Of a stretch of 64,000 bases of DNA, positions 1 through 64,000 are shown piece after piece. A model generated the notes under the pieces. It was not told the DNA's origin and made no database searches. It was given only the letters and a program-made list of their open reading frames with translations. The DNA comes from Sneathiella marina (GTDB lineage Bacteria; Pseudomonadota; Alphaproteobacteria; Sneathiellales; Sneathiellaceae), in contig NZ_CP098747.1 in assembly GCF_023746535.1 (NCBI RefSeq), positions 2,936,501-3,000,500 on the forward strand. Reading direction: 5' to 3'. A program made the translations under genes and the position numbers. The first letter of the stretch is position 1, and every line of letters begins with the position of its first letter.

Positions 1-77
1 GCCCATGATTTTTCGGCGCCGATTGCCGCCAGGCAAATCGTTATTGCGGATAGCCAATTCTTGGAAATTGCTAGCAT
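1..77 (-). CDS. 5' end of an unidentified exported protein (cut by window edge)
   Basis: The minus strand opens with ATG at 77 and stays open to the window edge, giving 25 residues. They begin MLAISKNWLSAITICLAA, which has a basic residue followed by a hydrophobic core like a signal peptide. A G-rich run lies just upstream on that strand and could serve as ribosome binding site. The gene would be divergent from the DUF1194 gene. Too little is visible to name a family, and the call rests only on the open frame and the signal-like start. Confidence 0.4.
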   Translation of the reverse strand, partial: MLAISKNWLSAITICLAAIGAEKSW

Positions 78-239
78 GGGTTTCCCCCCCGTTTGTTTTC
101 ATTGTCTACGATGTATCGCAGTTTTTATTTTAGCCTTTTCATGATTTCATATTTCTAATGTTGATGTAAAGGCATATTCCAATCACAATACTTGTTTAAT
201 GGCTGCAGTCGGCTGATACAGACCTTGGATGGTGAAAAA

Positions 240-1031
240 GTGAAAATATTAGTGTTTTTAATACTGCTTATAATTCCTTGGAATGTAATTTATGCGGATG
301 AAAAGGCAGTGGGTGTCGAAATTGTTCTAGCCGTCGATGTCTCAAGCAGCGTCAGCCAAAAAGAACATGAAGCACAGATAGAAGGTATTGCAAAGGTGTT
401 TGAAGACCCGGCAATACTCAAAATTATTGATTCTTTGCCAACCGGAAAAATAGCCGTTTCGTTGCTTTTATGGGCGGGTGAAAACCAGCAATTGATTGCT
501 GTGCCTTGGAAGGAAATCAGGGATCAAAAAACCGCGCAAATTTTTGCTGATAATGTAAGGAACAATCAGAAGAAGCCTTGGACCGGATTATTATACACTG
601 CACTCGGCGATGCCCTGCAGGCAGCTGGAAACTCATTTGAAAAAAATGAATTTGAAGGTGACCGAAAAGTAATTGATATATCAAGCGACGATCCAAGCAA
701 TCGAGGGGCAGAGCCTGCCATAGTTCGAGAGATCCTCATCGCTCAGGGGATTACGATAAACGGTCTTCCGATATTAGCAGACCGCAAAGATCAGGAAACC
801 CGCCGTGAATTGGTGGACTATTTCCGTTTTAAAGTTATTGGGGGCCCGCTTTCTTTTGTCAATCCAGCTGTTTCGTTTGAACATTATGCCGAAGCATTCT
901 CCCAGAAATTTTCGATCGAAATTTCCGGCATTCCGTCGCCAACCAGCACATTCAGTTACGCGAAATCTTACTTGAAGCCTTCGTCTTCAGAACTAAAAGT
1001 TACGGCACAATTTGCAAAGCGGGATAATTGA
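240..1031 (+). CDS. DUF1194 (von Willebrand A-like) secreted protein
   Basis: The product is about 263 aa. It starts with a signal peptide (VKILVFLILLIIPWNVIYA) and continues with the VWA-like motif VLAVDVSSSVS, whose D-x-S-x-S is the metal-ion-dependent adhesion site pattern. The motif DISSDDPSNRG further on is typical of the DUF1194 family. GTG at 240 is preferred over an ATG at 192 because it puts the signal peptide exactly at the N-terminus. Members are exported and their binding partners are unknown. The 3' end overlaps the opposite-strand gene at 968-1414 by 64 bases. The family call is fairly sure; the function is not known. Confidence 0.8.
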   Translation: MKILVFLILLIIPWNVIYADEKAVGVEIVLAVDVSSSVSQKEHEAQIEGIAKVFEDPAILKIIDSLPTGKIAVSLLLWAGENQQLIAVPWKEIRDQKTAQIFADNVRNNQKKPWTGLLYTALGDALQAAGNSFEKNEFEGDRKVIDISSDDPSNRGAEPAIVREILIAQGITINGLPILADRKDQETRRELVDYFRFKVIGGPLSFVNPAVSFEHYAEAFSQKFSIEISGIPSPTSTFSYAKSYLKPSSSELKVTAQFAKRDN

Positions 1032-1414
1032 ACCATGTTTCCACCTGAGACATCGTGCCATATATAGGAATTTTCCGTTGGCCCGAAATAAGTATAATTC
1101 TCAAATAAATACCTAAACATATCGAGGCACCAAATAGTCTGTCTGGGCATCAGTCGGACCGACATCAAACCATCGCGTTCATCAAAGTAAAATTCTGTAT
1201 GGAAATTAAAGCCGCCAAAATGGGCCGAAGACTTAAGTTTCGGAAGAATTTCCCAATATGCAGGGTTATTTTGTTGTATTGCATAGGTCCCGCTTTTTGA
1301 TACTTCGGTGACTTCTTGTACCGTCATTCCCCATTCTGTATCTCGCCAGCCGGCTTTTGCGATATCAGCTGCGAATATCACGACGAGAAACAAGATATAG
1401 TATATTGATCGCAT
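968..1414 (-). CDS. small secreted protein of unknown function
   Basis: The protein has 148 aa and a clear signal peptide (MRSIYYILFLVVIFAADIAKA), then a mature part starting GWRDTEWGM that holds two cysteines. The motif W-G-M-(S/T)-x-x-(E/D)-V after the cleavage site is common in small periplasmic proteins of proteobacteria. The ATG at 1414 is chosen because a longer reading to 1468 would run through the terminator hairpin of the upstream operon. It overlaps the convergent DUF1194 gene by 64 bases. I do not recognise a named family. Confidence 0.6.
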   Translation of the reverse strand: MRSIYYILFLVVIFAADIAKAGWRDTEWGMTVQEVTEVSKSGTYAIQQNNPAYWEILPKLKSSAHFGGFNFHTEFYFDERDGLMSVRLMPRQTIWCLDMFRYLFENYTYFGPTENSYIWHDVSGGNMVQLSRFANCAVTFSSEDEGFK

Positions 1415-1440
1415 AAAGCGCACTCGCAATCCTAAAAATA

Positions 1441-1468
1441 TTGGTAGAGCAATATTTTGCTCTACCAA
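1441..1468 (-). terminator. rho-independent terminator of the molybdenum hydroxylase operon
   Basis: A perfect 12-bp inverted repeat (TTGGTAGAGCAA / TTGCTCTACCAA) with a 4-base loop lies 20 bases beyond the stop codon of the Mo-binding subunit. On the minus strand it is followed by TATTTTT. Form and position fit an intrinsic terminator. Confidence 0.8.
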
Positions 1469-1487
1469 TTTTGGAATTCTCGCTTTC

Positions 1488-3773
1488 CTAAGCGGTCAGA
1501 GCTTCCTTAATTGCCTCTGGTGTCATGGGCAAATGACGGATCCGAACACCAGTTGCATTGAAAATGGCATTGGCAATTGCCGGCGCCACAACCGTGACAC
1601 CAGGTTCACCGCAACCGACAGGATATTCACCCGGAGACAACACGATAACATCCATTTCCGGAACGTCTTCCATGCGCAGGACATCGTAAGTGTCGAAGTT
1701 GGTTTGCTGAATTGCCCCATCTTCCATTATCGCTTCTTCTTTCGTCGCGATTGATAAGCCCCAAAGTGCAGACCCTTCGACCTGAGCTTTTACGGCATCG
1801 GGATTGACGGCCGTACCGACGTCTATGGCAATGGTCATTTTTTTAACCTTATAACTACCATTCGATTTGTCGACATCAACCTCGACGACACAGGCCGTCC
1901 AGGTTGGCGTCGCCCGTTCTTGGGCACTGGATATAGAAAGACCCATACCACTGCCATCGGCCATTTTTTTACCCCATTCTGCCTTATCAGTCGCAGCTTT
2001 TAATACGCCTGCCAGCCGCTTGGCACCGCCGACACTCATGGGGGCACTTCCCGCTTGTTTGCCAGCGGCATCAAGCATTGACAACCGAAATGCCAATGGA
2101 TCAATTTTCAATTCATGGGCCAATTCATCCATAAAGCTTTCAACCGCGAAAAAGGTATAGCCGGGTGCGACAGACCGCAAATTGCCCGCCGGTGCCGCAG
2201 CGTCTCCCAGTTTTGACTTTGCTACTCTTACCCGGTGATTGGGCACGGAATACCAAAAATCTGCACCATTAATCGCAAAATAGTCAATTTTGCCTTCCGG
2301 TGCATCCGCTAGAAACGCCGGAGCAAGACGGCTAGTCGCCCAGGTGCAAACCGCATCATGGGTCATACTGTCCAATTTACCATCTTTGATACCAGCCTTT
2401 AACGATTGAAGAACCTGACTACGCGGATAATCAAACTGGGTATCGGCAGCACGATCATAAATCATCTTAACCGGCTTATTCGCCCCTTTCGCGGCAAGAG
2501 CTGCAACAACAACATAATCAGCTTCTAGTCTACGACCGAAGCCACCACCTAACGCCGTTTGCTTGATGACAATTGCCGATGGATCAACGCCAAGGACTAT
2601 GGGAAGAACGCCGGCGAGAACTGTTTGGAATTGATTACCGGTTGTCACATGCCAAATATCGTCTTCTTCCCAGACGGTTGCATTCATCGGTTCCAACGGC
2701 ATATGCAAATTTAAACTGGTTGTATATTCTGCCGTAAATTTCGTCGTGGCTGCTGCCATTCCTTTTTTGACGTCACCGTCATCAACAAAGGTTTTGCCAC
2801 CCTCGCCTGCATTAATCATTTCCTGAGCTTCTTTCATGATGCTTTCAGAACTGACTTTTGCATTGGGGCCCAAATCGTAATCGACCTCAAGTGCTTCTGC
2901 AGCTTTTAGTGCTATAGGATAACTATCGGCAAGCGCAACAATCCAGCCAGTAACCATTTTTGTCGGGTCTTCAAGAACGACATGCCCCTGATAGCCAGCA
3001 ATTTTTTTGGCGGCGCTATCATCAACTTTTTTAACGCTTGCGCCATAGCGCACAGGCGGTGTCCTTGGTGCCCCATAGACCATTCCGTCAACAAACGTAT
3101 CTATGCCATATTTGGTGCTACCATTTGTCTTGCCTGGTATATCCAGATTGGCGACCGATTTTCCGATAATTTTTCTGTCTTGTGGTGCCTTTAGCTTGAT
3201 GGCTTCCAACTGAGCCTTATTAAAGCTTCGAGAAATAATGCCCCCTTTTACCAAATCACCGTAGCTCACTTTACGATTGGATTTGTCATGGTAGATCATT
3301 CCTTGCTCGGCCCGAAGTTCCGCAACCGGCACACCCCAGTTTTTAACCGCTTGCTCCATCAGGACTATCCGTCCTGCCGCACCTGCCTGCGACATCGCCG
3401 CAAAAGTCCAGTTGATCGACCAACTCCCTCCGGTAATAAACAATCCCCATTGAGGCGCAACATCGGGGAAATTCAACCGAATATTTTCCCAGGGTACTTC
3501 CAGCTCATCTGCTAAAGATTGGGCGATTGCCGTACCCACATGCTGACCCATCTCTGCTTTTACGATGTTGACGGTTGTGATGCCTGCATCATCCATCGAA
3601 AACCACATGTTAGGAGAAAATGATCCTGCGGCCATGGCCTCTTTGATACCGCCGCCAACAGGCAGCGCACCATAACCCATAACAAGGCCAAGGCCAGCCG
3701 CCGAACCAACCAGAAAATCTCTCCGGGAGACGCCGCGCGTTTCGCTCTTCGCTATCTTTTTTTGAATATTCAT
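1488..3773 (-). CDS. Molybdopterin-binding subunit of a xanthine-oxidase-family aldehyde/isoquinoline oxidoreductase
   Basis: This 761-aa protein is the large subunit of a molybdenum hydroxylase of the IorB/aldehyde dehydrogenase type. A twin-arginine signal (SRRDFL, residues 16-21, then a hydrophobic stretch) sends the folded complex to the periplasm. The sequence shows EPMNATVW (361-368) and GGGFGRR (409-415), both of the Mo-cofactor domain. It also has GCGEPG (720-725), where E723 is the expected catalytic glutamate. The gene lies 9 bases downstream of its 2Fe-2S partner and ends at a strong terminator. The substrate cannot be read from the sequence; aldehydes or N-heterocycles are known for the family. 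No separate FAD subunit is present, so electrons probably pass to a cytochrome. Confidence 0.88.
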   Translation of the reverse strand: MNIQKKIAKSETRGVSRRDFLVGSAAGLGLVMGYGALPVGGGIKEAMAAGSFSPNMWFSMDDAGITTVNIVKAEMGQHVGTAIAQSLADELEVPWENIRLNFPDVAPQWGLFITGGSWSINWTFAAMSQAGAAGRIVLMEQAVKNWGVPVAELRAEQGMIYHDKSNRKVSYGDLVKGGIISRSFNKAQLEAIKLKAPQDRKIIGKSVANLDIPGKTNGSTKYGIDTFVDGMVYGAPRTPPVRYGASVKKVDDSAAKKIAGYQGHVVLEDPTKMVTGWIVALADSYPIALKAAEALEVDYDLGPNAKVSSESIMKEAQEMINAGEGGKTFVDDGDVKKGMAAATTKFTAEYTTSLNLHMPLEPMNATVWEEDDIWHVTTGNQFQTVLAGVLPIVLGVDPSAIVIKQTALGGGFGRRLEADYVVVAALAAKGANKPVKMIYDRAADTQFDYPRSQVLQSLKAGIKDGKLDSMTHDAVCTWATSRLAPAFLADAPEGKIDYFAINGADFWYSVPNHRVRVAKSKLGDAAAPAGNLRSVAPGYTFFAVESFMDELAHELKIDPLAFRLSMLDAAGKQAGSAPMSVGGAKRLAGVLKAATDKAEWGKKMADGSGMGLSISSAQERATPTWTACVVEVDVDKSNGSYKVKKMTIAIDVGTAVNPDAVKAQVEGSALWGLSIATKEEAIMEDGAIQQTNFDTYDVLRMEDVPEMDVIVLSPGEYPVGCGEPGVTVVAPAIANAIFNATGVRIRHLPMTPEAIKEALTA

Positions 3774-3782
3774 AATGCCCCC

Positions 3783-4241
3783 CTATGCTTTCATTTCATC
3801 CGCAGCACGTCGCACTGCTTTTTTGATTCGAACATATGACATACAGCGGCAGATATTACCTGTCATTGCCTCGACTATGTCTTCATCACTTGGGTTTTTA
3901 TTTTCATCCAGAAAGGCGGCAGCAGTCATGATCTGGCCAGACTGGCAATATCCGCATTGGGGCACCTGTTCTGCAATCCATGCTTTTTGCAAAGGATGAA
4001 TTCCATTTTCATCCAACCCTTCAATTGTCGTGATTTTAGTGCCAGCCGCATCACTTACGGCTGTGATACAGGTTCGGGTCGCTTCACCATCAATATGAAC
4101 TGTGCAGGCTCCGCAAAGGCCCGCGCCGCACCCAAATTTGGTTCCAGACATTTGTAAATGCTCACGTATCACCCATAGCAACGGTGTATCATCTGGCACA
4201 TCTACTTTAAGATCTTTGCCGTTTATTGTTAAATTTACCAT
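3783..4241 (-). CDS. (2Fe-2S)-binding small subunit of the same molybdenum hydroxylase
   Basis: The product has 152 aa, the normal length for the IorA/CoxS family. The plant-type 2Fe-2S cluster is bound by C38, C43, C46 and C58 (CGAGLCGAC). The second cluster is bound by C96, C99, C131 and C133 (CGYC and CRC). It passes electrons from the Mo site of the large subunit. It has no signal of its own, as expected when a partner with a Tat signal carries it across. It is the first gene of the two-gene operon, and its own promoter should lie in the AT-rich stretch above 4241. Confidence 0.9.
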
Positions 4242-4709
4242 TAGTCCCTCCCCGAACTTTTATCATTTTATGAATTATTTTTCTTTAAACCCGACTAGTA
4301 ATAACCCCTTTTCTGTTGAAAGATTTCTTTAAGCATGCCCCTCTAACTCTCACGATTGCCACTGGTCGCACCGGTGGTGCGGGTTGTAATTTGTCGGCAA
4401 TACTTCAGACCATGGCAGATGACAATTCGAATACAATTCGACAATAAATACGCTTATTCTGGCTTTGAATTTGCCGAATTCACCGGCAACGGAATCCCCA
4501 ATTCTGACCGACGACTTTTTCGTCTTTTGTCTTTCTTCTTAAATTTTTTCGCACCGCATTTTTATTAAAGTTTAGTTTTGTAATATAGTCAACTGCCTTC
4601 TGGAGGATGGTTTAGGAACAAAAGAATACGGTGAATATCTAGGGCGTACGGGTAAATGCCGTCCAAACACGAACAATAAAAACAGTTTGTTTTCTTGCTC
4701 GTCAAAAGG
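4242..4709. other. intergenic region without a recognisable gene
   Basis: This stretch holds no reading frame with protein-like features on either strand. The first 100 bases are AT-rich and should carry the promoter of the minus-strand molybdenum hydroxylase operon. I see no repeat or RNA gene. Confidence 0.5.
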
Positions 4710-4871
4710 GTTGCTGGAAGCGCAAGCCCGTCATTTAATCCGCTTTCAACCGCCAGGTCTCGGCGCCTTCGCTCAGGAATCTTGGAATTGACGAAAGCCT
4801 GTGTGAAAGTAACATTGCATCGGGCGCAGGCAGCTCTCAAAAACTTACTGGAACCTCTTTTCAGGCGGTAA
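4710..4871 (+). pseudogene. possible remnant of an ECF sigma factor C-terminus
   Basis: A plus-strand frame ending in TAA at 4869-4871 reads, at its end, ACVKVTLHRAQAALKNLLEP. This resembles region 4 of ECF sigma factors, where a V-K-x-x-L-H-R-A-R-x-A-L pattern follows the recognition helix. Upstream the frame soon loses likeness to sigma region 4 and region 2, and no start codon with a plausible N-terminus is seen. It may be a decayed gene end. The call is a resemblance of about 20 residues only and could be chance. Confidence 0.25.
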
Positions 4872-4971
4872 AATACAGGGTGCGGACTGTGTCGCAAATC
4901 TGGAGCAATTGCCTAAGAGTTGCACCGGATCACATTTTGCGAATAAGGTTGGTCGTCCAGTGGAGGAAAGA

Positions 4972-5583
4972 ATGAGCGTCGAATTTTTTATGACATCAAT
5001 GGTTGTTATCCTGTTGCCCGGAACCGGAGTTCTTTATACTCTTGCCGTTGGCTTGGGGCGCGGTTTTCGCGCCAGCGTCGCTGCGGCATTGGGCTGTACC
5101 TTCGGTATTGTGCCTGCCGCCGTCGCCAGTATCGTCGGTCTCGCCGCTATATTCCACACCAGCGCCATCGCGTTTCAGACCGTGAAATATCTGGGCGTGG
5201 CGTATTTACTCTATATGGCCTGGAGCATTTTACGCCAGGGAGGTGCCCTTGACGTCAATGAAGACAAAAAACCCTTGTCGCTCTTTCAAACCGCCTTCAA
5301 CGGGATGCTCATCAACGTGTTAAACCCGAAGTTGTCTTTATTCTTCCTCGCATTTTTGCCGCAGTTTGTTGACGTCAGCCAGGCCAATGCCGCGCCGACC
5401 ATGTTCCTGCTGGCCGGGATCTTTATGGCGTTGACCTTTGTTGTCTTCGTCGGCTATGGCGGCGGTGCTGCTCTCGCCCGGGATTATGTCATCACTCGGC
5501 CTGCCATAATGAAATGGATGAAACGGTCCTTTGCCGGCGCCTTTGTCTTTCTCGGCGTTCGACTGGCTTTGAATGAAGAATAA
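4972..5583 (+). CDS. LysE/RhtB family amino-acid exporter
   Basis: The 203-aa membrane protein has the family's N-terminal block (LLPGTGVLYTLAVGLGRG) and the central LNPKLSLFFLAFLPQF motif. Six hydrophobic segments are visible. ATG at 4972 is preferred over an upstream ATG at 4909 because GGAGGAAAG sits just before it and the next residues match the normal LysE start. Members export amino acids or related metabolites across the inner membrane; the substrate is unknown here. A YdhR-like gene follows after 39 bases and may share the transcript. Confidence 0.88.
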   Translation: MSVEFFMTSMVVILLPGTGVLYTLAVGLGRGFRASVAAALGCTFGIVPAAVASIVGLAAIFHTSAIAFQTVKYLGVAYLLYMAWSILRQGGALDVNEDKKPLSLFQTAFNGMLINVLNPKLSLFFLAFLPQFVDVSQANAAPTMFLLAGIFMALTFVVFVGYGGGAALARDYVITRPAIMKWMKRSFAGAFVFLGVRLALNEE

Positions 5584-5622
5584 GAGCGGCAAACAGGTGA
5601 TATTCAGAAAAGGAGAAACCTT

Positions 5623-5952
5623 ATGATAATAGCATTGGTACAGATCCCCTTCGACGGGCCAAAGCGGGATCGTGATCTTGTCGTCGAGCAATCCCTTGAA
5701 TCGACCAAGATATACCGGGACGTCAAAGGCTTAAGACGGAAATACTATCTCAACGGCGAACAGGCCGGTGGCGGTGTCTATGAATTTGCCACTCGCGAAG
5801 AGGCTGAAACTTGGTTTCATGACGGATGGGCGGATTGGATGGAAGGCCGTTTCGGTGTACGCCCGACTTTAACGCTGTTCGACAATGCCGTAGTTCTTGA
5901 CAATGAAAAAGGTGAGGTCCGGGTTGACGGGAAACCAGTTCCTGCCCCCTGA
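5623..5952 (+). CDS. YdhR-like monooxygenase-fold small protein
   Basis: The 109-aa protein looks like the YdhR family of small ferredoxin-like (dimeric alpha-beta barrel) putative monooxygenases. Visible likenesses are the start ALVQIPFDGP, the central KGLRRKYYLNGEQAGGGVYE and EFATREEAETWF, and the late FDNAVVLDN strand. It has no signal peptide and should be cytoplasmic. AAAGGAGAAA precedes the ATG. It lies 39 bases after the LysE gene on the same strand. No substrate can be inferred. Confidence 0.68.
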   Translation: MIIALVQIPFDGPKRDRDLVVEQSLESTKIYRDVKGLRRKYYLNGEQAGGGVYEFATREEAETWFHDGWADWMEGRFGVRPTLTLFDNAVVLDNEKGEVRVDGKPVPAP

Positions 5953-6031
5953 TTTTTAGCGTCACCATATTCACCAGTTATAGTCATCTTTCAGCTTCAG
6001 TCGAAATCTTCCCGCTCTTGCTTCTCCCTTG

Positions 6032-6385
6032 CTAATCAGGAAGAACAACCCCTTTTGCTGATTTAGATCGAAGGACAGGTTGCCTGATCAGCGCACTCAA
6101 CAATTCATCAGCCTGCCGTTCCAGCTCGGAACCATTTGTCACCGAATTATTACTCATCAGTGGGTCGAGGATCACTCCCCTACGTTTACCTGTCTCCCGT
6201 TCGATGATCATCATATTGAACCGGTATCGCGTCCCCTCTCTTTCTATTCCCGTATCACCACCATCATTCTCAAAGACATATTTGTACCGTCCGGCAACTT
6301 TTTTACCCCGGCGTACAAAGACAACAGTACCCGTGTCCGAAAGAGCATCTGCCCTATTGCAAGCGTCGTATTTATATAGTACAAA
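6032..6385 (-). pseudogene. probable 5'-truncated or frameshifted gene of unknown function
   Basis: The minus-strand frame from the stop at 6386-6388 to TAG at 6032 reads like a real soluble protein of about 117 residues. Segments such as NRADALSDTGTVVFVRRGKK, GRYKYVFENDGGDTG and SELERQADELLSALIRQP have balanced composition and ordinary codon use. No ATG, GTG, TTG or CTG occurs in frame before ATG at 6214, which leaves only 60 codons. The natural start therefore seems lost. On the same strand, TTGACA (6407-6402) and a possible -10 lie upstream, followed by an ATG at 6395 in another frame. A frameshift near 6380 could rejoin them. The family is not recognised. Confidence 0.4.
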
Positions 6386-6418
6386 TCATGAACATTTAAT
6401 CTGTCAAAGGCCCTCTCA

Positions 6419-7060
6419 ATGGAAGATTTTTCGCTCTATTTACCCGGTATTATACTGGCTTATTCAGCTTTTCTATTAGGTATCGCAAGTCCCGGTCCGA
6501 ATATCCTGGCTGTCATCGGGACCTCCATGAGCCTTGGCCGGAAATCCGGGATTGCTCTGGCTCTCGGTGTGGCGGGCGGTTCTTTCACCTGGGCTGTGCT
6601 GACAGTTATTGGGCTTTCCGCTTTGCTCGAAGCGTATTCGTCAGCCTTGATCGCCATTAAGATTTTTGGCGGTTTCTATCTTTTATGGCTTGCTTACAAA
6701 TCATTCAAGTCGGCCGCTGCCGCTCAGGATATTCAAGCAAAACAGTTATCCGGCGGGACACGGTCACCGTTTGGTTATATGGTCCGTGGATACATTATTC
6801 AGATGACCAACCCAAAAGCTGCCTTATCCTGGATTGCCATAATTTCTCTGGGGATGAAGCAAGATGCCCCGCTTTGGGTCGGGGTTTCCATTGTTGTCGG
6901 CACCTTTATTCTCTCCATCACTCTCCATACGCTGTACGCAGTCGCCTTTTCAACTCCCGTTATGGTGCGGGTATATGGAAAAGCACGGCGGTATATTCAG
7001 GCAACTCTCGGCGCATTTTTTGCCTTTGCCGGCATTAAGCTTCTTCTGAGCCGCAATTAG
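6419..7060 (+). CDS. LysE/RhtB family exporter
   Basis: The 213-aa inner-membrane protein has the canonical N-terminal ASPGPNILAVIGTSMSLGRK block and the middle MTNPKAALSWIAI motif. It has six hydrophobic segments. Expected role: export of amino acids or homoserine-lactone-like compounds. An AAAGG lies nine bases before the ATG. It differs clearly from the LysE copy at 4972, so this is not a recent duplication. A 72-aa gene begins four bases after its stop and is probably cotranscribed. Confidence 0.88.
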   Translation: MEDFSLYLPGIILAYSAFLLGIASPGPNILAVIGTSMSLGRKSGIALALGVAGGSFTWAVLTVIGLSALLEAYSSALIAIKIFGGFYLLWLAYKSFKSAAAAQDIQAKQLSGGTRSPFGYMVRGYIIQMTNPKAALSWIAIISLGMKQDAPLWVGVSIVVGTFILSITLHTLYAVAFSTPVMVRVYGKARRYIQATLGAFFAFAGIKLLLSRN

Positions 7061-7064
7061 GAAG

Positions 7065-7283
7065 ATGCGACCGTCCCTGCGTCAGAAGGCAATCGCTGTT
7101 TGCAATGAGAAGATTGCTAAAAGAGGCGACACTGTCGGGCTCTCTTTCTATGCGTTCTTTGCAAATAAAAATGATAATCCGGAACTTCTCATGGAAGCGG
7201 CAACCTGGTGGATCGAAACACATAAGCTCAATCATTTCGAAAAAGCCCGTAAAATAAAAGATATGATTGAAAGTACGCTTTGA
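7065..7283 (+). CDS. small conserved protein, DUF6500-like
   Basis: The 72-aa protein is basic and all-helical in appearance (MRPSLRQKAIAVCNEKIAKR, then GLSFYAFFANKNDNPELLME and WWIETHKLNHFEKARKIKDM). From memory it resembles the DUF6500 family of short conserved proteins; I cannot confirm this without a search. The start lies four bases after the LysE stop, so translation is probably coupled. It has no signal peptide. The function is unknown. Confidence 0.65.
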   Translation: MRPSLRQKAIAVCNEKIAKRGDTVGLSFYAFFANKNDNPELLMEAATWWIETHKLNHFEKARKIKDMIESTL

Positions 7284-7339
7284 CTGAAGGATTGTACCCA
7301 CAGGTTATGGTTTTTTGACAGCAGGGGATCGAAGGCACT

Positions 7340-7792
7340 GTGAATACGACATCTCCGTATATTCGAGAGGCACAATTGGCGGATGCCGAAGCGTTGGCCA
7401 AATGCATAGACGCCGCCTATGCCAAATATGCCGATCGCATTTCAGACTTGCCACCTGTATCAGAAGGCTGCGCTGAGGAAATTACCAATAATCAGGTTTG
7501 GGTAGCTGTTGACGCCGGTACTATTGTAGCCGGCCTAGTACTTATCCCAAAGACGGCCTTTATGAAGGTTGCCAATCTTGCGGTTCATCCTGACTACGGT
7601 GGTAAAGGCCTTGGCGGTAAACTCATGGATATCTCGGAACGCGAGGCGTTGCGGCAGGGCTTTAAAGAGATGCGTCTGAGTACACATTGCCAAATGCCGG
7701 AAAATATCCAGCTTTATACCCATCTTGGATGGCAAGAGATATCTAGAGCGGGGAATACAATTTCCATGAGAAAATTCATTTGCTGCCAATGA
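7340..7792 (+). CDS. GNAT family N-acetyltransferase
   Basis: The 150-aa protein has the GNAT fold motifs. They are an N-terminal IREAQLADAEALAKCI helix, strand 4 (MKVANLAVHPDY), the acetyl-CoA pyrophosphate loop GGKGLGGKLM, and the C-terminal LYTHLGWQEI block. It transfers an acetyl group from acetyl-CoA to an amine, but the acceptor cannot be told. The start is GTG at 7340, 56 bases after the 72-aa gene on the same strand. The protein is cytoplasmic. Confidence 0.85.
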   Translation: MNTTSPYIREAQLADAEALAKCIDAAYAKYADRISDLPPVSEGCAEEITNNQVWVAVDAGTIVAGLVLIPKTAFMKVANLAVHPDYGGKGLGGKLMDISEREALRQGFKEMRLSTHCQMPENIQLYTHLGWQEISRAGNTISMRKFICCQ

Positions 7793-7887
7793 GAACGAAA
7801 CGGGCATCATGTCGACCTGCAAGGCTTAACCTGCAGCATGGTCCAGTCCGGTAAATTTCATTTTTCACTCACGCATGAATGTGATAG

Positions 7888-7901
7888 CCCTGTGATCAGG
7901 G
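7888..7901. repeat. perfect inverted repeat between GNAT and flavoenzyme genes
   Basis: CCCTG-TGAT-CAGGG is a perfect 5-bp inverted repeat with a 4-base loop. It lies inside a wider imperfect repeat (TTCACTCAC near 7865 against GTGAGCGAGTGAA near 7917). There is no T-run after it, so an operator for the downstream flavoenzyme is as likely as a terminator. Confidence 0.4.
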
Positions 7902-7972
7902 TAAATTCTATGACCTGTGAGCGAGTGAAGCTAGAACCTGTTATTTGTCCGAATGAATAAGGAACCATATCA

Positions 7973-9193
7973 TTGAGTGGCAGCGCAAATCAGAATATTC
8001 CGAAGAAATCGAGCTATGACGTTGTCATCATCGGCGGTGCCATGCTGGGGTCCTCAGTTGCGTGGTTCTTATCCAGCAACAAGGATTTTAACGGCTCCAT
8101 TCTGGTTGTAGAAAAAGACCCAACGTATGAATTTGCGTCAACCAGCCATACCAATAGCTGCATGCGCCAGCAATTCTCCGCGGAAATAAATGTGCGTATT
8201 TCGCAGTTTGCTGCGGATTTCGTCAAAAACTTCCGTGATTACATGGGCGGTGACGACCGCGTTCCTGATGTCCCTCTGCATAGCTACGGCTATATGTACC
8301 TGGCCGATACCAATTCTTTTGCCGATGTTTTGCGTGACAACCAGAAACTGCAAGCCGCCTGCGGTGCCGGCACCAAAATCATGTCGCCTGAAGAAATAAA
8401 GCGGGATTATCCCTTCTATAATCTTGATGATATTATTGCTGGCAGCATCAATTTGGTCGACGAAGGCTATTTTGACGGCAACACCCTGTTTGACTGGTGG
8501 AAACGATCGGCCCGGGAAAACGGCGTTGACTATATCGCGAACGAAGTCGTTGCCATGACCCGAAGTGACAGCGGCCGAAAAGTGGACAGCATCACCCTCA
8601 AATCAGGCGAGATCGTTAGTTGCGGAACAATTGTAAATGCCTCCGGGCCGAGAGCCGTTCTGACATCCCGAATGGCCGGCATTGAAATTCCCGTTGAGCC
8701 CCGCAAGCGCTACACCTTCATTTTCGATGCGGAGATACCCGTGGACGGGGACCTTCCTCTGACTATAGATCCTTCAGGTGTTCATATGCGTTCTGATGGT
8801 GCCTATTATCTGGCCGGTTGCCCGCCGGATGAAGACCCGGCCGTGGATTATGAAGATTTCACTCAGGATCACAGCATTTGGGAGACCAAGGCATGGCCTG
8901 CGATCGCCGCGCGTATTCCGCAGTTTGAGGCAATTAAACTTGTTAATTCCTGGGCCGGACATTACGCCTTCAACCCTTTTGATCAAAACGCCATTATCGG
9001 ACCTCATACAGAGGTCGAGAATTTCCTGTTCGTCAACGGCTTTTCAGGCCACGGATTTCAACAATCTCCGGCCGTGGGCCGCGGGATATCTGAGTTGATT
9101 GCCTATGGTGAATACCGCAGCCTCGATCTCACGGCTTTCAGTTTCACCAGAATTGAGCAAAATCGTCCCTTCGTCGAAAAAGCGGTTATCTAG
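7973..9193 (+). CDS. FAD-dependent oxidoreductase, DAO (sarcosine oxidase/dimethylglycine dehydrogenase-like) family
   Basis: The 406-aa enzyme begins with a Rossmann FAD-binding fold (YDVVIIGGAMLGSSVAWFL, with A in place of the first glycine pair's usual G) and the acidic VVEKD end of strand 2. The C-terminal block NGFSGHGFQQSPAVGRGISE is the usual FAD-closing motif of the DAO family. These enzymes oxidise amines or amino and N-methyl acids. The start is TTG at 7973, with AAGGAA upstream. It stands alone, 80 bases before an ion channel gene. The exact substrate is open. Confidence 0.85.
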   Translation: MSGSANQNIPKKSSYDVVIIGGAMLGSSVAWFLSSNKDFNGSILVVEKDPTYEFASTSHTNSCMRQQFSAEINVRISQFAADFVKNFRDYMGGDDRVPDVPLHSYGYMYLADTNSFADVLRDNQKLQAACGAGTKIMSPEEIKRDYPFYNLDDIIAGSINLVDEGYFDGNTLFDWWKRSARENGVDYIANEVVAMTRSDSGRKVDSITLKSGEIVSCGTIVNASGPRAVLTSRMAGIEIPVEPRKRYTFIFDAEIPVDGDLPLTIDPSGVHMRSDGAYYLAGCPPDEDPAVDYEDFTQDHSIWETKAWPAIAARIPQFEAIKLVNSWAGHYAFNPFDQNAIIGPHTEVENFLFVNGFSGHGFQQSPAVGRGISELIAYGEYRSLDLTAFSFTRIEQNRPFVEKAVI

Positions 9194-9273
9194 GCAGTCT
9201 TCTCGCAATCGAATGAGCCGGGAAGAAGTAGGGAGACAGGTAATAAATTAGATAAAGAAGTGAAGGTATAGAA

Positions 9274-9981
9274 TTGAGATTATTCAATAAAGACCACAAG
9301 AAAATATCGATGGAGAATACCCTCGACAAGCCCAAATTCGGATTTTCCATCCTGCTGGCCCTGCTGCTTTCCTTCGTGGTTATCCCCTCTTATATTACCG
9401 ATGCTGATGCCTATACCGGGATCTGGCTCAACCTGATTTTCTCGGCCATTCTCCTCTCATCCCTATATCTTGTTGCACATGAGCGGATCGAGTTTCTGAT
9501 CGGCTGTCTGATAGCGGCGGCAACCTTGTTGTTCAGTTGGACCGATTATGTGCGAACTGACACCATGGGATCACATCTGGCCATCGGCCTGTATATAATT
9601 TTCTTCTGCTATATCATTTTTATGCTGGCGCGCTATCTGTTTGAAACCGTCGAAGTTTCAGCAAACATGATTTATGCCTCTGTCTGCCTGTATCTGCTGA
9701 TGGGGCTGATGTGGACTTTTATCTATTTCTGGATCGAGAAAATCCATCCCGGTTCTTTTTCTAACACGCCCATTGTCACCGATCCGGATCAATCCTTCCT
9801 GCTCGTCCATTTCTCCTATTTCAGTTTCGTGACCATCTCCACTCTCGGGTATGGGGATATAGTACCTCTCACCCGTATTGCCCGATCCTGGACAAACCTG
9901 GAGGCCATTGCCGGGCAATTCTATCTGGCAATTGTGGTGGCGAGACTTGTCGGATTGCATATATCCGCCAAACGCAACTAG
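9274..9981 (+). CDS. potassium channel-family membrane protein
   Basis: The 235-aa protein shows about six hydrophobic segments. A pore region holds the selectivity filter TLGYGD (190-195), the signature of K+ channels. The last membrane helix follows (about 208-228), and there is no regulatory C-terminal domain. It is probably a simple K+-selective channel of the inner membrane. Translation starts at TTG 9274 after GAAGG; an in-frame ATG at 9310 is an alternative. A separate promoter is likely, because the gap to the flavoenzyme has 80 bases. Confidence 0.85.
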   Translation: MRLFNKDHKKISMENTLDKPKFGFSILLALLLSFVVIPSYITDADAYTGIWLNLIFSAILLSSLYLVAHERIEFLIGCLIAAATLLFSWTDYVRTDTMGSHLAIGLYIIFFCYIIFMLARYLFETVEVSANMIYASVCLYLLMGLMWTFIYFWIEKIHPGSFSNTPIVTDPDQSFLLVHFSYFSFVTISTLGYGDIVPLTRIARSWTNLEAIAGQFYLAIVVARLVGLHISAKRN

Positions 9982-10014
9982 CACCTTAAGCAACGGTTTG
10001 TGACGCTTTTCGGT

Positions 10015-10923
10015 TTATTTCACTTTCTGATCTCGACTGCGGACAACTTCTCGCCATGCCAGAAGCAATGCCCCTGACAGGATGATGCCGCCACCGGCGA
10101 CGCTGATCCAATCGGGCAATGCACCAAAAATCCAGAAATCATATAAGGTGGCAAACACCAGTGTTGAATAGGAAAAGGGCAAGGCGAAGCTGGCATCACC
10201 ACTGCGCATGGATTGGATAAACAGCGATTGTGCAGTGACCATCACCAAACCGATCGCCGCCAGCGCCGCCCATTGTGACGGGCTCGGCGCAATCCAGACA
10301 AAGCTGGCGGCTGTGCAGGCAATAACCGCCCCAATGCTGTTGTTAATGGTCAGGATCTGTAACGGCGCCTCACGCCCTGATAGCTTCTTGATCAGGATTA
10401 CCTCAACCCCCATGAATAGCGCCGCCGTCAACGCGATCAGGGCCGCCGGATCAAAAGCAGAGCTTCCCGGTCTCAGCAGAATTAGGGCGCCCAGCATGGC
10501 AATGGCCGCTGCCCCCCAGCGGATAGGTCCAACCCGCTCCCCCAACAGCGGAATGGCCAGCAGCATACCAAAAATCGGATTTAGAAAACTGATGGCCGTC
10601 GCATCCGATACGGGAATACGCGCAACCGCCGCGAACATCAACGTCACACCGGCCCAGCCAAAAAACGACCGGCCCACATGCAGCCGGATATGCGGCCGGT
10701 GAAATCTCGGTCGCAACACGGCCAGCGCCACTGATAATCCGGCCAGGGCAAAAATAAATCGGCCGGCACTGATTTGAAGAGGATGCAACGGTGGCCCTTC
10801 AAGACCAGTTCCCAGTGCCTTGGCGATAATTGTGGTCAACGCAATCAGTGCGCATGCCGCCAGCATCATGCCGGCAGATCTCAAGGGATTTGAAGACCCC
10901 GACTGGAGAAAACGCGAAATCAT
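10015..10923 (-). CDS. EamA-type drug/metabolite transporter (DMT) permease
   Basis: The 302-aa protein has ten hydrophobic segments in two EamA repeats. The first contains PLHPLQISAGRFIFALAGL and the end of its repeat reads LNPIFGMLLAIPLLGERV. The second repeat ends in FWIFGALPDWISVAGGGIIL. Such permeases export amino acids or other metabolites; the substrate is unknown. It is monocistronic and convergent with the K+ channel gene, with 33 bases between the stops. Confidence 0.88.
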   Translation of the reverse strand: MISRFLQSGSSNPLRSAGMMLAACALIALTTIIAKALGTGLEGPPLHPLQISAGRFIFALAGLSVALAVLRPRFHRPHIRLHVGRSFFGWAGVTLMFAAVARIPVSDATAISFLNPIFGMLLAIPLLGERVGPIRWGAAAIAMLGALILLRPGSSAFDPAALIALTAALFMGVEVILIKKLSGREAPLQILTINNSIGAVIACTAASFVWIAPSPSQWAALAAIGLVMVTAQSLFIQSMRSGDASFALPFSYSTLVFATLYDFWIFGALPDWISVAGGGIILSGALLLAWREVVRSRDQKVK

Positions 10924-11107
10924 ATGGCGACCGTGTGTGAGCTTTTGAGTGCTAGAAGGAACGCGGCGAAAAGAGGCTGCGAAATCATCCCGTCACTTTG
11001 CCCCTAAACCAGCCGACAAATCAATACCGTAACTGGCATTCGAACCCGGCGCGCAAGTGAAAATTATGCTGGTCCTGCACCCAATTCCCGCAGATCGCTC
11101 GCATTGT

Positions 11108-12472
11108 CTATGTATTTTTCGGTTTTCCACTCTTGTCAAAAGCCAGCCAGCCGAAAATCAGAGCCCCCAGCATCACCCAGGCAGCGAGATAAAATACGCT
11201 TTGAAATTCGCCGCTTATCATCAGAACTGTGCTGGAAAGAGCAACCCCTAATGTACCGCCCAGCAATCGAGAGGTGACACCGACCCCGCTCACTTCGCCT
11301 TGCTTTTCCGGCGGCACCGAATTTGCCATGGCCCGCAATGTTGGCGCATAACAAAAGGGCATGCCCAGCCCCCAGATAATCAAGCCGGGCAATAGACTGA
11401 GATAACTCTGGGCGACAGTAGCAATGGCAACCGAAAACATTCCCAGTGTCGCGAAGGCAAGCCCGCCGAGCACCAAATTCCGTGCATCGAAATGATCAGC
11501 GAGGCGGCCGACCGGGATCGACAGGACCGGAAAAGCGGCAACACAGACCAATAAGGCAAGGCCCGACTGAAACGGTGACATATTCAATTTGTCTTGCAAA
11601 AACAACGCCCCGAAAACCACCAGGGATAACTTACTGAACTGACCGGCGAAGAGGATCAAATTCGCCGAAGAAAATGAAGCTGCATGGAAGAGACGGACAT
11701 CAATCAACGGCTGTTCCGATCGCCGTTCGATAACATAAAACACGGCCAAAGAGAGAGCGCCGCAGATTAAGGCGCTCATGATATAAATTTGCGTCCACCC
11801 CCAGCTGGCACCCTGCATAAGGGCAAAAACAATCAGGCTAAGGCCGAATATCATCAGAATAAACCCCCTTATGTCAAAAGGGCGTCCTTCGGTGGTATTT
11901 TTCGGCAACACCCAGGACAGGGAGATAATCGATATAATAATGACTGTAATGGGCGCGTTAATCCAGAACACCCAACGCCAGGAAAGGGCATCCGTCAGCG
12001 CGCCGCCTATCAGCGGTCCGGCGGCAAGAAACACGGTGCCCGTGGCCGCCAAAATTCCGATGGCCATTCCCCGCTGTTCCTTAGGAAATACCAGCGACAG
12101 CATAGCGACGGATGCCGGGAATATGATAGCGGCACCGAGCCCCTGAATAGCGCGGGCGAGCAGCAGTATTTCTGCTGTCTGAGCCCATCCGCACAGAAAA
12201 GAGGCCGCACCAAAAAGCGCTGTTCCCGCCGTAAACAGCACACGGAACCCAATCAAGTCCCCAATTTTCCCCGCCGCTGCAGCCAGACCGGCAAAGACCA
12301 GCAGGTAAATACTGACGGTCCAATGTGCGGCAATTTCCGTCATACCTAGATCATGTCGGATTGTCGGCAGAGCTACGCCGATAACTGTCTCGTCGAGCAT
12401 GATAAGCCCCGCACCGGTACCCAACGCCGTTAAAACCCACCATTTTCGGTTATCGTCGGTAACATTGAACAT
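11108..12472 (-). CDS. MFS drug transporter, DHA2 (EmrB/QacA) family
   Basis: The 454-aa protein has about 14 hydrophobic segments. Visible DHA2 motifs are LDETVIGVALPTI in helix 1 (motif D1), GKIGDLIGFRVLF after helix 2 (motif A-like) and ARAIQGLGAAIIFPAS in helix 4 (motif B with its arginine). The helix 5 motif C reads GTVFLAAGPLIGGALTDALS. It should be a proton-driven drug or metabolite exporter. The stop of the upstream dioxygenase gene (12478) lies only five bases before its ATG, so the two are cotranscribed, and the transporter may move the dioxygenase's substrate or product. Confidence 0.87.
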   Translation of the reverse strand: MFNVTDDNRKWWVLTALGTGAGLIMLDETVIGVALPTIRHDLGMTEIAAHWTVSIYLLVFAGLAAAAGKIGDLIGFRVLFTAGTALFGAASFLCGWAQTAEILLLARAIQGLGAAIIFPASVAMLSLVFPKEQRGMAIGILAATGTVFLAAGPLIGGALTDALSWRWVFWINAPITVIIISIISLSWVLPKNTTEGRPFDIRGFILMIFGLSLIVFALMQGASWGWTQIYIMSALICGALSLAVFYVIERRSEQPLIDVRLFHAASFSSANLILFAGQFSKLSLVVFGALFLQDKLNMSPFQSGLALLVCVAAFPVLSIPVGRLADHFDARNLVLGGLAFATLGMFSVAIATVAQSYLSLLPGLIIWGLGMPFCYAPTLRAMANSVPPEKQGEVSGVGVTSRLLGGTLGVALSSTVLMISGEFQSVFYLAAWVMLGALIFGWLAFDKSGKPKNT

Positions 12473-12477
12473 TAATA

Positions 12478-13383
12478 CTAGTTTGCCGTTTCCGTTGAAG
12501 GTTCATTTTCGCCGGCTTGCGCCGCATAAATCGACGTATAGCCGGCTGACCAGTCCGGTGGCATCTGGCAGGGGCGCGGATCGTGATGGGCCCATTTCAC
12601 CGCCTCCCCGCGCAGTAATTTATAGGTATTGGACGTGGGTTGCGGATGCGCCGTGTAAGGCTTGGCATCGGCCGACGTAAAACAGTTCAATAGCAAAGGG
12701 CGTGGCAAGGGAGACTTGGAGGACGGAGAATAATGCAGGGTCCTGGCGTTATGAATGGTGATCGATCCGGCTGCCCCGGTCAGATAGTCAACCCGTCCCC
12801 GATCAAGCCCCGCCGCATCGGCATCCGATAACATCCCCGTCCAGTTACCGTTGGTATCATACTGATCAAACAACTCATCATTATGCGAGTCTTTCAGAAC
12901 CGCCAGCGGCCCATTATTCATATCCGTATCCGCCAGATAGCAACCGATGGTCAATACGTTATAATTGGTATGGGGAAAAAACTGGATGTCCTGGTGCCAC
13001 TTCACCGTATCGCTTTCGTCAAACCATTTGAAATTAAGCTTTGAATGATGAAAAATCACATTGGGCCCGACAAGATCTGCCGCCACATCGGCCATCAATC
13101 CCTTGGAAAATTTCCAATAGATATCGCTGCGCTCATCCGGGCTTTTCAACCGGCGTACCAATGGCTCGTCAGCAGAATGATCCGGTCCCAAATCGAAAAC
13201 ATTGTTGGACTGTTCAACCTGCCTACTCTGCTCAAAGAACGAATTGGTCGTCACCTGCAATTCCTGCAGAATTTCTGCCGGTACAAAATCTTCAACACTA
13301 ACATACCCATGGGCAAAATAATGTTCCCGCTGCCGCTGTGACAATATTCGTGCAGGATAGCTTAAAATTTCTTCAGGTCGCAT
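12478..13383 (-). CDS. phytanoyl-CoA dioxygenase (PhyH) family Fe(II)/2OG oxygenase
   Basis: The 301-aa enzyme carries the PhyH iron triad: the HxD in VKWHQDIQFF and a distal histidine near ITIHNARTLHYSP. The 2-oxoglutarate-binding arginine is probably the one in SPLPRPLLL. ATG at 13383 is chosen because AAAGGA stands at the right distance; a longer frame to 13446 would run towards the palindrome. Such enzymes hydroxylate lipids or small metabolites. It is followed at five bases by an MFS exporter and is divergent from a MarR regulator. The three probably form one regulated unit. Confidence 0.85.
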   Translation of the reverse strand: MRPEEILSYPARILSQRQREHYFAHGYVSVEDFVPAEILQELQVTTNSFFEQSRQVEQSNNVFDLGPDHSADEPLVRRLKSPDERSDIYWKFSKGLMADVAADLVGPNVIFHHSKLNFKWFDESDTVKWHQDIQFFPHTNYNVLTIGCYLADTDMNNGPLAVLKDSHNDELFDQYDTNGNWTGMLSDADAAGLDRGRVDYLTGAAGSITIHNARTLHYSPSSKSPLPRPLLLNCFTSADAKPYTAHPQPTSNTYKLLRGEAVKWAHHDPRPCQMPPDWSAGYTSIYAAQAGENEPSTETAN

Positions 13384-13487
13384 GAGGATGTTCCTTTCTT
13401 GTTTTTCGGTTTCCCGTAGGAGCTGCCGACAGATCCGGGACGGCAAGTTTTTACCCTGTTGTCGTCATAGCCTTGACATCTCAAAAT

Positions 13488-13505
13488 TTGTTCCATTTGG
13501 AACAA
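13488..13505. promoter_or_regulatory. palindromic operator, probably bound by the MarR regulator
   Basis: TTGTTCC-ATTT-GGAACAA is a perfect 7-bp inverted repeat with a 4-base centre. It sits midway between the divergent dioxygenase (start 13383) and MarR (start 13601) genes. Length and position suit a MarR dimer site controlling both. A plus-strand TTGACA is found at 13473-13478. Confidence 0.65.
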
Positions 13506-13600
13506 TATAGCAAGGCTTACTCCTCTTGCCAAGGACGGCATTACAGCGCATAAGAAAATATCCACGATCTTTTTTTGATGGCAGAAGGATTTCTTTGACC

Positions 13601-14056
13601 ATGCCCCTGACTGACTTTTTTGATGTCATCGAATTCAACGATGTTTTTCGCATTTCCTATCTGGCGAATGCGATTGTCATACCGGCATATGAAGAAGTCC
13701 AGCGAGACTTTGGGCTGAAGCGCGGGGAGTATCTGTTGCTGGCTTGTCTCAGCCTCCTACCCGTACTGACAGCACAGGACGTGGCGACGATGACACGCCG
13801 GCCGCGCAATACTATTTCACGGGCGGTGAACAAAATGCTGGCGGAAGAGTATATTGTCCGTGCACCGGATCCCGATGACCGGCGCCAATTGAAGTTGTCC
13901 ATCACGCCTTCTGGCAGGGCCCTCCACAAGAAGATCGCACAGCGTTTCGTCACCCGCCAGGAGAAGATATTATCGGTCCTCAGCGCCAAAGAGCGCAAAT
14001 CTCTTGATGGTTTATTGAACAAGCTGGTCCGACATGCCGCTACGCTGGATATATAA
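13601..14056 (+). CDS. MarR family transcriptional regulator
   Basis: The 151-aa protein has a winged helix. The segment GEYLLLACLSLLPVLTAQDV leads into the recognition helix (RRPRNTISRAVNKMLAEEYI), and the wing carries the family hallmark DPDDRRQLKLSITPSGRAL. ATG at 13601 is preferred over one at 13526 because AGAAGGA precedes it. It is divergent from the dioxygenase/MFS operon with a perfect palindrome between, so it probably represses that operon and itself until a ligand binds. The ligand is unknown. Confidence 0.87.
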   Translation: MPLTDFFDVIEFNDVFRISYLANAIVIPAYEEVQRDFGLKRGEYLLLACLSLLPVLTAQDVATMTRRPRNTISRAVNKMLAEEYIVRAPDPDDRRQLKLSITPSGRALHKKIAQRFVTRQEKILSVLSAKERKSLDGLLNKLVRHAATLDI

Positions 14057-14092
14057 TAAATAACATTATGTAAATTCGATAACCTATTTATT

Positions 14093-14335
14093 TTAAGTAA
14101 TATTCAGACTTTTATCGAGCCAGTTGATGACCTTCCGTGCCGTTGCCAATGCCAGGGTATCTGTCGCGAAAACCTGATCCTGGTAATGGCTGACCGGAAA
14201 CCAGCCCCGTCGATCTTCCACATCCCGGCGGTACTGCTCGAACCCGTAAGTGCCATCCGCTCGCAGGAAAATATCTACGCATAGGTCCAGTTCTCTGGTT
14301 TCGATGGAACGAATGACTTTCGGCTTTGCTGGCAC
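14093..14335 (-). CDS. 80-aa protein of unknown function in the lyase/TRAP operon
   Basis: The protein is soluble and compact (IRSIETRELDLCVDIFLRAD, then GTYGFEQYRRDVEDRRGWFP, and a C-terminal helix ending in ARKVINWLDKSL). The YGFEQYRRD and GWFP patterns look conserved and I believe similar short proteins exist in other alphaproteobacteria, without a known role. The start lies 29 bases after the lyase stop on the same strand, so it is the last gene of the TRAP/lyase operon. Confidence 0.65.
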   Translation of the reverse strand: MPAKPKVIRSIETRELDLCVDIFLRADGTYGFEQYRRDVEDRRGWFPVSHYQDQVFATDTLALATARKVINWLDKSLNIT

Positions 14336-14364
14336 TGGCGATGATCCTCCCCTGTCTGACGAGA

Positions 14365-15219
14365 TTATTCGTATCGCTTCGAGGCTTCATAATATTCTTT
14401 GAAGCCAACCAGATCCTGCAAAGTGGAAAACCGCATAAGGTCCTGCGAATGCTGTTGAGTTGCCTTCAAATCCGATAGCACGTTTGACATGGCCTGCAGG
14501 GAGGCTGAAAACAACGTCAGCGGATATATGGCAAAATCATAGCCAATTTCCTGCAGCTCATCGGGGGACAACATGGGGGTATCCCCGTCCTCAACAAGGT
14601 TTGCCAGATGCACGCCGGGTGCCTCTGCACAAACCCGGCGCATTTCGTCTACACTTTTTGGGGCTTCGACAAAGAGGATATCTGCACCGGCATCGCGAAA
14701 AGCGTTCGCCCGCCGAATGGATTCCTCCAATCCATCAGTGGCCCGCGTATCCGTCCGGGCGAGGATTAGAATATCTGCTCCTTCATCACGGGCATCAACC
14801 GCGGCCTTCACCCGGGTTACCGCTTCATCAAAGGCGACCGTCTGCTTCCCCGCCGTATGGCCACAGCGTTTGGGCCATGCCTGATCCTCGATCAGGACGC
14901 AGCCAAATCCTGCATCAGCAAACCCGTTGACCGTACGCTTCACGTTCAGAGCGTTGCCATAGCCCGTATCACCATCTCCAATGATCGGTATGGACACGGC
15001 ATCTGTCATCAAACGCCCTTGTGCCAGGATTTCGCCGTAAGACAACAGGCCCAGATCCGGCACGCCGAAATTCGCGCCAGCCGTTGCAAAGCCGCTCATA
15101 AATGCCATGGGGAAACCATGTTGTTCGATCAATCGTGCGGATATGGCATCAAAACAGGACGGAACCGTTACTATTCCCGGAGTGTTGATTTGATCGCGAA
15201 TTTTTTGTGCAGCGGACAT
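14365..15219 (-). CDS. isocitrate lyase/PEP mutase superfamily lyase (2-methylisocitrate- or dimethylmalate-lyase-like)
   Basis: The 284-aa enzyme has the superfamily TIM-barrel motifs: SCFDAISARLIEQHGFP near the N-terminus, DGDTGYGN (Mg2+ site), the loop KRCGH and the late LILARTDTRA. The cysteine in KRCGH is the proton donor of true C-C lyases, so a PEP mutase role is unlikely. Candidate substrates are 2-methylisocitrate, 2,3-dimethylmalate or a similar malate. ATG at 15219 with AAGGAAA upstream is preferred; a longer frame to 15432 would overlap the TRAP gene. It follows dctM by 35 bases, which suggests that it cleaves the compound imported by the transporter. Confidence 0.85.
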   Translation of the reverse strand: MSAAQKIRDQINTPGIVTVPSCFDAISARLIEQHGFPMAFMSGFATAGANFGVPDLGLLSYGEILAQGRLMTDAVSIPIIGDGDTGYGNALNVKRTVNGFADAGFGCVLIEDQAWPKRCGHTAGKQTVAFDEAVTRVKAAVDARDEGADILILARTDTRATDGLEESIRRANAFRDAGADILFVEAPKSVDEMRRVCAEAPGVHLANLVEDGDTPMLSPDELQEIGYDFAIYPLTLFSASLQAMSNVLSDLKATQQHSQDLMRFSTLQDLVGFKEYYEASKRYE

Positions 15220-15254
15220 TTTTTTCCTTAATTCTAGAAAAGGCGACAATTGGT

Positions 15255-16532
15255 TTACGCAGAAAACGGAATATACAAAGCAATTTCCGGAAAGAAATAA
15301 ACAGCGATGACACTGAGCAGCATGAGAAGAACAAACGGCCATACCCCGGCGGAAACTTCTGCCATTGTCGCCTTCCCCACCGCCTGGATGACGTAGATAT
15401 TCAGTCCAACCGGCGGTGTGATCAAGGCGCATTCAATCATGATAACGAAGATAATGCCGAACCAGATTGGATCAACGCCGAACACCAGCAATGTCGGCAA
15501 CAACAAGGGCACCATGATCAGCATCATCGACAGGGCTTCAAGAAATAGCCCGAAAACAAGCAGGGACAGGCAAATAGCCAGGATCATATATCCCTGACTG
15601 TGGAAGGTATCGGCTATAAGGGTCGAGAATTCCTGTGGGAGCTGGTACAGGGTAATTGCCTTCCCGAATATTTTTGCCCCTGCCACAATCAGCAAAATTG
15701 TAACCGTCGTTTTCATGCTGTCGATCAGGGCTTCTTTGAAATCTGTCCAGGTCAACCGCCTTTGGATAACGGTCGTCAGAAGCAATGCGCAGACGAAACC
15801 GACCCCGCCGGCTTCCGACGGGGTAAAGATCCCTGCATACAATCCGCCCAACATAATGATCACCAATACCAAGGTAGGGAGCGTTCGTATTGTGCTTAGT
15901 TTCCTCTCTGCCCAGCCAGCTTTTGGTTGCATCTGGAAGCGCTTGTCAAATTTCGCGTAGAGCATTGAAAAGCCGCAGAACAGAATTATCAGCAGGATTC
16001 CCGGCCCGATTCCAGCAAGAAACATATCCAGAATGGATTCCTCTGTTACCACTCCGTAAACAATCATCGGAATAGACGGCGGAATCAAAATACCCAATGT
16101 GCCACCGGCGGCCAGCAATCCAAGTGCGAATTTCCGGGAATATCCCCGTTCGATCATCTCCGGTATGGAGACGACGCCGATCGTCGCTGCCGTCGCGACG
16201 GAGCTTCCGGAGACGGCCGCAAAAACACCACAAGACAAAACAGTCGCCACCGCAAGGCCACCTGGTAAATGACCAACCCATGCCTGGGCCGCACTAAACA
16301 GGTCTCTCCCAACCCCTGCTTTCAACAGAATATTGGACATCAGCAGGAATAAAGGAACAGCTATCAGGACAAAACTATCCATGGCGCTATACAGGGTTTG
16401 TGGCGCCATAAGAGAGGAGAAGTCTCCGAAATAAAGGAGCAGTACGCCGAGCCCGCCAAGCGCGAACGCAATGGGGATGCCGGCAAACAACAAGCCGAAA
16501 AGCACAAGCAAAATAACGATCACTTCGAGCAT
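15255..16532 (-). CDS. dctM: TRAP transporter large permease subunit (DctM family)
   Basis: The 425-aa protein has the usual length of DctM and about 12 hydrophobic segments. Motifs such as GGTLGILIPPSIPMIVYGVV and the near C-terminal CALITPPVGLNIYVIQAV are characteristic. It forms the Na+-coupled channel for a carboxylate delivered by the periplasmic DctP. It starts one base after the end of the dctQ gene and is followed by the lyase. The symbol denotes the family and does not imply C4-dicarboxylate specificity. Confidence 0.92.
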   Translation of the reverse strand: MLEVIVILLVLFGLLFAGIPIAFALGGLGVLLLYFGDFSSLMAPQTLYSAMDSFVLIAVPLFLLMSNILLKAGVGRDLFSAAQAWVGHLPGGLAVATVLSCGVFAAVSGSSVATAATIGVVSIPEMIERGYSRKFALGLLAAGGTLGILIPPSIPMIVYGVVTEESILDMFLAGIGPGILLIILFCGFSMLYAKFDKRFQMQPKAGWAERKLSTIRTLPTLVLVIIMLGGLYAGIFTPSEAGGVGFVCALLLTTVIQRRLTWTDFKEALIDSMKTTVTILLIVAGAKIFGKAITLYQLPQEFSTLIADTFHSQGYMILAICLSLLVFGLFLEALSMMLIMVPLLLPTLLVFGVDPIWFGIIFVIMIECALITPPVGLNIYVIQAVGKATMAEVSAGVWPFVLLMLLSVIAVYFFPEIALYIPFSA

Positions 16533-16533
16533 A

Positions 16534-17049
16534 TCAATGAAGCTCCAATTTCGTCTCTAAAGGGCGCGGATCGATAAATTTGCGAATAATTTCGACAACA
16601 CATTGAACAGCAAGCAGCCCAAACCCGATGGGGATGACAATTTCAGACCACCATAACGGGATATTGAGCATGGAACCCGTGGTCTCGTTGGTGGTCCAGA
16701 CATCCAAGGCGATGACGCCACCCCACCAGGCAATAAATGCTGCAAAACCGAATATAAAGACATAGGCGACAATATCCATGACCCGCCGCAATGGATCGGG
16801 TAAAACCGCGAGCAGCATGTTGATGCGGATCAGGTCGTTATTGTAGAGCACAAAGGCGGATGCGGTGAAAATGCCCCACAGGAGCAGCATGCGCGAAATC
16901 TCTTCAACCCAGATGGTGGGCGCATTAAAGACGTATCGCATCACCACTTCATAGGTAACGATCAGGCCAATGACAAAAAACAGCCAAGCGGAGACAACCC
17001 CCAAGGCCCGCGTCAGTTTGTCGAAAACACCTAATAGCTGCACCGTCAA
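16534..17049 (-). CDS. dctQ: TRAP transporter small permease subunit (DctQ family)
   Basis: The 171-aa protein has four hydrophobic segments and the DctQ hallmark of helix 2 (WVEEISRMLLLWGIFTASAF). It pairs with DctM in the inner membrane. The gene lies 59 bases downstream of dctP and touches dctM. Order P-Q-M is the standard TRAP layout. Confidence 0.92.
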   Translation of the reverse strand: MTVQLLGVFDKLTRALGVVSAWLFFVIGLIVTYEVVMRYVFNAPTIWVEEISRMLLLWGIFTASAFVLYNNDLIRINMLLAVLPDPLRRVMDIVAYVFIFGFAAFIAWWGGVIALDVWTTNETTGSMLNIPLWWSEIVIPIGFGLLAVQCVVEIIRKFIDPRPLETKLELH

Positions 17050-17108
17050 TACTCCCCAATAATCAACAGGTGACCCTGTCAGGCCACCTGTATCAGTTCC
17101 CCTGATGC

Positions 17109-18110
17109 CTACTTCTTCAGCTCATCGACAGCCAGCAATAGCTGCACGCCAATTTCGCCGGCATCGGCTTTGTAGGAGTCAATAACCGGAGAGACGGTTT
17201 CCTGCCACATGATCACTTCTTCAGGGGACAGTTCCCGTATTTTCATTCCCTCTTTTCTGGCTGTTGCCAGCGCATCCGCTTCAACTTCACTGATTTTGTC
17301 GCGAAGCGCCACTTCAACTTTCTGGGCTGCAGTGGTGATAATCTGCTGCTCTTCGCCGGTCAATCCTTCCCAGAATTTCTCATTTATCAGGACCACAAAC
17401 TCAATATCACTGTGATTTGTCAATGTCAGCCAATCCATCACCTGATACAGTTTGCGGCTCTTGACACCCGACAAGCCGGTCATTCCGGCATCGACGATCC
17501 CGCGTTGATAGGCCAGAAACTGCTCCGATCCCGAAATGAGAGTTGGAACGCCGCCGGCGGACTGGACGAATTTACCCAGGGTTTTCCCAAACACCCGGAC
17601 TTTCTTGCCATCCATATCCTCGGGAACAGCGATGACATCGCCATTGGAGAGGACTTGAGCCATGCCATAGGCCTGCCACCAGAGAACCCGTGACCCCGTC
17701 TTCTGAATTTCATCTTCAATCAGGGTCCGGACTTTACTGCCCGGTGCAGTTGCTTTTTTCACAAGTTCTTCAGAGTTCAGGACAAACGGCAGATAAAACA
17801 GCTCCACGGCAGGAATGGCGCCGGAAAACCGGGTTAGAGAGGCCACGCCCATTTCAATCGCTCCGGACCCGACAGCGCGCGGCACTTCCTTGTCCTTGTA
17901 AAGCTGGGCGGAATGATAAATCTCGACTTCAAGCTCCCCCTTGGATTCCGCTTCAACTTCCTTTTTGAACTCCAGCAGGTTTTGAGTCAGGTGATTTTTC
18001 AATGGAACCTGAATGGTGATGCGAAGCTTTTTCGCCGCATCGGCTTCACTCACCATTGCCCCCAGTATCATCAGGTTTGATATCAGCAATGCGTATAGAA
18101 TATTCTTCAT
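17109..18110 (-). CDS. dctP: TRAP transporter substrate-binding protein (DctP family)
   Basis: The 333-aa protein starts with a signal peptide (MKNILYALLISNLMILGAMV) and shows the DctP features LRITIQVPLKNH at strand 1, a central DMDGKKVRVFG segment and the arginine-bearing FGKTLGKFVQSAGG region. It binds a carboxylate in the periplasm and delivers it to DctQM. First gene of the operon; its promoter lies in the AT-rich 290-bp control region shared with the GntR regulator, close to one of two TGTATACA sites. The ligand cannot be predicted. Confidence 0.92.
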   Translation of the reverse strand: MKNILYALLISNLMILGAMVSEADAAKKLRITIQVPLKNHLTQNLLEFKKEVEAESKGELEVEIYHSAQLYKDKEVPRAVGSGAIEMGVASLTRFSGAIPAVELFYLPFVLNSEELVKKATAPGSKVRTLIEDEIQKTGSRVLWWQAYGMAQVLSNGDVIAVPEDMDGKKVRVFGKTLGKFVQSAGGVPTLISGSEQFLAYQRGIVDAGMTGLSGVKSRKLYQVMDWLTLTNHSDIEFVVLINEKFWEGLTGEEQQIITTAAQKVEVALRDKISEVEADALATARKEGMKIRELSPEEVIMWQETVSPVIDSYKADAGEIGVQLLLAVDELKK

Positions 18111-18223
18111 GGCGTCCCCCTATGTTCAATCGGTTTTCAGCTTGATATGCAGAAATTGTTTTTATTGCTTGATGACTGCATCCAGATTTACTTCTTTGAT
18201 TAGTATTTGAAAAATCTATTTTT

Positions 18224-18231
18224 TGTATACA
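18224..18231. promoter_or_regulatory. GntR/FCD operator half of a pair (TGTATACA)
   Basis: A perfect 8-bp palindrome TGTATACA lies 114 bases before the dctP start, in AT-rich DNA between the TRAP operon and the divergent GntR gene. Sites of this form are typical for FCD-type GntR dimers. Confidence 0.6.
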
Positions 18232-18373
18232 TGATTGTAAAGAAGATTATTTATTTTTATCCCGGAAAATATTTTATATTCTATAATAGTATTTAATTTC
18301 AAATAGATATAAGAAAATACTATTCTAAATCAGATTTATTGATTTATCAAAATACCCATCATATACTCTATAT

Positions 18374-18381
18374 TGTATACA
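18374..18381. promoter_or_regulatory. GntR/FCD operator, second copy (TGTATACA)
   Basis: The same perfect TGTATACA palindrome recurs 24 bases before the GntR start codon, a position fit for autorepression. The spacing of 150 bp from the first copy would allow DNA looping between two bound dimers. Confidence 0.6.
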
Positions 18382-18404
18382 TCTGGAAAACGGATTCGAA
18401 AATT

Positions 18405-19079
18405 ATGGCGAGCACCCGGGCTCAGGAAATAGCTGAGCATCTGCGTAAAAATATTCTGTCAGGAACCTACCTGCCCGGTAGCCGTCTGCATGAAGAAACC
18501 CTGGCTGAAGAAACCGGCGTCTCCCGTACGCCGATCCGCGCCGCCCTCCGTCTTATGGACGCGGAACGGTTGGTGAATTATTTTCCCAATAGAGGATATG
18601 TTGTTCGGGAATATTCTCCCGATCAAATTCGCGCCGCCTATCAAACCCGCTCTGTCCTGGAGGGGCTGGCCTGCCGTCAAGCTGTTGAACGCGGCATATC
18701 AGAGGCGCTCAAAAGCTCCCTGAACGAATGCATTACAGAAATCGATGTGATGCTGGAAAAAGGCAGCTTGCACAAAGATGATGTTTTGCAATGGCGTCAC
18801 TGGAATGCCCGGTTTCACAGCCAGATTATCGAGGCTTCGGGTAATGAAAGTTTAGCCGCAGCGATAAACCTGATCACCCGTATTCCCATGGTTTCCAACT
18901 CCATCGTCGTCTGGAGCACGTTCGAAGTTGTCGTCAATTTCCATGAGCATCATCGTCAAATTCTTGATTTAATATGCCGGGGTCTGGCCGGCAGGGCCGA
19001 ATTTGCCATGCGGGAGCATGTGGAACAAGGTGGCGATTTCATTGTCTCTAAACTGACCGAAGCAGACGCGTCCGGCTAA
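18405..19079 (+). CDS. GntR family regulator, FadR/FCD subfamily
   Basis: The 224-aa protein has an N-terminal winged helix (AEHLRKNILSGTYLPGSRLHE, then ETGVSRTPIRAALRLMDAE) and an all-helical FCD ligand domain. The H residues expected to hold a metal are in WNARFHSQIIEASGN and near FHEHHRQ. ATG at 18405 is preferred to an upstream TG-rich start at 18339 because the family start matches. Divergent from the TRAP/lyase operon, it likely represses it until the carboxylate or a breakdown product binds. The last four bases overlap the convergent flavoenzyme gene. Confidence 0.88.
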   Translation: MASTRAQEIAEHLRKNILSGTYLPGSRLHEETLAEETGVSRTPIRAALRLMDAERLVNYFPNRGYVVREYSPDQIRAAYQTRSVLEGLACRQAVERGISEALKSSLNECITEIDVMLEKGSLHKDDVLQWRHWNARFHSQIIEASGNESLAAAINLITRIPMVSNSIVVWSTFEVVVNFHEHHRQILDLICRGLAGRAEFAMREHVEQGGDFIVSKLTEADASG

Positions 19080-20506
19080 TCCTCGTTGGTCCATTCGTCG
19101 CCCAAGAGCTCAGGGTCATTATACGCATAAAAATCTTCAAGATGCTTCTGACTGTCTTCAACAAAAAAACTCCTGACCAGCGCAGCGGTCAATCTGTTTG
19201 CGCCGACATTAACGCCCGGTATGTCACTGCTCAAGGCAGCATGGGACATGGTCGTGGCTGCATTGAACAAGTGAATGCGCGACAAATAGGGCGCCTCTCC
19301 CGGCTTCTTCTCCAACAGCTCAAAATTGCCACCCAGATACGGAAACCGCCCCAATTCGGGGTCAGCTATCTCCTCCGGCGGAGAGTACTGGTCCTGCCAA
19401 AGCTTGACCTTGTCCGCAAAGGAGGAGAATTCCGGCTGATCACCGATATTAATCGCATAGCCCGTCCCCAGAATAAGGAAATCAGCGCTAAGGGATCCTT
19501 TGGGTGTCGTTACGACAACTTTATTGTCCTGAACCGTTGCCTCCTGGGCCGGGCTGCCAAAATGGATATGCGCTTTTTTCAGCGCCTTCAAACGGAGCAT
19601 GGAGCCGCGCGGGGCGGCCACTTTACAGCCGAACCCATGCTGCAGGAACCGCCAGCGGGTCTCATCATCAGCTGAAAAGAATCCTTGCAAGAAACCTGAA
19701 TAAACCGTGCTTTTGAATTTGTTCAAGCGGGGCATTTCTGCTGCCCGCAGAAGCAAATTCACTTCATCCGCGCCTGCTTCCAAGGCTGTTGCGGCACTAT
19801 CCACCGCCGATGCGGCACCGCCAATGACGATAACTTTCTTGCCCTTGAGTGCCGTGAAATCAATGTCGTCTTCCGTATGGGCCCTGACGGATTTCGGCAA
19901 GCCGGCAAAGGCCGCCGGCAGCCGCGTCCCGCCAAATGCCGCCCGGCCCGTCGCTAACACAATTCGCCGGGTCAATTGCTGGAATTCCGTATTCCCCTGT
20001 CTGAAGTAAAGTTTTAGCAAATCTCCGGCAGGCTCAATGCCCAACAATTCAACGTTATTTTCCGTTGGGATATCCAGTATCTTGCGGTACCAGCGAAGAT
20101 ATTCCATCCACATTTCTCGCGGAATGTTGCCCAGCGCCTGCCAACTTTCCCACCCCCATTTCGCCTGATACCATGCCTGGAACGTCAGGTTGGGCAGGCC
20201 CATATGGGGCCCTGTCAGATGTTTTGGGGAGCGCAAGGTTTCCATTCTGGCCGTCGTCACCCAGGGCCCTTCAAACCCTTTGTCCTGCCGTTCAAAAATC
20301 CGGAAATTCAGAACACCCTCTCGGCGCAAGCCGACCGCCGCCGCCATCCCGCACATGCCGCCGCCGATAATCGCAACATCGAGCACCGGCTCGCCGGTCG
20401 GACCCTTTGCAGCCTTCACCCAGTTTTCCGCCGGATAATTAAGATAGTCGAAGTCACGAATTATATCTGATTCCAGCTGCTGCAGCCGGTCGGTAAAGCC
20501 ATCCAT
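19076..20506 (-). CDS. NAD(P)/FAD-dependent oxidoreductase, flavin-monooxygenase-like
   Basis: The 476-aa protein has two dinucleotide-binding folds. The FAD motif is DVAIIGGGMCGMAAAVGLRR (residues 43-62) and the NADPH motif is KKVIVIGGAASAVDSAATAL. Between them lies a region with ETLRSPKHLTGPHMGLP. This arrangement fits class B flavin monooxygenases, which hydroxylate amines or make esters. It is convergent with the GntR gene, sharing four bases with opposed stop codons, and has its own upstream region. The substrate is not known. Confidence 0.82.
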   Translation of the reverse strand: MDGFTDRLQQLESDIIRDFDYLNYPAENWVKAAKGPTGEPVLDVAIIGGGMCGMAAAVGLRREGVLNFRIFERQDKGFEGPWVTTARMETLRSPKHLTGPHMGLPNLTFQAWYQAKWGWESWQALGNIPREMWMEYLRWYRKILDIPTENNVELLGIEPAGDLLKLYFRQGNTEFQQLTRRIVLATGRAAFGGTRLPAAFAGLPKSVRAHTEDDIDFTALKGKKVIVIGGAASAVDSAATALEAGADEVNLLLRAAEMPRLNKFKSTVYSGFLQGFFSADDETRWRFLQHGFGCKVAAPRGSMLRLKALKKAHIHFGSPAQEATVQDNKVVVTTPKGSLSADFLILGTGYAINIGDQPEFSSFADKVKLWQDQYSPPEEIADPELGRFPYLGGNFELLEKKPGEAPYLSRIHLFNAATTMSHAALSSDIPGVNVGANRLTAALVRSFFVEDSQKHLEDFYAYNDPELLGDEWTNED

Positions 20507-20593
20507 ACGAGTTGCTCTGATTTATTATTAAATTTCTTGCCAGCATACGTCATGTTTCAACAAATTCACCTGATTTTTGTCGCCCTCGATCCC

Positions 20594-20622
20594 TTGACAC
20601 AAAGAAGGGTTGTTGAAATAAG
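20594..20622 (+). promoter_or_regulatory. possible sigma-70 promoter of the glycan operon
   Basis: TTGACA (20594-20599) is a consensus -35. With a 17-base spacer it leads to AATAAG at 20617, a poor -10. It lies about 70 bases before the first gene of the nucleotide-sugar operon. Confidence 0.35.
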
Positions 20623-20687
20623 TCATATCAGCAGATAGCCTGTTTCCTGAATATCAGGACTTTGCAGGAAAATTGAGGGGAATTCCG

Positions 20688-21461
20688 TTGAAAGCAGTAA
20701 TCTTGGCCGGTGGGTTGGGCACCCGGATTTCCGAAGAATCCCATTTACGGCCAAAGCCGATGATCGAGATCGGCGACCGGCCGATCCTGTGGCATATCAT
20801 GAAGATTTATGCCCATCACGGCATCACCGAATTTATTATCTGCCTGGGCCATCGGAGCTATGTGGTGAAAGAGTATTTTGCCAATTATTTCCTGCATCGT
20901 TCCGACGTCACCTTTGATCTGCAAAATAATGAAGTAACCTATCACACGGCAAAGGCGGAGCCCTGGCGCGTTTCCCTCGTTGAAACCGGTGAAGTAACCA
21001 TGACCGGTGGCCGGTTAAAACGGATCGCAGACTATCTGGATCCGGGTGAAACCTTCTGCATGACTTACGGCGACGGTGTTGCAGATGTTGATATAACAGA
21101 GCTGATCGCGTTTCACCGTTCCGAAGGCCGCGACGCGACCCTCACGGCTGTCGCACCACCCGGTCGGTTCGGGGCGACCGTGATTGAAAATGGCGCGGTA
21201 AAAGAGTTTATTGAAAAGCCGGCAGGTGACAACGGATTGATCAATGGCGGTTTCTTTGTGCTTGAACCGTCCGTGCTGGAGAGAATTGCCGGCGACGGGA
21301 TCTCGTGGGAAAACGAGCCTTTAACCGGTCTGGCTGCCGATGGCCAGCTATCTGCTTATCGGCATACCGGCTTTTGGCAACCGATGGATACACTTCGCGA
21401 AAAAAACTATCTGGAACAGCTTTGGGCAGGCGGCAATGCTCCCTGGCGGGTTTGGGCTTAA
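20688..21461 (+). CDS. rfbF: glucose-1-phosphate cytidylyltransferase
   Basis: The 257-aa protein has the standard length of RfbF. The nucleotide-binding start AVILAGGLGTRISEESHLRP with PKPMIEIG and WHIMKIY is diagnostic, and DGVADVDI holds the metal site. It makes CDP-glucose from CTP and glucose-1-phosphate. TTG at 20688 is chosen because GAGGGGA lies just before it; TTG at 20673 is too near. It is the first gene of a plus-strand operon reaching to 29269. Confidence 0.92.
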   Translation: MKAVILAGGLGTRISEESHLRPKPMIEIGDRPILWHIMKIYAHHGITEFIICLGHRSYVVKEYFANYFLHRSDVTFDLQNNEVTYHTAKAEPWRVSLVETGEVTMTGGRLKRIADYLDPGETFCMTYGDGVADVDITELIAFHRSEGRDATLTAVAPPGRFGATVIENGAVKEFIEKPAGDNGLINGGFFVLEPSVLERIAGDGISWENEPLTGLAADGQLSAYRHTGFWQPMDTLREKNYLEQLWAGGNAPWRVWA

Positions 21462-21471
21462 TGAACTTCCT

Positions 21472-22548
21472 ATGAATATGTGCTCAGTTAAATCGGATTT
21501 TTGGAAGAACCGACGCATTCTACTGACGGGTCATACCGGCTTTAAAGGAGCCTGGACGGCCCTTTGGCTGGAGAAAATGGGCGCGGAAGTCATTGGCGTT
21601 TCACTGCCACCGGAAGGGGATTTCTCCCTGTATGGCAGTGTAGAAGATCACACGGCCTTTCGCTCGCATTTCATTGACATCCGAAATCGGACGGAACTTG
21701 ATGAGGTCGTATCCTCGGAAAATCCGGAAATCGTCTTGCATATGGCCGCTCAGGCGCTTGTCCGCCGGTCCTACAAAGAGCCGGTATTGACCTATGAGAC
21801 CAACGTTCTGGGAACGGTAAACCTTCTGGACAGCCTAAGCCGGACCTCTTCTGTTAAAGCCGCGTTGATCGTGACAAGCGATAAGGTCTATGCCAATAAC
21901 AATAGCGGCAGGCCTTTTGTCGAAACAGATGAATTGGGGGGCGACGACCCCTATTCCTCGTCCAAGGCCGCCTGTGAAATTGCAACCGCCTCCCTGTCAA
22001 AAAGCTTGTTCAAGGACAAAACTATCCCCATCGCAACGGCTCGCGCCGGAAATGTCATTGGCGGAGGCGATTTTTCTGAAGACAGGCTGATCCCCGATAT
22101 TTGGCGGGCCGCCTGTGATGGCAAACCCGTTACGCTGCGATATCCCAACGCCACGCGACCCTGGCAGCATGTTCTGGAATCCGTTTCGGGATATCTCACA
22201 TATCTTCAGGCCTTGTGCGAAGATGCAGACAACAAGCTCCCCCGGGCCTTGAATTTTGGCCCCGCTGCAGCAGAAACATTCACTGTTGGGCAAATCGCCA
22301 ATCAGGTTCAGGAAGCGTTTGACATAAAAAGCGACTGGCTTTTGAACAAGACGGAGCAGCCTGTGGAAAAAACCGCGCTTGCTCTCGATGCCGGGCTGGC
22401 AAAAAATGCTCTCGGCTGGGAAAGTAAATGGCAGGCTGAAAAGACATTGGATATGACAGTCGACTGGTATAAAGCCTTTAGTGACGGGCGTAACGCCTTC
22501 GAGTTGACGCTGTCGCAAATTGAAGACTATGAGAAAGAGACCGCATGA
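21472..22548 (+). CDS. rfbG: CDP-glucose 4,6-dehydratase
   Basis: The 358-aa short-chain dehydrogenase-fold enzyme starts with RRILLTGHTGFKGAWTALWL, the NAD motif GxxGFxG. It has the catalytic Y-x-x-x-K in DPYSSSKAACEI and the RAGNVIGGGDF block typical of RfbG. It converts CDP-glucose into CDP-4-keto-6-deoxyglucose. The start is 10 bases after rfbF and the stop overlaps the next gene by four bases, as in a tight operon. Confidence 0.93.
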   Translation: MNMCSVKSDFWKNRRILLTGHTGFKGAWTALWLEKMGAEVIGVSLPPEGDFSLYGSVEDHTAFRSHFIDIRNRTELDEVVSSENPEIVLHMAAQALVRRSYKEPVLTYETNVLGTVNLLDSLSRTSSVKAALIVTSDKVYANNNSGRPFVETDELGGDDPYSSSKAACEIATASLSKSLFKDKTIPIATARAGNVIGGGDFSEDRLIPDIWRAACDGKPVTLRYPNATRPWQHVLESVSGYLTYLQALCEDADNKLPRALNFGPAAAETFTVGQIANQVQEAFDIKSDWLLNKTEQPVEKTALALDAGLAKNALGWESKWQAEKTLDMTVDWYKAFSDGRNAFELTLSQIEDYEKETA

Positions 22549-23780
22549 CCACCGCTTTGAAATGTCGGTTTTGTCAGGATAATCTGACAGAGACTTTTGT
22601 TGATCTGGGTTCGATGCCGCTGGCCAACAGCTATCTGAAGCGCAAAGACCATATGGCATCCGAGAAATCCTACCCCTTACATGCACGGGTGTGCGGCACC
22701 TGCTTTCTGGTGCAGGTGGAAGACGCTGTGCCGGCCGAAGAGATATTTTCTGACTATGCCTATTTTTCCTCCTATTCCGATAGCTGGGTTGCCCATGCCG
22801 AAAGGTACTGTGAAAAACTGACAGACCGGCTTGGCTTGTCCGAAAAATCTCTGGTTATGGAAGTGGCCAGCAATGACGGGTATCTCTTGCAGCATTTCGT
22901 CTCGCGCAATATTCCTGTTTTGGGCATAGAACCCGCGGCAAATGTTGCCAAGGTTGCAGAAGCGGCCGGGGTTAAAACCGACGTTGCTTTTTTTGGCACG
23001 GATACCGCAAACCGTTTGGCCCGCCAGGGTATGAAAGCGGATCTGGTGGCGGCCAATAATGTCATGGCGCATGTCCCGGACATCAATGACTTTATCGAAG
23101 GCTTCCGGATCATTCTCAATGAGAAGGGCGTTTTTACGATTGAGTTTCCGCATCTGCTGAATTTGATCAACAAAACCCAGTTCGATACCATTTATCATGA
23201 ACATTATTCCTATTTGTCCCTTCTGACCGTCGAAAAAATCCTCGCCAAGCGTGGGCTGAAGGTATTTGACGTGGAAGAATTACCGACACATGGCGGATCT
23301 TTGCGCGTTTTTGCCTGTCATGGTGACAACGATCAATTCACGACACAGGACGGGCTGATCTCCGTCCGGGATAAAGAAAAAAGGGCCCGGCTGGACGATT
23401 TGGCGGGATACCGGGGATTTACCCCAAAAGTAGAGGCTGTCCGCAGCGCCCTTCTCGATTTTCTGACCTCTGAAAAATCCAAGGGGAGTAAAGTTGCGGC
23501 TTATGGTGCCGCGGCCAAGGGCAATACGCTGTTGAATTATTGCAATATTGACGCTGGCCTGATTGATTTCGTTGTTGACCGAAATCCGGAAAAGCAGGAC
23601 ACCTATTTGCCAGGGAGCCATATTCCGGTTTTCTCTCCTGAAAAAATCTGGCAGGAAAAGCCTGACTTCCTGCTTATCCTCCCGTGGAATCTGGCCGACG
23701 AAATCTCCTCCGATATGGCGGCGATCAAGGACTGGGGCGGCAGGTTTGCCGTGCCCATTCCGCAATTGAAAATATTGTAA
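22545..23780 (+). CDS. SAM-dependent sugar C-methyltransferase (TylC3/NovU-like)
   Basis: The 411-aa protein has the three-part build of nucleotide-sugar C-methyltransferases. First comes an N-terminal zinc domain (CRFC near residue 8 and CGTCFLVQ around 50). Next is a SAM-binding Rossmann core with MEVASNDGYLLQHF. Last is the C-terminal domain with KVAAYGAAAKGNTLLNYC. Homologues methylate the carbon next to the keto group of 4-keto-6-deoxy sugars. Its place directly after rfbG predicts CDP-4-keto-6-deoxyglucose or its epimer as substrate. Whether C3 or C5 is methylated is not decided by the sequence. Confidence 0.85.
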   Translation: MTTALKCRFCQDNLTETFVDLGSMPLANSYLKRKDHMASEKSYPLHARVCGTCFLVQVEDAVPAEEIFSDYAYFSSYSDSWVAHAERYCEKLTDRLGLSEKSLVMEVASNDGYLLQHFVSRNIPVLGIEPAANVAKVAEAAGVKTDVAFFGTDTANRLARQGMKADLVAANNVMAHVPDINDFIEGFRIILNEKGVFTIEFPHLLNLINKTQFDTIYHEHYSYLSLLTVEKILAKRGLKVFDVEELPTHGGSLRVFACHGDNDQFTTQDGLISVRDKEKRARLDDLAGYRGFTPKVEAVRSALLDFLTSEKSKGSKVAAYGAAAKGNTLLNYCNIDAGLIDFVVDRNPEKQDTYLPGSHIPVFSPEKIWQEKPDFLLILPWNLADEISSDMAAIKDWGGRFAVPIPQLKIL

Positions 23781-24307
23781 TGAAATTTACGGCGACAGAA
23801 ATATCCGATGTTTTCATCGTCGACATGGACCGCCATGAAGACGACCGCGGATATTTTGCCCGGACTTTCTGTGAACAGGAGTTCGCGGAACAGGGTATTT
23901 CCTTCACGCCCGTCCAGAGCAATATATCCCATAACAAACAAGCCTTTACGTTACGGGGGATGCATTATCATGCGCCGCCCTATGAAGAAACCAAGCTCGT
24001 CCGTTGCAGTGCAGGACGCCTTTTCGATGTGGCCGTTGATCTGCGCCCGCACTCTCCTTCCTTCAAAAAATGGGTTGCTGTGGAACTGAGTCCGGAAAAT
24101 GGACGCGGTCTCCATATCCCGGCTGGCTGCGCCCATGGCTTTTTGACACTTGAAGACAACAGTGACGTCTTTTACCAGATGGGCCCCGCATTTACGCCGG
24201 GCCATGATCGCGGCTTTCGATGGGATGATCCGGAAATCGCGATCAAATGGCCCGCTGACCCGCTCGTCATTTCCCATAAGGATCAATTACTTGACAATTT
24301 TTCTTGA
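23780..24307 (+). CDS. RmlC-like sugar 3,5-epimerase
   Basis: The 175-aa cupin protein has the RmlC motifs HEDDRGYFARTF, NKQAFTLRGMHYH with the catalytic histidine, RCSAGRLFDVAVDLRP, and IPAGCAHGFLTLED. Since a CDP-sugar pathway surrounds it, the substrate is probably a CDP-4-keto-6-deoxyhexose, not the dTDP form. The ATG shares a base with the stop of the methyltransferase gene (TAATG). Epimerisation would give the L-series sugar before or after methylation. Confidence 0.85.
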   Translation: MKFTATEISDVFIVDMDRHEDDRGYFARTFCEQEFAEQGISFTPVQSNISHNKQAFTLRGMHYHAPPYEETKLVRCSAGRLFDVAVDLRPHSPSFKKWVAVELSPENGRGLHIPAGCAHGFLTLEDNSDVFYQMGPAFTPGHDRGFRWDDPEIAIKWPADPLVISHKDQLLDNFS

Positions 24308-24313
24308 TGTTAA

Positions 24314-25285
24314 ATGCTAACTGATAAAGACCAGATATGCCTTGTGACAGGCGCCACCGGACTGATCGGGAGGCGTGTTGTTGACCGCCTTAGCGCCAGG
24401 GGGCGTCCCGTCCTCGCCGCCGGTCGGACATCTGCCGCCTTTGAAGAGAACAAACAGGTCTCCTACTATTCGCTCGACTTGCATGATCGGGCTGCTGTTA
24501 CCGATTTAATCGCCCGCTACAAACCCCGGCAGTTGATCCATCTCGCCTGGGAGGCCACCCCCGGTATTTTCTGGCAGTCCCGCGAAAATTTCCGCTGGAT
24601 TTCCGCCAGCGCCCATCTGCTGGATCGCTTCGTCGCAGAGGGCGGGCAACGCGCCCTCCTCACCGGCAGTTGTGCCGAATATGGCTGGGGCCAGACCCCT
24701 CTGCATGAACGCGATTCCCCGCTGGACCCCCGCAGCTATTATTCCGCGTCAAAAATCGCGTTTCACGATTTGGCACGGGTGATCGCCCGCGACACCGAGC
24801 TTGTCTGGGCGCGGGTTTTCTTTCCCTACGGCCCCGAAGAAGACAGCAGCAAGCTCATCTCCCACACCTTGCGGGAAATCAGCGCCGACCGGCTGCCTGA
24901 ATTCAAGACACCCGGGCGCGCTGTCGACTTTATCCATCTTTCAGATGTCGCCCGTTATTTTGACCAGCTTCTCACCTCGTCGGTTACCGGACCCGTCAAT
25001 ATCTGCTCCGGGATCGCCCTGCGACCACCGGAAATTGCCGCCGCCGCTGCCCGGCTTCTTGGCAAACCGGATCTCGCTGCCGCGCTTGACGAGCAGCTTA
25101 CCAATATGGACGGCGAATTGACAATCGTCGGCGACCGCCAGATCCTCGACCAGGTTCTGACGCAGACAGCACAAACACAGAAAATACAGACACAAACACT
25201 ATCGTCGGCAGCCAAACAAGCGGAAACACTTCGTCCCCTCAATATAGACGAAGGCCTCCGCAGCTATCTCAGGATAGATTCATGA
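24314..25285 (+). CDS. NAD-dependent epimerase/dehydratase, probable 4-ketoreductase
   Basis: The 323-aa SDR protein starts with CLVTGATGLIGRRVVDRL and has Y-x-x-x-K in SYYSASKIAFHDL. Being last in the nucleotide-sugar steps, it most likely reduces the 4-keto group of the C-methylated sugar. Near the C-terminus a glutamine/threonine-rich run (about residues 283-303, QTAQTQKIQTQTL) interrupts the usual end and looks like a low-complexity insertion. The stop overlaps the 87-aa gene by four bases (ATGA). Confidence 0.78.
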   Translation: MLTDKDQICLVTGATGLIGRRVVDRLSARGRPVLAAGRTSAAFEENKQVSYYSLDLHDRAAVTDLIARYKPRQLIHLAWEATPGIFWQSRENFRWISASAHLLDRFVAEGGQRALLTGSCAEYGWGQTPLHERDSPLDPRSYYSASKIAFHDLARVIARDTELVWARVFFPYGPEEDSSKLISHTLREISADRLPEFKTPGRAVDFIHLSDVARYFDQLLTSSVTGPVNICSGIALRPPEIAAAAARLLGKPDLAAALDEQLTNMDGELTIVGDRQILDQVLTQTAQTQKIQTQTLSSAAKQAETLRPLNIDEGLRSYLRIDS

Positions 25286-25545
25286 AACAAAGAAAACCGC
25301 ACTCTCTCTTTGAATACAACTCTTTCATTAATTACAGCATAGCAGAATTTGTTCCCGTTATCGGAAACAGTCAGTCAGCCTCCAAACTACTGGATCTGTT
25401 TCTCAATCACGCATCAAAATTCTATTGGCGACTTACGAACTCGCACCGAACAATCGCCAAGCTGTTTCCTGAAAATTTTGTATTACAAGGTGCAGTATAC
25501 AAGGTATATGAGCATAATGACCACCATTACATTGTAATAGTTTGA
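25282..25545 (+). CDS. 87-aa unknown protein in the glycan operon
   Basis: The protein is rich in aromatic residues and asparagine (FEYNSFINYSIAEFVPVIGN, then LQGAVYKVYEHNDHHYIVIV). It overlaps both neighbours: its start as ATGA with the reductase gene, and its stop as TTGA with the next methyltransferase gene. This supports real, coupled translation. The base composition is more AT-rich than the flanking genes, which suggests a later gain. I do not recognise a family. Confidence 0.5.
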   Translation: MKQRKPHSLFEYNSFINYSIAEFVPVIGNSQSASKLLDLFLNHASKFYWRLTNSHRTIAKLFPENFVLQGAVYKVYEHNDHHYIVIV

Positions 25546-26720
25546 GGCCCGCCGTGAACCGACGCCTGAAAAAAATGATCGCAAAAGTCCAGCGCAAGGC
25601 TGTTCTGAAACGCAATGTGAAAAGCCTGCGTTTTCCTACCCTGACCCGGCCACTGCTGGATGCGCCGATCCTGCCGACACGGCGCCATGATAACGCAGCC
25701 GTCTTTGAGGATGCGCTGCTGGACCGCATCTGCACCGCCTATATTGCGGCCGAAGACAGCGCCGGAGAGGATGATATCTGGACGGAGCTGACGGCGGAAA
25801 ATGCCGGCTTTATCAAAGCGCTCAAGTCGCGAAATTTTGCCGATCTCCGCAATTATTTTAACCATCTTTTCTCCGGCCAGCTGCTCTTTGGCATGGGTCA
25901 TACGGACCTGTTCCTGACCGCTAAAAGCCCTTATGATCCCAACTATTTTTCCTTCCGCTGTCGTGACACCATCCTGTCCCTGGCGGAGGCGCTGGCGGTT
26001 AAAACCCTGCCGTCAAACCAACAGACCTCGCTCGATGACTATGTGGCCAGCACCAACGGCGATCTCGCCCCCTATATCGAGAAAATCGAGGCCGAACTCG
26101 GCCATGCGATCACCGCGCCGCCCGTCGGCCAGCCGCCCGTTGCCGAAATCGGGCCTTACCTCGTCAGCCCGGATTCCATCCGTCACGCCTATGTCCCCTA
26201 TCGGTTACGCCAGCTCGGGTTCCAGGCCAACGCCCGCATCATGGAAATTGGCGGCGGCTTCGGCAATGTCGCCCGCTACGCTTTCCTGCAAGGATTTCTC
26301 GACTACACAATCGTCGATATTCCCTATGTCAACGCCATACAGGCCGCCTTTCTCGCCGGTGCCATCGGCGACGAGAATATCACGCTTTATGGGGAAGCAT
26401 CCAGCGCTGCCCTCAAAATCATGCCCTCGACCCGCAAGCAGGCACTGCCTGAAAAACTGGAACTGGCGCTGAATATGGATAGTCTGCCGGAAATTAATTA
26501 CGAGGAATCATCGGAATATCTCCGCCTCGTCAAAGCCCGGTCAAAATTCTTCTTTTCCGTCAATCAGGAAGCCGAAAAAACCCATAAGGGAAAAATTGAG
26601 CAATATTGCGTGCCCGACCTGATCCGTAAAGAAGGCGGTTTCACCCGGCTGCACCGGCACCCCTACTGGATGGAACAGGGATATGCCGAGGAGCTGTTCG
26701 CCATTGATGCGGCGACCTGA
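25542..26720 (+). CDS. putative sugar O-methyltransferase
   Basis: The 392-aa protein resembles the putative sugar O-methyltransferase family met in polysaccharide loci. Visible are the SAM motif IMEIGGGFGNVARYAFLQ, IVDIPYVNAIQAAFLAG after strand 2, LALNMDSLPEI, and the C-terminal HPYWMEQGYAEELF. The N-terminal 180 residues are helical and specific to the family. Translation starts at TTG 25542 overlapping the preceding stop (TTGA). It may methylate the branched deoxyhexose made by the upstream genes or another residue of the glycan. Confidence 0.75.
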   Translation: MRPAVNRRLKKMIAKVQRKAVLKRNVKSLRFPTLTRPLLDAPILPTRRHDNAAVFEDALLDRICTAYIAAEDSAGEDDIWTELTAENAGFIKALKSRNFADLRNYFNHLFSGQLLFGMGHTDLFLTAKSPYDPNYFSFRCRDTILSLAEALAVKTLPSNQQTSLDDYVASTNGDLAPYIEKIEAELGHAITAPPVGQPPVAEIGPYLVSPDSIRHAYVPYRLRQLGFQANARIMEIGGGFGNVARYAFLQGFLDYTIVDIPYVNAIQAAFLAGAIGDENITLYGEASSAALKIMPSTRKQALPEKLELALNMDSLPEINYEESSEYLRLVKARSKFFFSVNQEAEKTHKGKIEQYCVPDLIRKEGGFTRLHRHPYWMEQGYAEELFAIDAAT

Positions 26721-26800
26721 TCGACGGTGATTAGTCGTAGCCAGTGGTAAGGAGTTGTCTTACAATCCAGTGAACCCTTATTTTTTCTACGAGTGCTGTC

Positions 26801-27652
26801 TTGTCCCTGATTTCCGTTGGAATGCCGCTTTATAACGCAGAAAAATTTGTTGAACAGGCTCTTGATTGTCTGTTGCGACAGACCCATACCGACCTGGAAA
26901 TTATCATCTCGGACAATTGCTCGACAGATAACACCGTCGCAATCGTCGAGCGTTATGCGGCGGCAGATACCCGCCTGAAACTGTTCCGGCAGCCGGAAAA
27001 TCTCGGCCCGATCCCAAATTTTCAATTCGTCGTGGAGCAGGCCCGGGGCGACTATTTTATGTGGCGGTCCTACGATGACTGGTCCGATGACAATTATATT
27101 GAAACCCTGGCGGCGGTTCTGGACAGCAATCGGGCTGTCGATCTGGCCGTCGGCAAGGTTATTCGAGCCAACAATGAAAGCCAGATCGAGGGTGGTCAAG
27201 AGTTGGCGGCATATAAACCCACGGCCGGTTTTCGAGACAGCATTGACATGATCAAGGCCTCCCATCCGGGCTGGATGTATGGACTGTTTCGCCGGGCCCC
27301 GATCCTTGCAACCATCAACGAGGTTGTCCGTGATTTCCCCCATGTCTGGGGCTGGGACCATCTGATCCTGTTCCCGTTTGCCTCCCGCAATCGGGTTGCC
27401 GGTCATTACGGGACCCGGTTTTTCCAGCGCGAAACCGGTATTTCCAGCGACCGCTACCGACCCAAACCTGCCGCGGCACAAATCGAACTGGCCCGTAGTT
27501 TTTATCGGTTTTGCCGACGCGATTATGACAAGTCGGACGCCTCTCGCGTTCAGAAACTGGCGATGGGAATTTTTCTGCTAAAACATACCAGCAGCTGTAC
27601 CGAAAAATTCACCCGGACTTTGCGTATCCTGCTAGGGCTACGACGGCCCTAG
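26801..27652 (+). CDS. glycosyltransferase family 2 protein
   Basis: The 283-aa protein starts with the GT-A fold (SLISVGMPLYNAEKFVEQAL, CLLRQTHTDLEIIISDNCST). The motif YFMWRSYDDW contains the acidic pair expected to bind metal and nucleotide sugar in place of a strict DxD. It would transfer a sugar during surface glycan assembly and is cytoplasmic or membrane-bound. The start is probably TTG at 26801; no clean Shine-Dalgarno is seen. An opposite-strand frame of similar length is judged a shadow. Confidence 0.85.
   Translation: MSLISVGMPLYNAEKFVEQALDCLLRQTHTDLEIIISDNCSTDNTVAIVERYAAADTRLKLFRQPENLGPIPNFQFVVEQARGDYFMWRSYDDWSDDNYIETLAAVLDSNRAVDLAVGKVIRANNESQIEGGQELAAYKPTAGFRDSIDMIKASHPGWMYGLFRRAPILATINEVVRDFPHVWGWDHLILFPFASRNRVAGHYGTRFFQRETGISSDRYRPKPAAAQIELARSFYRFCRRDYDKSDASRVQKLAMGIFLLKHTSSCTEKFTRTLRILLGLRRP
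27632..27652. repeat. perfect hairpin at the end of the glycosyltransferase gene
   Basis: CTAGGGC-(7)-GCCCTAG is a perfect 7-bp inverted repeat ending in the stop codon. No T-run follows on the plus strand, so it may act as a weak terminator or mRNA end-protecting hairpin inside the operon. Confidence 0.5.
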
Positions 27653-27760
27653 GATCAAGGGAATTATACGCCGCAATCATTGCAAAGAGGGGATTGATTG
27701 TTTATAGATGGGCTCTCAATAGTGGGTAGTCTTGAGACCTGAATCGAATGGATAAGTAAC

Positions 27761-28426
27761 GTGGAAATTTCGCGCGATCAAATTAAACAAGCTGTCATAG
27801 AAGCCGGCTCTTCTGATGAAGGGTTTTTTCATTTTCCTGAAAATGAAAACGGATTGTATCTTCAACAGGACCCGGATGAATATGCGGATTTCGTCCATTA
27901 TATGGCGACCCAGTTACCCCCGTCAAAATTCAGCCTGGATATCGGCATTGCCTCTGGTGGTCAGACTAAATTCCTGCGTGACTATTACCAGGTTGAAAAA
28001 ACCATCGTTCTGGATATCGGCCTGCATGAAGCCTTCGTTCATTGGGAGCGGATCAAGCCAACGGTGAACACCAATCTGGTTCTTGAACTGATCATGGATT
28101 CCCACTCGAAGGAAGCCCGCAAAGCATTGCTGCCGTATCAGGGACAAATCGATTTTACCTTTATCGACGGGGATCATAGTTACAAAGGCCTGATGCAGGA
28201 TATCGAGCTGGCCAAGGAAATCGTCAAGAAGGATTGCATTTTCGTCTTCCATGATACGGGTGCCGTCCCCGATTGTGTCCGGGTGTTCAAGGAACTTGAA
28301 AAAGACCCTGATTTCGAAATGCTGGCTAATTTTGATACTCGCTTCGGTATTTCGGTCTGGAAATATTTGGCCGTGAACGGCCCTAAAACGGGCCTTCGAA
28401 AGAAAATTTCCAAGTTATTGTCCTAA
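27761..28426 (+). CDS. class I SAM-dependent methyltransferase (Methyltransf_24-like)
   Basis: The 221-aa protein shows SLDIGIASGGQTKFLRD as SAM motif I, KTIVLDIGLHE for motif II and FTFIDGDHSYKGLMQDIELA, the D-G-D-H-S-Y motif typical of Methyltransf_24 proteins of glycan and natural-product loci. The start is GTG at 27761. It is part of the glycan operon; the acceptor is unknown and could be a sugar hydroxyl. Confidence 0.8.
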   Translation: MEISRDQIKQAVIEAGSSDEGFFHFPENENGLYLQQDPDEYADFVHYMATQLPPSKFSLDIGIASGGQTKFLRDYYQVEKTIVLDIGLHEAFVHWERIKPTVNTNLVLELIMDSHSKEARKALLPYQGQIDFTFIDGDHSYKGLMQDIELAKEIVKKDCIFVFHDTGAVPDCVRVFKELEKDPDFEMLANFDTRFGISVWKYLAVNGPKTGLRKKISKLLS

Positions 28427-28441
28427 CCGGGAAAGAACAGG

Positions 28442-29269
28442 ATGCCAGGGCCGTCAATCGCCGTTGTGCATTTGATCCGAAAGGCAAACGGGATAGAACC
28501 GTTTGCCCAATTCCTTGTCTCCTACCGACGGCATGCAGACCCCACTGATCATGACCTGGTTCTAATCTTCAAGGATTTCAAGGCGGATGAAGACGCCCCT
28601 TTCCTGTCACTCCTCGGTGATGTCGCGTACAAACGGTATGATTTTGCAGGCGATGGAGGGCTCGACATTGGCCCTTATGTCGCCGTTGCCAATGACCTGA
28701 AGTATGATTATTTCTGTTTCCTGAATTCTTTCAGCCAAATTGAAGGCGACAATTGGCTGACTTTTCTGTTCAATGCCCTGACGACGGCGCCGCAGGCCGG
28801 TATCGTCGGGGCGACCGGCAGCTGGGAAAGTTCGGGCGCGCTTGATCCGCCCTTCCCCAATATACATGTGCGGTCGAACGGCTTTATGATGTCATCCGCG
28901 TGCCTGCAGCAGATGTCATTTATCGATATCCGGGACAAGGAAGACGCCCGCGCCATGGAATCGGGACCAAATAGCTTCACCCAGCAAGTGCGCGATCAGG
29001 GCAAAAAGCCCTATCTGGTTGACCGGTATGGCACCGTGTGGGCCGAGGCTGACTGGCCACAGAGTGCGACTTTCCGGAGCGGGCGGCAAGCTGGCCTTAT
29101 GATCAGCGACAACCGGACGCGCGCCTTCGAGCTTGGCGACGACTGGACCCGGGAATATCTTTATGACATGGCCTGGACCGGAAAGCCCTCTTCTGCAAAC
29201 CCGTTCAAACGGCATAAATTGCGGCACCGCCTTCGCCGGTTAATACAACCCAAACGGCCTCAACGTTAG
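28442..29269 (+). CDS. unrecognised protein of the glycan operon, possibly a glycosyltransferase
   Basis: The 275-aa soluble protein has no motif that I can assign with confidence. The stretch GGLDIGPYVAVANDLKYDYF followed by CFLNSFSQIEGDNWL recalls the GT-A core of rhamnan-synthesis-type proteins, in which a surface loop with N-S is near the acceptor. The C-terminus is basic (KRHKLRHRLRRLIQPKRP) and could touch the membrane. It begins 15 bases after the methyltransferase stop and is the last gene of the operon. Confidence 0.5.
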   Translation: MPGPSIAVVHLIRKANGIEPFAQFLVSYRRHADPTDHDLVLIFKDFKADEDAPFLSLLGDVAYKRYDFAGDGGLDIGPYVAVANDLKYDYFCFLNSFSQIEGDNWLTFLFNALTTAPQAGIVGATGSWESSGALDPPFPNIHVRSNGFMMSSACLQQMSFIDIRDKEDARAMESGPNSFTQQVRDQGKKPYLVDRYGTVWAEADWPQSATFRSGRQAGLMISDNRTRAFELGDDWTREYLYDMAWTGKPSSANPFKRHKLRHRLRRLIQPKRPQR

Positions 29270-29283
29270 CGTTTCCGATCGAT

Positions 29284-30255
29284 CTATTTAGGTTTTCGTT
29301 CCCTGCTGGGACTGATGCCATATTGCTCTCGATAGCTTTTGGCAAAATGTGAATGTGTCGTAAAGCCTGATGCTATAAATATCTCTGTTATGGACATGCT
29401 GGTTTGCAGCAGCAGCAACCGTGCATGCTCCAGCCGCAATTCCATATAATAGCGGGCCGGCGATTTATCTGTATGCTGGCGGAAAAGCCGCTCTACCTGA
29501 CGGATCGAAATCCCAACCGTCGCCGCCAGGTTCTCGGGTGAAATGGGGTCCTCGATATTTTGCTCCATTATTTCGACAATGGACAGAAGCTTTTGGGATT
29601 TCGCGGCCAACTGCAATTTTCGCACAACCTGTTGCTTGTCATGATGGGTCCGAATGCGATCATGCATGAACTGAAGGGATATATCCTGTGCAAGCTTGGA
29701 TCCATGCTGCTCTGTTATCATATGTAACATCATATCGATCACGGCGGTTCCGCCCGCGCAGGTATAGCGGTTCCTGTCTATCTCGAAAAGACTTCCGGTA
29801 AAAATTACCTGCGGATACCGCTCCTGAAGGCTGATGGCGCCTTCCCAGTGGATTGTACATCGATAGTTATTGAGCAGGCCCGCCGCTGCCAGAATAAAGG
29901 CACCCGTACTCATGGCGCCTATCTCCGTGCCGTGATGGGCAATCCGGCGCAGCTCGGCCAGCAAATGCTCGTCATTGATTTTATCTGTCTCCAGCCCGCC
30001 CAGAACGAAAAGAATGTCGAGGCTGGTGGCCTCTTCAAAGGACAAATCAGGCAAAATCTCGATACCGCTGCTACAGCGTTCGCTTTCACCATTTATGGTC
30101 AGGATGTTCCAGTCGTACAGATGCTGCCCGCTCATACGATTGGCAATTCGCAGCGTATCAATGCCGCAGACAAGGCAATTCATACTGCTTTTGGGGGTTA
30201 CAACAAACCCGAATTTTTTGGGAGTATGCAAATGAAACTGCCCCCACTTTACCAA
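29284..30255 (-). CDS. GlxA family (AraC-type) transcriptional regulator
   Basis: The 323-aa protein joins a DJ-1/PfpI-like ligand domain (KFGFVVTPKSSMNCLVCGID through ILFVLGGLE and GAMSTGAFILAAAGLL) to a C-terminal double AraC helix-turn-helix (ISPENLAATVGISIRQVERL and ITEIFIASGFTTHSHFAKSY). The natural start may be TTG 30255 or a little downstream. Well-known relatives (GbdR, CdhR) control betaine or carnitine use, and a gamma-butyrobetaine-hydroxylase-like gene lies 2 kb away. That link is only an inference. The gene is convergent with the glycan operon. Confidence 0.85.
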   Translation of the reverse strand: MVKWGQFHLHTPKKFGFVVTPKSSMNCLVCGIDTLRIANRMSGQHLYDWNILTINGESERCSSGIEILPDLSFEEATSLDILFVLGGLETDKINDEHLLAELRRIAHHGTEIGAMSTGAFILAAAGLLNNYRCTIHWEGAISLQERYPQVIFTGSLFEIDRNRYTCAGGTAVIDMMLHMITEQHGSKLAQDISLQFMHDRIRTHHDKQQVVRKLQLAAKSQKLLSIVEIMEQNIEDPISPENLAATVGISIRQVERLFRQHTDKSPARYYMELRLEHARLLLLQTSMSITEIFIASGFTTHSHFAKSYREQYGISPSRERKPK

Positions 30256-30446
30256 TTACACCCGAGCAATTATTGCAGATCAGGCGATGCCGTCTACAGA
30301 ATATCTACGGAAAATTCCTGAACTGCAACAAAATTGAGTCATTACGCCAACGAAAGAGGTGCAAAGGGATGGAAACGGGTGTCAGGGTAGCCTCCCGGTC
30401 ATTTTACCCCTGTCGTATTTAGAACGAAATATGCAAGTCAGCTCTT

Positions 30447-31133
30447 TTAAGTTGCATCATGAAAAATGATCCCCAGCGTATGTCTGTTTCCTGACGTAAT
30501 CTCACTGACGCCATGCCGCATTTTCAACCGGGACATCCTTTTCAAGCCCATTCTGGGCCGGTCATTAACAGCAAATATAAGGGCGTCCCCCTGATTCAGG
30601 CCGACAACCGTCGCGCGCGATTGCATGCGCGGACTTTGCTCCGTCACGACGAATTCCCCACCTGTAAAATCGGCGCCGGGCTGGTTGAGCAGGATGGCCA
30701 TTTGTAGCGGAAAAACATGCTCTCCATACAGATCCTGATGCAACCGATTATAGTCACCAGCCTTGTATTTCAGCAAAAGAGGGGTCGGGCGTCGCTGACC
30801 GGATCTGTGGCAAATGTCCGTATAATCCTCCAAATGGTCGGGATATCGCATGTCGGCTTTCAGTTTCTCCGACCAATCATTGGCGATCACAGAGAGGGGC
30901 TGATAGAATTGCTCTCGCAGAGATGATACCTGATCTGGCAATGGATAGGAGAAATAGCGGTATTCTCCCTGTCCGTAGCCATGCTGTTGCATCACAACCC
31001 GGTTTCGAAAGCGGTCCTCCTCGTCATAAAGCGCAACCAGATCCGTGCAATCTGTTTCCGTCAGCAGGTTTCTCAGACAGGAAAATCCCCTGCTGTTCAG
31101 ATCTTCTGTTATTCTCGTCCAATCGATGCCCAT
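30447..31133 (-). CDS. 2OG-Fe(II) oxygenase of the prolyl-hydroxylase type
   Basis: The 228-aa enzyme shows LHQDLYG with the H-x-D pair, a distal histidine in KMRHGVSEI and the 2-oxoglutarate arginine in GNRHTLGIIFH. ATG at 31133 is taken because AAGGAGAGGG precedes it; a longer frame to 31310 would cover a strong palindrome. Members hydroxylate peptides or small molecules. It is divergent from a dihydroflavonol-reductase-like gene, with the palindrome at 31161-31188 between the two. Confidence 0.82.
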   Translation of the reverse strand: MGIDWTRITEDLNSRGFSCLRNLLTETDCTDLVALYDEEDRFRNRVVMQQHGYGQGEYRYFSYPLPDQVSSLREQFYQPLSVIANDWSEKLKADMRYPDHLEDYTDICHRSGQRRPTPLLLKYKAGDYNRLHQDLYGEHVFPLQMAILLNQPGADFTGGEFVVTEQSPRMQSRATVVGLNQGDALIFAVNDRPRMGLKRMSRLKMRHGVSEITSGNRHTLGIIFHDAT

Positions 31134-31160
31134 CAAAGATGCCCTCTCCTTTTGATCCTT

Positions 31161-31188
31161 CAAACAGATATCTGATACCATCTGTTTG
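31161..31188. promoter_or_regulatory. palindromic candidate operator between the oxygenase and reductase genes
   Basis: CAAACAGAT-(10)-ATCTGTTTG is a perfect 9-bp inverted repeat. It lies 28 bases upstream of the oxygenase start and 94 bases before the divergent reductase. It lacks a T-run and is better read as a protein-binding site than as a terminator. The cognate regulator is unknown; the nearby GlxA protein is one candidate. Confidence 0.5.
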
Positions 31189-31281
31189 AAACAAAATTTC
31201 CCCGATACCCGACATGGTATTTCTAAGTGCACCTGATGCAAATTAGTATAGACTGCCTGCCTATTATATGGGGAGGCGAAG

Positions 31282-32304
31282 ATGGATAATAAAGATCTGG
31301 TTGTGGTCACCGGCGCATCGGGCTTTATCGCTCAGCACACGATCAAAATATTGCTGGAAAAAGGATATGCGGTTCGCGGCACGGTGCGCGATCTTGGCCG
31401 TATTGAACGGCTGACGGCCAGTCTCGCTGGCCAGTGCGATGTGACCAACCTGAGTTTTGCCAAAGCTGATTTATCCACTGATGAGGGATGGGACACGGCG
31501 CTTTCGGGGGCAAAATACCTGCTGCATATGGCGTCTCCCTTACCGGTGGAGCAGCCCGAAGACGAAGATGAGCTTATTATCCCGGCGCGTGATGGCGCGT
31601 TGCGGGCCCTGAAAGCGGCCGTAGCGGCTCAGGTTTCCCGCATTGTCATGACCTCGTCAATCGCCTCCGTTTCCGGTGGCCTTGATACGACAGCAACCTT
31701 TGATGAAAGCCATTGGAGTGATGTCACTCAGGATATCGGCCCCTATCCCAAAAGCAAAACCATCGCCGAGCGGGCGGCCTGGGACTATATCAACTCCCTG
31801 CCCGAAGATAACCGCCCGGAACTTGTCATGATTAACCCCGGTTTCGTCCTCGGACCCCTGATCGATCCGGATACAAGTGCCTCCCATGAAGTGGTTCGCA
31901 GATTGCTCTCGGGCCAGGTTCCGGGCATTCCGGATATTGGCTTCAGTCTTGTCGATGTGCGGGATGTTGCGGTGGCGCATGTGGCCGCCCTGACAGCTGA
32001 TGAGGCGCCTGGAAACCGCTATATTTGTGTGACTGGCTATCGGGATTATTACGATATTGCCAAACAGGTCCATACGCATCTTGCCGGGTCGGATTTTAAG
32101 GTTCCGCTGCGCCGCATCCCCAGCTGGCTCGTCCGGATACTGGCGAACTTCAATCCGACCCTGAAACTGATTGTCCCGCGGTTAGGTCAGGTTTCTCAGT
32201 TCGATACAACCCGTATCCGCCAGGATCTTCAGTGGCAGCCGATCGACCTCGATACCTCGCTGATCGAGACCGTGGACAGCCTGATCGAGCATAAGATCGT
32301 CTAG
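31282..32304 (+). CDS. NAD(P)-dependent aldehyde/dihydroflavonol-reductase-like SDR
   Basis: The 340-aa extended short-chain dehydrogenase begins VVVTGASGFIAQHTIKILLE and has YPKSKTIAER with the Y-x-x-x-K pair, plus MINPGFVLGP. These features fit the dihydroflavonol-4-reductase/aldehyde reductase group, which reduces aldehydes or ketones with NADPH. It is divergent from the 2OG oxygenase and its stop overlaps the stop of the next, convergent gene in the palindrome CTAG. The substrate is open. Confidence 0.83.
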   Translation: MDNKDLVVVTGASGFIAQHTIKILLEKGYAVRGTVRDLGRIERLTASLAGQCDVTNLSFAKADLSTDEGWDTALSGAKYLLHMASPLPVEQPEDEDELIIPARDGALRALKAAVAAQVSRIVMTSSIASVSGGLDTTATFDESHWSDVTQDIGPYPKSKTIAERAAWDYINSLPEDNRPELVMINPGFVLGPLIDPDTSASHEVVRRLLSGQVPGIPDIGFSLVDVRDVAVAHVAALTADEAPGNRYICVTGYRDYYDIAKQVHTHLAGSDFKVPLRRIPSWLVRILANFNPTLKLIVPRLGQVSQFDTTRIRQDLQWQPIDLDTSLIETVDSLIEHKIV

Positions 32305-33431
32305 GCTTTCGCCCGCAATATCCGGCGCTTGCTAAGGACGGCATCATTATCCACATAGCATCCCTGAAGATGGCGCGGGCCGCTGTCCGGATTAAAAGCC
32401 GCCCGGCCGTGAAGTGCCCGGCGGTTATTGAAAACCAGCAGGTCGCCCGGCCGGAGCTTCAGGGATAATATGTTTTCCGGTCTTCTCACGATTTCAGTAA
32501 AGGCGCGGTAGGCTCGATAAAAAGGCAGGACATCGTCGAAATCCAGATCAAGAGGCGCCGTTAGGGCGGCATGAAACCTTACTTCCTTTAGATCCCCGAG
32601 CTTGTCCCGGGCTATGGTCGGCGCAGTCCATTGTACATCCCAATCCTGATCATGAAATCGAAACGGAATTTGCAGCTTGGCCAGGATCTCATAGGCTGCA
32701 GGATCCTCTTGCTCCAATTGACGGGCAGCACAGAACCCGTCAACCAGCGTACTCTCCCCCCCTTCTGCATCAAATTCCAAACAATGCAGAAACTGTGTTC
32801 CGGGCGGCAATTCCCAATTGGGCAAATCGCTATGGGATTCCAGCTTCAGGGCTGTATAGGCCACATTATTGGGATCAGGTTTTGAAATAACATCAAATTC
32901 CCGGCCGAAATTAGTTTCCCGCAAATACGCGATACGATTGGCGACCCGGGTAACCTGTCCTGGAACTGTCGGCGTATTGCGTATGAGGACAAACCCGTAA
33001 TCCACCAGCATATCCAGCCAGGCCAGCACAGCTGCCTCACTTTTCATGACAGTTTCATAGTCGATTTCCGGCAACGCTGTTTTTACTTTCGCCGTCCATA
33101 AAACCGGCTTTTCCCGCTTGGCTTCTCGTGCCGATTTTGAGTAGCAATTAATACGAAGCCAATCTGGGTGAAATTCGCTTACATGACCGTCTTCCCAGCA
33201 AATCGCCAGTTGATGTTGTTGTAAATCCAGCGACGTCAGGACAGGTTGATCTGCTGCTATTGTCATCACATCAAAAGTTCTTTCATTTGTTTGGGGATGA
33301 AGACATTCAGGACAAGGGCAGTTATCACGCAACCAGATATAATGAAACCGGCTGTGATGGCCGTCAGACCACTCCATTTCCAGACTGTCGGCTGTTGTTT
33401 CGATAGATTTTATACTGCAACTTGACGCCAT
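32301..33431 (-). CDS. gamma-butyrobetaine-dioxygenase-like TauD/TfdA family oxygenase
   Basis: The 376-aa protein has the two-part build of gamma-butyrobetaine hydroxylases. An N-terminal zinc domain carries the cysteines of RDNCPCPECLHP. The catalytic domain carries H-x-D in ESHSDLPNWE, a distal histidine in NNRRALHGRAAF and an arginine in GPRHLQGCY. It hydroxylates a trimethylammonium compound or a relative with Fe(II) and 2-oxoglutarate, giving carnitine in the best-known case. The start at 33431 has AAGGA at good distance. No carnitine dehydrogenase is in the window, so the pathway is not proven. Confidence 0.85.
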   Translation of the reverse strand: MASSCSIKSIETTADSLEMEWSDGHHSRFHYIWLRDNCPCPECLHPQTNERTFDVMTIAADQPVLTSLDLQQHQLAICWEDGHVSEFHPDWLRINCYSKSAREAKREKPVLWTAKVKTALPEIDYETVMKSEAAVLAWLDMLVDYGFVLIRNTPTVPGQVTRVANRIAYLRETNFGREFDVISKPDPNNVAYTALKLESHSDLPNWELPPGTQFLHCLEFDAEGGESTLVDGFCAARQLEQEDPAAYEILAKLQIPFRFHDQDWDVQWTAPTIARDKLGDLKEVRFHAALTAPLDLDFDDVLPFYRAYRAFTEIVRRPENILSLKLRPGDLLVFNNRRALHGRAAFNPDSGPRHLQGCYVDNDAVLSKRRILRAKA

Positions 33432-33619
33432 GGATTTCATCCTTTGCATTTTCCGTCGATTTGACTGGAGAATGGCAACTTATTTGACATTGTACAAACC
33501 AAATCAGCGTTCCTCCTATCCAGCTCAAGGAGTTTTCTCTTGGATTAATGTGACTTTAACGATAGAGAAATGAGACAGACCCCTACTCTTCTTTTCGCTT
33601 GTTTCCGAACGGGATCACT

Positions 33620-34483
33620 ATGGCAAAACTATCGCCTCATTTATATGGCACGCTTATCACGACCCTTGGTGTCATTATTTTGTCGCCCGACGGTTTGCTT
33701 ATCCGGCTTATTGGAGCTGACGGATGGACAGTTCTATTTTGGCGCGGATTATTTTTTTCCGCAGGCGTCTGGGGATATTATGTAATTCGTCATGGCCGCA
33801 GCAGCATAGGATTTCTGACGGTTATGGGTAAACGCGGGATCCTTGCCGCAGCCCTGTTTACTTTAAGCACAATATTTTTTGTGTTGGCGATAACACATAC
33901 CAGTGTCGCAAACACACTTGTCATTATTGCAACGGCCCCTTTATGGGCCGCAGTTCTGTCCCGCATCTTCCTGAAAGAGCGGATCGCCCCGTTAACATGG
34001 ATCGCAATCCTGATCTGTGTTGGCGGTATCAGTCTGATTTTCATCGGTAGCCTGGGAGGTGGCAGCCGCCATGGAGATATTTTTGCGCTTGTTTGCGCTT
34101 TCGGCCTGGCCGGACAAATCACAACCGTACGCCACGCAAAAGATATCGATATGGTACCGTCTCTGGGGTTGTCAGGCCTCATGGTCGCTGCCATAGCTTT
34201 TCCGTTGGCCGACCCTGGTTCCGTAACACCAGAGGGCTTCGCCTATCTCATTTTGCTGGGGCTGTTTATTCTTCCCTTGGCATTTAGTCTTATTACAATT
34301 GGCCCCCGTTATATTCCGGCGCCGGAAGTAAGTCTGTTAATGCTATTGGAAAGTATATTGGGGCCATTCTGGGTCTGGCTCGTCCTCAACGAAGTGCCGC
34401 ACTCAGAGACGCTTATTGGCGGAACGCTGGTGATCACAACGCTCATTTTGCATTCATGTCTGGGTTTCTGGAAAAAGAAGTAA
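33620..34483 (+). CDS. EamA-type DMT family exporter
   Basis: The 287-aa protein has ten hydrophobic segments in two EamA repeats. Visible are the first-repeat TVLFWRGLFFSAGVWGYYVI, ANTLVIIATAPLWAAVLSRIFLKE, and the second-repeat PEVSLLMLLESILGPFWVWLVLNE. It exports an unknown metabolite. The start is probably ATG 33620. It ends one base before the stop of the convergent cell-wall hydrolase gene. Confidence 0.87.
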   Translation: MAKLSPHLYGTLITTLGVIILSPDGLLIRLIGADGWTVLFWRGLFFSAGVWGYYVIRHGRSSIGFLTVMGKRGILAAALFTLSTIFFVLAITHTSVANTLVIIATAPLWAAVLSRIFLKERIAPLTWIAILICVGGISLIFIGSLGGGSRHGDIFALVCAFGLAGQITTVRHAKDIDMVPSLGLSGLMVAAIAFPLADPGSVTPEGFAYLILLGLFILPLAFSLITIGPRYIPAPEVSLLMLLESILGPFWVWLVLNEVPHSETLIGGTLVITTLILHSCLGFWKKK

Positions 34484-34484
34484 A

Positions 34485-35204
34485 CTAGATCACTTCTTCT
34501 CGGTAGAAAATATGACTTCCAACCTGCCCAAGTTTATTCAGGTGCGCGCTCCATCTCGGATTTACATAAGACGCATGATAATGCGTAGCACGCTTTGCAA
34601 TACCGCTGCGCTCGCCTTTCATGACAAGGGCAACCACCTTTAAAGCTTTTTCCCAGGATCGCGTATTTCTCGGACGGTCGGACTGGCCGTCACAGGCAAA
34701 GGAGAACTGGCACTTGTGTCGACGATGCTTGTTTTGAAAGACAACGGCACATGCGGTATCCGGATATCGCTCATCAACGATCCTATTCAATATCACTTCA
34801 GCAATGGCAACCTGGCCAACAAGCGGCTCACTTCTGGCTTCAAAATAGACAGCTTGCGCAATACACATATCTTCTGAAGTAAAAGTCCGACCGAATAAAT
34901 CTACGCTTTTGTAGGTTTTGTTCAGGCTATGCGCATCCGGCATATCGAGGTCGGTCAATTGTGCATAAGTATCCGGTTTCGCCTGCAAATCTTTTACTTT
35001 TTGATCCAGTATAGCGCTTTGAGCGGTCTTCTGAGACTTTACGAAAGCAAACTTCTCCGTAGAATCAGCAGCAGCGCCAATTCTGAATAACAGCCCAAAA
35101 CTGATAACCATGATTGTCAATATGGTCGCTGAACCTAATGCGACGCCTATTTCATGAGATCGTGCTTTTGCCATTTTAAATATTCTATCCCGCAGGTTTC
35201 GCAT
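34485..35204 (-). CDS. SleB-type cell wall hydrolase
   Basis: The 239-aa protein has one N-terminal membrane helix (about residues 20-42 after the charged MAKARSHE) and a periplasmic catalytic domain of the Hydrolase_2 family. The hallmark is CIAQAVYFEARSEPLVGQVA with its catalytic glutamate, followed by AEVILNRI and, near the end, ATHYHASYVNPRWS. It cuts glycan or amide bonds in peptidoglycan during growth. The ATG at 35174 is an alternative start. Confidence 0.87.
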   Translation of the reverse strand: MRNLRDRIFKMAKARSHEIGVALGSATILTIMVISFGLLFRIGAAADSTEKFAFVKSQKTAQSAILDQKVKDLQAKPDTYAQLTDLDMPDAHSLNKTYKSVDLFGRTFTSEDMCIAQAVYFEARSEPLVGQVAIAEVILNRIVDERYPDTACAVVFQNKHRRHKCQFSFACDGQSDRPRNTRSWEKALKVVALVMKGERSGIAKRATHYHASYVNPRWSAHLNKLGQVGSHIFYREEVI

Positions 35205-35753
35205 TGCGCCGGTCCCGTTATTATTTGCAAAAAAGGTCCCAAGTTACTGCGACCCCTTCGTTAAACAAGACTTACCAGCCAATCACAATTTGACTCATCC
35301 CCTAAACATGGGGATTACCTTCAATTTTTTTACCTATTATTAACCATCAATTCAAATTTATGGTTAATCAACAGATACCTTAGCTCATTCAATTAATCTG
35401 GCTCGCATTACTGATATCCATTATAAAACAACAACTTATAATGAAAAAACAGGAGTTCAATGTTATTAACTATTTCCTGCAGATCCTATCCCTCAAATGA
35501 GGTAGAAGGCTGCAAAGTGAGCCTTTGATCAATTGAGATAAGCCACGCCAATAGAATCTAGGAGAGGAAGTAACATATATTTTTCCGAGCGTATATTACT
35601 TTTTTATACTGATTGAAACCCGCCAAACAAGCCCTCTTCTTCAGGCCCTTCAGTTTTTATAATGAGATGCTGAAGTACAATACCATTCTCCATATAGTAG
35701 CGTACATCACATTTCTACATAACTTTTTTGTATTTCATTATTGTTTTGCTTGC
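35205..35753. other. AT-rich intergenic region without a gene
   Basis: The long spacer between the cell-wall hydrolase and the ArsR gene is markedly AT-rich and shows no protein-like frame on either strand. Short features are a loose repeat of GTAACATATA against TATATTAC (35570-35600) followed by a T-run. The function of the spacer is not evident; a small RNA or a set of control sites is possible. Confidence 0.5.
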
Positions 35754-35772
35754 ATCAATTCACAAAATTGAT
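35754..35772. promoter_or_regulatory. palindromic operator before the ArsR-type repressor
   Basis: ATCAATT-CACAA-AATTGAT is a perfect 7-bp inverted repeat with five bases between, 51 bases before the ArsR start codon. Such AT-rich dyads are usual targets of ArsR dimers of this type, so autorepression is likely. Confidence 0.6.
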
Positions 35773-35823
35773 ATATGAGCGGTTAAGCATTTTCATGTAC
35801 ACAACAAATAAGATGGTTTTTTA

Positions 35824-36144
35824 ATGGATATCTCCCTACTACAAGAAAAGTCCTTGGACGCCAGCCGCTTCCTCAAGGCGATGTCAAATAAACACAGACT
35901 GCTTATCCTATGCAACTTAGTCGATAAAGAGCGTTCCGTTGGTGAATTGGAAAAGATAGTTGGCCTTAGTCAATCTGCCCTGTCCCAACATCTTGCCCGG
36001 TTACGCAAAGAAGAAGTTGTAAAGACGCGTAGAGACGCGCAAACGATTTACTATTCATTGCAGGACGAGAATGTCGTTGAAGTATTGGAACTATTGTTTT
36101 CAATTTTCGTAGCAGATGACAGAAAACTAGCTGAAGTCGCTTAG
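35824..36144 (+). CDS. ArsR family repressor, HlyU/SqrR/BigR-like
   Basis: The 106-aa winged-helix protein aligns well by eye with HlyU and SqrR/BigR, redox and sulfide sensors. Shared features are FLKAMSNKHRLLILCNL, the recognition helix LSQSALSQHLARLRKEE and the wing TRRDAQTIYYSL. The first family cysteine is present (C30). The second one, expected near position 96 (compare the C30/C96 pair of HlyU), is V96 here. A disulfide or persulfide bridge like that of the relatives is therefore not possible inside one subunit. No sulfide oxidation gene is adjacent. Confidence 0.87.
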   Translation: MDISLLQEKSLDASRFLKAMSNKHRLLILCNLVDKERSVGELEKIVGLSQSALSQHLARLRKEEVVKTRRDAQTIYYSLQDENVVEVLELLFSIFVADDRKLAEVA

Positions 36145-36160
36145 TTTCTAATTATTTTTG

Positions 36161-36188
36161 CGGATGAAGGGTTAAGTCCTTTCATCCG
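36161..36188. terminator. bidirectional terminator between ArsR and quinone-oxidoreductase genes
   Basis: CGGATGAAGG-(7)-CCTTTCATCCG forms a long stem with T-rich sequence on both sides: TATTTTATT after it on the plus strand and CAAAAATAATT on the minus strand. It overlaps the stop codon of the convergent gene. Confidence 0.75.
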
Positions 36189-37192
36189 TATTTTATTGGC
36201 TCGTCAATTGTTACGACCTGCTTGCCCACGACATCCCGTTGCTCCATTGTCGCCAGCGCTTCTTTGATCTGATGAAGCTCCCACCGTTTCCCGATCAGCG
36301 GCTTCAAATCATTTTCCTCCGTAAGTTTGATTAACTTATCAAAGCTTTCGCGTCCCGCAACGGGATCGCGTCGGCCAAATTCTCCAGCACGCACACCGAT
36401 AACAGAACATCCTTTTTCAGAAGGTAAATTTGTTTTCAGGACACCAAATTCTCCCCCGGCGAAACCGACAATCAATATGCGTCCCGCCCAGGCTATACAG
36501 TCAAAACTTTTCTCAAAATACTGTCCGCCAACTGGATCAAGAATAACATCCGCGCCTGCATTTTCAGTAATCCTCTGAACTTCAGCAGCGAAATCGACTT
36601 CTTGATAGTTAATAAGAAAATCCGCCCCACTCCGCTTGGCGAGGGCGAGTTTTGCCTCGGAACTGGCGGCCGCAATTACAATAGCTCCTTTTGCTTTAGC
36701 AACCTCGACACTTGCCTGGCCAACGCCACCGCCAGCACCAAGTATTAAAACGGTTTCGCCCGGTCTAAGCTTCGCCTTATCCACCAGGGATACATGTGCG
36801 GTTGAATAGGTGACGGCATAGGCCGCAGCCTCTTCAAACGTCAGGGTGTTGGGCATTGCTGCCAATTGTGCACGTGTAACAGTCATATATTCAGCGAACG
36901 CGCCCGTTTTGCCCTTTACCAGCACCGGATCGCCGAGGGAAAAATCAGAATCTGTATCCCGTGATTCTTCGATGACACCGGCCCCCTCCATTCCCAAAAC
37001 AAATGGCACCTCAGGTTTGAATTGATATTTTCCATATGTCATAAGCAAATCGGGGAAATTCAGTGCAGCCGCCCGCATCCGAATTCTGTATTCTCCGGCT
37101 TTCAACGGTTCCAGGGGCCTTTCTTTGGTAACAACGGCCCCTGGGCCATCCAGGCTCATGCAAATCGCCATTTTGGAAGTCTTGTCAGTCAT
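36182..37192 (-). CDS. zinc-independent MDR family NADPH:quinone oxidoreductase
   Basis: The 336-aa protein is an MDR enzyme lacking the structural-zinc loop, which places it with quinone oxidoreductases. The N-terminal MRAAALNFPDLLMTYGKYQF, the cofactor motif ETVLILGAGGGVGQASVEVA and NAGADVILDPVGG are typical. It reduces quinones or enals with NADPH in the cytoplasm. It stands alone between the ArsR gene and ccdA. Confidence 0.87.
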   Translation of the reverse strand: MTDKTSKMAICMSLDGPGAVVTKERPLEPLKAGEYRIRMRAAALNFPDLLMTYGKYQFKPEVPFVLGMEGAGVIEESRDTDSDFSLGDPVLVKGKTGAFAEYMTVTRAQLAAMPNTLTFEEAAAYAVTYSTAHVSLVDKAKLRPGETVLILGAGGGVGQASVEVAKAKGAIVIAAASSEAKLALAKRSGADFLINYQEVDFAAEVQRITENAGADVILDPVGGQYFEKSFDCIAWAGRILIVGFAGGEFGVLKTNLPSEKGCSVIGVRAGEFGRRDPVAGRESFDKLIKLTEENDLKPLIGKRWELHQIKEALATMEQRDVVGKQVVTIDEPIKYG

Positions 37193-37349
37193 ATCTTTTT
37201 TCTTATTATTTCAATTTTACTATTGATTTTCCATTGTGGACTGATACCACACTTTTTTCCACGATCTTGTGACTGGAACATGTCTTGGAAAAGGGTTATC
37301 TGTGGCACGTAGAATTTAAACTCGGCGTTTTAGTGGATTGAATAACATA

Positions 37350-38102
37350 ATGGGTGGTCTGGACATTTCTTACGCAGCAGCTGTTGGTGGAGGACTTGTG
37401 AGTTTTCTTAGCCCATGTGTATTGCCACTTGTCCCTGCCTATCTGTGCCTTGTCGCCGGTACAAGTCTTGATCAACTGGCTGACCTGGATGAAAAAGAAC
37501 CAGTCCGCAGGGGAATAAACTGGCAAGTTGTCTCCATGGCGGTAATTTTCGTCTTGGGGTTCTCCACGGTGTTTATATTGCTCGGTGCATCGGCCTCTTT
37601 CATTAATCGGCTGATTATCGAACATCTTGAGCTGTTGTCAAAAATAGCAGGGGCCGTCATTATTATTTTTGGCATCCACATGACCGGCCTCGTTCGCATT
37701 CCCTTTCTTTACCGGGAAGCTCGCTTCAATAATGTGGATAAACCACAGAACTGGTTTGGTGCCTACATAATCGGACTGGCCTTCGGGTTTGGCTGGACAC
37801 CTTGTATCGGGCCCATTTTAGGAACTATCCTGGCTCTGGCCGCAAGCGAGAGCTCTCTTGGATATGGCGTAAGCTTACTCGGGGTCTATTCCCTCGGCCT
37901 TGGCATACCGTTTATCCTTGCGGCTTTTGCAATGAACACGTTTTTAAAATTCATGCGTCGGTTTAGAAAATACTTTAAAACAGTTGAAATCGGAACCGGC
38001 CTCATTCTAATTGCAACGGGCGTCCTGATATTCTCAGGTCAGTTCCAGATACTCGCCTATTGGTTCTTGGAAGCATTTCCTGGGTTAGCAAATCTCGGGT
38101 AA
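37350..38102 (+). CDS. ccdA: cytochrome c biogenesis protein CcdA
   Basis: The 250-aa protein has six hydrophobic segments. The two redox cysteines are in the typical places: SFLSPCVLPLVPAYL in helix 1 and GFGWTPCIGPILG in helix 4. It carries reducing power from cytoplasmic thioredoxin across the membrane to periplasmic thiol proteins. ATG at 37350 is favoured, with TTG at 37338 as alternative. No CcmG or TlpA-like partner is adjacent. Confidence 0.92.
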   Translation: MGGLDISYAAAVGGGLVSFLSPCVLPLVPAYLCLVAGTSLDQLADLDEKEPVRRGINWQVVSMAVIFVLGFSTVFILLGASASFINRLIIEHLELLSKIAGAVIIIFGIHMTGLVRIPFLYREARFNNVDKPQNWFGAYIIGLAFGFGWTPCIGPILGTILALAASESSLGYGVSLLGVYSLGLGIPFILAAFAMNTFLKFMRRFRKYFKTVEIGTGLILIATGVLIFSGQFQILAYWFLEAFPGLANLG

Positions 38103-38121
38103 AACTGGCCTGTTCCGCCGC

Positions 38122-38331
38122 TTATGATTTTGAAAAGAGAGAGCCGACCCAGCCACAGGTATCATCTTTTTCAGTAATTTTTTTAGCAACAACCGTCCCG
38201 GTGGCTACTGAAGTGATATCCAGCTCATTTTGAGCGAGGACATTGGAGCTGTCAGCCAATAAAGAGCTCAATCCCATCACGGCGACCAAAAGGCCCGCAA
38301 TGATCCAAGTTGTTTTGATTTCGTCCCGCAT
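38122..38331 (-). CDS. small protein with N-terminal membrane anchor or signal
   Basis: The 69-aa product has one hydrophobic segment (TWIIAGLLVAVMGLSSLL) followed by a short polar part with a single cysteine (KDDTCGWVGSLF). ATG at 38331 is preferred because GAGGA stands nine bases before it. It lies convergent to ccdA with 19 bases between. The function is unknown; it is probably periplasmic or anchored. Confidence 0.55.
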   Translation of the reverse strand: MRDEIKTTWIIAGLLVAVMGLSSLLADSSNVLAQNELDITSVATGTVVAKKITEKDDTCGWVGSLFSKS

Positions 38332-38609
38332 CTTTCTCATTCCTCAAGCCGAAACATTTGTTCAGATAGTTTCGGCGCTGAAATTATTCACATTTTTGGT
38401 GCGTTAGCCGTGTAGATATTATTCCGGCATTGAAGTTCAAGAAATATCTTAGGTATTGGGCAGCAATACTTGATAATAAAGGAAAAACTGTATCGGTCGT
38501 CACATTTTGAAGATCATTAGCTTTGCCTGGCCGCAATATAATCTTCTCCTGTGGCTGGATATCTTTTATGCTGATAATAGCGAAGTATTATGTAGATCAG
38601 GTCGTCAAG

Positions 38610-39308
38610 ATGTGCGGAAGATTCAACTTAACAAGTCCGGTAGAGGCGATCCGGCAACTTTTCGGTTTTCAAGCGAGCCCAAACCTTCAGGCCAGGTACA
38701 ATATTGCCCCGACGACGCAAATCGCAGCTGTCCGTTTACCATCAAATAAGTCAGCTTCCGGAACAGAGCTTTTCTCAGCCCATTGGGGCTTAATTCCTTC
38801 ATGGGCAAAATCAGCAGAATACAGTGCCAAAATGATCAATGCGCGATCAGAAACCGTTGCTGACAAACCGGCGTTTCGTTCCGCTTACAAGTCCCGTCGC
38901 TGCCTTATCCCGTCTAATGGGTTTTATGAATGGCAAAAATTGGGAAAAACGAAAAAGCAGCCTTGGCTCATAAGCCTTCAAGACACACCCTTATTTGCTT
39001 TTGCCGGGCTTTGGGAAAGTTGGACAGATCCTGAGGGAAAAACGCTGGAGAGCTGTACCATATTAACGACGAAAGCAGCAGACAGCATTGCATTTATCCA
39101 TCACCGTATGCCGGTTATTATCGACAAGGCCAAATTTGGTCAATGGTATGAAGGCGGGTCAGAAGACGACCTGTTGCAGCCTTTCGACAGTGCAAAACTG
39201 ACTTTTCACAAAGTGTCACAGAGTGTTGGAAATGTCCGCAATGACGATGCCAGCTTGATTGCCCCCTGTGAAAGCATCACATCGAACCCTCAACAGGAAC
39301 TATTCTGA
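38610..39308 (+). CDS. SRAP/YedK (HMCES-type) abasic-site protection protein
   Basis: The 232-aa protein starts with MCGRF, where the cysteine at position 2 becomes the catalytic residue that crosslinks to abasic sites in single-stranded DNA. Further marks are ARYNIAPTTQ, INARSETV, RRCLIPSNGFYEW and the late HHRMPVII with its histidine. The start is fixed by the need for Cys2, even though the frame is open further upstream. It protects single-stranded DNA during replication stress. The stop overlaps the convergent rpoH2 gene by nine bases. Confidence 0.93.
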   Translation: MCGRFNLTSPVEAIRQLFGFQASPNLQARYNIAPTTQIAAVRLPSNKSASGTELFSAHWGLIPSWAKSAEYSAKMINARSETVADKPAFRSAYKSRRCLIPSNGFYEWQKLGKTKKQPWLISLQDTPLFAFAGLWESWTDPEGKTLESCTILTTKAADSIAFIHHRMPVIIDKAKFGQWYEGGSEDDLLQPFDSAKLTFHKVSQSVGNVRNDDASLIAPCESITSNPQQELF

Positions 39309-40205
39309 AACCGGTTTAAGGGCTGGGGAATTCCCTTTAACAGGTTCTTCACGGCTAATTCGGACAACGGATGCCCTTAATTTTTCAAACGCCTTATGCT
39401 CTATCTGACGGACTCTTTCCTTGGTTATGCCTAACCGACCGCCCAACACTTCCAAGGTTGTTTTGTCGTCCTGCAGCCTTCTTTCACGAATAATCAGCTG
39501 TTCACGATCGGTTAATTCATGCAACGCCAAATCCAGCCAACGAGATCTGATCTCGCCATCCAGGGATTTTATCACAGCTTCTTCGGGCGTCGGGCCGGTG
39601 TCCGGCAAAAAATCTTCCAGACTGTCATCCCCGTTCTCACCGATCGGAGCATTCAAGGATTGATCGCGGCCGGACAAGCGATTGGCCATTTTCTCGACCT
39701 CACCGATCTTTATCCTCAGTTTTCTGGAAATGGCATCCAAGGTATCCGACGAGAACCCGCCATCATCAGAACTCTGAATTTTCGCCCGTAGCCATCTCAA
39801 ATTGAAAAACAGTGATTTTTGAGACGCACTCGTTCCGGATCTGACAATCGACCAATTGCGCAGGATATAATCCTGCATTGCTGATTTTATCCACCAGCTG
39901 GCATAGGTTGAAAATCGAATTTCCCGTTCCGGCTCAAACTTAAATGCAGCCTGCATTAAACCAATATTACCTTCTTGCACCAAATCACCCATTGGCAAGC
40001 CATAATTTCGGAATTTGGTCGCCATGGATATAACGAGCCTCATATATGCCGACACGAGTTCATGTAGGGCTTTCTCGTCATCATGATCTCGCCAGAGAAA
40101 TGCCAGTTCGAATTCGCGCTCTCGTGTCAAAAGAGGGATCGACATTGCTTCGGAAACAAACGCTCTGTTTCGTTTTATTGCAAGTGTCGTATCATGCTTA
40201 GTCAT
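39300..40205 (-). CDS. rpoH2: RNA polymerase sigma factor RpoH2 (sigma-32 family)
   Basis: The 301-aa protein has region 2 (LVQEGNIGLMQAAFKFEPER, RFSTYASWWIKSAMQDYIL), the RpoH box (QKSLFFNLR, about 129-137) and region 4 ending in EVLGGRLGITKERVRQIEHK. The box is specific for sigma-32. Many alphaproteobacteria have two copies; the sequence RWLRAKI after the box and the divergent region 3 suggest the second, oxidative-stress type. AGAGGAAA precedes the ATG. Calling it RpoH2 and not RpoH1 is an inference. Confidence 0.88.
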   Translation of the reverse strand: MTKHDTTLAIKRNRAFVSEAMSIPLLTREREFELAFLWRDHDDEKALHELVSAYMRLVISMATKFRNYGLPMGDLVQEGNIGLMQAAFKFEPEREIRFSTYASWWIKSAMQDYILRNWSIVRSGTSASQKSLFFNLRWLRAKIQSSDDGGFSSDTLDAISRKLRIKIGEVEKMANRLSGRDQSLNAPIGENGDDSLEDFLPDTGPTPEEAVIKSLDGEIRSRWLDLALHELTDREQLIIRERRLQDDKTTLEVLGGRLGITKERVRQIEHKAFEKLRASVVRISREEPVKGNSPALKPVSE

Positions 40206-40411
40206 GTGAGTTTCCTCTCACCAAACTTTATCTAGACAGTTGATATCAGGAACAGCTCATTCATATTAATACTATAAAATATAAGGATTTTCGCCGATTT
40301 GTCCATTATTTAACAGGTATCCTGATACAATCGTGATCGGAGGTGACGACCTCTGTTTTCTTCCAATTTGTTATACGAAAGAAGAATTAGATCAGATCAG
40401 AGTGGTTAAAT

Positions 40412-41659
40412 TTAGGCGGGGGCAACCGTTTCTTTCATCGGCTTTTCGCTTGATCTTGAATAGACCAATAAGGCTATAACAAGTATGCCGCTGACGAACA
40501 TAAATGAGTGCTGATATCCTGCTTCGGGATTTATCGCTAAAATCCAGCCAAACATCGATTGCATAAACCCTACGCCAGTAATACTGATCAGATTTAAAGT
40601 AGAGTTAGCGCGGCCAACCAGATGATCGGGGAAAGCAGCTCGGCATTGAGCTGCCAGAACAACGTAATATTGTTGAACAAACGCTATATAGACGAAAAGA
40701 CATGTGACGACAAAAATCGATAAATTTTCTCCTAGCCCCAGTACTCCGAAAGCTATCAATTCAGTTGTTACAGCAGTAAAAACAATTGCCTTTCGGCGTT
40801 TGAAGATCCGATCCAAAGGACCGAAAAACAAGGCTCCAATTGGTACAAATATCATCATAAGAAACAGTACCTGGCCTCGTTCCCACCCGTCCAGACCATA
40901 GGTATCTTCAAGATATGGCCCACCCCACATCCCAATAATTGCCACAGCAGGTCCGTATGCGACGAATCCCATGGCTAGCAAATTGAAAAACCGGGGATGG
41001 CTCAACACTTTTAGATACCCACGAATACTCTGGCCTATGGTCGACGGCGTATCGAGACTATTGCTATAGGCTGGCGGCGCATCCCGGATAACAACAATAC
41101 CGATCAGCAACATGACCACAGTTGCGCCTGCCACAAAGATAAAGGGCGATCGCCATCCGAACAGTTCAATCATCCCGGCAAGAGGCGCTGACGCCATTAT
41201 CCCGCCAATACTACCAGCCGCCATCAACCAAGAGGCCAGTGTCGCAAATTTCGTCGGCGGAAACCATTTTGCAAAAAGAACATATGCCGACATCATCGTT
41301 GCGGAAAAGCCGAGCCCGATGAGAATTCGAGATATAAGTATTTCATTGAAATTGGTTGCCAAAGCAATCATCAAAGATCCGATAACGGCCAGGACACCGA
41401 TACTGGGGATAATAATGCGCGGACCAAAGCGATCAAGCAGCATGCCGATCGGCACCTGAACAAAAGCTGATGCAAAAAATAATGCCGCAGCCGCAATGCC
41501 CAAGCCTTCAACGGCAATGCCAATTTCCTTGGCAATAGGCGGCATGACTACAGCCCCGGACATACGATGAAACTGGCCAAGGCCAAACATCACCGCGCAA
41601 ATCAGGAAGATGTAAAAGGCATGTCTTTTTACGGCAGCTGGCCGATTTTCTGAAGGCAT
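40412..41659 (-). CDS. MFS transporter
   Basis: The 415-aa protein has 12 hydrophobic segments and the MFS motif A after helix 2 (GMLLDRFGPRIIIPSIG) with a second loop copy, FGPLDRIFKRRKAI. The first helix region reads GLGQFHRMSGAVVMPPIAKE. The closest type is a metabolite or drug uptake/efflux carrier (nitrate/anion-like order of motifs is absent). The gene is monocistronic and the substrate unknown. Confidence 0.85.
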   Translation of the reverse strand: MPSENRPAAVKRHAFYIFLICAVMFGLGQFHRMSGAVVMPPIAKEIGIAVEGLGIAAAALFFASAFVQVPIGMLLDRFGPRIIIPSIGVLAVIGSLMIALATNFNEILISRILIGLGFSATMMSAYVLFAKWFPPTKFATLASWLMAAGSIGGIMASAPLAGMIELFGWRSPFIFVAGATVVMLLIGIVVIRDAPPAYSNSLDTPSTIGQSIRGYLKVLSHPRFFNLLAMGFVAYGPAVAIIGMWGGPYLEDTYGLDGWERGQVLFLMMIFVPIGALFFGPLDRIFKRRKAIVFTAVTTELIAFGVLGLGENLSIFVVTCLFVYIAFVQQYYVVLAAQCRAAFPDHLVGRANSTLNLISITGVGFMQSMFGWILAINPEAGYQHSFMFVSGILVIALLVYSRSSEKPMKETVAPA

Positions 41660-41876
41660 TGAGTTCGCTTACTAACGATTTCTTTTGAGACTACGGTCTG
41701 CCTAATTAAATTATTTGTCAAACGAATTGCATAAAATGACCCTTGTCATCTCCGTGGAAGATTACCAAAATTTCAAATTAGCTGTTTCCCAAAAGCGATT
41801 TTACGAATATTAATCTCGCAGGAATTTTTGGCGACACCCTAACTGTTAAAAACCACGTGTTGAAGGAAACCCATTC

Positions 41877-42515
41877 ATGGACAGTTTTTACGAAATATTT
41901 CAACGGAATAAAGATTGGGCTGCCCGGACAAAGGAAAATAAACCGGATTTTTTCGAAAGAATGGTCGACCAGCAAAATCCGGAATATTTGTGGATCGGTT
42001 GCTCTGACAGTCGTGTGCCGGCAAATCAGATCGTTGACCTGCCGCCCGGCGACGTTTTTGTTCATCGCAATGTGGCAAACATTGTTGTTCCTTCGGACTT
42101 AAACTGTCTGTCCGTTTTGCAATATGCAATTGAAGTTCTGAAAGTTAAGCACGTAATTGTTTGTGGTCACTACGGTTGCGGGGGTGTTGAAGCCGCCCTT
42201 TCCGGCCAGAAATTCGGAATGATCGACAATTGGTTACGCCCCATTCGCTCGATTATCCGGCATAATAAATCGGCTATGGATAGTGCGACAACAGATCAGC
42301 AACGCTCCGATTTACTCTGCGAGCTAAATGTTATTGAACAAGTGCAGAATGTCTGCGCATCAACGGTCGTTCAGGATGCCTGGGACGCGGGACAATCTTT
42401 CTCTGTTCATGGCATCATTTATTCAATCCGGGATGGCTTGCTGCGCGATCTGGTTCACTTTGAAAAAGGGCGGATTGAAACACGTGGCCCCGATTATCCT
42501 AAGTCACTATCCTGA
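41877..42515 (+). CDS. can: beta-class carbonic anhydrase
   Basis: The 212-aa enzyme has the zinc ligands C42, H98 and C101 (WIGCSDSRV and CGHYGCGGV) and the catalytic dyad D44/R46. It interconverts CO2 and bicarbonate in the cytoplasm. AAGGAAA lies before the ATG. The gene is monocistronic and resembles the Can type of E. coli in length. Confidence 0.94.
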   Translation: MDSFYEIFQRNKDWAARTKENKPDFFERMVDQQNPEYLWIGCSDSRVPANQIVDLPPGDVFVHRNVANIVVPSDLNCLSVLQYAIEVLKVKHVIVCGHYGCGGVEAALSGQKFGMIDNWLRPIRSIIRHNKSAMDSATTDQQRSDLLCELNVIEQVQNVCASTVVQDAWDAGQSFSVHGIIYSIRDGLLRDLVHFEKGRIETRGPDYPKSLS

Positions 42516-42655
42516 TGAAAGAACGGTATGCGGAAACAGCCTCATAATTGACTTTTTGTCAATTTACTTGATCATTGTTTCCACCCGTCCTATTTTCCAG
42601 TAAATCGCGGGCGCCGCAGGTCACTAATTAAGAAATAAGAAATTGAGAGTACGGC

Positions 42656-43501
42656 ATGAAATTTAAAGGTACAGATACATATGTTGCAACGGAAGATCTG
42701 ATGATCGCCGTAAACGCGGCGATTACATTGGAGCGCCCTCTTTTGATTAAAGGGGAGCCGGGCACGGGTAAAACAGTTTTGGCCCAAGAAGTGGCAAACG
42801 CGCTTGGCAAACAATTTATCGAATGGAACATCAAATCAACCACAAAAGCCCAACAGGGGTTGTACGAATATGACGCCGTCTCCCGCTTACGCGATTCGCA
42901 ATTGGGGGAGGACAAGGTGCATGATATTTCCAACTATATTCGTCCTGGAAAGATGTGGGAGGCATTTACTGCCAATGAAAGCCCTATTTTATTAATTGAT
43001 GAGATCGATAAAGCGGATATTGAGTTTCCAAATGACTTGTTACAGGAACTCGACCGCATGGAGTTTTTTGTCTACGAGACGCAAGAGACAATTAAAGCTG
43101 CTCATCGTCCTTTGGTGATTATTACATCGAATAACGAAAAAGAACTTCCCGACGCTTTTCTGCGCCGGTGTTTCTTCCATTATATCAGCTTCCCCGATAC
43201 AGAAACCATGGAGAAGATTATTGATGTGCATCACCCGGATGCAAAACAGGAGCTGGTTCGGGATGCTTTGAAAGTGTTCTTTGATGTTCGTGAAACACCA
43301 GGGTTGAAAAAGAAACCGTCAACAAGCGAACTTCTTGATTGGCTAAAACTTCTCATGTCGGAAGATCTTCCAGAAGATGTCCTTCGATCAAAAGATCCGT
43401 CAAAGCTTATTCCGCCTTTGCATGGCGCATTGCTGAAGAACGAGCAGGATGTCCATTTGTTCGAACGATTGGCTTTTCTGTCCCGGCGCGAGCAACGATA
43501 A
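42656..43501 (+). CDS. MoxR family AAA+ ATPase
   Basis: The 281-aa protein has Walker A GEPGTGKT (33-40), Walker B ILLIDEIDKAD (about 111-121) and the arginine in PDAFLRRCFFHYI. MoxR proteins act as chaperones that mature or insert metal cofactors together with a VWA partner, which is the next gene, 15 bases downstream. The pair might serve the molybdenum hydroxylase or another metalloenzyme, but that is not shown here. Confidence 0.92.
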   Translation: MKFKGTDTYVATEDLMIAVNAAITLERPLLIKGEPGTGKTVLAQEVANALGKQFIEWNIKSTTKAQQGLYEYDAVSRLRDSQLGEDKVHDISNYIRPGKMWEAFTANESPILLIDEIDKADIEFPNDLLQELDRMEFFVYETQETIKAAHRPLVIITSNNEKELPDAFLRRCFFHYISFPDTETMEKIIDVHHPDAKQELVRDALKVFFDVRETPGLKKKPSTSELLDWLKLLMSEDLPEDVLRSKDPSKLIPPLHGALLKNEQDVHLFERLAFLSRREQR

Positions 43502-43516
43502 CAACGGAGAACACCT

Positions 43517-44695
43517 ATGTTCACCAAATTTTTCTTTACGCTCAAAGATGCTCAGATACCGGTTACGCTGCGCGAATATATTACGTTGATTGAAGCTTTA
43601 AAAGCGGGCTGTGCCGAATATTCTGTGAATGATTTTTACTATCTATCACGCACTACTTTAGTGAAAGATGAGAAGAACCTCGACAAGTTTGACCAGGTAT
43701 TTGGTCACTGCTTCAACGGGATTGAGTTTATCGCAGATGACCAAACGGTTGAAATTCCCGATGAGTGGCTCAAGAAATTGGCAGAGCTATCCCTCACCGA
43801 CGAGGAAAAAGCAGAAGTTGAAGCCATGGGCGGCTGGGAAAAACTTATGGAGACCCTCCAGGAACGATTGAAGGAGCAGGAAAAGCGACATCAAGGCGGC
43901 AATAAATGGATTGGAACTGCCGGCAAATCTCCGTTTGGGGCATATGGCTATAATCCAGAAGGAATCCGCATCGGCCAAAAGGAAAGCCGCAATCGTAAAG
44001 CCGTAAAAGTTTGGGATAAGCGGGAATATAAAAATCTTGATGACAGCATTGAGCTCGGCACCCGTAATATAAAGGTGGCCATGAAGCGACTCCGGCAATT
44101 TGCCCGCGAAGGAGCGGCAGATGAACTGGACCTGGATGATACCATTCGCTCAACAGCCCGTAATGCCGGATTTCTGGATTTAAAAATGCGCCCTGAACGC
44201 CATAATACGGTCAAGGTGCTTATCCTGTTTGATATTGGCGGCTCCATGGACGACCATATTAAAGCCTGTGAAGAGCTTTTCTCAGCCGCGCGCAGTGAAT
44301 TTAAGCATCTGGAATTCTATTATTTCCATAATTGCGTTTATGAAAAGCTGTGGAAAGAAAATAGCCGACGGCATTCAGCATTTATGCCTACATGGGACGT
44401 TCTTCATACCTATCCTGCCGATTATAAACTGATCATTGTAGGCGATGCGACCATGAGCCCTTATGAGATCGCCTATGCAGGGGGCAGTGTGGAGCACTGG
44501 AATGAGGAACCCGGTCAGGCCTGGATGGAACGGATGCTGAATATTTACCACAAAGCTGTTTGGCTCAATCCGGTTCCTGAAAAATATTGGGATTATACAC
44601 CCTCTGTTCAGATGATGAAGCAGTTGATGACGGATCGAATGTTCCCTCTTACCATTGGCGGCCTTGAAGGGGCGATGAAAGAGTTAAATCGGTAA
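43517..44695 (+). CDS. VWA domain protein, CoxE-like, partner of MoxR
   Basis: The 392-aa protein has a conserved N-terminal helical part (FTLKDAQIPVTLREYITLIE), a charged middle, and a C-terminal VWA domain. Its metal-binding site begins LILFDIGGSMDDH (D239-x-G-x-S243). A GGAG lies before the ATG. It works with the MoxR ATPase in the cytoplasm, as CoxE/CoxD do in CO dehydrogenase maturation, though no CO dehydrogenase is in the window. Confidence 0.9.
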   Translation: MFTKFFFTLKDAQIPVTLREYITLIEALKAGCAEYSVNDFYYLSRTTLVKDEKNLDKFDQVFGHCFNGIEFIADDQTVEIPDEWLKKLAELSLTDEEKAEVEAMGGWEKLMETLQERLKEQEKRHQGGNKWIGTAGKSPFGAYGYNPEGIRIGQKESRNRKAVKVWDKREYKNLDDSIELGTRNIKVAMKRLRQFAREGAADELDLDDTIRSTARNAGFLDLKMRPERHNTVKVLILFDIGGSMDDHIKACEELFSAARSEFKHLEFYYFHNCVYEKLWKENSRRHSAFMPTWDVLHTYPADYKLIIVGDATMSPYEIAYAGGSVEHWNEEPGQAWMERMLNIYHKAVWLNPVPEKYWDYTPSVQMMKQLMTDRMFPLTIGGLEGAMKELNR

Positions 44696-44707
44696 CTCTC
44701 GTGCCTG

Positions 44708-45487
44708 TCACGGGCTAACCGAATAGACCATCCATTTTCCGCCGAATGGAGACGATATTTTTTGGAATTTATCGTTTTCGTCCAGGACCACATGATGCAT
44801 GGGATTATTGTAAAGGAAATATATAGGCTCTTGGACCCCTACCAAATCATGCGTAATTCTCTCCGCAACCGCCCTTAATATGTTCGCATCAAAAGAATTG
44901 TAAAGATATATGATATGCGGCTCTGGGGCGAGTTGATAAGTCGCAGCATCGCCATGTACGGAATTAAGCGCCTCGGCTGCGACACTGTTCCTGCGCTTCA
45001 TTTCCAGTATGTTTTTTGTCGCAACCTCGTGGAGCATCAGACTATGCTCAACACCCACGACAGACTTAAAAGGATAAGCCACAGCGGCAGCCAGAATTGC
45101 CCCTTTTCCAGACCCGTAATCAAGAAAATGATACTTTTTATAGGGAATTTTTAACCTCTCAACAACATCTCTGAATTCATACTCAGACGCCGCTTCGTAC
45201 CGTGTCGCTGCTCTTTGTTTTTCTTCCGGCAAATCAAGATTTTGAACTTCAACAATCCCGCCTGTGTCCAGCCAAGTATATTCGCTGCCTTGTTCCTGGA
45301 ACATGAATTTTTGCATAACCGGGAGTTGGAGTTTGGAAGCAAACCTAGCCATGATACCTAGTATTGTCGGGACAAAACCTCGATACTTGAAATTGACGAA
45401 AACCGTTCGCGCGGTCCGTAAAAACTGATTATGTTCAACTTCAAAGCCGGGAATCCGGGCGGTCCGGGTAAAGAAATAACGTACCAA
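44708..45487 (-). CDS. class I SAM-dependent methyltransferase-like protein
   Basis: The 259-aa protein has SAM motif I in YHFLDYGSGKGAILAAAVAY followed by VVGVEHSLMLHEVA. The late motif IIYLYNSFDANIL takes the place of the catalytic loop. The N-terminal 110 residues contain no known domain. TTG at 45487 is the likely start. It is convergent with the MoxR/VWA pair (12 bases between). The acceptor is not known. Confidence 0.75.
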   Translation of the reverse strand: MVRYFFTRTARIPGFEVEHNQFLRTARTVFVNFKYRGFVPTILGIMARFASKLQLPVMQKFMFQEQGSEYTWLDTGGIVEVQNLDLPEEKQRAATRYEAASEYEFRDVVERLKIPYKKYHFLDYGSGKGAILAAAVAYPFKSVVGVEHSLMLHEVATKNILEMKRRNSVAAEALNSVHGDAATYQLAPEPHIIYLYNSFDANILRAVAERITHDLVGVQEPIYFLYNNPMHHVVLDENDKFQKISSPFGGKWMVYSVSP

Positions 45488-45598
45488 CTGATTACTCCAC
45501 TAATTGCCGTCAACAACAAGCAAACATCACGTATGCGCAAAAGATTTGCAGTCGTCAGATTATATATTCACACTTATAACGAATTTCTTAATTTGTAT

Positions 45599-46153
45599 TT
45601 ACGTCATATCATCTTCGACAAATTGTATAGAGTTTATTAGGGGTTCCATTCTGACCAAGGCAAGTTTCTGTAGCGCTAATGACACAGTCAGGTAGTAAAT
45701 AGGTGCGTGAATAGTTGCTTCTATTTCGCTATTTTGGATGAGATAAATGCCTATTAAGACTGATCCGAATACTAAATACCAAAGCCGCCCATACCGACGG
45801 AGGCGTTGGGCTTTATGGGGAAATCTTTCACTTTGCAACTCATGCTTATACCAAATCTCGAAGGCGCTTGAGAGCGTGATGATCGGTACAACTATTGTGG
45901 TTACAAGAATAAGCATTGCAATGGCTGCCTGCCCGGTTTTGAACAGCGCTACCATACCATCAATCAGAGAGTAAGAGCCGTTCAAACTGTGAAAATTCTG
46001 CACAGTGACGATGGATTGAGACAGCGCGATACCCAACAACGCTGCTGACACGAGCAACCCTACGCCTATGTACCGGTCCCGGCCCTTGGCAAACTTTGAG
46101 ATTGTCTGTCTATCCGGTCGGCCGACCAATAAATTTTTCAGTGACCAGTGCAT
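45599..46153 (-). CDS. PqiA-like integral membrane protein
   Basis: The 184-aa protein has four hydrophobic segments. The pattern of a polar loop (SLNGSYSLIDGMVALFKTGQ), a helix ending in TTIVVPIITLSSAFEIWY, and a basic tail before the next helix resembles a single PqiA domain, a membrane partner in lipid transport. It has no PqiB or MCE partner nearby. The call is by pattern only. Confidence 0.5.
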   Translation of the reverse strand: MHWSLKNLLVGRPDRQTISKFAKGRDRYIGVGLLVSAALLGIALSQSIVTVQNFHSLNGSYSLIDGMVALFKTGQAAIAMLILVTTIVVPIITLSSAFEIWYKHELQSERFPHKAQRLRRYGRLWYLVFGSVLIGIYLIQNSEIEATIHAPIYYLTVSLALQKLALVRMEPLINSIQFVEDDMT

Positions 46154-46199
46154 CGATATGTATCCGACCTTTCCCTCTTCACATCTGACTATATCTATT

Positions 46200-46216
46200 T
46201 TACCGCTTAACGGTAA
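46200..46216. repeat. inverted repeat upstream of the PqiA-like gene
   Basis: TTACCG-CTTAA-CGGTAA is a perfect 6-bp inverted repeat, 47 bases before the start of the PqiA-like gene. It may be an operator. Confidence 0.4.
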
Positions 46217-46326
46217 TCCTGTTCGAACAATATTCTGAATTTTCGAACATTTTGTCGTTATTTCTACAATTTGCTATGATACTAATTCAAACATTAAAAT
46301 AGAACTTTTTCTATTAGTGACTATAT

Positions 46327-46359
46327 TCATCCTTCGGCGTAGCGAAACCAGTCGAAGGA
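46327..46359. repeat. REP-like intergenic element, copy 1
   Basis: The element has inverted ends TCCTTCG (46330-46336) and CGAAGGA (46353-46359). On the minus strand it reads TTCGCTACGCCGAAGGATGA. It shares TTCGCTACGC and GGATGAA with the element near 47211, in opposite orientation, and lies just before the oxygenase gene. Confidence 0.5.
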
Positions 46360-46391
46360 CTCTCGTTTTCAACAAAAAAGAGTGTGAAATT

Positions 46392-47054
46392 ATGGCATAT
46401 TCTCTTGTAGATTGTAAAAATGCGTTTACTGATAGTTTAATTCGTAGTCAGAAAATTGACGATCCTTATCCTCTTTGGCAGATTGATAATGTGTTCCCTA
46501 CCGAAGCAGTAGATGAATTACTGGATATAAAGACGAAACTCACAACTATGGAATATGCATTAGGTCGACGTGAGGAAAATAATGATAAACGAGGTTATTT
46601 TGACGTGGACCGGCGAAGAAATGTTCCCGCCTGCGACACCATTTCAAATCTTTTTCAAGATGCCGATACGGTACAGGCGATTGAAGAAAAATTCAGTATT
46701 GATCTCGCCGGAACATATTTGAGGATCGAGTTTTCTCAAGATAGTGACGGTTTTTGGCTGGAACCACATACGGATCTCGGTGTTAAAAAATTCACGATGT
46801 TATTGGGCCTGTCCAACGATGAGGAAGCACATTCCTGGGGCTCTTCTATTTACCGTGATAAAGATACGTTCCATCATAATACGCCATATAAAAGCAATCG
46901 GGCTTTTGTTTTTGTCCCGTCTGATAATACTTGGCATGGATTTAATGCGCGGACCATAAACGGTGTTCGAAAAGGGCTGATTATCAACTACGTCACCGAA
47001 GAATGGCGGGCACGTCACGAACTCTCTTTTCCGAGCAATCCAATTAAAAAATAA
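46392..47054 (+). CDS. 2OG-Fe(II) oxygenase superfamily protein
   Basis: The 220-aa protein contains EPHTDLG with H126 and D128, a distal histidine H182 in NTWHGFNAR and the 2-oxoglutarate arginine R193 in NGVRKGLIINYV. This completes the H-x-D...H facial triad. The N-terminal part (YPLWQIDNVFPTEAVDELLD) resembles other family members found in sugar or peptide modification loci. No clean ribosome site precedes the ATG. It lies between two REP-like elements, is more AT-rich than neighbours, and may be acquired. Confidence 0.72.
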   Translation: MAYSLVDCKNAFTDSLIRSQKIDDPYPLWQIDNVFPTEAVDELLDIKTKLTTMEYALGRREENNDKRGYFDVDRRRNVPACDTISNLFQDADTVQAIEEKFSIDLAGTYLRIEFSQDSDGFWLEPHTDLGVKKFTMLLGLSNDEEAHSWGSSIYRDKDTFHHNTPYKSNRAFVFVPSDNTWHGFNARTINGVRKGLIINYVTEEWRARHELSFPSNPIKK

Positions 47055-47210
47055 AAGGTTCGCTTGGTCTCAGAAATCCAGCTTATTGGTTTGTTTACAT
47101 AAGAATTCAGCCCTTGCAACAATGTTAATCGAGCCTTCGTTTTTATCAAGAATATCAAAAAGATTACTATCGCTATCAATTCCCTTCTTCATCACCGCGT
47201 GAATTATGGT

Positions 47211-47265
47211 CCCTTCGCTACGCGTGCTCGCTAGCGTTGTCAGGTGAGGATGAACATGAGCGAAG
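47211..47265. repeat. REP-like intergenic element, copy 2
   Basis: The 276-bp gap after the oxygenase gene holds CTTCGCT (47213-47219) and AGCGAAG (47259-47265) as inverted ends, an inner perfect palindrome CGCTAGCG (47229-47236), and the words TTCGCTACGC and GGATGAA shared with copy 1. Such elements are usual in alphaproteobacterial intergenic DNA. Confidence 0.5.
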
Positions 47266-47330
47266 CCGTCTGGATAGACTGAGATGCGAAACCTGAATCG
47301 GCAAAATCATTTTTTACGATGTCTTCAGTG

Positions 47331-48674
47331 TCACTCTTGACGCTTCAGACTAGAGGAAATCTCCTCAAGACTTTTACCCTTGGTTTCAGGAACGCGGAAG
47401 AAAACCGCAATAAAAGCAAATGCAGCGATGGCTGCATAGCTCCAAAAAGTTAAAGCAGGCCCCAATCTTTCCATTATGCTCAAAAAACTAAATGTAACCA
47501 ACATAAAGGACGACCAAATAGCCATAGTCGTGACACTCATGGCGGGCCCTCTTACATGTTGAGGGAAAAGCTCCGCAATCAGAAGAAAGGTTACGCTAGC
47601 AGGGCCAGCTGCCCATGCTCCGGCAAGCAGCATTACACCCCCTACTGCCATCCACTTGATCAGCAGGGTTTCTCCCCCGGTTGCAAAAGCCAGCCCCAAT
47701 GGAACTAATCCGGCTACCATCCCAGCATATCCCCAAAGGAGAAGCGGACGGCGACCAACCTTATCAACGAGCAGCATCGAGACAAACTGACCTATGAACA
47801 GAGCTACGCCAATTCCAACACCCGCCAGTATTTCTAAAGACACAGATTCCATACCCGCAAACCCAAAAATCGTCGGTCCATAAAAGAAAGCAATGCTTAT
47901 GCCTGTCACCCGTTGGAAAATACCTATTCCAAGGCCGATGACCAGTATGGGCCTGACATCATTTCCAAGAAGCCCTGCCCAGCCCCCCGCTTGGGGTGAA
48001 ACACCAGCTTGAATTCTGCCCAACTCCCCGCCAACATTATCAGTAGCGCGAAGTCGTTCCAAAGCGTCGCGGGCTTGATCAGGACGATTATTACATATAC
48101 ACCAGCGCGGCGTTTCCGGAAGCATCCAGACTCCGGCAGCAAAAGGTATCGCTATAAAAGCTGGAAAACCAAGCATCCATCGCCAGTTCCCTGTGGTATC
48201 AAATGCAAGTTCGACCAGATATCCACAGATGACGCCCCCCATATTTGCTAACATGTAGATGCCGATCAATTTACCGCGAAGATGGTCTGGAGAAATTTCC
48301 GCCAAATATAGTGTCCCAACTACAGAAACCATCCCGATAGCAATACCCACGACGCCCCGAGCAATCGCAATTGAAGACAAATTAGGTGCCAGTGCGGAGG
48401 CCAGGATTCCCAAAAAGAAGATAATAGCGATAATAAATAGAACCTGACGACGACCAAATCGGTCAGCAAGCGGCCCGCCTAACGCGGCCCCAATTAGGGC
48501 GCCAAACAATAAAATGCCGATAATCATTTCTTCTTGAAAAGGTGAGAGTGAAAACTCGATTTTAATGAACAAAATTGCTCCCGCAATTACCGTCGAGTTA
48601 TACCCGAAGAGCAAACCACTGAGGGCAATGACACAGGTGGTAAAATAGATAAATCCAGTTGTTCGCTTCTTCAT
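47331..48674 (-). CDS. MFS transporter, sugar porter family
   Basis: The 447-aa protein has 12 hydrophobic segments and strong sugar-porter signatures: GGPLADRFGRRQVLFI after helix 2, RGVVGIAIGMVSVVGTLYLAEISP, LVDKVGRRPLLLWG, and the C-terminal PETKGKSLEEI. It imports a sugar or polyol with protons. It lies downstream of the nitrilase, membrane protein and GntR genes on the same strand (89 bases from the nitrilase stop) and may be part of their unit. Confidence 0.88.
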   Translation of the reverse strand: MKKRTTGFIYFTTCVIALSGLLFGYNSTVIAGAILFIKIEFSLSPFQEEMIIGILLFGALIGAALGGPLADRFGRRQVLFIIAIIFFLGILASALAPNLSSIAIARGVVGIAIGMVSVVGTLYLAEISPDHLRGKLIGIYMLANMGGVICGYLVELAFDTTGNWRWMLGFPAFIAIPFAAGVWMLPETPRWCICNNRPDQARDALERLRATDNVGGELGRIQAGVSPQAGGWAGLLGNDVRPILVIGLGIGIFQRVTGISIAFFYGPTIFGFAGMESVSLEILAGVGIGVALFIGQFVSMLLVDKVGRRPLLLWGYAGMVAGLVPLGLAFATGGETLLIKWMAVGGVMLLAGAWAAGPASVTFLLIAELFPQHVRGPAMSVTTMAIWSSFMLVTFSFLSIMERLGPALTFWSYAAIAAFAFIAVFFRVPETKGKSLEEISSSLKRQE

Positions 48675-48763
48675 GACGCTCTTATCTCAGTACTGATACC
48701 AGTTTCGATAGTCATTATATCCGAACAGAGAGGAAAAGCATCAATACAATACGCCTGCCACTA

Positions 48764-50662
48764 TTACCTCCAGCAAGAAACAAAATAATCAGTACTTTCC
48801 TGCCATCTCTGAAAACATTTTTGAGTAGGGTTCAATACTAGTGGAATATAGAGCTCAGGTCTTCGGCCATCGATGATAAACTGCTGGCTTGTCCACCATG
48901 TCTTCGGAGCGATTGTCTGGAAATTGACAGCCAACACTTCTTCTTGATCACGTGACGCCACAACTGGAGGATAATATCCGTTCGTAGGATCAAGGGAATA
49001 AAGCCCGCTGCTTCCGAGAAATTCCTGATCCGTTTTCACAAAGTTCGCCGCCATCAAATAAGCTTGCGCATTTTTAGCGGTCGCATACCAGATTACATTT
49101 GTATTAGAGGGGTATTTACGGGTCAGGAATCCTTTGTCGAGTTCATCGGCTATCCCATATTGACCAGTCCAGGAAACCGGTACGACAATCATATCTGCCC
49201 TCCTGACGCTAAGAACATCAGCGGCCTCCGGATACAACACCTCATCACCAATCAATAGACCAATGCGACCTATTTTCGTGTCAATTACCGGGATATCATT
49301 CCCGGCTGTGAGCCATTTTTTTTCTTTTGTATTCAGGTGCGTTTTACGATACTCGCCGACAATTTTACCCTGAGGACCGAGTATGCGGGCGGTTTTATAA
49401 TATTTCTCACTGTCTTTAGTGACTGTGCTATAGACCAGATAACTGTCATGTCGATTAGCCAGAACACTGAAGTATGCATTTATTTCATCGGCTGAGTTAG
49501 CCAGCTCTTTGGCTTTTTCAGTCGATAATGGTGGACCCGTTAAAGAATATTCCGGGAACACAATCAAATTGGTGACAAGCGAGACATTCTCTTCCAGCAA
49601 AGTGTTTACTTTAGATTTATTGGCGGCCATATCATTGGCCTGTGGCGTATATTGCACCAAAAGTGCGTTGACATCATGAGATAGCCGCGACGCCATCATT
49701 GGTCTTGGTGACATGTTCAGGGTTATATCACCATAGAGTTCAGGCCGACGGTATTTTAACAATTCCTTGGCTGAGTTTTCATAAAGAGATCGATCAATAT
49801 TGCCATATAATATTGTTGGATCTGCGTCGTTTGAAGCTTGCCCCTTTTGCGTACTCACGGCTGCTTGCGCGATGTTTTTTCCGAGAGGGTCCCAAATGGA
49901 GGCGCCGCCTAGATAATGCACACCGATCCCAAGTGCATCATTTTTTTCAATATTGGTCCGGTTAGTTGCAACAACAAACAGACCGTTCTGTAATGCTTGC
50001 TGCTGTACATCTGAGATTGAAATGTGAACGCCGGCCATATCAGGATCGGGGTTTAACATTCGACCTGAACTTGCAATGAACGCGAGAAGGTTTGCACCTT
50101 TTAGCGATGCAAGGCGCGTCGATTGGTAGAAATAATCATCGTAACAAATGATAATTGATATTTTACCAAGCTCGGTGTCAAAAACGGGTATTCCCAGATT
50201 TCCCTGAGCGGCCCATCCACTTTCCAACAAGAAGAGGTTGTTTTTTCGATACTTCCCGACCAGCCCGTCTGGTCCGACCAGGAAGGCAGCATTGTAGTAC
50301 ATCCCGGTAGCATCATCGACTTCCGGCATTCCCGCAACAATATATACCGCGTATTTCTTGGCAAGCTCTTCAAAATAAGAGGTTGTTTTTCCAGGGATTG
50401 TATCAACGAATGGAGCAATTTCAGATCGCGATCCATACAAGTAACCTGTTGTGCTCATTTCCGGAAAAAGAATAAGTTTGGCTTCACTTTCTGCGGCCTG
50501 CTTGACCAACGCTTCCATCGCCGGAAAATTTTGCTCGCGCTGTTTAAAAACGGGGTTGAATTCAATGGCTGCCACCTTAAAGGAAGGCTTCTCTGATGCA
50601 GAGGCAGGGAAAAACATACATAGAGTCAGAAGGATATAAGCACTCGCCAAGATCTTCATCAT
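48764..50662 (-). CDS. exported tandem nitrilase-superfamily protein (second domain lacks catalytic Cys)
   Basis: The 632-aa protein has a signal peptide (MMKILASAYILLTLCMFFPA) and two complete carbon-nitrogen hydrolase domains. The first has the full triad E68 (LILFPEMS), K140 (GKYRKNN) and C173 (IIICYDDY). The second has E371 (LIVFPEYS) and K440 (GEYRKTH), but glycine 472 stands where the cysteine belongs (LLIGDEVLYPE). Both end with RRPELY, which shows an internal duplication. Domain 1 should hydrolyse an amide or nitrile in the periplasm; domain 2 is likely structural or ligand-binding. Single-domain enzymes have about 270-350 aa. It is in a GntR-headed gene group. Confidence 0.85.
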   Translation of the reverse strand: MMKILASAYILLTLCMFFPASASEKPSFKVAAIEFNPVFKQREQNFPAMEALVKQAAESEAKLILFPEMSTTGYLYGSRSEIAPFVDTIPGKTTSYFEELAKKYAVYIVAGMPEVDDATGMYYNAAFLVGPDGLVGKYRKNNLFLLESGWAAQGNLGIPVFDTELGKISIIICYDDYFYQSTRLASLKGANLLAFIASSGRMLNPDPDMAGVHISISDVQQQALQNGLFVVATNRTNIEKNDALGIGVHYLGGASIWDPLGKNIAQAAVSTQKGQASNDADPTILYGNIDRSLYENSAKELLKYRRPELYGDITLNMSPRPMMASRLSHDVNALLVQYTPQANDMAANKSKVNTLLEENVSLVTNLIVFPEYSLTGPPLSTEKAKELANSADEINAYFSVLANRHDSYLVYSTVTKDSEKYYKTARILGPQGKIVGEYRKTHLNTKEKKWLTAGNDIPVIDTKIGRIGLLIGDEVLYPEAADVLSVRRADMIVVPVSWTGQYGIADELDKGFLTRKYPSNTNVIWYATAKNAQAYLMAANFVKTDQEFLGSSGLYSLDPTNGYYPPVVASRDQEEVLAVNFQTIAPKTWWTSQQFIIDGRRPELYIPLVLNPTQKCFQRWQESTDYFVSCWR

Positions 50663-50704
50663 AAAATCCTTTTTTATTGAGATGGTTCAATAACAGAATA
50701 AATA

Positions 50705-51499
50705 CTAAGTACCTTTGATGCTTTTCCACATTACCGCCGCCGCGGCAGCTAAATATATTGTTGAAAGAGCAATAGACGCGAGCATGCCCCAATAAACACC
50801 TAAAGGAACAAGCAAATAGCTCGCGGCTAAAGCGCAAATAATCAAACTACCAATACCGTATGGAAAACCTTTGATAATGCCATGGGCTTCTTCCTTCGAA
50901 TAAGTCACATGAACGATTAGCAACACTGGATAGAGCGTAATGGGAAACCCTGAAAGCAGGCCTGCCCATTTTTCCCCGATCACATTTGCCAATCCTGTAA
51001 TAATGAGAAGAATGGCCGTCGCAACAGCTGCGCGAATGACCAGCATGGTTGGTGTAACCTTTACCTCCTTGCGGCTTCCGGCATCATTTTTGCCAATATC
51101 CCGAAACAGGAATATTGCAATACCGGTAATTGTCACTGTTACAGCTGTCAATATCCACCTGTTCTGAGGCAACAGCCCCAGCGCCGCAGCAACAAGAAGA
51201 AAGACAGTTATTGAAATTACTGATGTCAAAACAGCATTCCAGGCCCCCAATAAACTGGAAAATTTCCAATAGACATAACAGAAGACAAGCGATGCTCCGA
51301 GCCCGCCAAGTGCGGAAAGTGACGCAGAGGACGCGAATTCCGGGCCTTGCTCAACGCCCATAAAAAACAGGCTGACCGCTATGCCAAGTGGAAGGCCTGC
51401 AAAGATACCCGCGATGCGAGGCCCAACACGCTCACTTAACCAGGAGAGACCGAGCACGATTGCTGACGTCACAACGATCTTTATAAAAATCATCATCAT
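50705..51499 (-). CDS. integral membrane protein with internal duplication
   Basis: The 264-aa protein has eight or so hydrophobic segments. Two halves share a pattern: VGPRIAGIFAGLPLGIAVSL in the first and IGEKWAGLLSGFPITLYPVL in the second, each G-x-x-x-AG-x-x-x-G-x-P. This shows an old tandem duplication, as in many small transporters. I do not recognise the family. It is 42 bases before the nitrilase gene and 30 after the GntR gene on the same strand, so a transport role for the nitrilase pathway is plausible. Confidence 0.6.
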   Translation of the reverse strand: MMMIFIKIVVTSAIVLGLSWLSERVGPRIAGIFAGLPLGIAVSLFFMGVEQGPEFASSASLSALGGLGASLVFCYVYWKFSSLLGAWNAVLTSVISITVFLLVAAALGLLPQNRWILTAVTVTITGIAIFLFRDIGKNDAGSRKEVKVTPTMLVIRAAVATAILLIITGLANVIGEKWAGLLSGFPITLYPVLLIVHVTYSKEEAHGIIKGFPYGIGSLIICALAASYLLVPLGVYWGMLASIALSTIYLAAAAAVMWKSIKGT

Positions 51500-51529
51500 T
51501 GTTCAGCACCTGCTATTGAGTAGAATGGA

Positions 51530-52249
51530 CTAATTATTTACCGCTTCCTCCATTACATTGGCCCAAACAGGCTCCATATGCCGACGCAAAATTGCTGAAA
51601 GCGCATCTCCATTACGCTCTTGCAAAACTGCGATAATTTTCTCATGTTCACTAATGGAACGTCCCCATTCTGTGTTTTTGAGATTATTTCTATACCGAGC
51701 CCTGTAGACCTGCAGATTGAGGCGCGTGTGATTTTCGATCAGTGCACTATTCTGACTTAGGCGAACGATACCTGAGTGAATATCCTGATTCAGTTTAAAA
51801 TATTGAAGACGGTTATTGCGCTTTTGGGCAGCAAGCATTTCATAATGCAATGCGGTTATTTCATCGACATCAAGCTTTGTTGCAAATTTAACGGCCAACT
51901 CACCGGCAAATGCCTCCAAGACACTCAATAAAATCAACTTGTCCCGTGTCTCTTCAGGCGTAGGATTTGCAACAATGGCACCACGATTTGGGATCAACTC
52001 CACAAGGCCTTCTGCCGCAAGAATTTTAAGCCCTTCGCGAAGGGGCGTTCGGGAGACATTCAAAGCCTCCGAAACAATGCGTTCCCGGATCGGTTCACCC
52101 TGCTTAAGTTCATCTTGAACAATCATATCACGCATAAGGCTGGCAACCTGATGCACCAATGGAAGCGTGATAACTGCGCCAGCATTTGAAGCTTGTTCAT
52201 TATTGGTGAATTCTTCGGAAGATTCTTGTGCTGTCGGTTCATCGGCCAT
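51530..52249 (-). CDS. GntR family regulator, FCD subfamily
   Basis: The 239-aa protein has an N-terminal extension of about 25 acidic and polar residues, then the winged helix (MRDMIVQDELKQGEPIRERI, ALNVSRTPLREGLKILAAEG) and an FCD domain with the metal-binding histidine region (KLNQDIHSGIVRLSQN). It is the first gene of a minus-strand group with the membrane protein, tandem nitrilase and MFS genes. Two candidate operators lie upstream. It most likely represses its own operon until a ligand binds. Confidence 0.87.
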   Translation of the reverse strand: MADEPTAQESSEEFTNNEQASNAGAVITLPLVHQVASLMRDMIVQDELKQGEPIRERIVSEALNVSRTPLREGLKILAAEGLVELIPNRGAIVANPTPEETRDKLILLSVLEAFAGELAVKFATKLDVDEITALHYEMLAAQKRNNRLQYFKLNQDIHSGIVRLSQNSALIENHTRLNLQVYRARYRNNLKNTEWGRSISEHEKIIAVLQERNGDALSAILRRHMEPVWANVMEEAVNN

Positions 52250-52291
52250 GATTTCTTAGTATCATCTGTATTAAGCTGGCGTCAATATTTT

Positions 52292-52299
52292 TGCATACA
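52292..52299. promoter_or_regulatory. GntR operator-like site, imperfect (TGCATACA)
   Basis: TGCATACA differs in one base from the perfect palindrome at 52408-52415. It lies 43 bases before the GntR start, suitable for autorepression. Confidence 0.4.
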
Positions 52300-52405
52300 A
52301 TCAGGATGGTAAGGAGCTAACACACAGTATTTTTAGCCTAAATTCATATAAGTATATAAAAAGAAGTGAAAAAACCGTACGCACTCCCTGCTGAAGAGTT
52401 TAAAT

Positions 52406-52417
52406 TTTGTATACAAA
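52406..52417. promoter_or_regulatory. GntR operator (TTTGTATACAAA)
   Basis: A perfect 12-bp palindrome TTTGTATACAAA in AT-rich DNA, 157 bases before the GntR start. Its core TGTATACA is the same as in the TRAP/GntR control region at 18 kb, as expected for related FCD regulators. Confidence 0.6.
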
Positions 52418-52740
52418 TTTCTCCAAACTTCATATCTCAATCTTTGCTGTTGCCATAGAAAAATCATTTAAGTCGCGCGGGACTTACCGCAATCGCAGTG
52501 GAGCATGAAGAAATTACGTCCTGATAATATCCTCACGCCAATGTCATCTCTAAGTTACTTGAGCTCGCTTGCCACCGCGACTAAATATCATTCATGAAAA
52601 TATTTCCTTGTAATTTGATATTATTCTGCCGATCCAAACATATCCTCGCAACTGGTGTAGATAACAAACTCGTTAGCCCTTCCCCATCGTTGAAGATCCT
52701 CTTTGCTTTGACCGGCAGTGCCTTCATGAAAGGAGCTAGA
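52418..52740. other. intergenic stretch before the first DUF547 gene
   Basis: This region separates the GntR operator from the DUF547 gene. A frame open from 52594 runs in phase into DUF547, but its residues look random and the signal peptide starts only at 52741. A small imperfect dyad occurs near 52480. I see no other feature. Confidence 0.4.
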
Positions 52741-53481
52741 ATGAGAGCTATACCGATAGCTTTTATCGTCTTGATCACTGCTGTTTTCCCTCAAGCAACT
52801 TGGGCTTACTTCGATCAATTGGATGGTTTACTCGCAACTCACGTCGAAACCAAAACTGTAGATGGCATTCGATACAATGGCGTAAATTATGGCGCCTGGG
52901 GGAAAGACCCCCGCCATACACTTGTACGGGACGATATTCTAACAACAAATCCAGCTACGTTATTATCGAAAGAAGAAAAATTGGCGTTTTGGATCAACGC
53001 CTACAATGTCCTTACAATCGATCTGATTATTCGTGAGAAAGAACCTGAAAGTATCAAGAATCTCGGCGGGCTGTTCAGCAGCCCTTGGAGTAAACACACA
53101 TGGGAAATAGCTGGGCAATCCTATACACTAGACAATATTGAACACGATATCATCCGCCCTCTTGGAGAAGCCCGCATCCATTTCGCGATAAACTGTGCCG
53201 CAAAATCCTGCCCGGATTTACGCGTCGAAGCCTATCGACCGGAAAAACTCAACACACAGCTGGCTGATCAAGTCACCTTGACATTCAGCAATGGCACTAA
53301 AGGTTTTCGTAAAAGTCCGGCCCAGAATATTATTCACGTTACAAAGGTCATGGATTGGTTTGGGGAAGATTTCGACGATCGGAATCTGCATAGCTGGTTA
53401 ATGCCTTATTTTCCAAGCCTGATTAATGATCAGACAGAAATAAAATTTTTCAGCTACGACTGGTCACTAAACAAATCATGA
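52741..53481 (+). CDS. exported DUF547 protein (first of two)
   Basis: The 246-aa protein starts with a signal peptide (MRAIPIAFIVLITAVFPQAT) and carries the DUF547 motifs FWINAYN (83-89) and INCAAKSCPDLR (150-161), plus a C-terminal FFSYDWSLNKS. AAAGGAGC before ATG 52741 fixes the start. DUF547 proteins are periplasmic or outer-membrane-linked and have no known activity. The conserved N-C-A-x-x-x-C-P could be a catalytic or metal site. It lies 81 bases before a radical SAM gene, and a second DUF547 gene follows that in opposite orientation. Confidence 0.85.
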   Translation: MRAIPIAFIVLITAVFPQATWAYFDQLDGLLATHVETKTVDGIRYNGVNYGAWGKDPRHTLVRDDILTTNPATLLSKEEKLAFWINAYNVLTIDLIIREKEPESIKNLGGLFSSPWSKHTWEIAGQSYTLDNIEHDIIRPLGEARIHFAINCAAKSCPDLRVEAYRPEKLNTQLADQVTLTFSNGTKGFRKSPAQNIIHVTKVMDWFGEDFDDRNLHSWLMPYFPSLINDQTEIKFFSYDWSLNKS

Positions 53482-53562
53482 CCTGATCTCGCTGCAAAAA
53501 AGAGGAATGGGAACTCATCCCTTAAACAGGCACTGGCAATAAATGAATTGAACTGATCGAAT

Positions 53563-54927
53563 ATGGGCTATCTAACAAACAAGGAAATTCACGATTTCTT
53601 ACCCGCAGGAATAAGAACCGACACGCCTGAAGATTTATCAAAACCGCTCCGTACTGGTCTGCAGCAAGAAAAGTGGTTTACTGCCGCTCAAATGGCAGGA
53701 AGAAATTTCCCGATTGCTTGTGTTGCATTGGAAATTACGCAACGTTGCAATTTGGATTGCTCGCTCTGCTACCTTTCTGAAATTGCAGAAGTTGTCAAAG
53801 ATGTTCCCGTTTTTGAACTAAAACGGCGCATCAAAATGATTCATGCTCATTATGGGGATTTCACGAATGTCCAGATTACCGGAGGAGATCCCACCTTACG
53901 ATCAATTTCGGAGCTTGTGGAAATAGTAGAAGAGATCAAATCATACAATATGCGAAGTGCTCTCTTTACGAACGGTATAAAAGCCAGTCGGGATATGCTT
54001 GAAAGATTATCAGAAGCAGGACTAGATGATGTTGTTTTTCACGTCGACGCAACTCAAGGACGCAAGAACGGCAACACTGAAAATTTGCTAAACTCAGTCC
54101 GTCTCGAATATATCAATCGTACGGAAGGCCTACCCTTAAGGGTACTTTTCAATACCACAATCTTCGATGGAAATTTTCATTCTATTCCTGACTTAGTAGA
54201 GTTTTTCATAGATCACGCTAACAAGGTCAGTTTGGCGTCTTTTCAAATGCAGGCCGACACCGGGCGCGGGGTCTTACGGGAACGTAATGAAGACTTAATC
54301 TCCCAGCATTCAGTAATGGCGCTTATTGAAAAAGGAGCAGGAATAAAGCTCCCCTTTGATATGCCCTTAATCGGCCATCCTGATTGCAATAAGTACACTG
54401 CCCTTTTCAAAGCTGGAAATGCTCGAACACCTCTCTATGAAGACAGTGGGTTTTTTAGGCAGTTATTCTCATTGTTGTCGGAGGAAAATTTAAAAAAGAA
54501 TTGGAGTGTTGGCAGTGAGATTATGTGGGAAACAATAAAAGCCTGTTTCACATCGCCTTTACTTGCCGGGCGGGCATTGGCCTATATTGTCAGGAAATGC
54601 TGGTCCTTAAAAGTTGGCTTATTAACGGGAAACAGACCACACAGAATCAGCTTTTTCATCCATAATTTCATGGACGCGGAAAAACTGGAAGCGGGTCGAT
54701 GCAAATCCTGCGTTTTCATGGTGGCAACTGCAAATGGGCCCCTATCAATGTGTGTTCATAACGCCAAACGTAACACAATGATTTCGCAGCCGGTTCCAGC
54801 GATCGGTAACAATCCCGAATGGAATCCCATACCCGCCAATCTATTAAATCAGGAACCGGAATTATTTTCCGTGAAACGCTTGAAAGGGCGACTTCGTGCC
54901 GCCAGAAACAAGGAAAAAGGGCTCTAG
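53563..54927 (+). CDS. radical SAM protein with extra cysteine motifs
   Basis: The 454-aa protein has the 4Fe-4S motif C62-x3-C66-x2-C69 (RCNLDCSLCY) and the SAM-binding GGDP (107-110). Further on, an HPDC (C275) and three late cysteines (C380, C383 and C397 in CKSCVFMV and SMCVHN) suggest one or two auxiliary clusters. The HPxC motif recalls lipid-modifying enzymes of the tetraether synthase type, but this is only a resemblance. It acts in the cytoplasm. Location between two exported DUF547 proteins suggests a joint role in making or modifying an envelope component. Confidence 0.82.
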   Translation: MGYLTNKEIHDFLPAGIRTDTPEDLSKPLRTGLQQEKWFTAAQMAGRNFPIACVALEITQRCNLDCSLCYLSEIAEVVKDVPVFELKRRIKMIHAHYGDFTNVQITGGDPTLRSISELVEIVEEIKSYNMRSALFTNGIKASRDMLERLSEAGLDDVVFHVDATQGRKNGNTENLLNSVRLEYINRTEGLPLRVLFNTTIFDGNFHSIPDLVEFFIDHANKVSLASFQMQADTGRGVLRERNEDLISQHSVMALIEKGAGIKLPFDMPLIGHPDCNKYTALFKAGNARTPLYEDSGFFRQLFSLLSEENLKKNWSVGSEIMWETIKACFTSPLLAGRALAYIVRKCWSLKVGLLTGNRPHRISFFIHNFMDAEKLEAGRCKSCVFMVATANGPLSMCVHNAKRNTMISQPVPAIGNNPEWNPIPANLLNQEPELFSVKRLKGRLRAARNKEKGL

Positions 54928-54935
54928 TATGAAAT

Positions 54936-55817
54936 CTAATCGCGCATATCGCTTCCAGTAACCAGTCCGTCGGCTGTTAGGCGCTTGTTTGGATCCATTC
55001 CCTCATTTAGGGACCAGTCATAAAAATAGCCGCCAATCCCATCCGCATTTTGCAAATATTTCTTCAAATCAGCATTTGCATATTCCCGCAAATGGCGGAG
55101 CACTGACGCTTCCGACCCTCCAAAATCCTCCAGATACCAGCTATAGATTTTGGAAACATATATTCTCCCATCCTCCATTACGGACACCCCACGCATATTA
55201 TTTACATATTCCCGTGCAGCCTGCGCCATTGCGCCTTCAACATTCTCTGCTGTATATGCTTTACGGCCTAAATTTGGACAACCCGTCGCCGCGCAATTCA
55301 AAAGATAATGGATACGTGGTTCAGCAGACCATACCGGGCGTACAATTCCATGTTCTATATCATGTAAACTCAGAGATTCTCCGTTCACAATTAGGCGCTT
55401 GTCTTCCCAAGGGCCTAAGTCAAAAATGCCGTCCTTAATATTTCGAATACTCGCAACAGGGTAATGGTCCAAAATTATATCAACTGTTTTGGCATTATAA
55501 AGATTGACCCAGTATGCTAATTGAGAATTTTTAGACAGCTTCGACGAATCCGCGTTCGACAGAAGTTCAATATAATTTTTTAGTTGATTATGGTCGGCAT
55601 CAGTTACTTCAGAATATGCGACCCGTACAACACCCAGTTCGTCAAGAAACGTATATGTCTCTAAAAAACCTCCCCATTCTTCATGATCTACATCATTTGC
55701 AACCCCAAAAACCTGATGTTCTTCGTCAAGCAGGTCGCTATTTGGAATTGCCAGACGTTCTAAGGAGGCGCATCCACCCAGGAATAAAATAAGTGTTGCA
55801 AGTACCAGATATCTCAT
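54936..55817 (-). CDS. DUF547 lipoprotein (second of two)
   Basis: The 293-aa protein has a lipoprotein signal with lipobox LGGC (C16). It shares the family motifs YWVNLYNAK (102-110), NCAATGCP (174-181) and FYDWSLNEG with the gene at 52741. Its N-terminal half has an extra segment. It stands convergent to the radical SAM gene with eight bases between stops. The conserved cysteine pair pattern matches that of its neighbour, so both should have the same biochemical activity in different envelope sites. Confidence 0.85.
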   Translation of the reverse strand: MRYLVLATLILFLGGCASLERLAIPNSDLLDEEHQVFGVANDVDHEEWGGFLETYTFLDELGVVRVAYSEVTDADHNQLKNYIELLSNADSSKLSKNSQLAYWVNLYNAKTVDIILDHYPVASIRNIKDGIFDLGPWEDKRLIVNGESLSLHDIEHGIVRPVWSAEPRIHYLLNCAATGCPNLGRKAYTAENVEGAMAQAAREYVNNMRGVSVMEDGRIYVSKIYSWYLEDFGGSEASVLRHLREYANADLKKYLQNADGIGGYFYDWSLNEGMDPNKRLTADGLVTGSDMRD

Positions 55818-56058
55818 TGCTCAGCTCGTTTCCATTTCCAATATTGAATGTTCTACAGAGGTCGTATTCTATCATCTCGCTCACTTGCGAAAAAATAACA
55901 GTACGGTCACAATAACTTTATCGGCTTGGCACCAAACCTGTCACATTCGACAGAGGGACACGTGAATGATGGGGAAGCTGGAGAGCGGTGTCACATTGGC
56001 TCAATACACATAAAAACCGGTATTATTGGACGAAACATAGAGTGGCAACCAGCGAGCA

Positions 56059-56709
56059 TCAGCCCTCAAAAGATCCAATTGCAATCCGAAGCGCATCCAG
56101 AATTAATTTAAGGCTGATGGCACCGAGAATAAGCGCCATCATACGGTCCATCCAAGTTTTTGCTCGATAATAGAAATTCTGTGATTTCCTGATGGAAAAG
56201 GCAAATGCAACAATGGAATACCAAAGTGTTTCGTTGAAAAAAACAATTATCAAACATACCAGAGAAACCCAAGTTGGCGCGTGAGGCGGAATAAAGGCAA
56301 AGAAAATAGAGCCGAAAAATATGACAACTTTTGGGTTTGCAAGCTGTGTTAGAAAGCCTTGCAAGAAAGCCCTAGACAAAGTTACATTTCCGGTCTCTCG
56401 CGTCTCCCCCAAGCTCGTATCGTGAGCGTGCCGCCAGTGGGAAGCGGCGAGATAACCCAGATAACCACCACCGCAAAACTTCAACGCGGCATACAGCCAC
56501 TGATCATTCTTCAACGCAACCGCAAGACCGACCATCGCTGCGGTTGCCCAAACTATGGAGCCCAGGCCCATACCGATACTTGCGGATAAGGCTGCCGCTC
56601 TCCCTGCTGACAACGCCAGTTTCGAAATGACAAGGAACGACTGACCTGGGCTAACAACAGCCAGTACCTGCACGAGAGCCAGTGTTAATAAGGGCGGGAG
56701 AAATTCCAA
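56059..56709 (-). CDS. LysE/RhtB family exporter
   Basis: The 216-aa membrane protein has the family start (LALVQVLAVVSPGQSFLVIS) and the central LTQLANPKVVIFFGSIFFAF motif. It has six hydrophobic segments. It is the third LysE protein in the window and not close to the others. The expected role is export of amino acids or similar compounds. Confidence 0.86.
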   Translation of the reverse strand: MEFLPPLLTLALVQVLAVVSPGQSFLVISKLALSAGRAAALSASIGMGLGSIVWATAAMVGLAVALKNDQWLYAALKFCGGGYLGYLAASHWRHAHDTSLGETRETGNVTLSRAFLQGFLTQLANPKVVIFFGSIFFAFIPPHAPTWVSLVCLIIVFFNETLWYSIVAFAFSIRKSQNFYYRAKTWMDRMMALILGAISLKLILDALRIAIGSFEG

Positions 56710-56898
56710 AACAACTCCGGGGAAGATTACCTTATGACGAGAGCTTACGGCATAATAGAAAAATTGGGGAGTTGATGCACCAACTTCCTACTGGGCATTA
56801 ATTGATCAAATTCAGAAACGCATAACCAAGATCATGAGCCGTTAAATCAATTGGGCAAATTGCACGATCTTTCTGCGCGCGCTGCACGCAGTCAATTT

Positions 56899-57453
56899 TT
56901 ATTTGATCACCGTAAGGGCTTCCTGCCCTTTTTCGATTAGATGGAGCCTGTCTACATTCAATCCAATTGTGGTCACAGAACAAGTATCGGGTCGAAAAAC
57001 AAGAACATTATCATTACTTTCAGTAAATCCGACCAACGAGTTTATAACAACAAAATGGGTTACGAAAATTGCATCTTCCGTCTGGCTTTTGGCAAATTCT
57101 ACGATATTGGATCGCCAGTTTTTAAGCACATTCGATTGGTCGCTCCACTGCCCTTGTAGAACTCCTGTCAACCATTGTCGGCGATCTTTAAATTCTATGC
57201 CAGCGGACGGTACTTCCGTTAATTGTGGGGCAATATCCACTGACTGGTGCCATAATTCACCAATAGGCTTGGCGGTTTCTTGGGCCCTTTGCAAGGGGCT
57301 GCTAAAAATTCTAACCGGTGCAATTGCCTCATTCAACTGCCGCGCGACAGTATCCGCCTGCGAAATCCCTTTTACGCTCAATCCCGGGTCTGCTGTACTA
57401 TCCCAAGCTCCGCCGGCTTCACCATGTCGAACAAGATAAATTTTAACACCCAC
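56899..57453 (-). CDS. histidine phosphatase family protein (SixA-like)
   Basis: The 184-aa protein starts with the phosphatase motif R-H-G (KIYLVRHGEAGG) and has SSPLQRAQETAKPI and a late FVTHFVVINSL with the second catalytic histidine. The GTG at 57453 follows GAGGGGA and fits the R-H-G position at residue 9; a longer frame to 57573 begins with unrelated residues. It is a phosphomonoesterase, substrate unknown. Confidence 0.85.
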   Translation of the reverse strand: MGVKIYLVRHGEAGGAWDSTADPGLSVKGISQADTVARQLNEAIAPVRIFSSPLQRAQETAKPIGELWHQSVDIAPQLTEVPSAGIEFKDRRQWLTGVLQGQWSDQSNVLKNWRSNIVEFAKSQTEDAIFVTHFVVINSLVGFTESNDNVLVFRPDTCSVTTIGLNVDRLHLIEKGQEALTVIK

Positions 57454-57593
57454 ACTCAATCCCCTCTTCTTGATATCTTTCAAGTAACACATTCTGCTCC
57501 GCAGAAAACAAACATTTACCTTAGAATGGAAAAAAATAACGAATTCCAAAAATTCGATCACTGATCTCACCACGCCAGATATGATCAGGGTGA

Positions 57594-57794
57594 CTCTCAG
57601 GTCGTCGAAAACCTGAGGATAAACTGCGAAGCCATCGTAAATTTATTGAGGACTTCATTTTTACACCAACAATAGTAGCGGGCGACAGTCCTGTAAATTT
57701 ACTGGCGTTTGAAGGGAAAACATTAAAAAAGAGAGTTTCAGAGTATGCTTGGCAGAGCAACGGGAATTCCAATCCATTGCGATGTTCTACGTAA
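57594..57794 (+). other. open frame of uncertain coding value, possible gene remnant
   Basis: The 376-bp gap between the phosphatase and MBL genes contains a plus-strand frame without start codon that reads plausibly (HRKFIEDFIFTPTIVAGDSP and TLKKRVSEYAW) to TAA at 57792. A perfect 7-bp hairpin (CTCAGGT/ACCTGAG, 57596-57617) lies at its beginning. It could be a remnant 3' end. The opposite strand carries an 83-codon frame of poor composition, taken as its shadow. Confidence 0.2.
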
Positions 57795-57829
57795 ATTTTG
57801 CCAATCTGCGCACCGCAAGGAATTGTTGT

Positions 57830-58690
57830 CTAATAGGCGACGGAAATTTTCTCTTCCAGCTCAGCAGGTTCAATAGACACCGTCATGCCCTCTTGTGCGA
57901 CAAAAACATTTGACCAGACTTTGCTCGCCTGTTCTGCAATATTGTCCATAAACGCATCATCATGCGAAGGGTCATGGTGAAAAATTGCCATTTGTCCCAC
58001 ATTTGCCGCCTGACATAACCGAATACCCTCTTGCCAGGTAGAGTGCCCCCAGCCCGCAAATTTTGGATATTCTTCATCGGTATAGGTTGAATCATAAATA
58101 ACCAAATCCGCCCCCTCAATAAGATCCAGAATATCTTTATCAGGATGACCGATAACATGCTCCGTATCCGTTATGTAGCAAATGGCGCTTCCGCCATGCT
58201 CGATACGGTATCCGGTGCCACCATCCGGATGTTTCAAGGGTGCAGTTCGAACGAAAATTCCGTCCCCCAGCGAAAACGACTCGCCGGCTTTAAAGTCCGT
58301 AAAGCTCAAATTCGCAGAAAGTTCAGAAAAAGGAACGGGAAATGTCGGTTGACACATTTGAGAGGAGAGCACCTTTTTGATACCCCCACATTCACTTAAA
58401 TGCCCGGCCATGATTTTTATGCTGACATCGTCCCGGTAAACTGGCCCAAAAAAGGGAAAGCCGTTTATGTGATCCCAATGAGTATGCGACTGAAGAAATA
58501 AATAGTCTTTGAGGTCGCGTTCCATCAGACAATTCCCGAGCAGGCGGACCCCCGTTCCGGCATCAAGAATTATGATACGCCCATTGACGTTCACCTCAAC
58601 GCAGGAGGTATTACCGCCATATTTCATATGGTCTGCGGAAGGAGTCGCTATTGACCCACGAACACCCCAAAATTTCACATTTATACTCAT
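57830..58690 (-). CDS. MBL-fold metallo-hydrolase (phosphodiesterase-like)
   Basis: The 286-aa protein has the start VKFWGVRGSIATP with GGNTSCVEV, as in the cyclic-phosphate/cAMP phosphodiesterase-like branch, and the metal motif HTHWDHINGFPFF. Other ligands are the H in LKHPDGG, D in YDSTYTDEEY and H in FHHDPSHDD. ATG at 58690 gives the normal family start. The substrate is probably a cyclic nucleotide or similar phosphodiester. Confidence 0.84.
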   Translation of the reverse strand: MSINVKFWGVRGSIATPSADHMKYGGNTSCVEVNVNGRIIILDAGTGVRLLGNCLMERDLKDYLFLQSHTHWDHINGFPFFGPVYRDDVSIKIMAGHLSECGGIKKVLSSQMCQPTFPVPFSELSANLSFTDFKAGESFSLGDGIFVRTAPLKHPDGGTGYRIEHGGSAICYITDTEHVIGHPDKDILDLIEGADLVIYDSTYTDEEYPKFAGWGHSTWQEGIRLCQAANVGQMAIFHHDPSHDDAFMDNIAEQASKVWSNVFVAQEGMTVSIEPAELEEKISVAY

Positions 58691-58795
58691 CAAGCCTCGA
58701 GTCACCCCAGTCCTAGAGAAACATCATAATACCTAATTTGTTATTTACGAACGACATTTACCAAGGGTAATCGTCTTACTTTGTAATGGTCGTCA

Positions 58796-58827
58796 CGAAA
58801 AATTGACCGTGATTGGCCAATTTTTCG
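58796..58827. repeat. perfect inverted repeat (10-bp arms) in the MBL/M20 gap
   Basis: CGAAAAATTG-(12)-CAATTTTTCG lies just after the M20 gene (minus strand) and upstream of the MBL start. The plus strand continues ATTTTTC, so it is terminator-like in form, yet no plus-strand gene comes before. It may serve the minus-strand M20 transcript or be an operator for the MBL gene. Confidence 0.55.
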
Positions 58828-58840
58828 ATTTTTCTCTCTA

Positions 58841-60016
58841 TCAGGATGCTTCGCGGTCCAGAATCCGTTCTGTCAGCTCTACCCAGTAATTGGCGCCAAG
58901 GGGTAAAATTTCGTCATTAAAATCGTAATTTGGGTTATGAACGTGACAACTGCCTTCACCTGACCCGTTTGCGATCATAATATAACATCCTGGACGTTCT
59001 TTCAGCATCCAGGAAAAATCCTCGGCTCCCATAACAGGCGTTACATTCTCATTGACGCCATCATTGCCAACCAATTTCGCCGCCGCTGCAATCGCCTCAT
59101 CTGTTTCATCCGCGGTATTAATTGTCGGCGCATATCGCCGGTCATAAGTAAATTCTGCAGTTGCGCCATGTGCCTCGGCAATTCCGACGGCAATCTGCCG
59201 CATCCGGCTTTCAATCATATCCTGAACATCCGGATCAAAAGCGCGGGTGGTCCCGCTCATAAGTACTTCTGCCGGAATTACATTACCGGTATGGCCGCCA
59301 TGAATTTGGGCAACGGTGATAACAGCCGACTGAAGCGGATCAACATTGCGGCTTACAATACTTTGCCAGGCTTGAATGATCTCAGCGGATATAACAATGG
59401 GGTCCGTCGCTAAATGCGGAAAGGCACCATGGCCTCCGTTGCCAGTTATTTTTGCTTCAAAAAAATCTGCGGACGCCATGATGGGCCCCTTGCAGACAGC
59501 AAAAGTGCCCACCTCATGGCCGGGCATATTATGCATTCCAAACACACTGTCGACAGGGAACTTCTCGAACAACCCATCACTGATCATAACGCGACCGCCC
59601 GCGACATTCTCCTCCGCCGGCTGAAAAATAAACCTGACAGTGCCATCAAAATTCTTTGATTCCGACAAATGCTTTGCCGCCCCTAGCAACATTACCGTAT
59701 GGCCATCATGTCCACAGCCATGCATCTTGCCATCCACCTGCGACCGATGTTCAAATTCATTAAGTTCCTGTAAATCCAGCGCATCCATATCCGCGCGCAG
59801 CCCAATGGCGCGATTACCGGTACCACTTGTCAATGTACCGACAACCCCTGTTTTCCCCAACCCCCGGTGAACTTCCAAGCCAAAACTTTCGAGTTTTTCA
59901 GCAACAAAATCAGATGTCTCATATTCTTCAAATGCGGTTTCCGGATGTTTATGAATCCGATGGCGCCAGTCAGTCATTTCTTTATGCAGGTCTTTAAGTT
60001 CTGGAAGGATTTTCAT
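58841..60016 (-). CDS. M20 family amidohydrolase (hippurate hydrolase-like)
   Basis: The 391-aa enzyme has the metal-binding CGHDGH (101-106), the general-base glutamate in QPAEENVAGG (E135/E136), HGGHTGNVIP and PVMGAEDFSWML. These define the aminoacylase/hippurate hydrolase group, which removes acyl groups from N-acyl amino acids. ATG at 60016 with AGGAAAA is preferred over a longer frame to 60151. The enzyme is cytoplasmic with two metal ions; the natural substrate is not known. Confidence 0.9.
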   Translation of the reverse strand: MKILPELKDLHKEMTDWRHRIHKHPETAFEEYETSDFVAEKLESFGLEVHRGLGKTGVVGTLTSGTGNRAIGLRADMDALDLQELNEFEHRSQVDGKMHGCGHDGHTVMLLGAAKHLSESKNFDGTVRFIFQPAEENVAGGRVMISDGLFEKFPVDSVFGMHNMPGHEVGTFAVCKGPIMASADFFEAKITGNGGHGAFPHLATDPIVISAEIIQAWQSIVSRNVDPLQSAVITVAQIHGGHTGNVIPAEVLMSGTTRAFDPDVQDMIESRMRQIAVGIAEAHGATAEFTYDRRYAPTINTADETDEAIAAAAKLVGNDGVNENVTPVMGAEDFSWMLKERPGCYIMIANGSGEGSCHVHNPNYDFNDEILPLGANYWVELTERILDREAS

Positions 60017-60216
60017 GGATATTTTTCCTGTTTTAATCGAATTGTTGTTCTTTGCGCAAAGCCTAGCACATTGTCCTCGATTATTAAAAGCCCGCCAATA
60101 AATATGAAAACGTAATATTTCGACAAACCCACTTTCCTTCACTCCATTCATGGATTAGAAAGCGGGTCAGATTTTGGACAATCAGATTCGATCACTTGGG
60201 GACAATCAGTAATATC

Positions 60217-61707
60217 ATGGTCAAACAAACTCTCGATAAAGATCTGGATCGAATTGGACAAATTGAGTCTCAGGGGATTTATGCAGTCAATAGCTATAAA
60301 GCCATTGCATTGGCCGGATTGTTTCTGCTTATTGTCTGGGCATTTTCCGCAAGCATCATCACGTCAGGAGAGCATTCTACACTCATCATAATTGCCGCTA
60401 TTATTGGCGGCTATATGGCCCTTAATATTGGGGCAAATGATGTGGCAAACAATGTAGGACCGGCGGTCGGCTCGCGAGCGTTGACCATGACGGGAGCCCT
60501 AATTATTGCCGCCATCTTTGAGGCGGCAGGCGCCATATTAGCCGGCGGTGACGTGGTGAATACCATTAAAAAAGGGATCATTGACCCCTCTGCCATGGAA
60601 AGCAGCCAGATCTTTATTTGGGCCATGATTGCAGCACTATTCTCTGCTGCCCTATGGGTTAATATTGCGACCTGGATTGGGGCGCCGGTTTCGACAACTC
60701 ATGCCGTTGTTGGTGGCGTCATGGGTGCCGGAATTGCCGCAGCAGGATTTAGCGTTGTCAGCTGGGGCACCATGAGCGCCATTGCAGCAAGCTGGGTTAT
60801 CTCACCCGTTATGGGCGGGATCATAGCCGCAATATTTCTAGCGTTTATCAAATTCTACATTATCTATCAGGATGATAAAATTGCTGCAGCCAAACGCTGG
60901 GTTCCCTTGCTCGTGGCTGTCATGGCTGGCGTCTTTTCCGCATACTTGATTATGAAGGGTCTAAAGAAAATCTGGCGCCCGGATGGCCTGACGATCCTAT
61001 TTGTCTCCTTGGCATTATTTGCTGGCGTTTATGCCGCGGTTAAGCCAATTGTCGCTAAGGCTGCGATCGGTATGGAAAACCGAAACAAGTCCTTACGCAT
61101 TCTGTTTACGATCCCGCTTATTTGCTCTGCTGCCCTTCTGTCTTTTGCCCATGGCGCCAATGATGTTGCCAATGCTGTTGGCCCCCTTGCTGCAATTGTC
61201 AGTACATCAGCGTCCGGTGCTATTGATGCAAAGGTTGGAATCCCGCTTTGGGTTATGGCTATCGGTGCATTCGGGCTCAGTGCCGGACTGTTTCTTTTCG
61301 GACCCAAGTTGATCAAAACCGTTGGTGAACAGATCACAAAAATGAACCCTATGCGGGCCTACTGTGTCGCCCTGTCTGCCGGTATAACAGTTTTAGTTGC
61401 CTCCGCACTTGGCCTTCCTGTGAGTTCAACACATATTGCAGTCGGGGCTGTATTTGGTGTGGGATTCTTTCGGGAATGGGACACGGAACGCCGCGCAAAG
61501 AAAATACGCTCTGGCAAGCAGGCCGCAAAAATTAACCCTGAAAGCAACCTGCCGGATGAACACAACGAAACAAGTAATAACCGTCGCAAAAAGCTGGTAC
61601 GCAGATCTCATTTCGTAACCATCATTGCCGCCTGGGTAATAACTGTTCCATGTGCCGCCCTCCTGGCCGGGGGGATCTTTCTTTTGATCTCTCATTTCGC
61701 ATCTTAA
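60217..61707 (+). CDS. pit: inorganic phosphate transporter, PiT family
   Basis: The 496-aa protein has about ten hydrophobic segments and the duplicated PiT signature GANDVANNVGPAVGSRAL and GANDVANAVGPLAAI, each at the head of a half. A hydrophilic charged loop of about 50 residues (RRAKKIRSGKQAAKINPESN) lies before the last helix. It carries metal-phosphate with protons. TTG at 60196 is an alternative start. A direct repeat GGACAATCAG occurs at 60176 and 60200 (24 bases apart) before it. The stop overlaps that of the LysR gene (TTAA). Confidence 0.9.
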   Translation: MVKQTLDKDLDRIGQIESQGIYAVNSYKAIALAGLFLLIVWAFSASIITSGEHSTLIIIAAIIGGYMALNIGANDVANNVGPAVGSRALTMTGALIIAAIFEAAGAILAGGDVVNTIKKGIIDPSAMESSQIFIWAMIAALFSAALWVNIATWIGAPVSTTHAVVGGVMGAGIAAAGFSVVSWGTMSAIAASWVISPVMGGIIAAIFLAFIKFYIIYQDDKIAAAKRWVPLLVAVMAGVFSAYLIMKGLKKIWRPDGLTILFVSLALFAGVYAAVKPIVAKAAIGMENRNKSLRILFTIPLICSAALLSFAHGANDVANAVGPLAAIVSTSASGAIDAKVGIPLWVMAIGAFGLSAGLFLFGPKLIKTVGEQITKMNPMRAYCVALSAGITVLVASALGLPVSSTHIAVGAVFGVGFFREWDTERRAKKIRSGKQAAKINPESNLPDEHNETSNNRRKKLVRRSHFVTIIAAWVITVPCAALLAGGIFLLISHFAS

Positions 61708-62609
61708 GAGCGCTCGTCACCATTTAGCAGCATTTCAGCGTCTTTTTGAAACTGCTCATATAAGAAATTAAGAAACACGCGAATTCGGCTTGTCCCGATC
61801 AGGTCACGATGGGTAAGCAGCCACAAATCGATATTCTGATTAATCTGATCTGAAAGGAGCCGAACAACTGATTCATCTTTTGGCACCAAATAATGTGGTG
61901 CTAAAAACAACCCCATCCCGTTTTGTACCGCTTCGATCTGGGCCGCAACGGTATTGCACTGAAATTTAATATTTTCTTCTGCAACCATCTTCGACAGCGC
62001 CCTCGTCAGAGCAATATCACCCCGGTTCTGCTGCCATCCAATAAAGTCGTGATCCTTGAGATCATCTATAGACTGCGGATAACCACGGCTTTCAAGATAG
62101 CTTTTCGCCCCGTACAATCCAAAACCCGCCTTCCCGACACGCCGCCCGATTAAGTCGGATGATCTGGGATTTGCAAGCCGTAATGCCATGTCAGCTTCTC
62201 GTTTTCGCAAATCAAGGACAGAGATATCAAGAATAAGTTCGAACCGGATGTTCGGATAAAATTTCTGAAATTTGCTGATATTCGGTGTCAGCCAGTAGCT
62301 GCCAAATCCTTCCGTCGCTGAAAACCGGATCAATCCGGAAAGCGATTTATCCATCCCCCTAATCTGGCTTTCAATATCTCGAAACCCGAGTGCAGTTTCT
62401 TCTATTCTGGCCCTTATCTGCTGACCCGCTGTCGTCAGTAGATATCCATGGGAAGCCCGCTCGAACAATCGCGTTTCCAGCCTGGCTTCAAGCTCAGCAA
62501 TTTGCCGGCCGACCGTCGGTTGCGATACAGAAAGTTGGCGAGCGGCAGCAGATAAGCTGCCAGATTCTGCAACTGCTAAAAAATATCTGTAAAGATCCCA
62601 AGACATCAT
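61704..62609 (-). CDS. LysR family transcriptional regulator
   Basis: The 301-aa protein has the N-terminal helix-turn-helix (YFLAVAESGSLSAAARQLSV, SQPTVGRQIAELEARLETRL) and a ligand domain with the IRFSATEGFGSYWLTP segment. It is divergent from a PaaI thioesterase gene with a dyad at 62631-62647 between them, so that gene is a likely target. The inducer is unknown. Confidence 0.9.
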   Translation of the reverse strand: MMSWDLYRYFLAVAESGSLSAAARQLSVSQPTVGRQIAELEARLETRLFERASHGYLLTTAGQQIRARIEETALGFRDIESQIRGMDKSLSGLIRFSATEGFGSYWLTPNISKFQKFYPNIRFELILDISVLDLRKREADMALRLANPRSSDLIGRRVGKAGFGLYGAKSYLESRGYPQSIDDLKDHDFIGWQQNRGDIALTRALSKMVAEENIKFQCNTVAAQIEAVQNGMGLFLAPHYLVPKDESVVRLLSDQINQNIDLWLLTHRDLIGTSRIRVFLNFLYEQFQKDAEMLLNGDERS

Positions 62610-62630
62610 TCATTCATTTTTGTATAGATG

Positions 62631-62647
62631 ATATACATCAATAGCAT
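62631..62647. promoter_or_regulatory. LysR-type binding dyad (TGTATA-N5-TATACA)
   Basis: A perfect 6-bp inverted repeat with five bases between forms a T-N11-A type dyad in the 100-bp region between the divergent LysR and thioesterase genes. Confidence 0.55.
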
Positions 62648-62709
62648 ATTTTCGTATTGATTTTAATCCCTATCTTTAAGCGATAACCTAACTATAAAAC
62701 GGAATTATC

Positions 62710-63168
62710 ATGACCCTCCAGAATGTCGATTTGGAAAAAGCACGACAGCAAATGACAGGCCTTCAACAACTTCAGGCAATGGCCGCAGGCGCAGTACCTG
62801 CTCCATCCATAGCCAGTACCCTTGATTTTACCCTTAAGGAAATTTCATATGGAAAGGCTGTCTTTGAAGGAAAACCAAGCTCCAAACATCTTAATCCAAT
62901 AGGCAGTATCCATGGTGGGTATGCAGCGACTTTACTTGATTCCGCCTTGGGCTGCAGCGTTCATACAATGATGGAACCTGGGGAGAATTACACCACTGTT
63001 GATTTGAACATCAAATATCTGCGCGCCATGAAGCCCGGAATGGGCATTGTAACTGCCACGTCTGAAGTCGTTCACAAAGGCCGCAAGATCGCCACTGCAG
63101 ACGCAAAATTGATTGGCGAGGACGGCAAAATATACGCGACAGGAAACACCACCTGCGCCGTTTTTTAG
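62710..63168 (+). CDS. PaaI family hotdog-fold thioesterase
   Basis: The 152-aa protein has the hotdog motif GSIHGGYAATLLDSALGCSV with the HGG and catalytic aspartate of PaaI, and the family strand TVDLNIKYLRAMKPG. It hydrolyses acyl- or aryl-CoA esters. An extra N-terminal helix of about 35 residues precedes the fold. It is presumably under control of the divergent LysR regulator. Confidence 0.88.
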   Translation: MTLQNVDLEKARQQMTGLQQLQAMAAGAVPAPSIASTLDFTLKEISYGKAVFEGKPSSKHLNPIGSIHGGYAATLLDSALGCSVHTMMEPGENYTTVDLNIKYLRAMKPGMGIVTATSEVVHKGRKIATADAKLIGEDGKIYATGNTTCAVF

Positions 63169-63176
63169 GCGACTGT

Positions 63177-63875
63177 CTAATATGACATCGGGACCGGCGA
63201 CACACCAAACAAGCTGGAATGGAAATGGAATACCGCAGCGAAGACAAACAGCCCTAAAAGTATGCGCCACCAAAGCGGTTTAAATGAGAATGTTGCCCGT
63301 CCCTGAATAAGTGCGAGAAACGGAAAATTTGACGTCCGGGCAGCATATCGATCCCAACCTTCTGCTAATTGTTGCGCTTTTTTTGCGTCAATTAGGAATG
63401 TTCCAGCCAAAGCCAGCACTCCAAAGCCACCAAAAAAAATGATCGATGTACTGTCCGAATTATTGACCACATGGACAATAGACCAAAGGATTATCGACCA
63501 CATCAAGGGGTGACGGGTAATGGCATTTATTCCGCTGTAAGCGAATTCCTTGTCCACCAATTTATCGCCCCCCAATGTTGTCGGGTTCGGGCTGGTATAT
63601 GCACTGACAAATAACACAAAGGCGATGGGCATCAAAACTGTCCCCAGATACAATCCGGCGTTCCCTGCATCCCAGATTGGTGCTCCAAATGGGGTTTGAA
63701 TATACGCATATATGACCCAGGCAAACGCTGCGATGGATAGCAAACTGAAAAGGCCTAGATAAGCTCCCGTCCCGACTTTGGAGACAATGGCAACCCTAAG
63801 GTAGCTGGAAGGAATAATATGGATAGCGAGAAAAACAATCATCGCCGCCGAGAGCATAAACAAAGAACCCGTCAT
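63177..63875 (-). CDS. NnrU family membrane protein
   Basis: The 232-aa protein has about six hydrophobic segments and the NnrU hallmark GINAITRHPLMWSIILWSIV, a methyltransferase-like (isoprenylcysteine-type) membrane core, with early IHIIPSSYLR. NnrU is linked to nitrite and nitric oxide reduction in relatives, but no denitrification gene lies in the window. The stop is eight bases from the thioesterase stop, convergent. Confidence 0.85.
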   Translation of the reverse strand: MTGSLFMLSAAMIVFLAIHIIPSSYLRVAIVSKVGTGAYLGLFSLLSIAAFAWVIYAYIQTPFGAPIWDAGNAGLYLGTVLMPIAFVLFVSAYTSPNPTTLGGDKLVDKEFAYSGINAITRHPLMWSIILWSIVHVVNNSDSTSIIFFGGFGVLALAGTFLIDAKKAQQLAEGWDRYAARTSNFPFLALIQGRATFSFKPLWWRILLGLFVFAAVFHFHSSLFGVSPVPMSY

Positions 63876-64000
63876 TCTAAAGCACCCACCACGCTATTTT
63901 CAGATAAATAAAGTTTGGCATACCGAACGCCTTAGGAGAAGATTTTTATGATAACAACCTCAACGCTTTGAGATATTCATCACATTTTTGCTGTAAATTG
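63876..64000. other. window-end intergenic stretch
   Basis: The last 125 bases hold the upstream region of the NnrU gene and nothing else that I can support. No gene start is visible before the window edge. Confidence 0.4.

Follow-up and report, generated by a model that had tools for sequence, protein, structure and literature searches.

A radical SAM enzyme (RS) and one DUF547 protein constitute a conserved, previously undescribed two-gene module. It is represented in the genome of Sneathiella marina, in a stretch of 64,000 nucleotides (the window), where three genes lie side by side. RS (53563-54927, + strand) is an ORF of 454 aa for a Tes/MJ0619-like radical SAM enzyme, which is detected by the Pfam Radical_SAM profile (PF04055) with an E-value of 9.1e-16 and a score of 58.9 bits, over the cut-off. 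D1 (52741-53481, + strand, 246 aa) is located 81 bp upstream of RS on the same strand and encodes a DUF547 protein (PF04784; 2.8e-27, 95.6 bits) with a predicted signal peptide, its N-terminus being MRAIPIAFIVLITAVFPQATWA. D2 (54936-55817, − strand, 293 aa) is convergent with RS at a distance of 8 bp and encodes a DUF547 lipoprotein (4.7e-24, 85.2 bits), whose N-terminus, MRYLVLATLILFLGGC, contains the lipobox LGGC. Both DUF547 scores exceed the Pfam gathering score of 27 bits. The ORFs and Pfam matches agree with the preliminary description of this DNA, in which D1 was recognised as a DUF547 protein with a signal peptide and D2 as a DUF547 lipoprotein facing RS. That description foresaw neither the relationship of RS to Tes nor the arsenic context reported below, both of which are new. 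D1 and D2 are the only DUF547 genes in the 4.07-Mb host genome. The AlphaFold2 model of D2 has a mean pLDDT of 91. Scans for promoters and terminators near D1, RS and D2 give no excess of sites over shuffled sequence that could be interpreted.

The neighbourhood survey indicates that RS and DUF547 are tightly paired. DUF547 is directly adjacent to RS, within 700 bp, at 74 of 85 loci, and is present beside RS in 37 of the 44 groups into which the enzymes fall at <70% identity; the scan of genome contigs with the RS alignment gave 80 loci. In the other seven groups no DUF547 gene is found beside RS in the DNA examined, some contigs of which are short. In most cases DUF547 comes next after RS and overlaps it by 4 bp, and the convergent arrangement of the window is found in the closest relatives (Amylibacter, Roseovarius). 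The module is spread over Proteobacteria, Bdellovibrionota, Myxococcota, SAR324 and Acidobacteriota. The expectation of the preliminary description that DUF547 genes recur beside RS homologues across genera is thus strongly borne out for one DUF547 gene. No third family is conserved overall near RS-DUF547 in the survey of RS loci; MauE/DoxX (10 groups) and chalcone-isomerase-like genes (seven groups) are frequent, but not general, neighbours. An ORF upstream of RS at L106 was dropped as a neighbour gene, since it has no family match. Of 21 open-access papers that name DUF547, none mentions radical SAM as well, and to judge from titles and abstracts most of them are plant studies.

RS is not found in 24 other genomes of the genus, and is found in four of 384 other genomes of the class: in three of these a close homologue (43-47% identity) is encoded directly next to DUF547, and the fourth enzyme is distant and without an adjacent DUF547. 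Of 299 genomes of the phylum that were sampled independently, four carry RS, three of them with adjacent DUF547; the fourth (G442) has DUF547 on another contig. DUF547 itself is present in just 63 of these 299 genomes, and most of its genes stand without RS. The genes that flank the 46.2-56.9 kb region of the window adjoin in several genus relatives and are 1.1-1.6 kb apart in three. This result indicates that D1, RS and D2 are all located on an accessory island of ~10.7 kb (46154-56898), which is missing from the matching site in genus relatives. The island is probably horizontally acquired; the G+C content of D1, RS and D2 is 0.43-0.44, compared with 0.48 for the window. The island also carries genes for an MFS sugar-type transporter, a permease, a GntR/FCD regulator, a LysE exporter and a double-domain nitrilase-family protein. 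The ORF at 48764-50662 encodes a predicted exported protein of 632 aa, whose single chain combines a signal peptide with two carbon-nitrogen hydrolase domains of the nitrilase family.

RS is a member of the radical SAM superfamily, as judged by its CX3CX2C motif and by its TIM-barrel core, for which the PF04055 score and the fold match speak. No variation is seen among 43 homologues at the cluster cysteines C62/C66/C69, nor at H272 and C275, which lie in a GH-P-D-C275 motif; the three cluster cysteines and the HPDC sequence were correctly noted in the preliminary description. Its three late cysteines (380, 383 and 397) are also all present, but only C383 and C397 are invariant; more than half of the homologues have I, V or L in place of C380. 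C53, which it had missed, is invariant. The AlphaFold2 model of RS (pLDDT 91.5) matches GDGT-MAS (7tom/7tol) best in the PDB, over its whole length (E-value 1e-15, 422 columns), and the RS family profile matches both the core (2.6e-26) and the C-terminal cluster region of Tes. RS and Tes/GDGT-MAS (MJ0619) share the CX3CX2C core, an FQxxxxTGR region, a C-terminal HxxC...C...C arrangement and the fold over the whole length. C275, C383 and C397 align with Tes cysteines and are candidate ligands of a C-terminal auxiliary [4Fe-4S] cluster. The position of the labile Met439 of Tes (numbered in the PDB chain on the assumption of a 20-residue tag) corresponds to H367 of RS, which is His in 39 and Gln in four of the 43 homologues.

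RS is nevertheless not Tes. Among named families, TrsS and Tes come closest to RS, and both score far below their cut-offs: TrsS (NF045646), the best-scoring one, gives 95.2 bits over residues 53-400 (cut-off 490), and Tes (NF045702) gives 76.6 bits (cut-off 450). Tes has Cys-rich N-terminal rubredoxin-like and [Fe4S4]N domains (PMC9433317), and its core begins at residue 111 of the deposited chain, whereas RS has 52 residues before the core and none of the N-terminal Cys motifs of Tes. The low score and the missing N-terminal domains exclude that RS is Tes; RS also differs from it in having His for the labile Met439, in being bacterial and in being paired with DUF547. TrsS, a radical SAM (seleno)protein, matches most of the length of RS, but RS has no selenocysteine codon, and no function of TrsS is found in the mainly open-access literature searched. 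Tes joins unreactive carbons, forming C-C bonds between lipid tails. Judging from its sequence and model, RS likely works like Tes.

The neighbourhood of the module provides the first lead on what RS or DUF547 might do. Six independent RS groups and two plasmid lineages adjoin arsenic genes (ArsM, ArsS, TIGR04282/TIGR04283). ArsM-type methyltransferases, which carry the cysteine motifs YGCG, SNCVxNL and GECLxGA, adjoin RS-DUF547 at eight loci in four groups (L048, L074, L083 and L086). In L040 and L050 the pair has ArsS proper as a neighbour, with scores of 446 and 405 bits against a cut-off of 300. ArsS (TIGR04167) is a radical SAM enzyme like RS, but belongs to a separate family, which does not appear in the top 25 family matches obtained with RS. 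L040 contains genes for a Pst-type transporter, TIGR04283, TIGR04282, ArsS, a nucleoside hydrolase, RS, DUF547, a chalcone isomerase and MauE. On Burkholderia glumae plasmids, as annotated, arsS lies three genes before RS-DUF547. A Roseomonas plasmid carries TIGR04282, DUF547, RS, a second radical SAM enzyme, PhnD/PhnE/ATPase and a phosphoesterase in this order, followed on the other strand by a chalcone isomerase, MauE, DUF547, an FAD oxidoreductase and VTT. Arsenic genes are also found beside RS-free DUF547, namely ArsS at L141 and, in an operon at L147:4019-8415, an Rv1681-like radical SAM enzyme, ArsM, TIGR04282, DUF547 and a glycosyltransferase.

ArsM is present in 12 of 47 RS genomes, compared with 28 of 299 sampled genomes (p = 0.005), an enrichment that is only suggestive, because the background is restricted to a single phylum and the RS genomes cover a wider range. 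The enrichment of ArsS in RS genomes (15/47 versus 77/299) is not significant. By chance, ArsM or ArsS is estimated to lie within 7 kb of RS in ~0.35% of genomes, which gives an expectation of ~0.1 case for the 12 + 15 RS genomes with ArsM or ArsS, versus six seen. No arsenic gene lies near most RS loci, among them that of the window and those most closely related to it. Neither ArsM nor ArsS is found in the host genome, which thus lacks an arsenosugar cluster as defined here, suggesting that in this host the substrate comes from outside or is something else. We infer the involvement of RS-DUF547 in arsenic metabolism from this minority of lineages. The C-As bonds of bacterial natural products known at the time of two earlier reports are made by SAM enzymes, two of which, ArsS and the arsinothricin enzyme, are radical SAM enzymes (PMC12159101, PMC8552651). 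Arsenolipids are viewed as sparing phosphate (PMC8552651), and the phosphate- and phosphonate-type transporters encoded beside RS-DUF547 fit this view.

Several other arrangements are seen around the module. At L239:13651-17329, an operon of VTT, FAD oxidoreductase, DUF547, MauE and chalcone-isomerase-like genes faces an RS operon, and the last three of these genes look like a separate module. The gene for the selenoneine synthase SenA is located just upstream of RS-DUF547 in Paraburkholderia (L099:8303-9559). A second, Rv1681-like radical SAM enzyme is encoded beside RS-DUF547 in Acetobacteraceae (L103:2247-3377, L088:12962-13960 and L112:12927-13943). In one Oligoflexia genome, RS is followed directly by a family-2 glycosyltransferase gene instead of DUF547 (L093:11205-11951).

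The best general reading of the module is the one already offered in the preliminary description, namely a radical step in the cytoplasm followed by handling of the product in the envelope. The more specific reading that we tentatively favour, with a likelihood put slightly short of even, is that RS performs this step on an organoarsenical or a molecule attached to it and that DUF547 handles the product in the envelope. RS would cleave SAM in the cytoplasm to generate a 5'-deoxyadenosyl radical, which would take a hydrogen from a carbon of the substrate. The putative auxiliary [4Fe-4S] cluster, with C275, C383, C397 and probably H367 as its ligands, may then hold the substrate radical or steer it into a new bond, and the product, or its carrier, would meet the DUF547 partner on the periplasmic side. 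The pairing and its partner swaps, the Tes-like architecture and the arsenic genes beside RS in a minority of lineages are observed; from these we infer what RS does, on which substrate, and what DUF547 contributes. The module recurs in arsenosugar-type clusters with ArsM, ArsS, nucleoside hydrolase, TIGR04282/TIGR04283 glycosyltransferases and phosphate/phosphonate-type ABC transporters, and the substrate is therefore most likely an organoarsenical or the carbon skeleton joined to it. It is distinctly less likely, and on the whole doubtful, that RS itself makes a C-As bond, or couples an organoarsenical with a lipid or sugar through radical C-H activation, with DUF547 binding or processing the arsenolipid or arsenosugar so formed and its conserved Cys pair meeting trivalent arsenic. 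The DUF547-linked Tes-like enzymes, and DUF547 with them, gain a partner and a testable context. If the arsenic link is true, RS would add a radical step to the later, poorly understood synthesis of bacterial arsenosugars and arsenolipids.

The history of the DUF547 partners bears on two other explanations. In the DUF547 tree, clade A (11 rows including D2, support 100/98) and clade B (24 rows, support 100/100) contain RS neighbours only, and further RS-adjacent DUF547 proteins fall outside both as single cases in SAR324 and elsewhere. In a quick tree of the RS enzymes, whose root is uncertain, those with clade-A partners group together in a single clade that is nested within the enzymes with clade-B partners. 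The DUF547 partner of RS has been exchanged between distant clades. That RS has kept a DUF547 partner through changes of DUF547 lineage suggests that a protein of this kind is functionally required. The preliminary description considered D1, RS and D2 to be a three-gene system acting on one substrate, and the position of D1 81 bp upstream of RS, on the same strand and on the same island, is compatible with this. However, D1 belongs to a DUF547 lineage other than that of D2. Its only close relative (81% identity) is found in a sister species that has one DUF547 gene and no RS, and a synteny comparison shows no neighbours common to the two. At the nearest RS loci, in Amylibacter and Roseovarius, only D2 has a counterpart. 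The NCAxxxCP and YDWSLN ends, from which a common kind of substrate had been deduced as probable, are indeed present in both D1 and D2, but they mark nearly all sampled DUF547 proteins, RS-linked or not, and are therefore no evidence for a shared substrate. A system of three genes is very improbable, and D1 is judged to be a bystander, a separate DUF547 upstream of RS and outside the conserved module.

The strict pairing without a third partner could also mean that RS is a maturase, which modifies a DUF547 residue in the cytoplasm before export, just as anaerobic sulfatase-maturing enzymes modify exported sulfatases. A cytoplasmic radical enzyme with an exported partner, and the conserved cysteines of DUF547, would suit such a role. 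However, no residue is common to clades A and B yet missing from RS-free DUF547, whose conserved core is the same; this speaks against a special modified residue. The swapping of the partner between distant clades and the fold of RS, which matches Tes and not the SPASM maturases, also argue against a maturase, which moreover leaves the arsenic neighbours unexplained and is unlikely. The same fold, Tes-like over the whole length, suggests another possibility, that RS is a lipid enzyme coupling or modifying acyl chains, whose product is moved or trimmed in the envelope by the DUF547 lipoprotein, arsenic being secondary. A recognisable lipobox is present in 20 of the 40 RS-adjacent DUF547 proteins, and the chalcone-isomerase-like proteins encoded nearby in seven groups have a fold known from fatty-acid-binding proteins. 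On the other hand, the two N-terminal metal domains of Tes are missing from RS, which also has His for Met439, and the arsenic neighbours recur in six independent groups. Tes-like homologues, with no product assigned, are moreover known from bacteria without biphytanyl lipids (PMC9433317). A lipid enzyme is about as improbable as a maturase, and the preferred reading remains that of an organoarsenical-related substrate.

The fold of DUF547 gives no usable match with the PDB or with viral models, and a profile search gives no match, so that its active site is not readable from any known structure. Among the DUF547 genes that stand without RS, one clade has a FAD/NAD disulphide-reductase-like gene directly upstream, which encodes 717-725 aa in the longer loci (L114, L115, L116, L118, L120, L121, L132-L134, L138, L148-L151 and L153-L155). 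A tandem pair of DUF547 genes without RS is located at L157:6199-7946.
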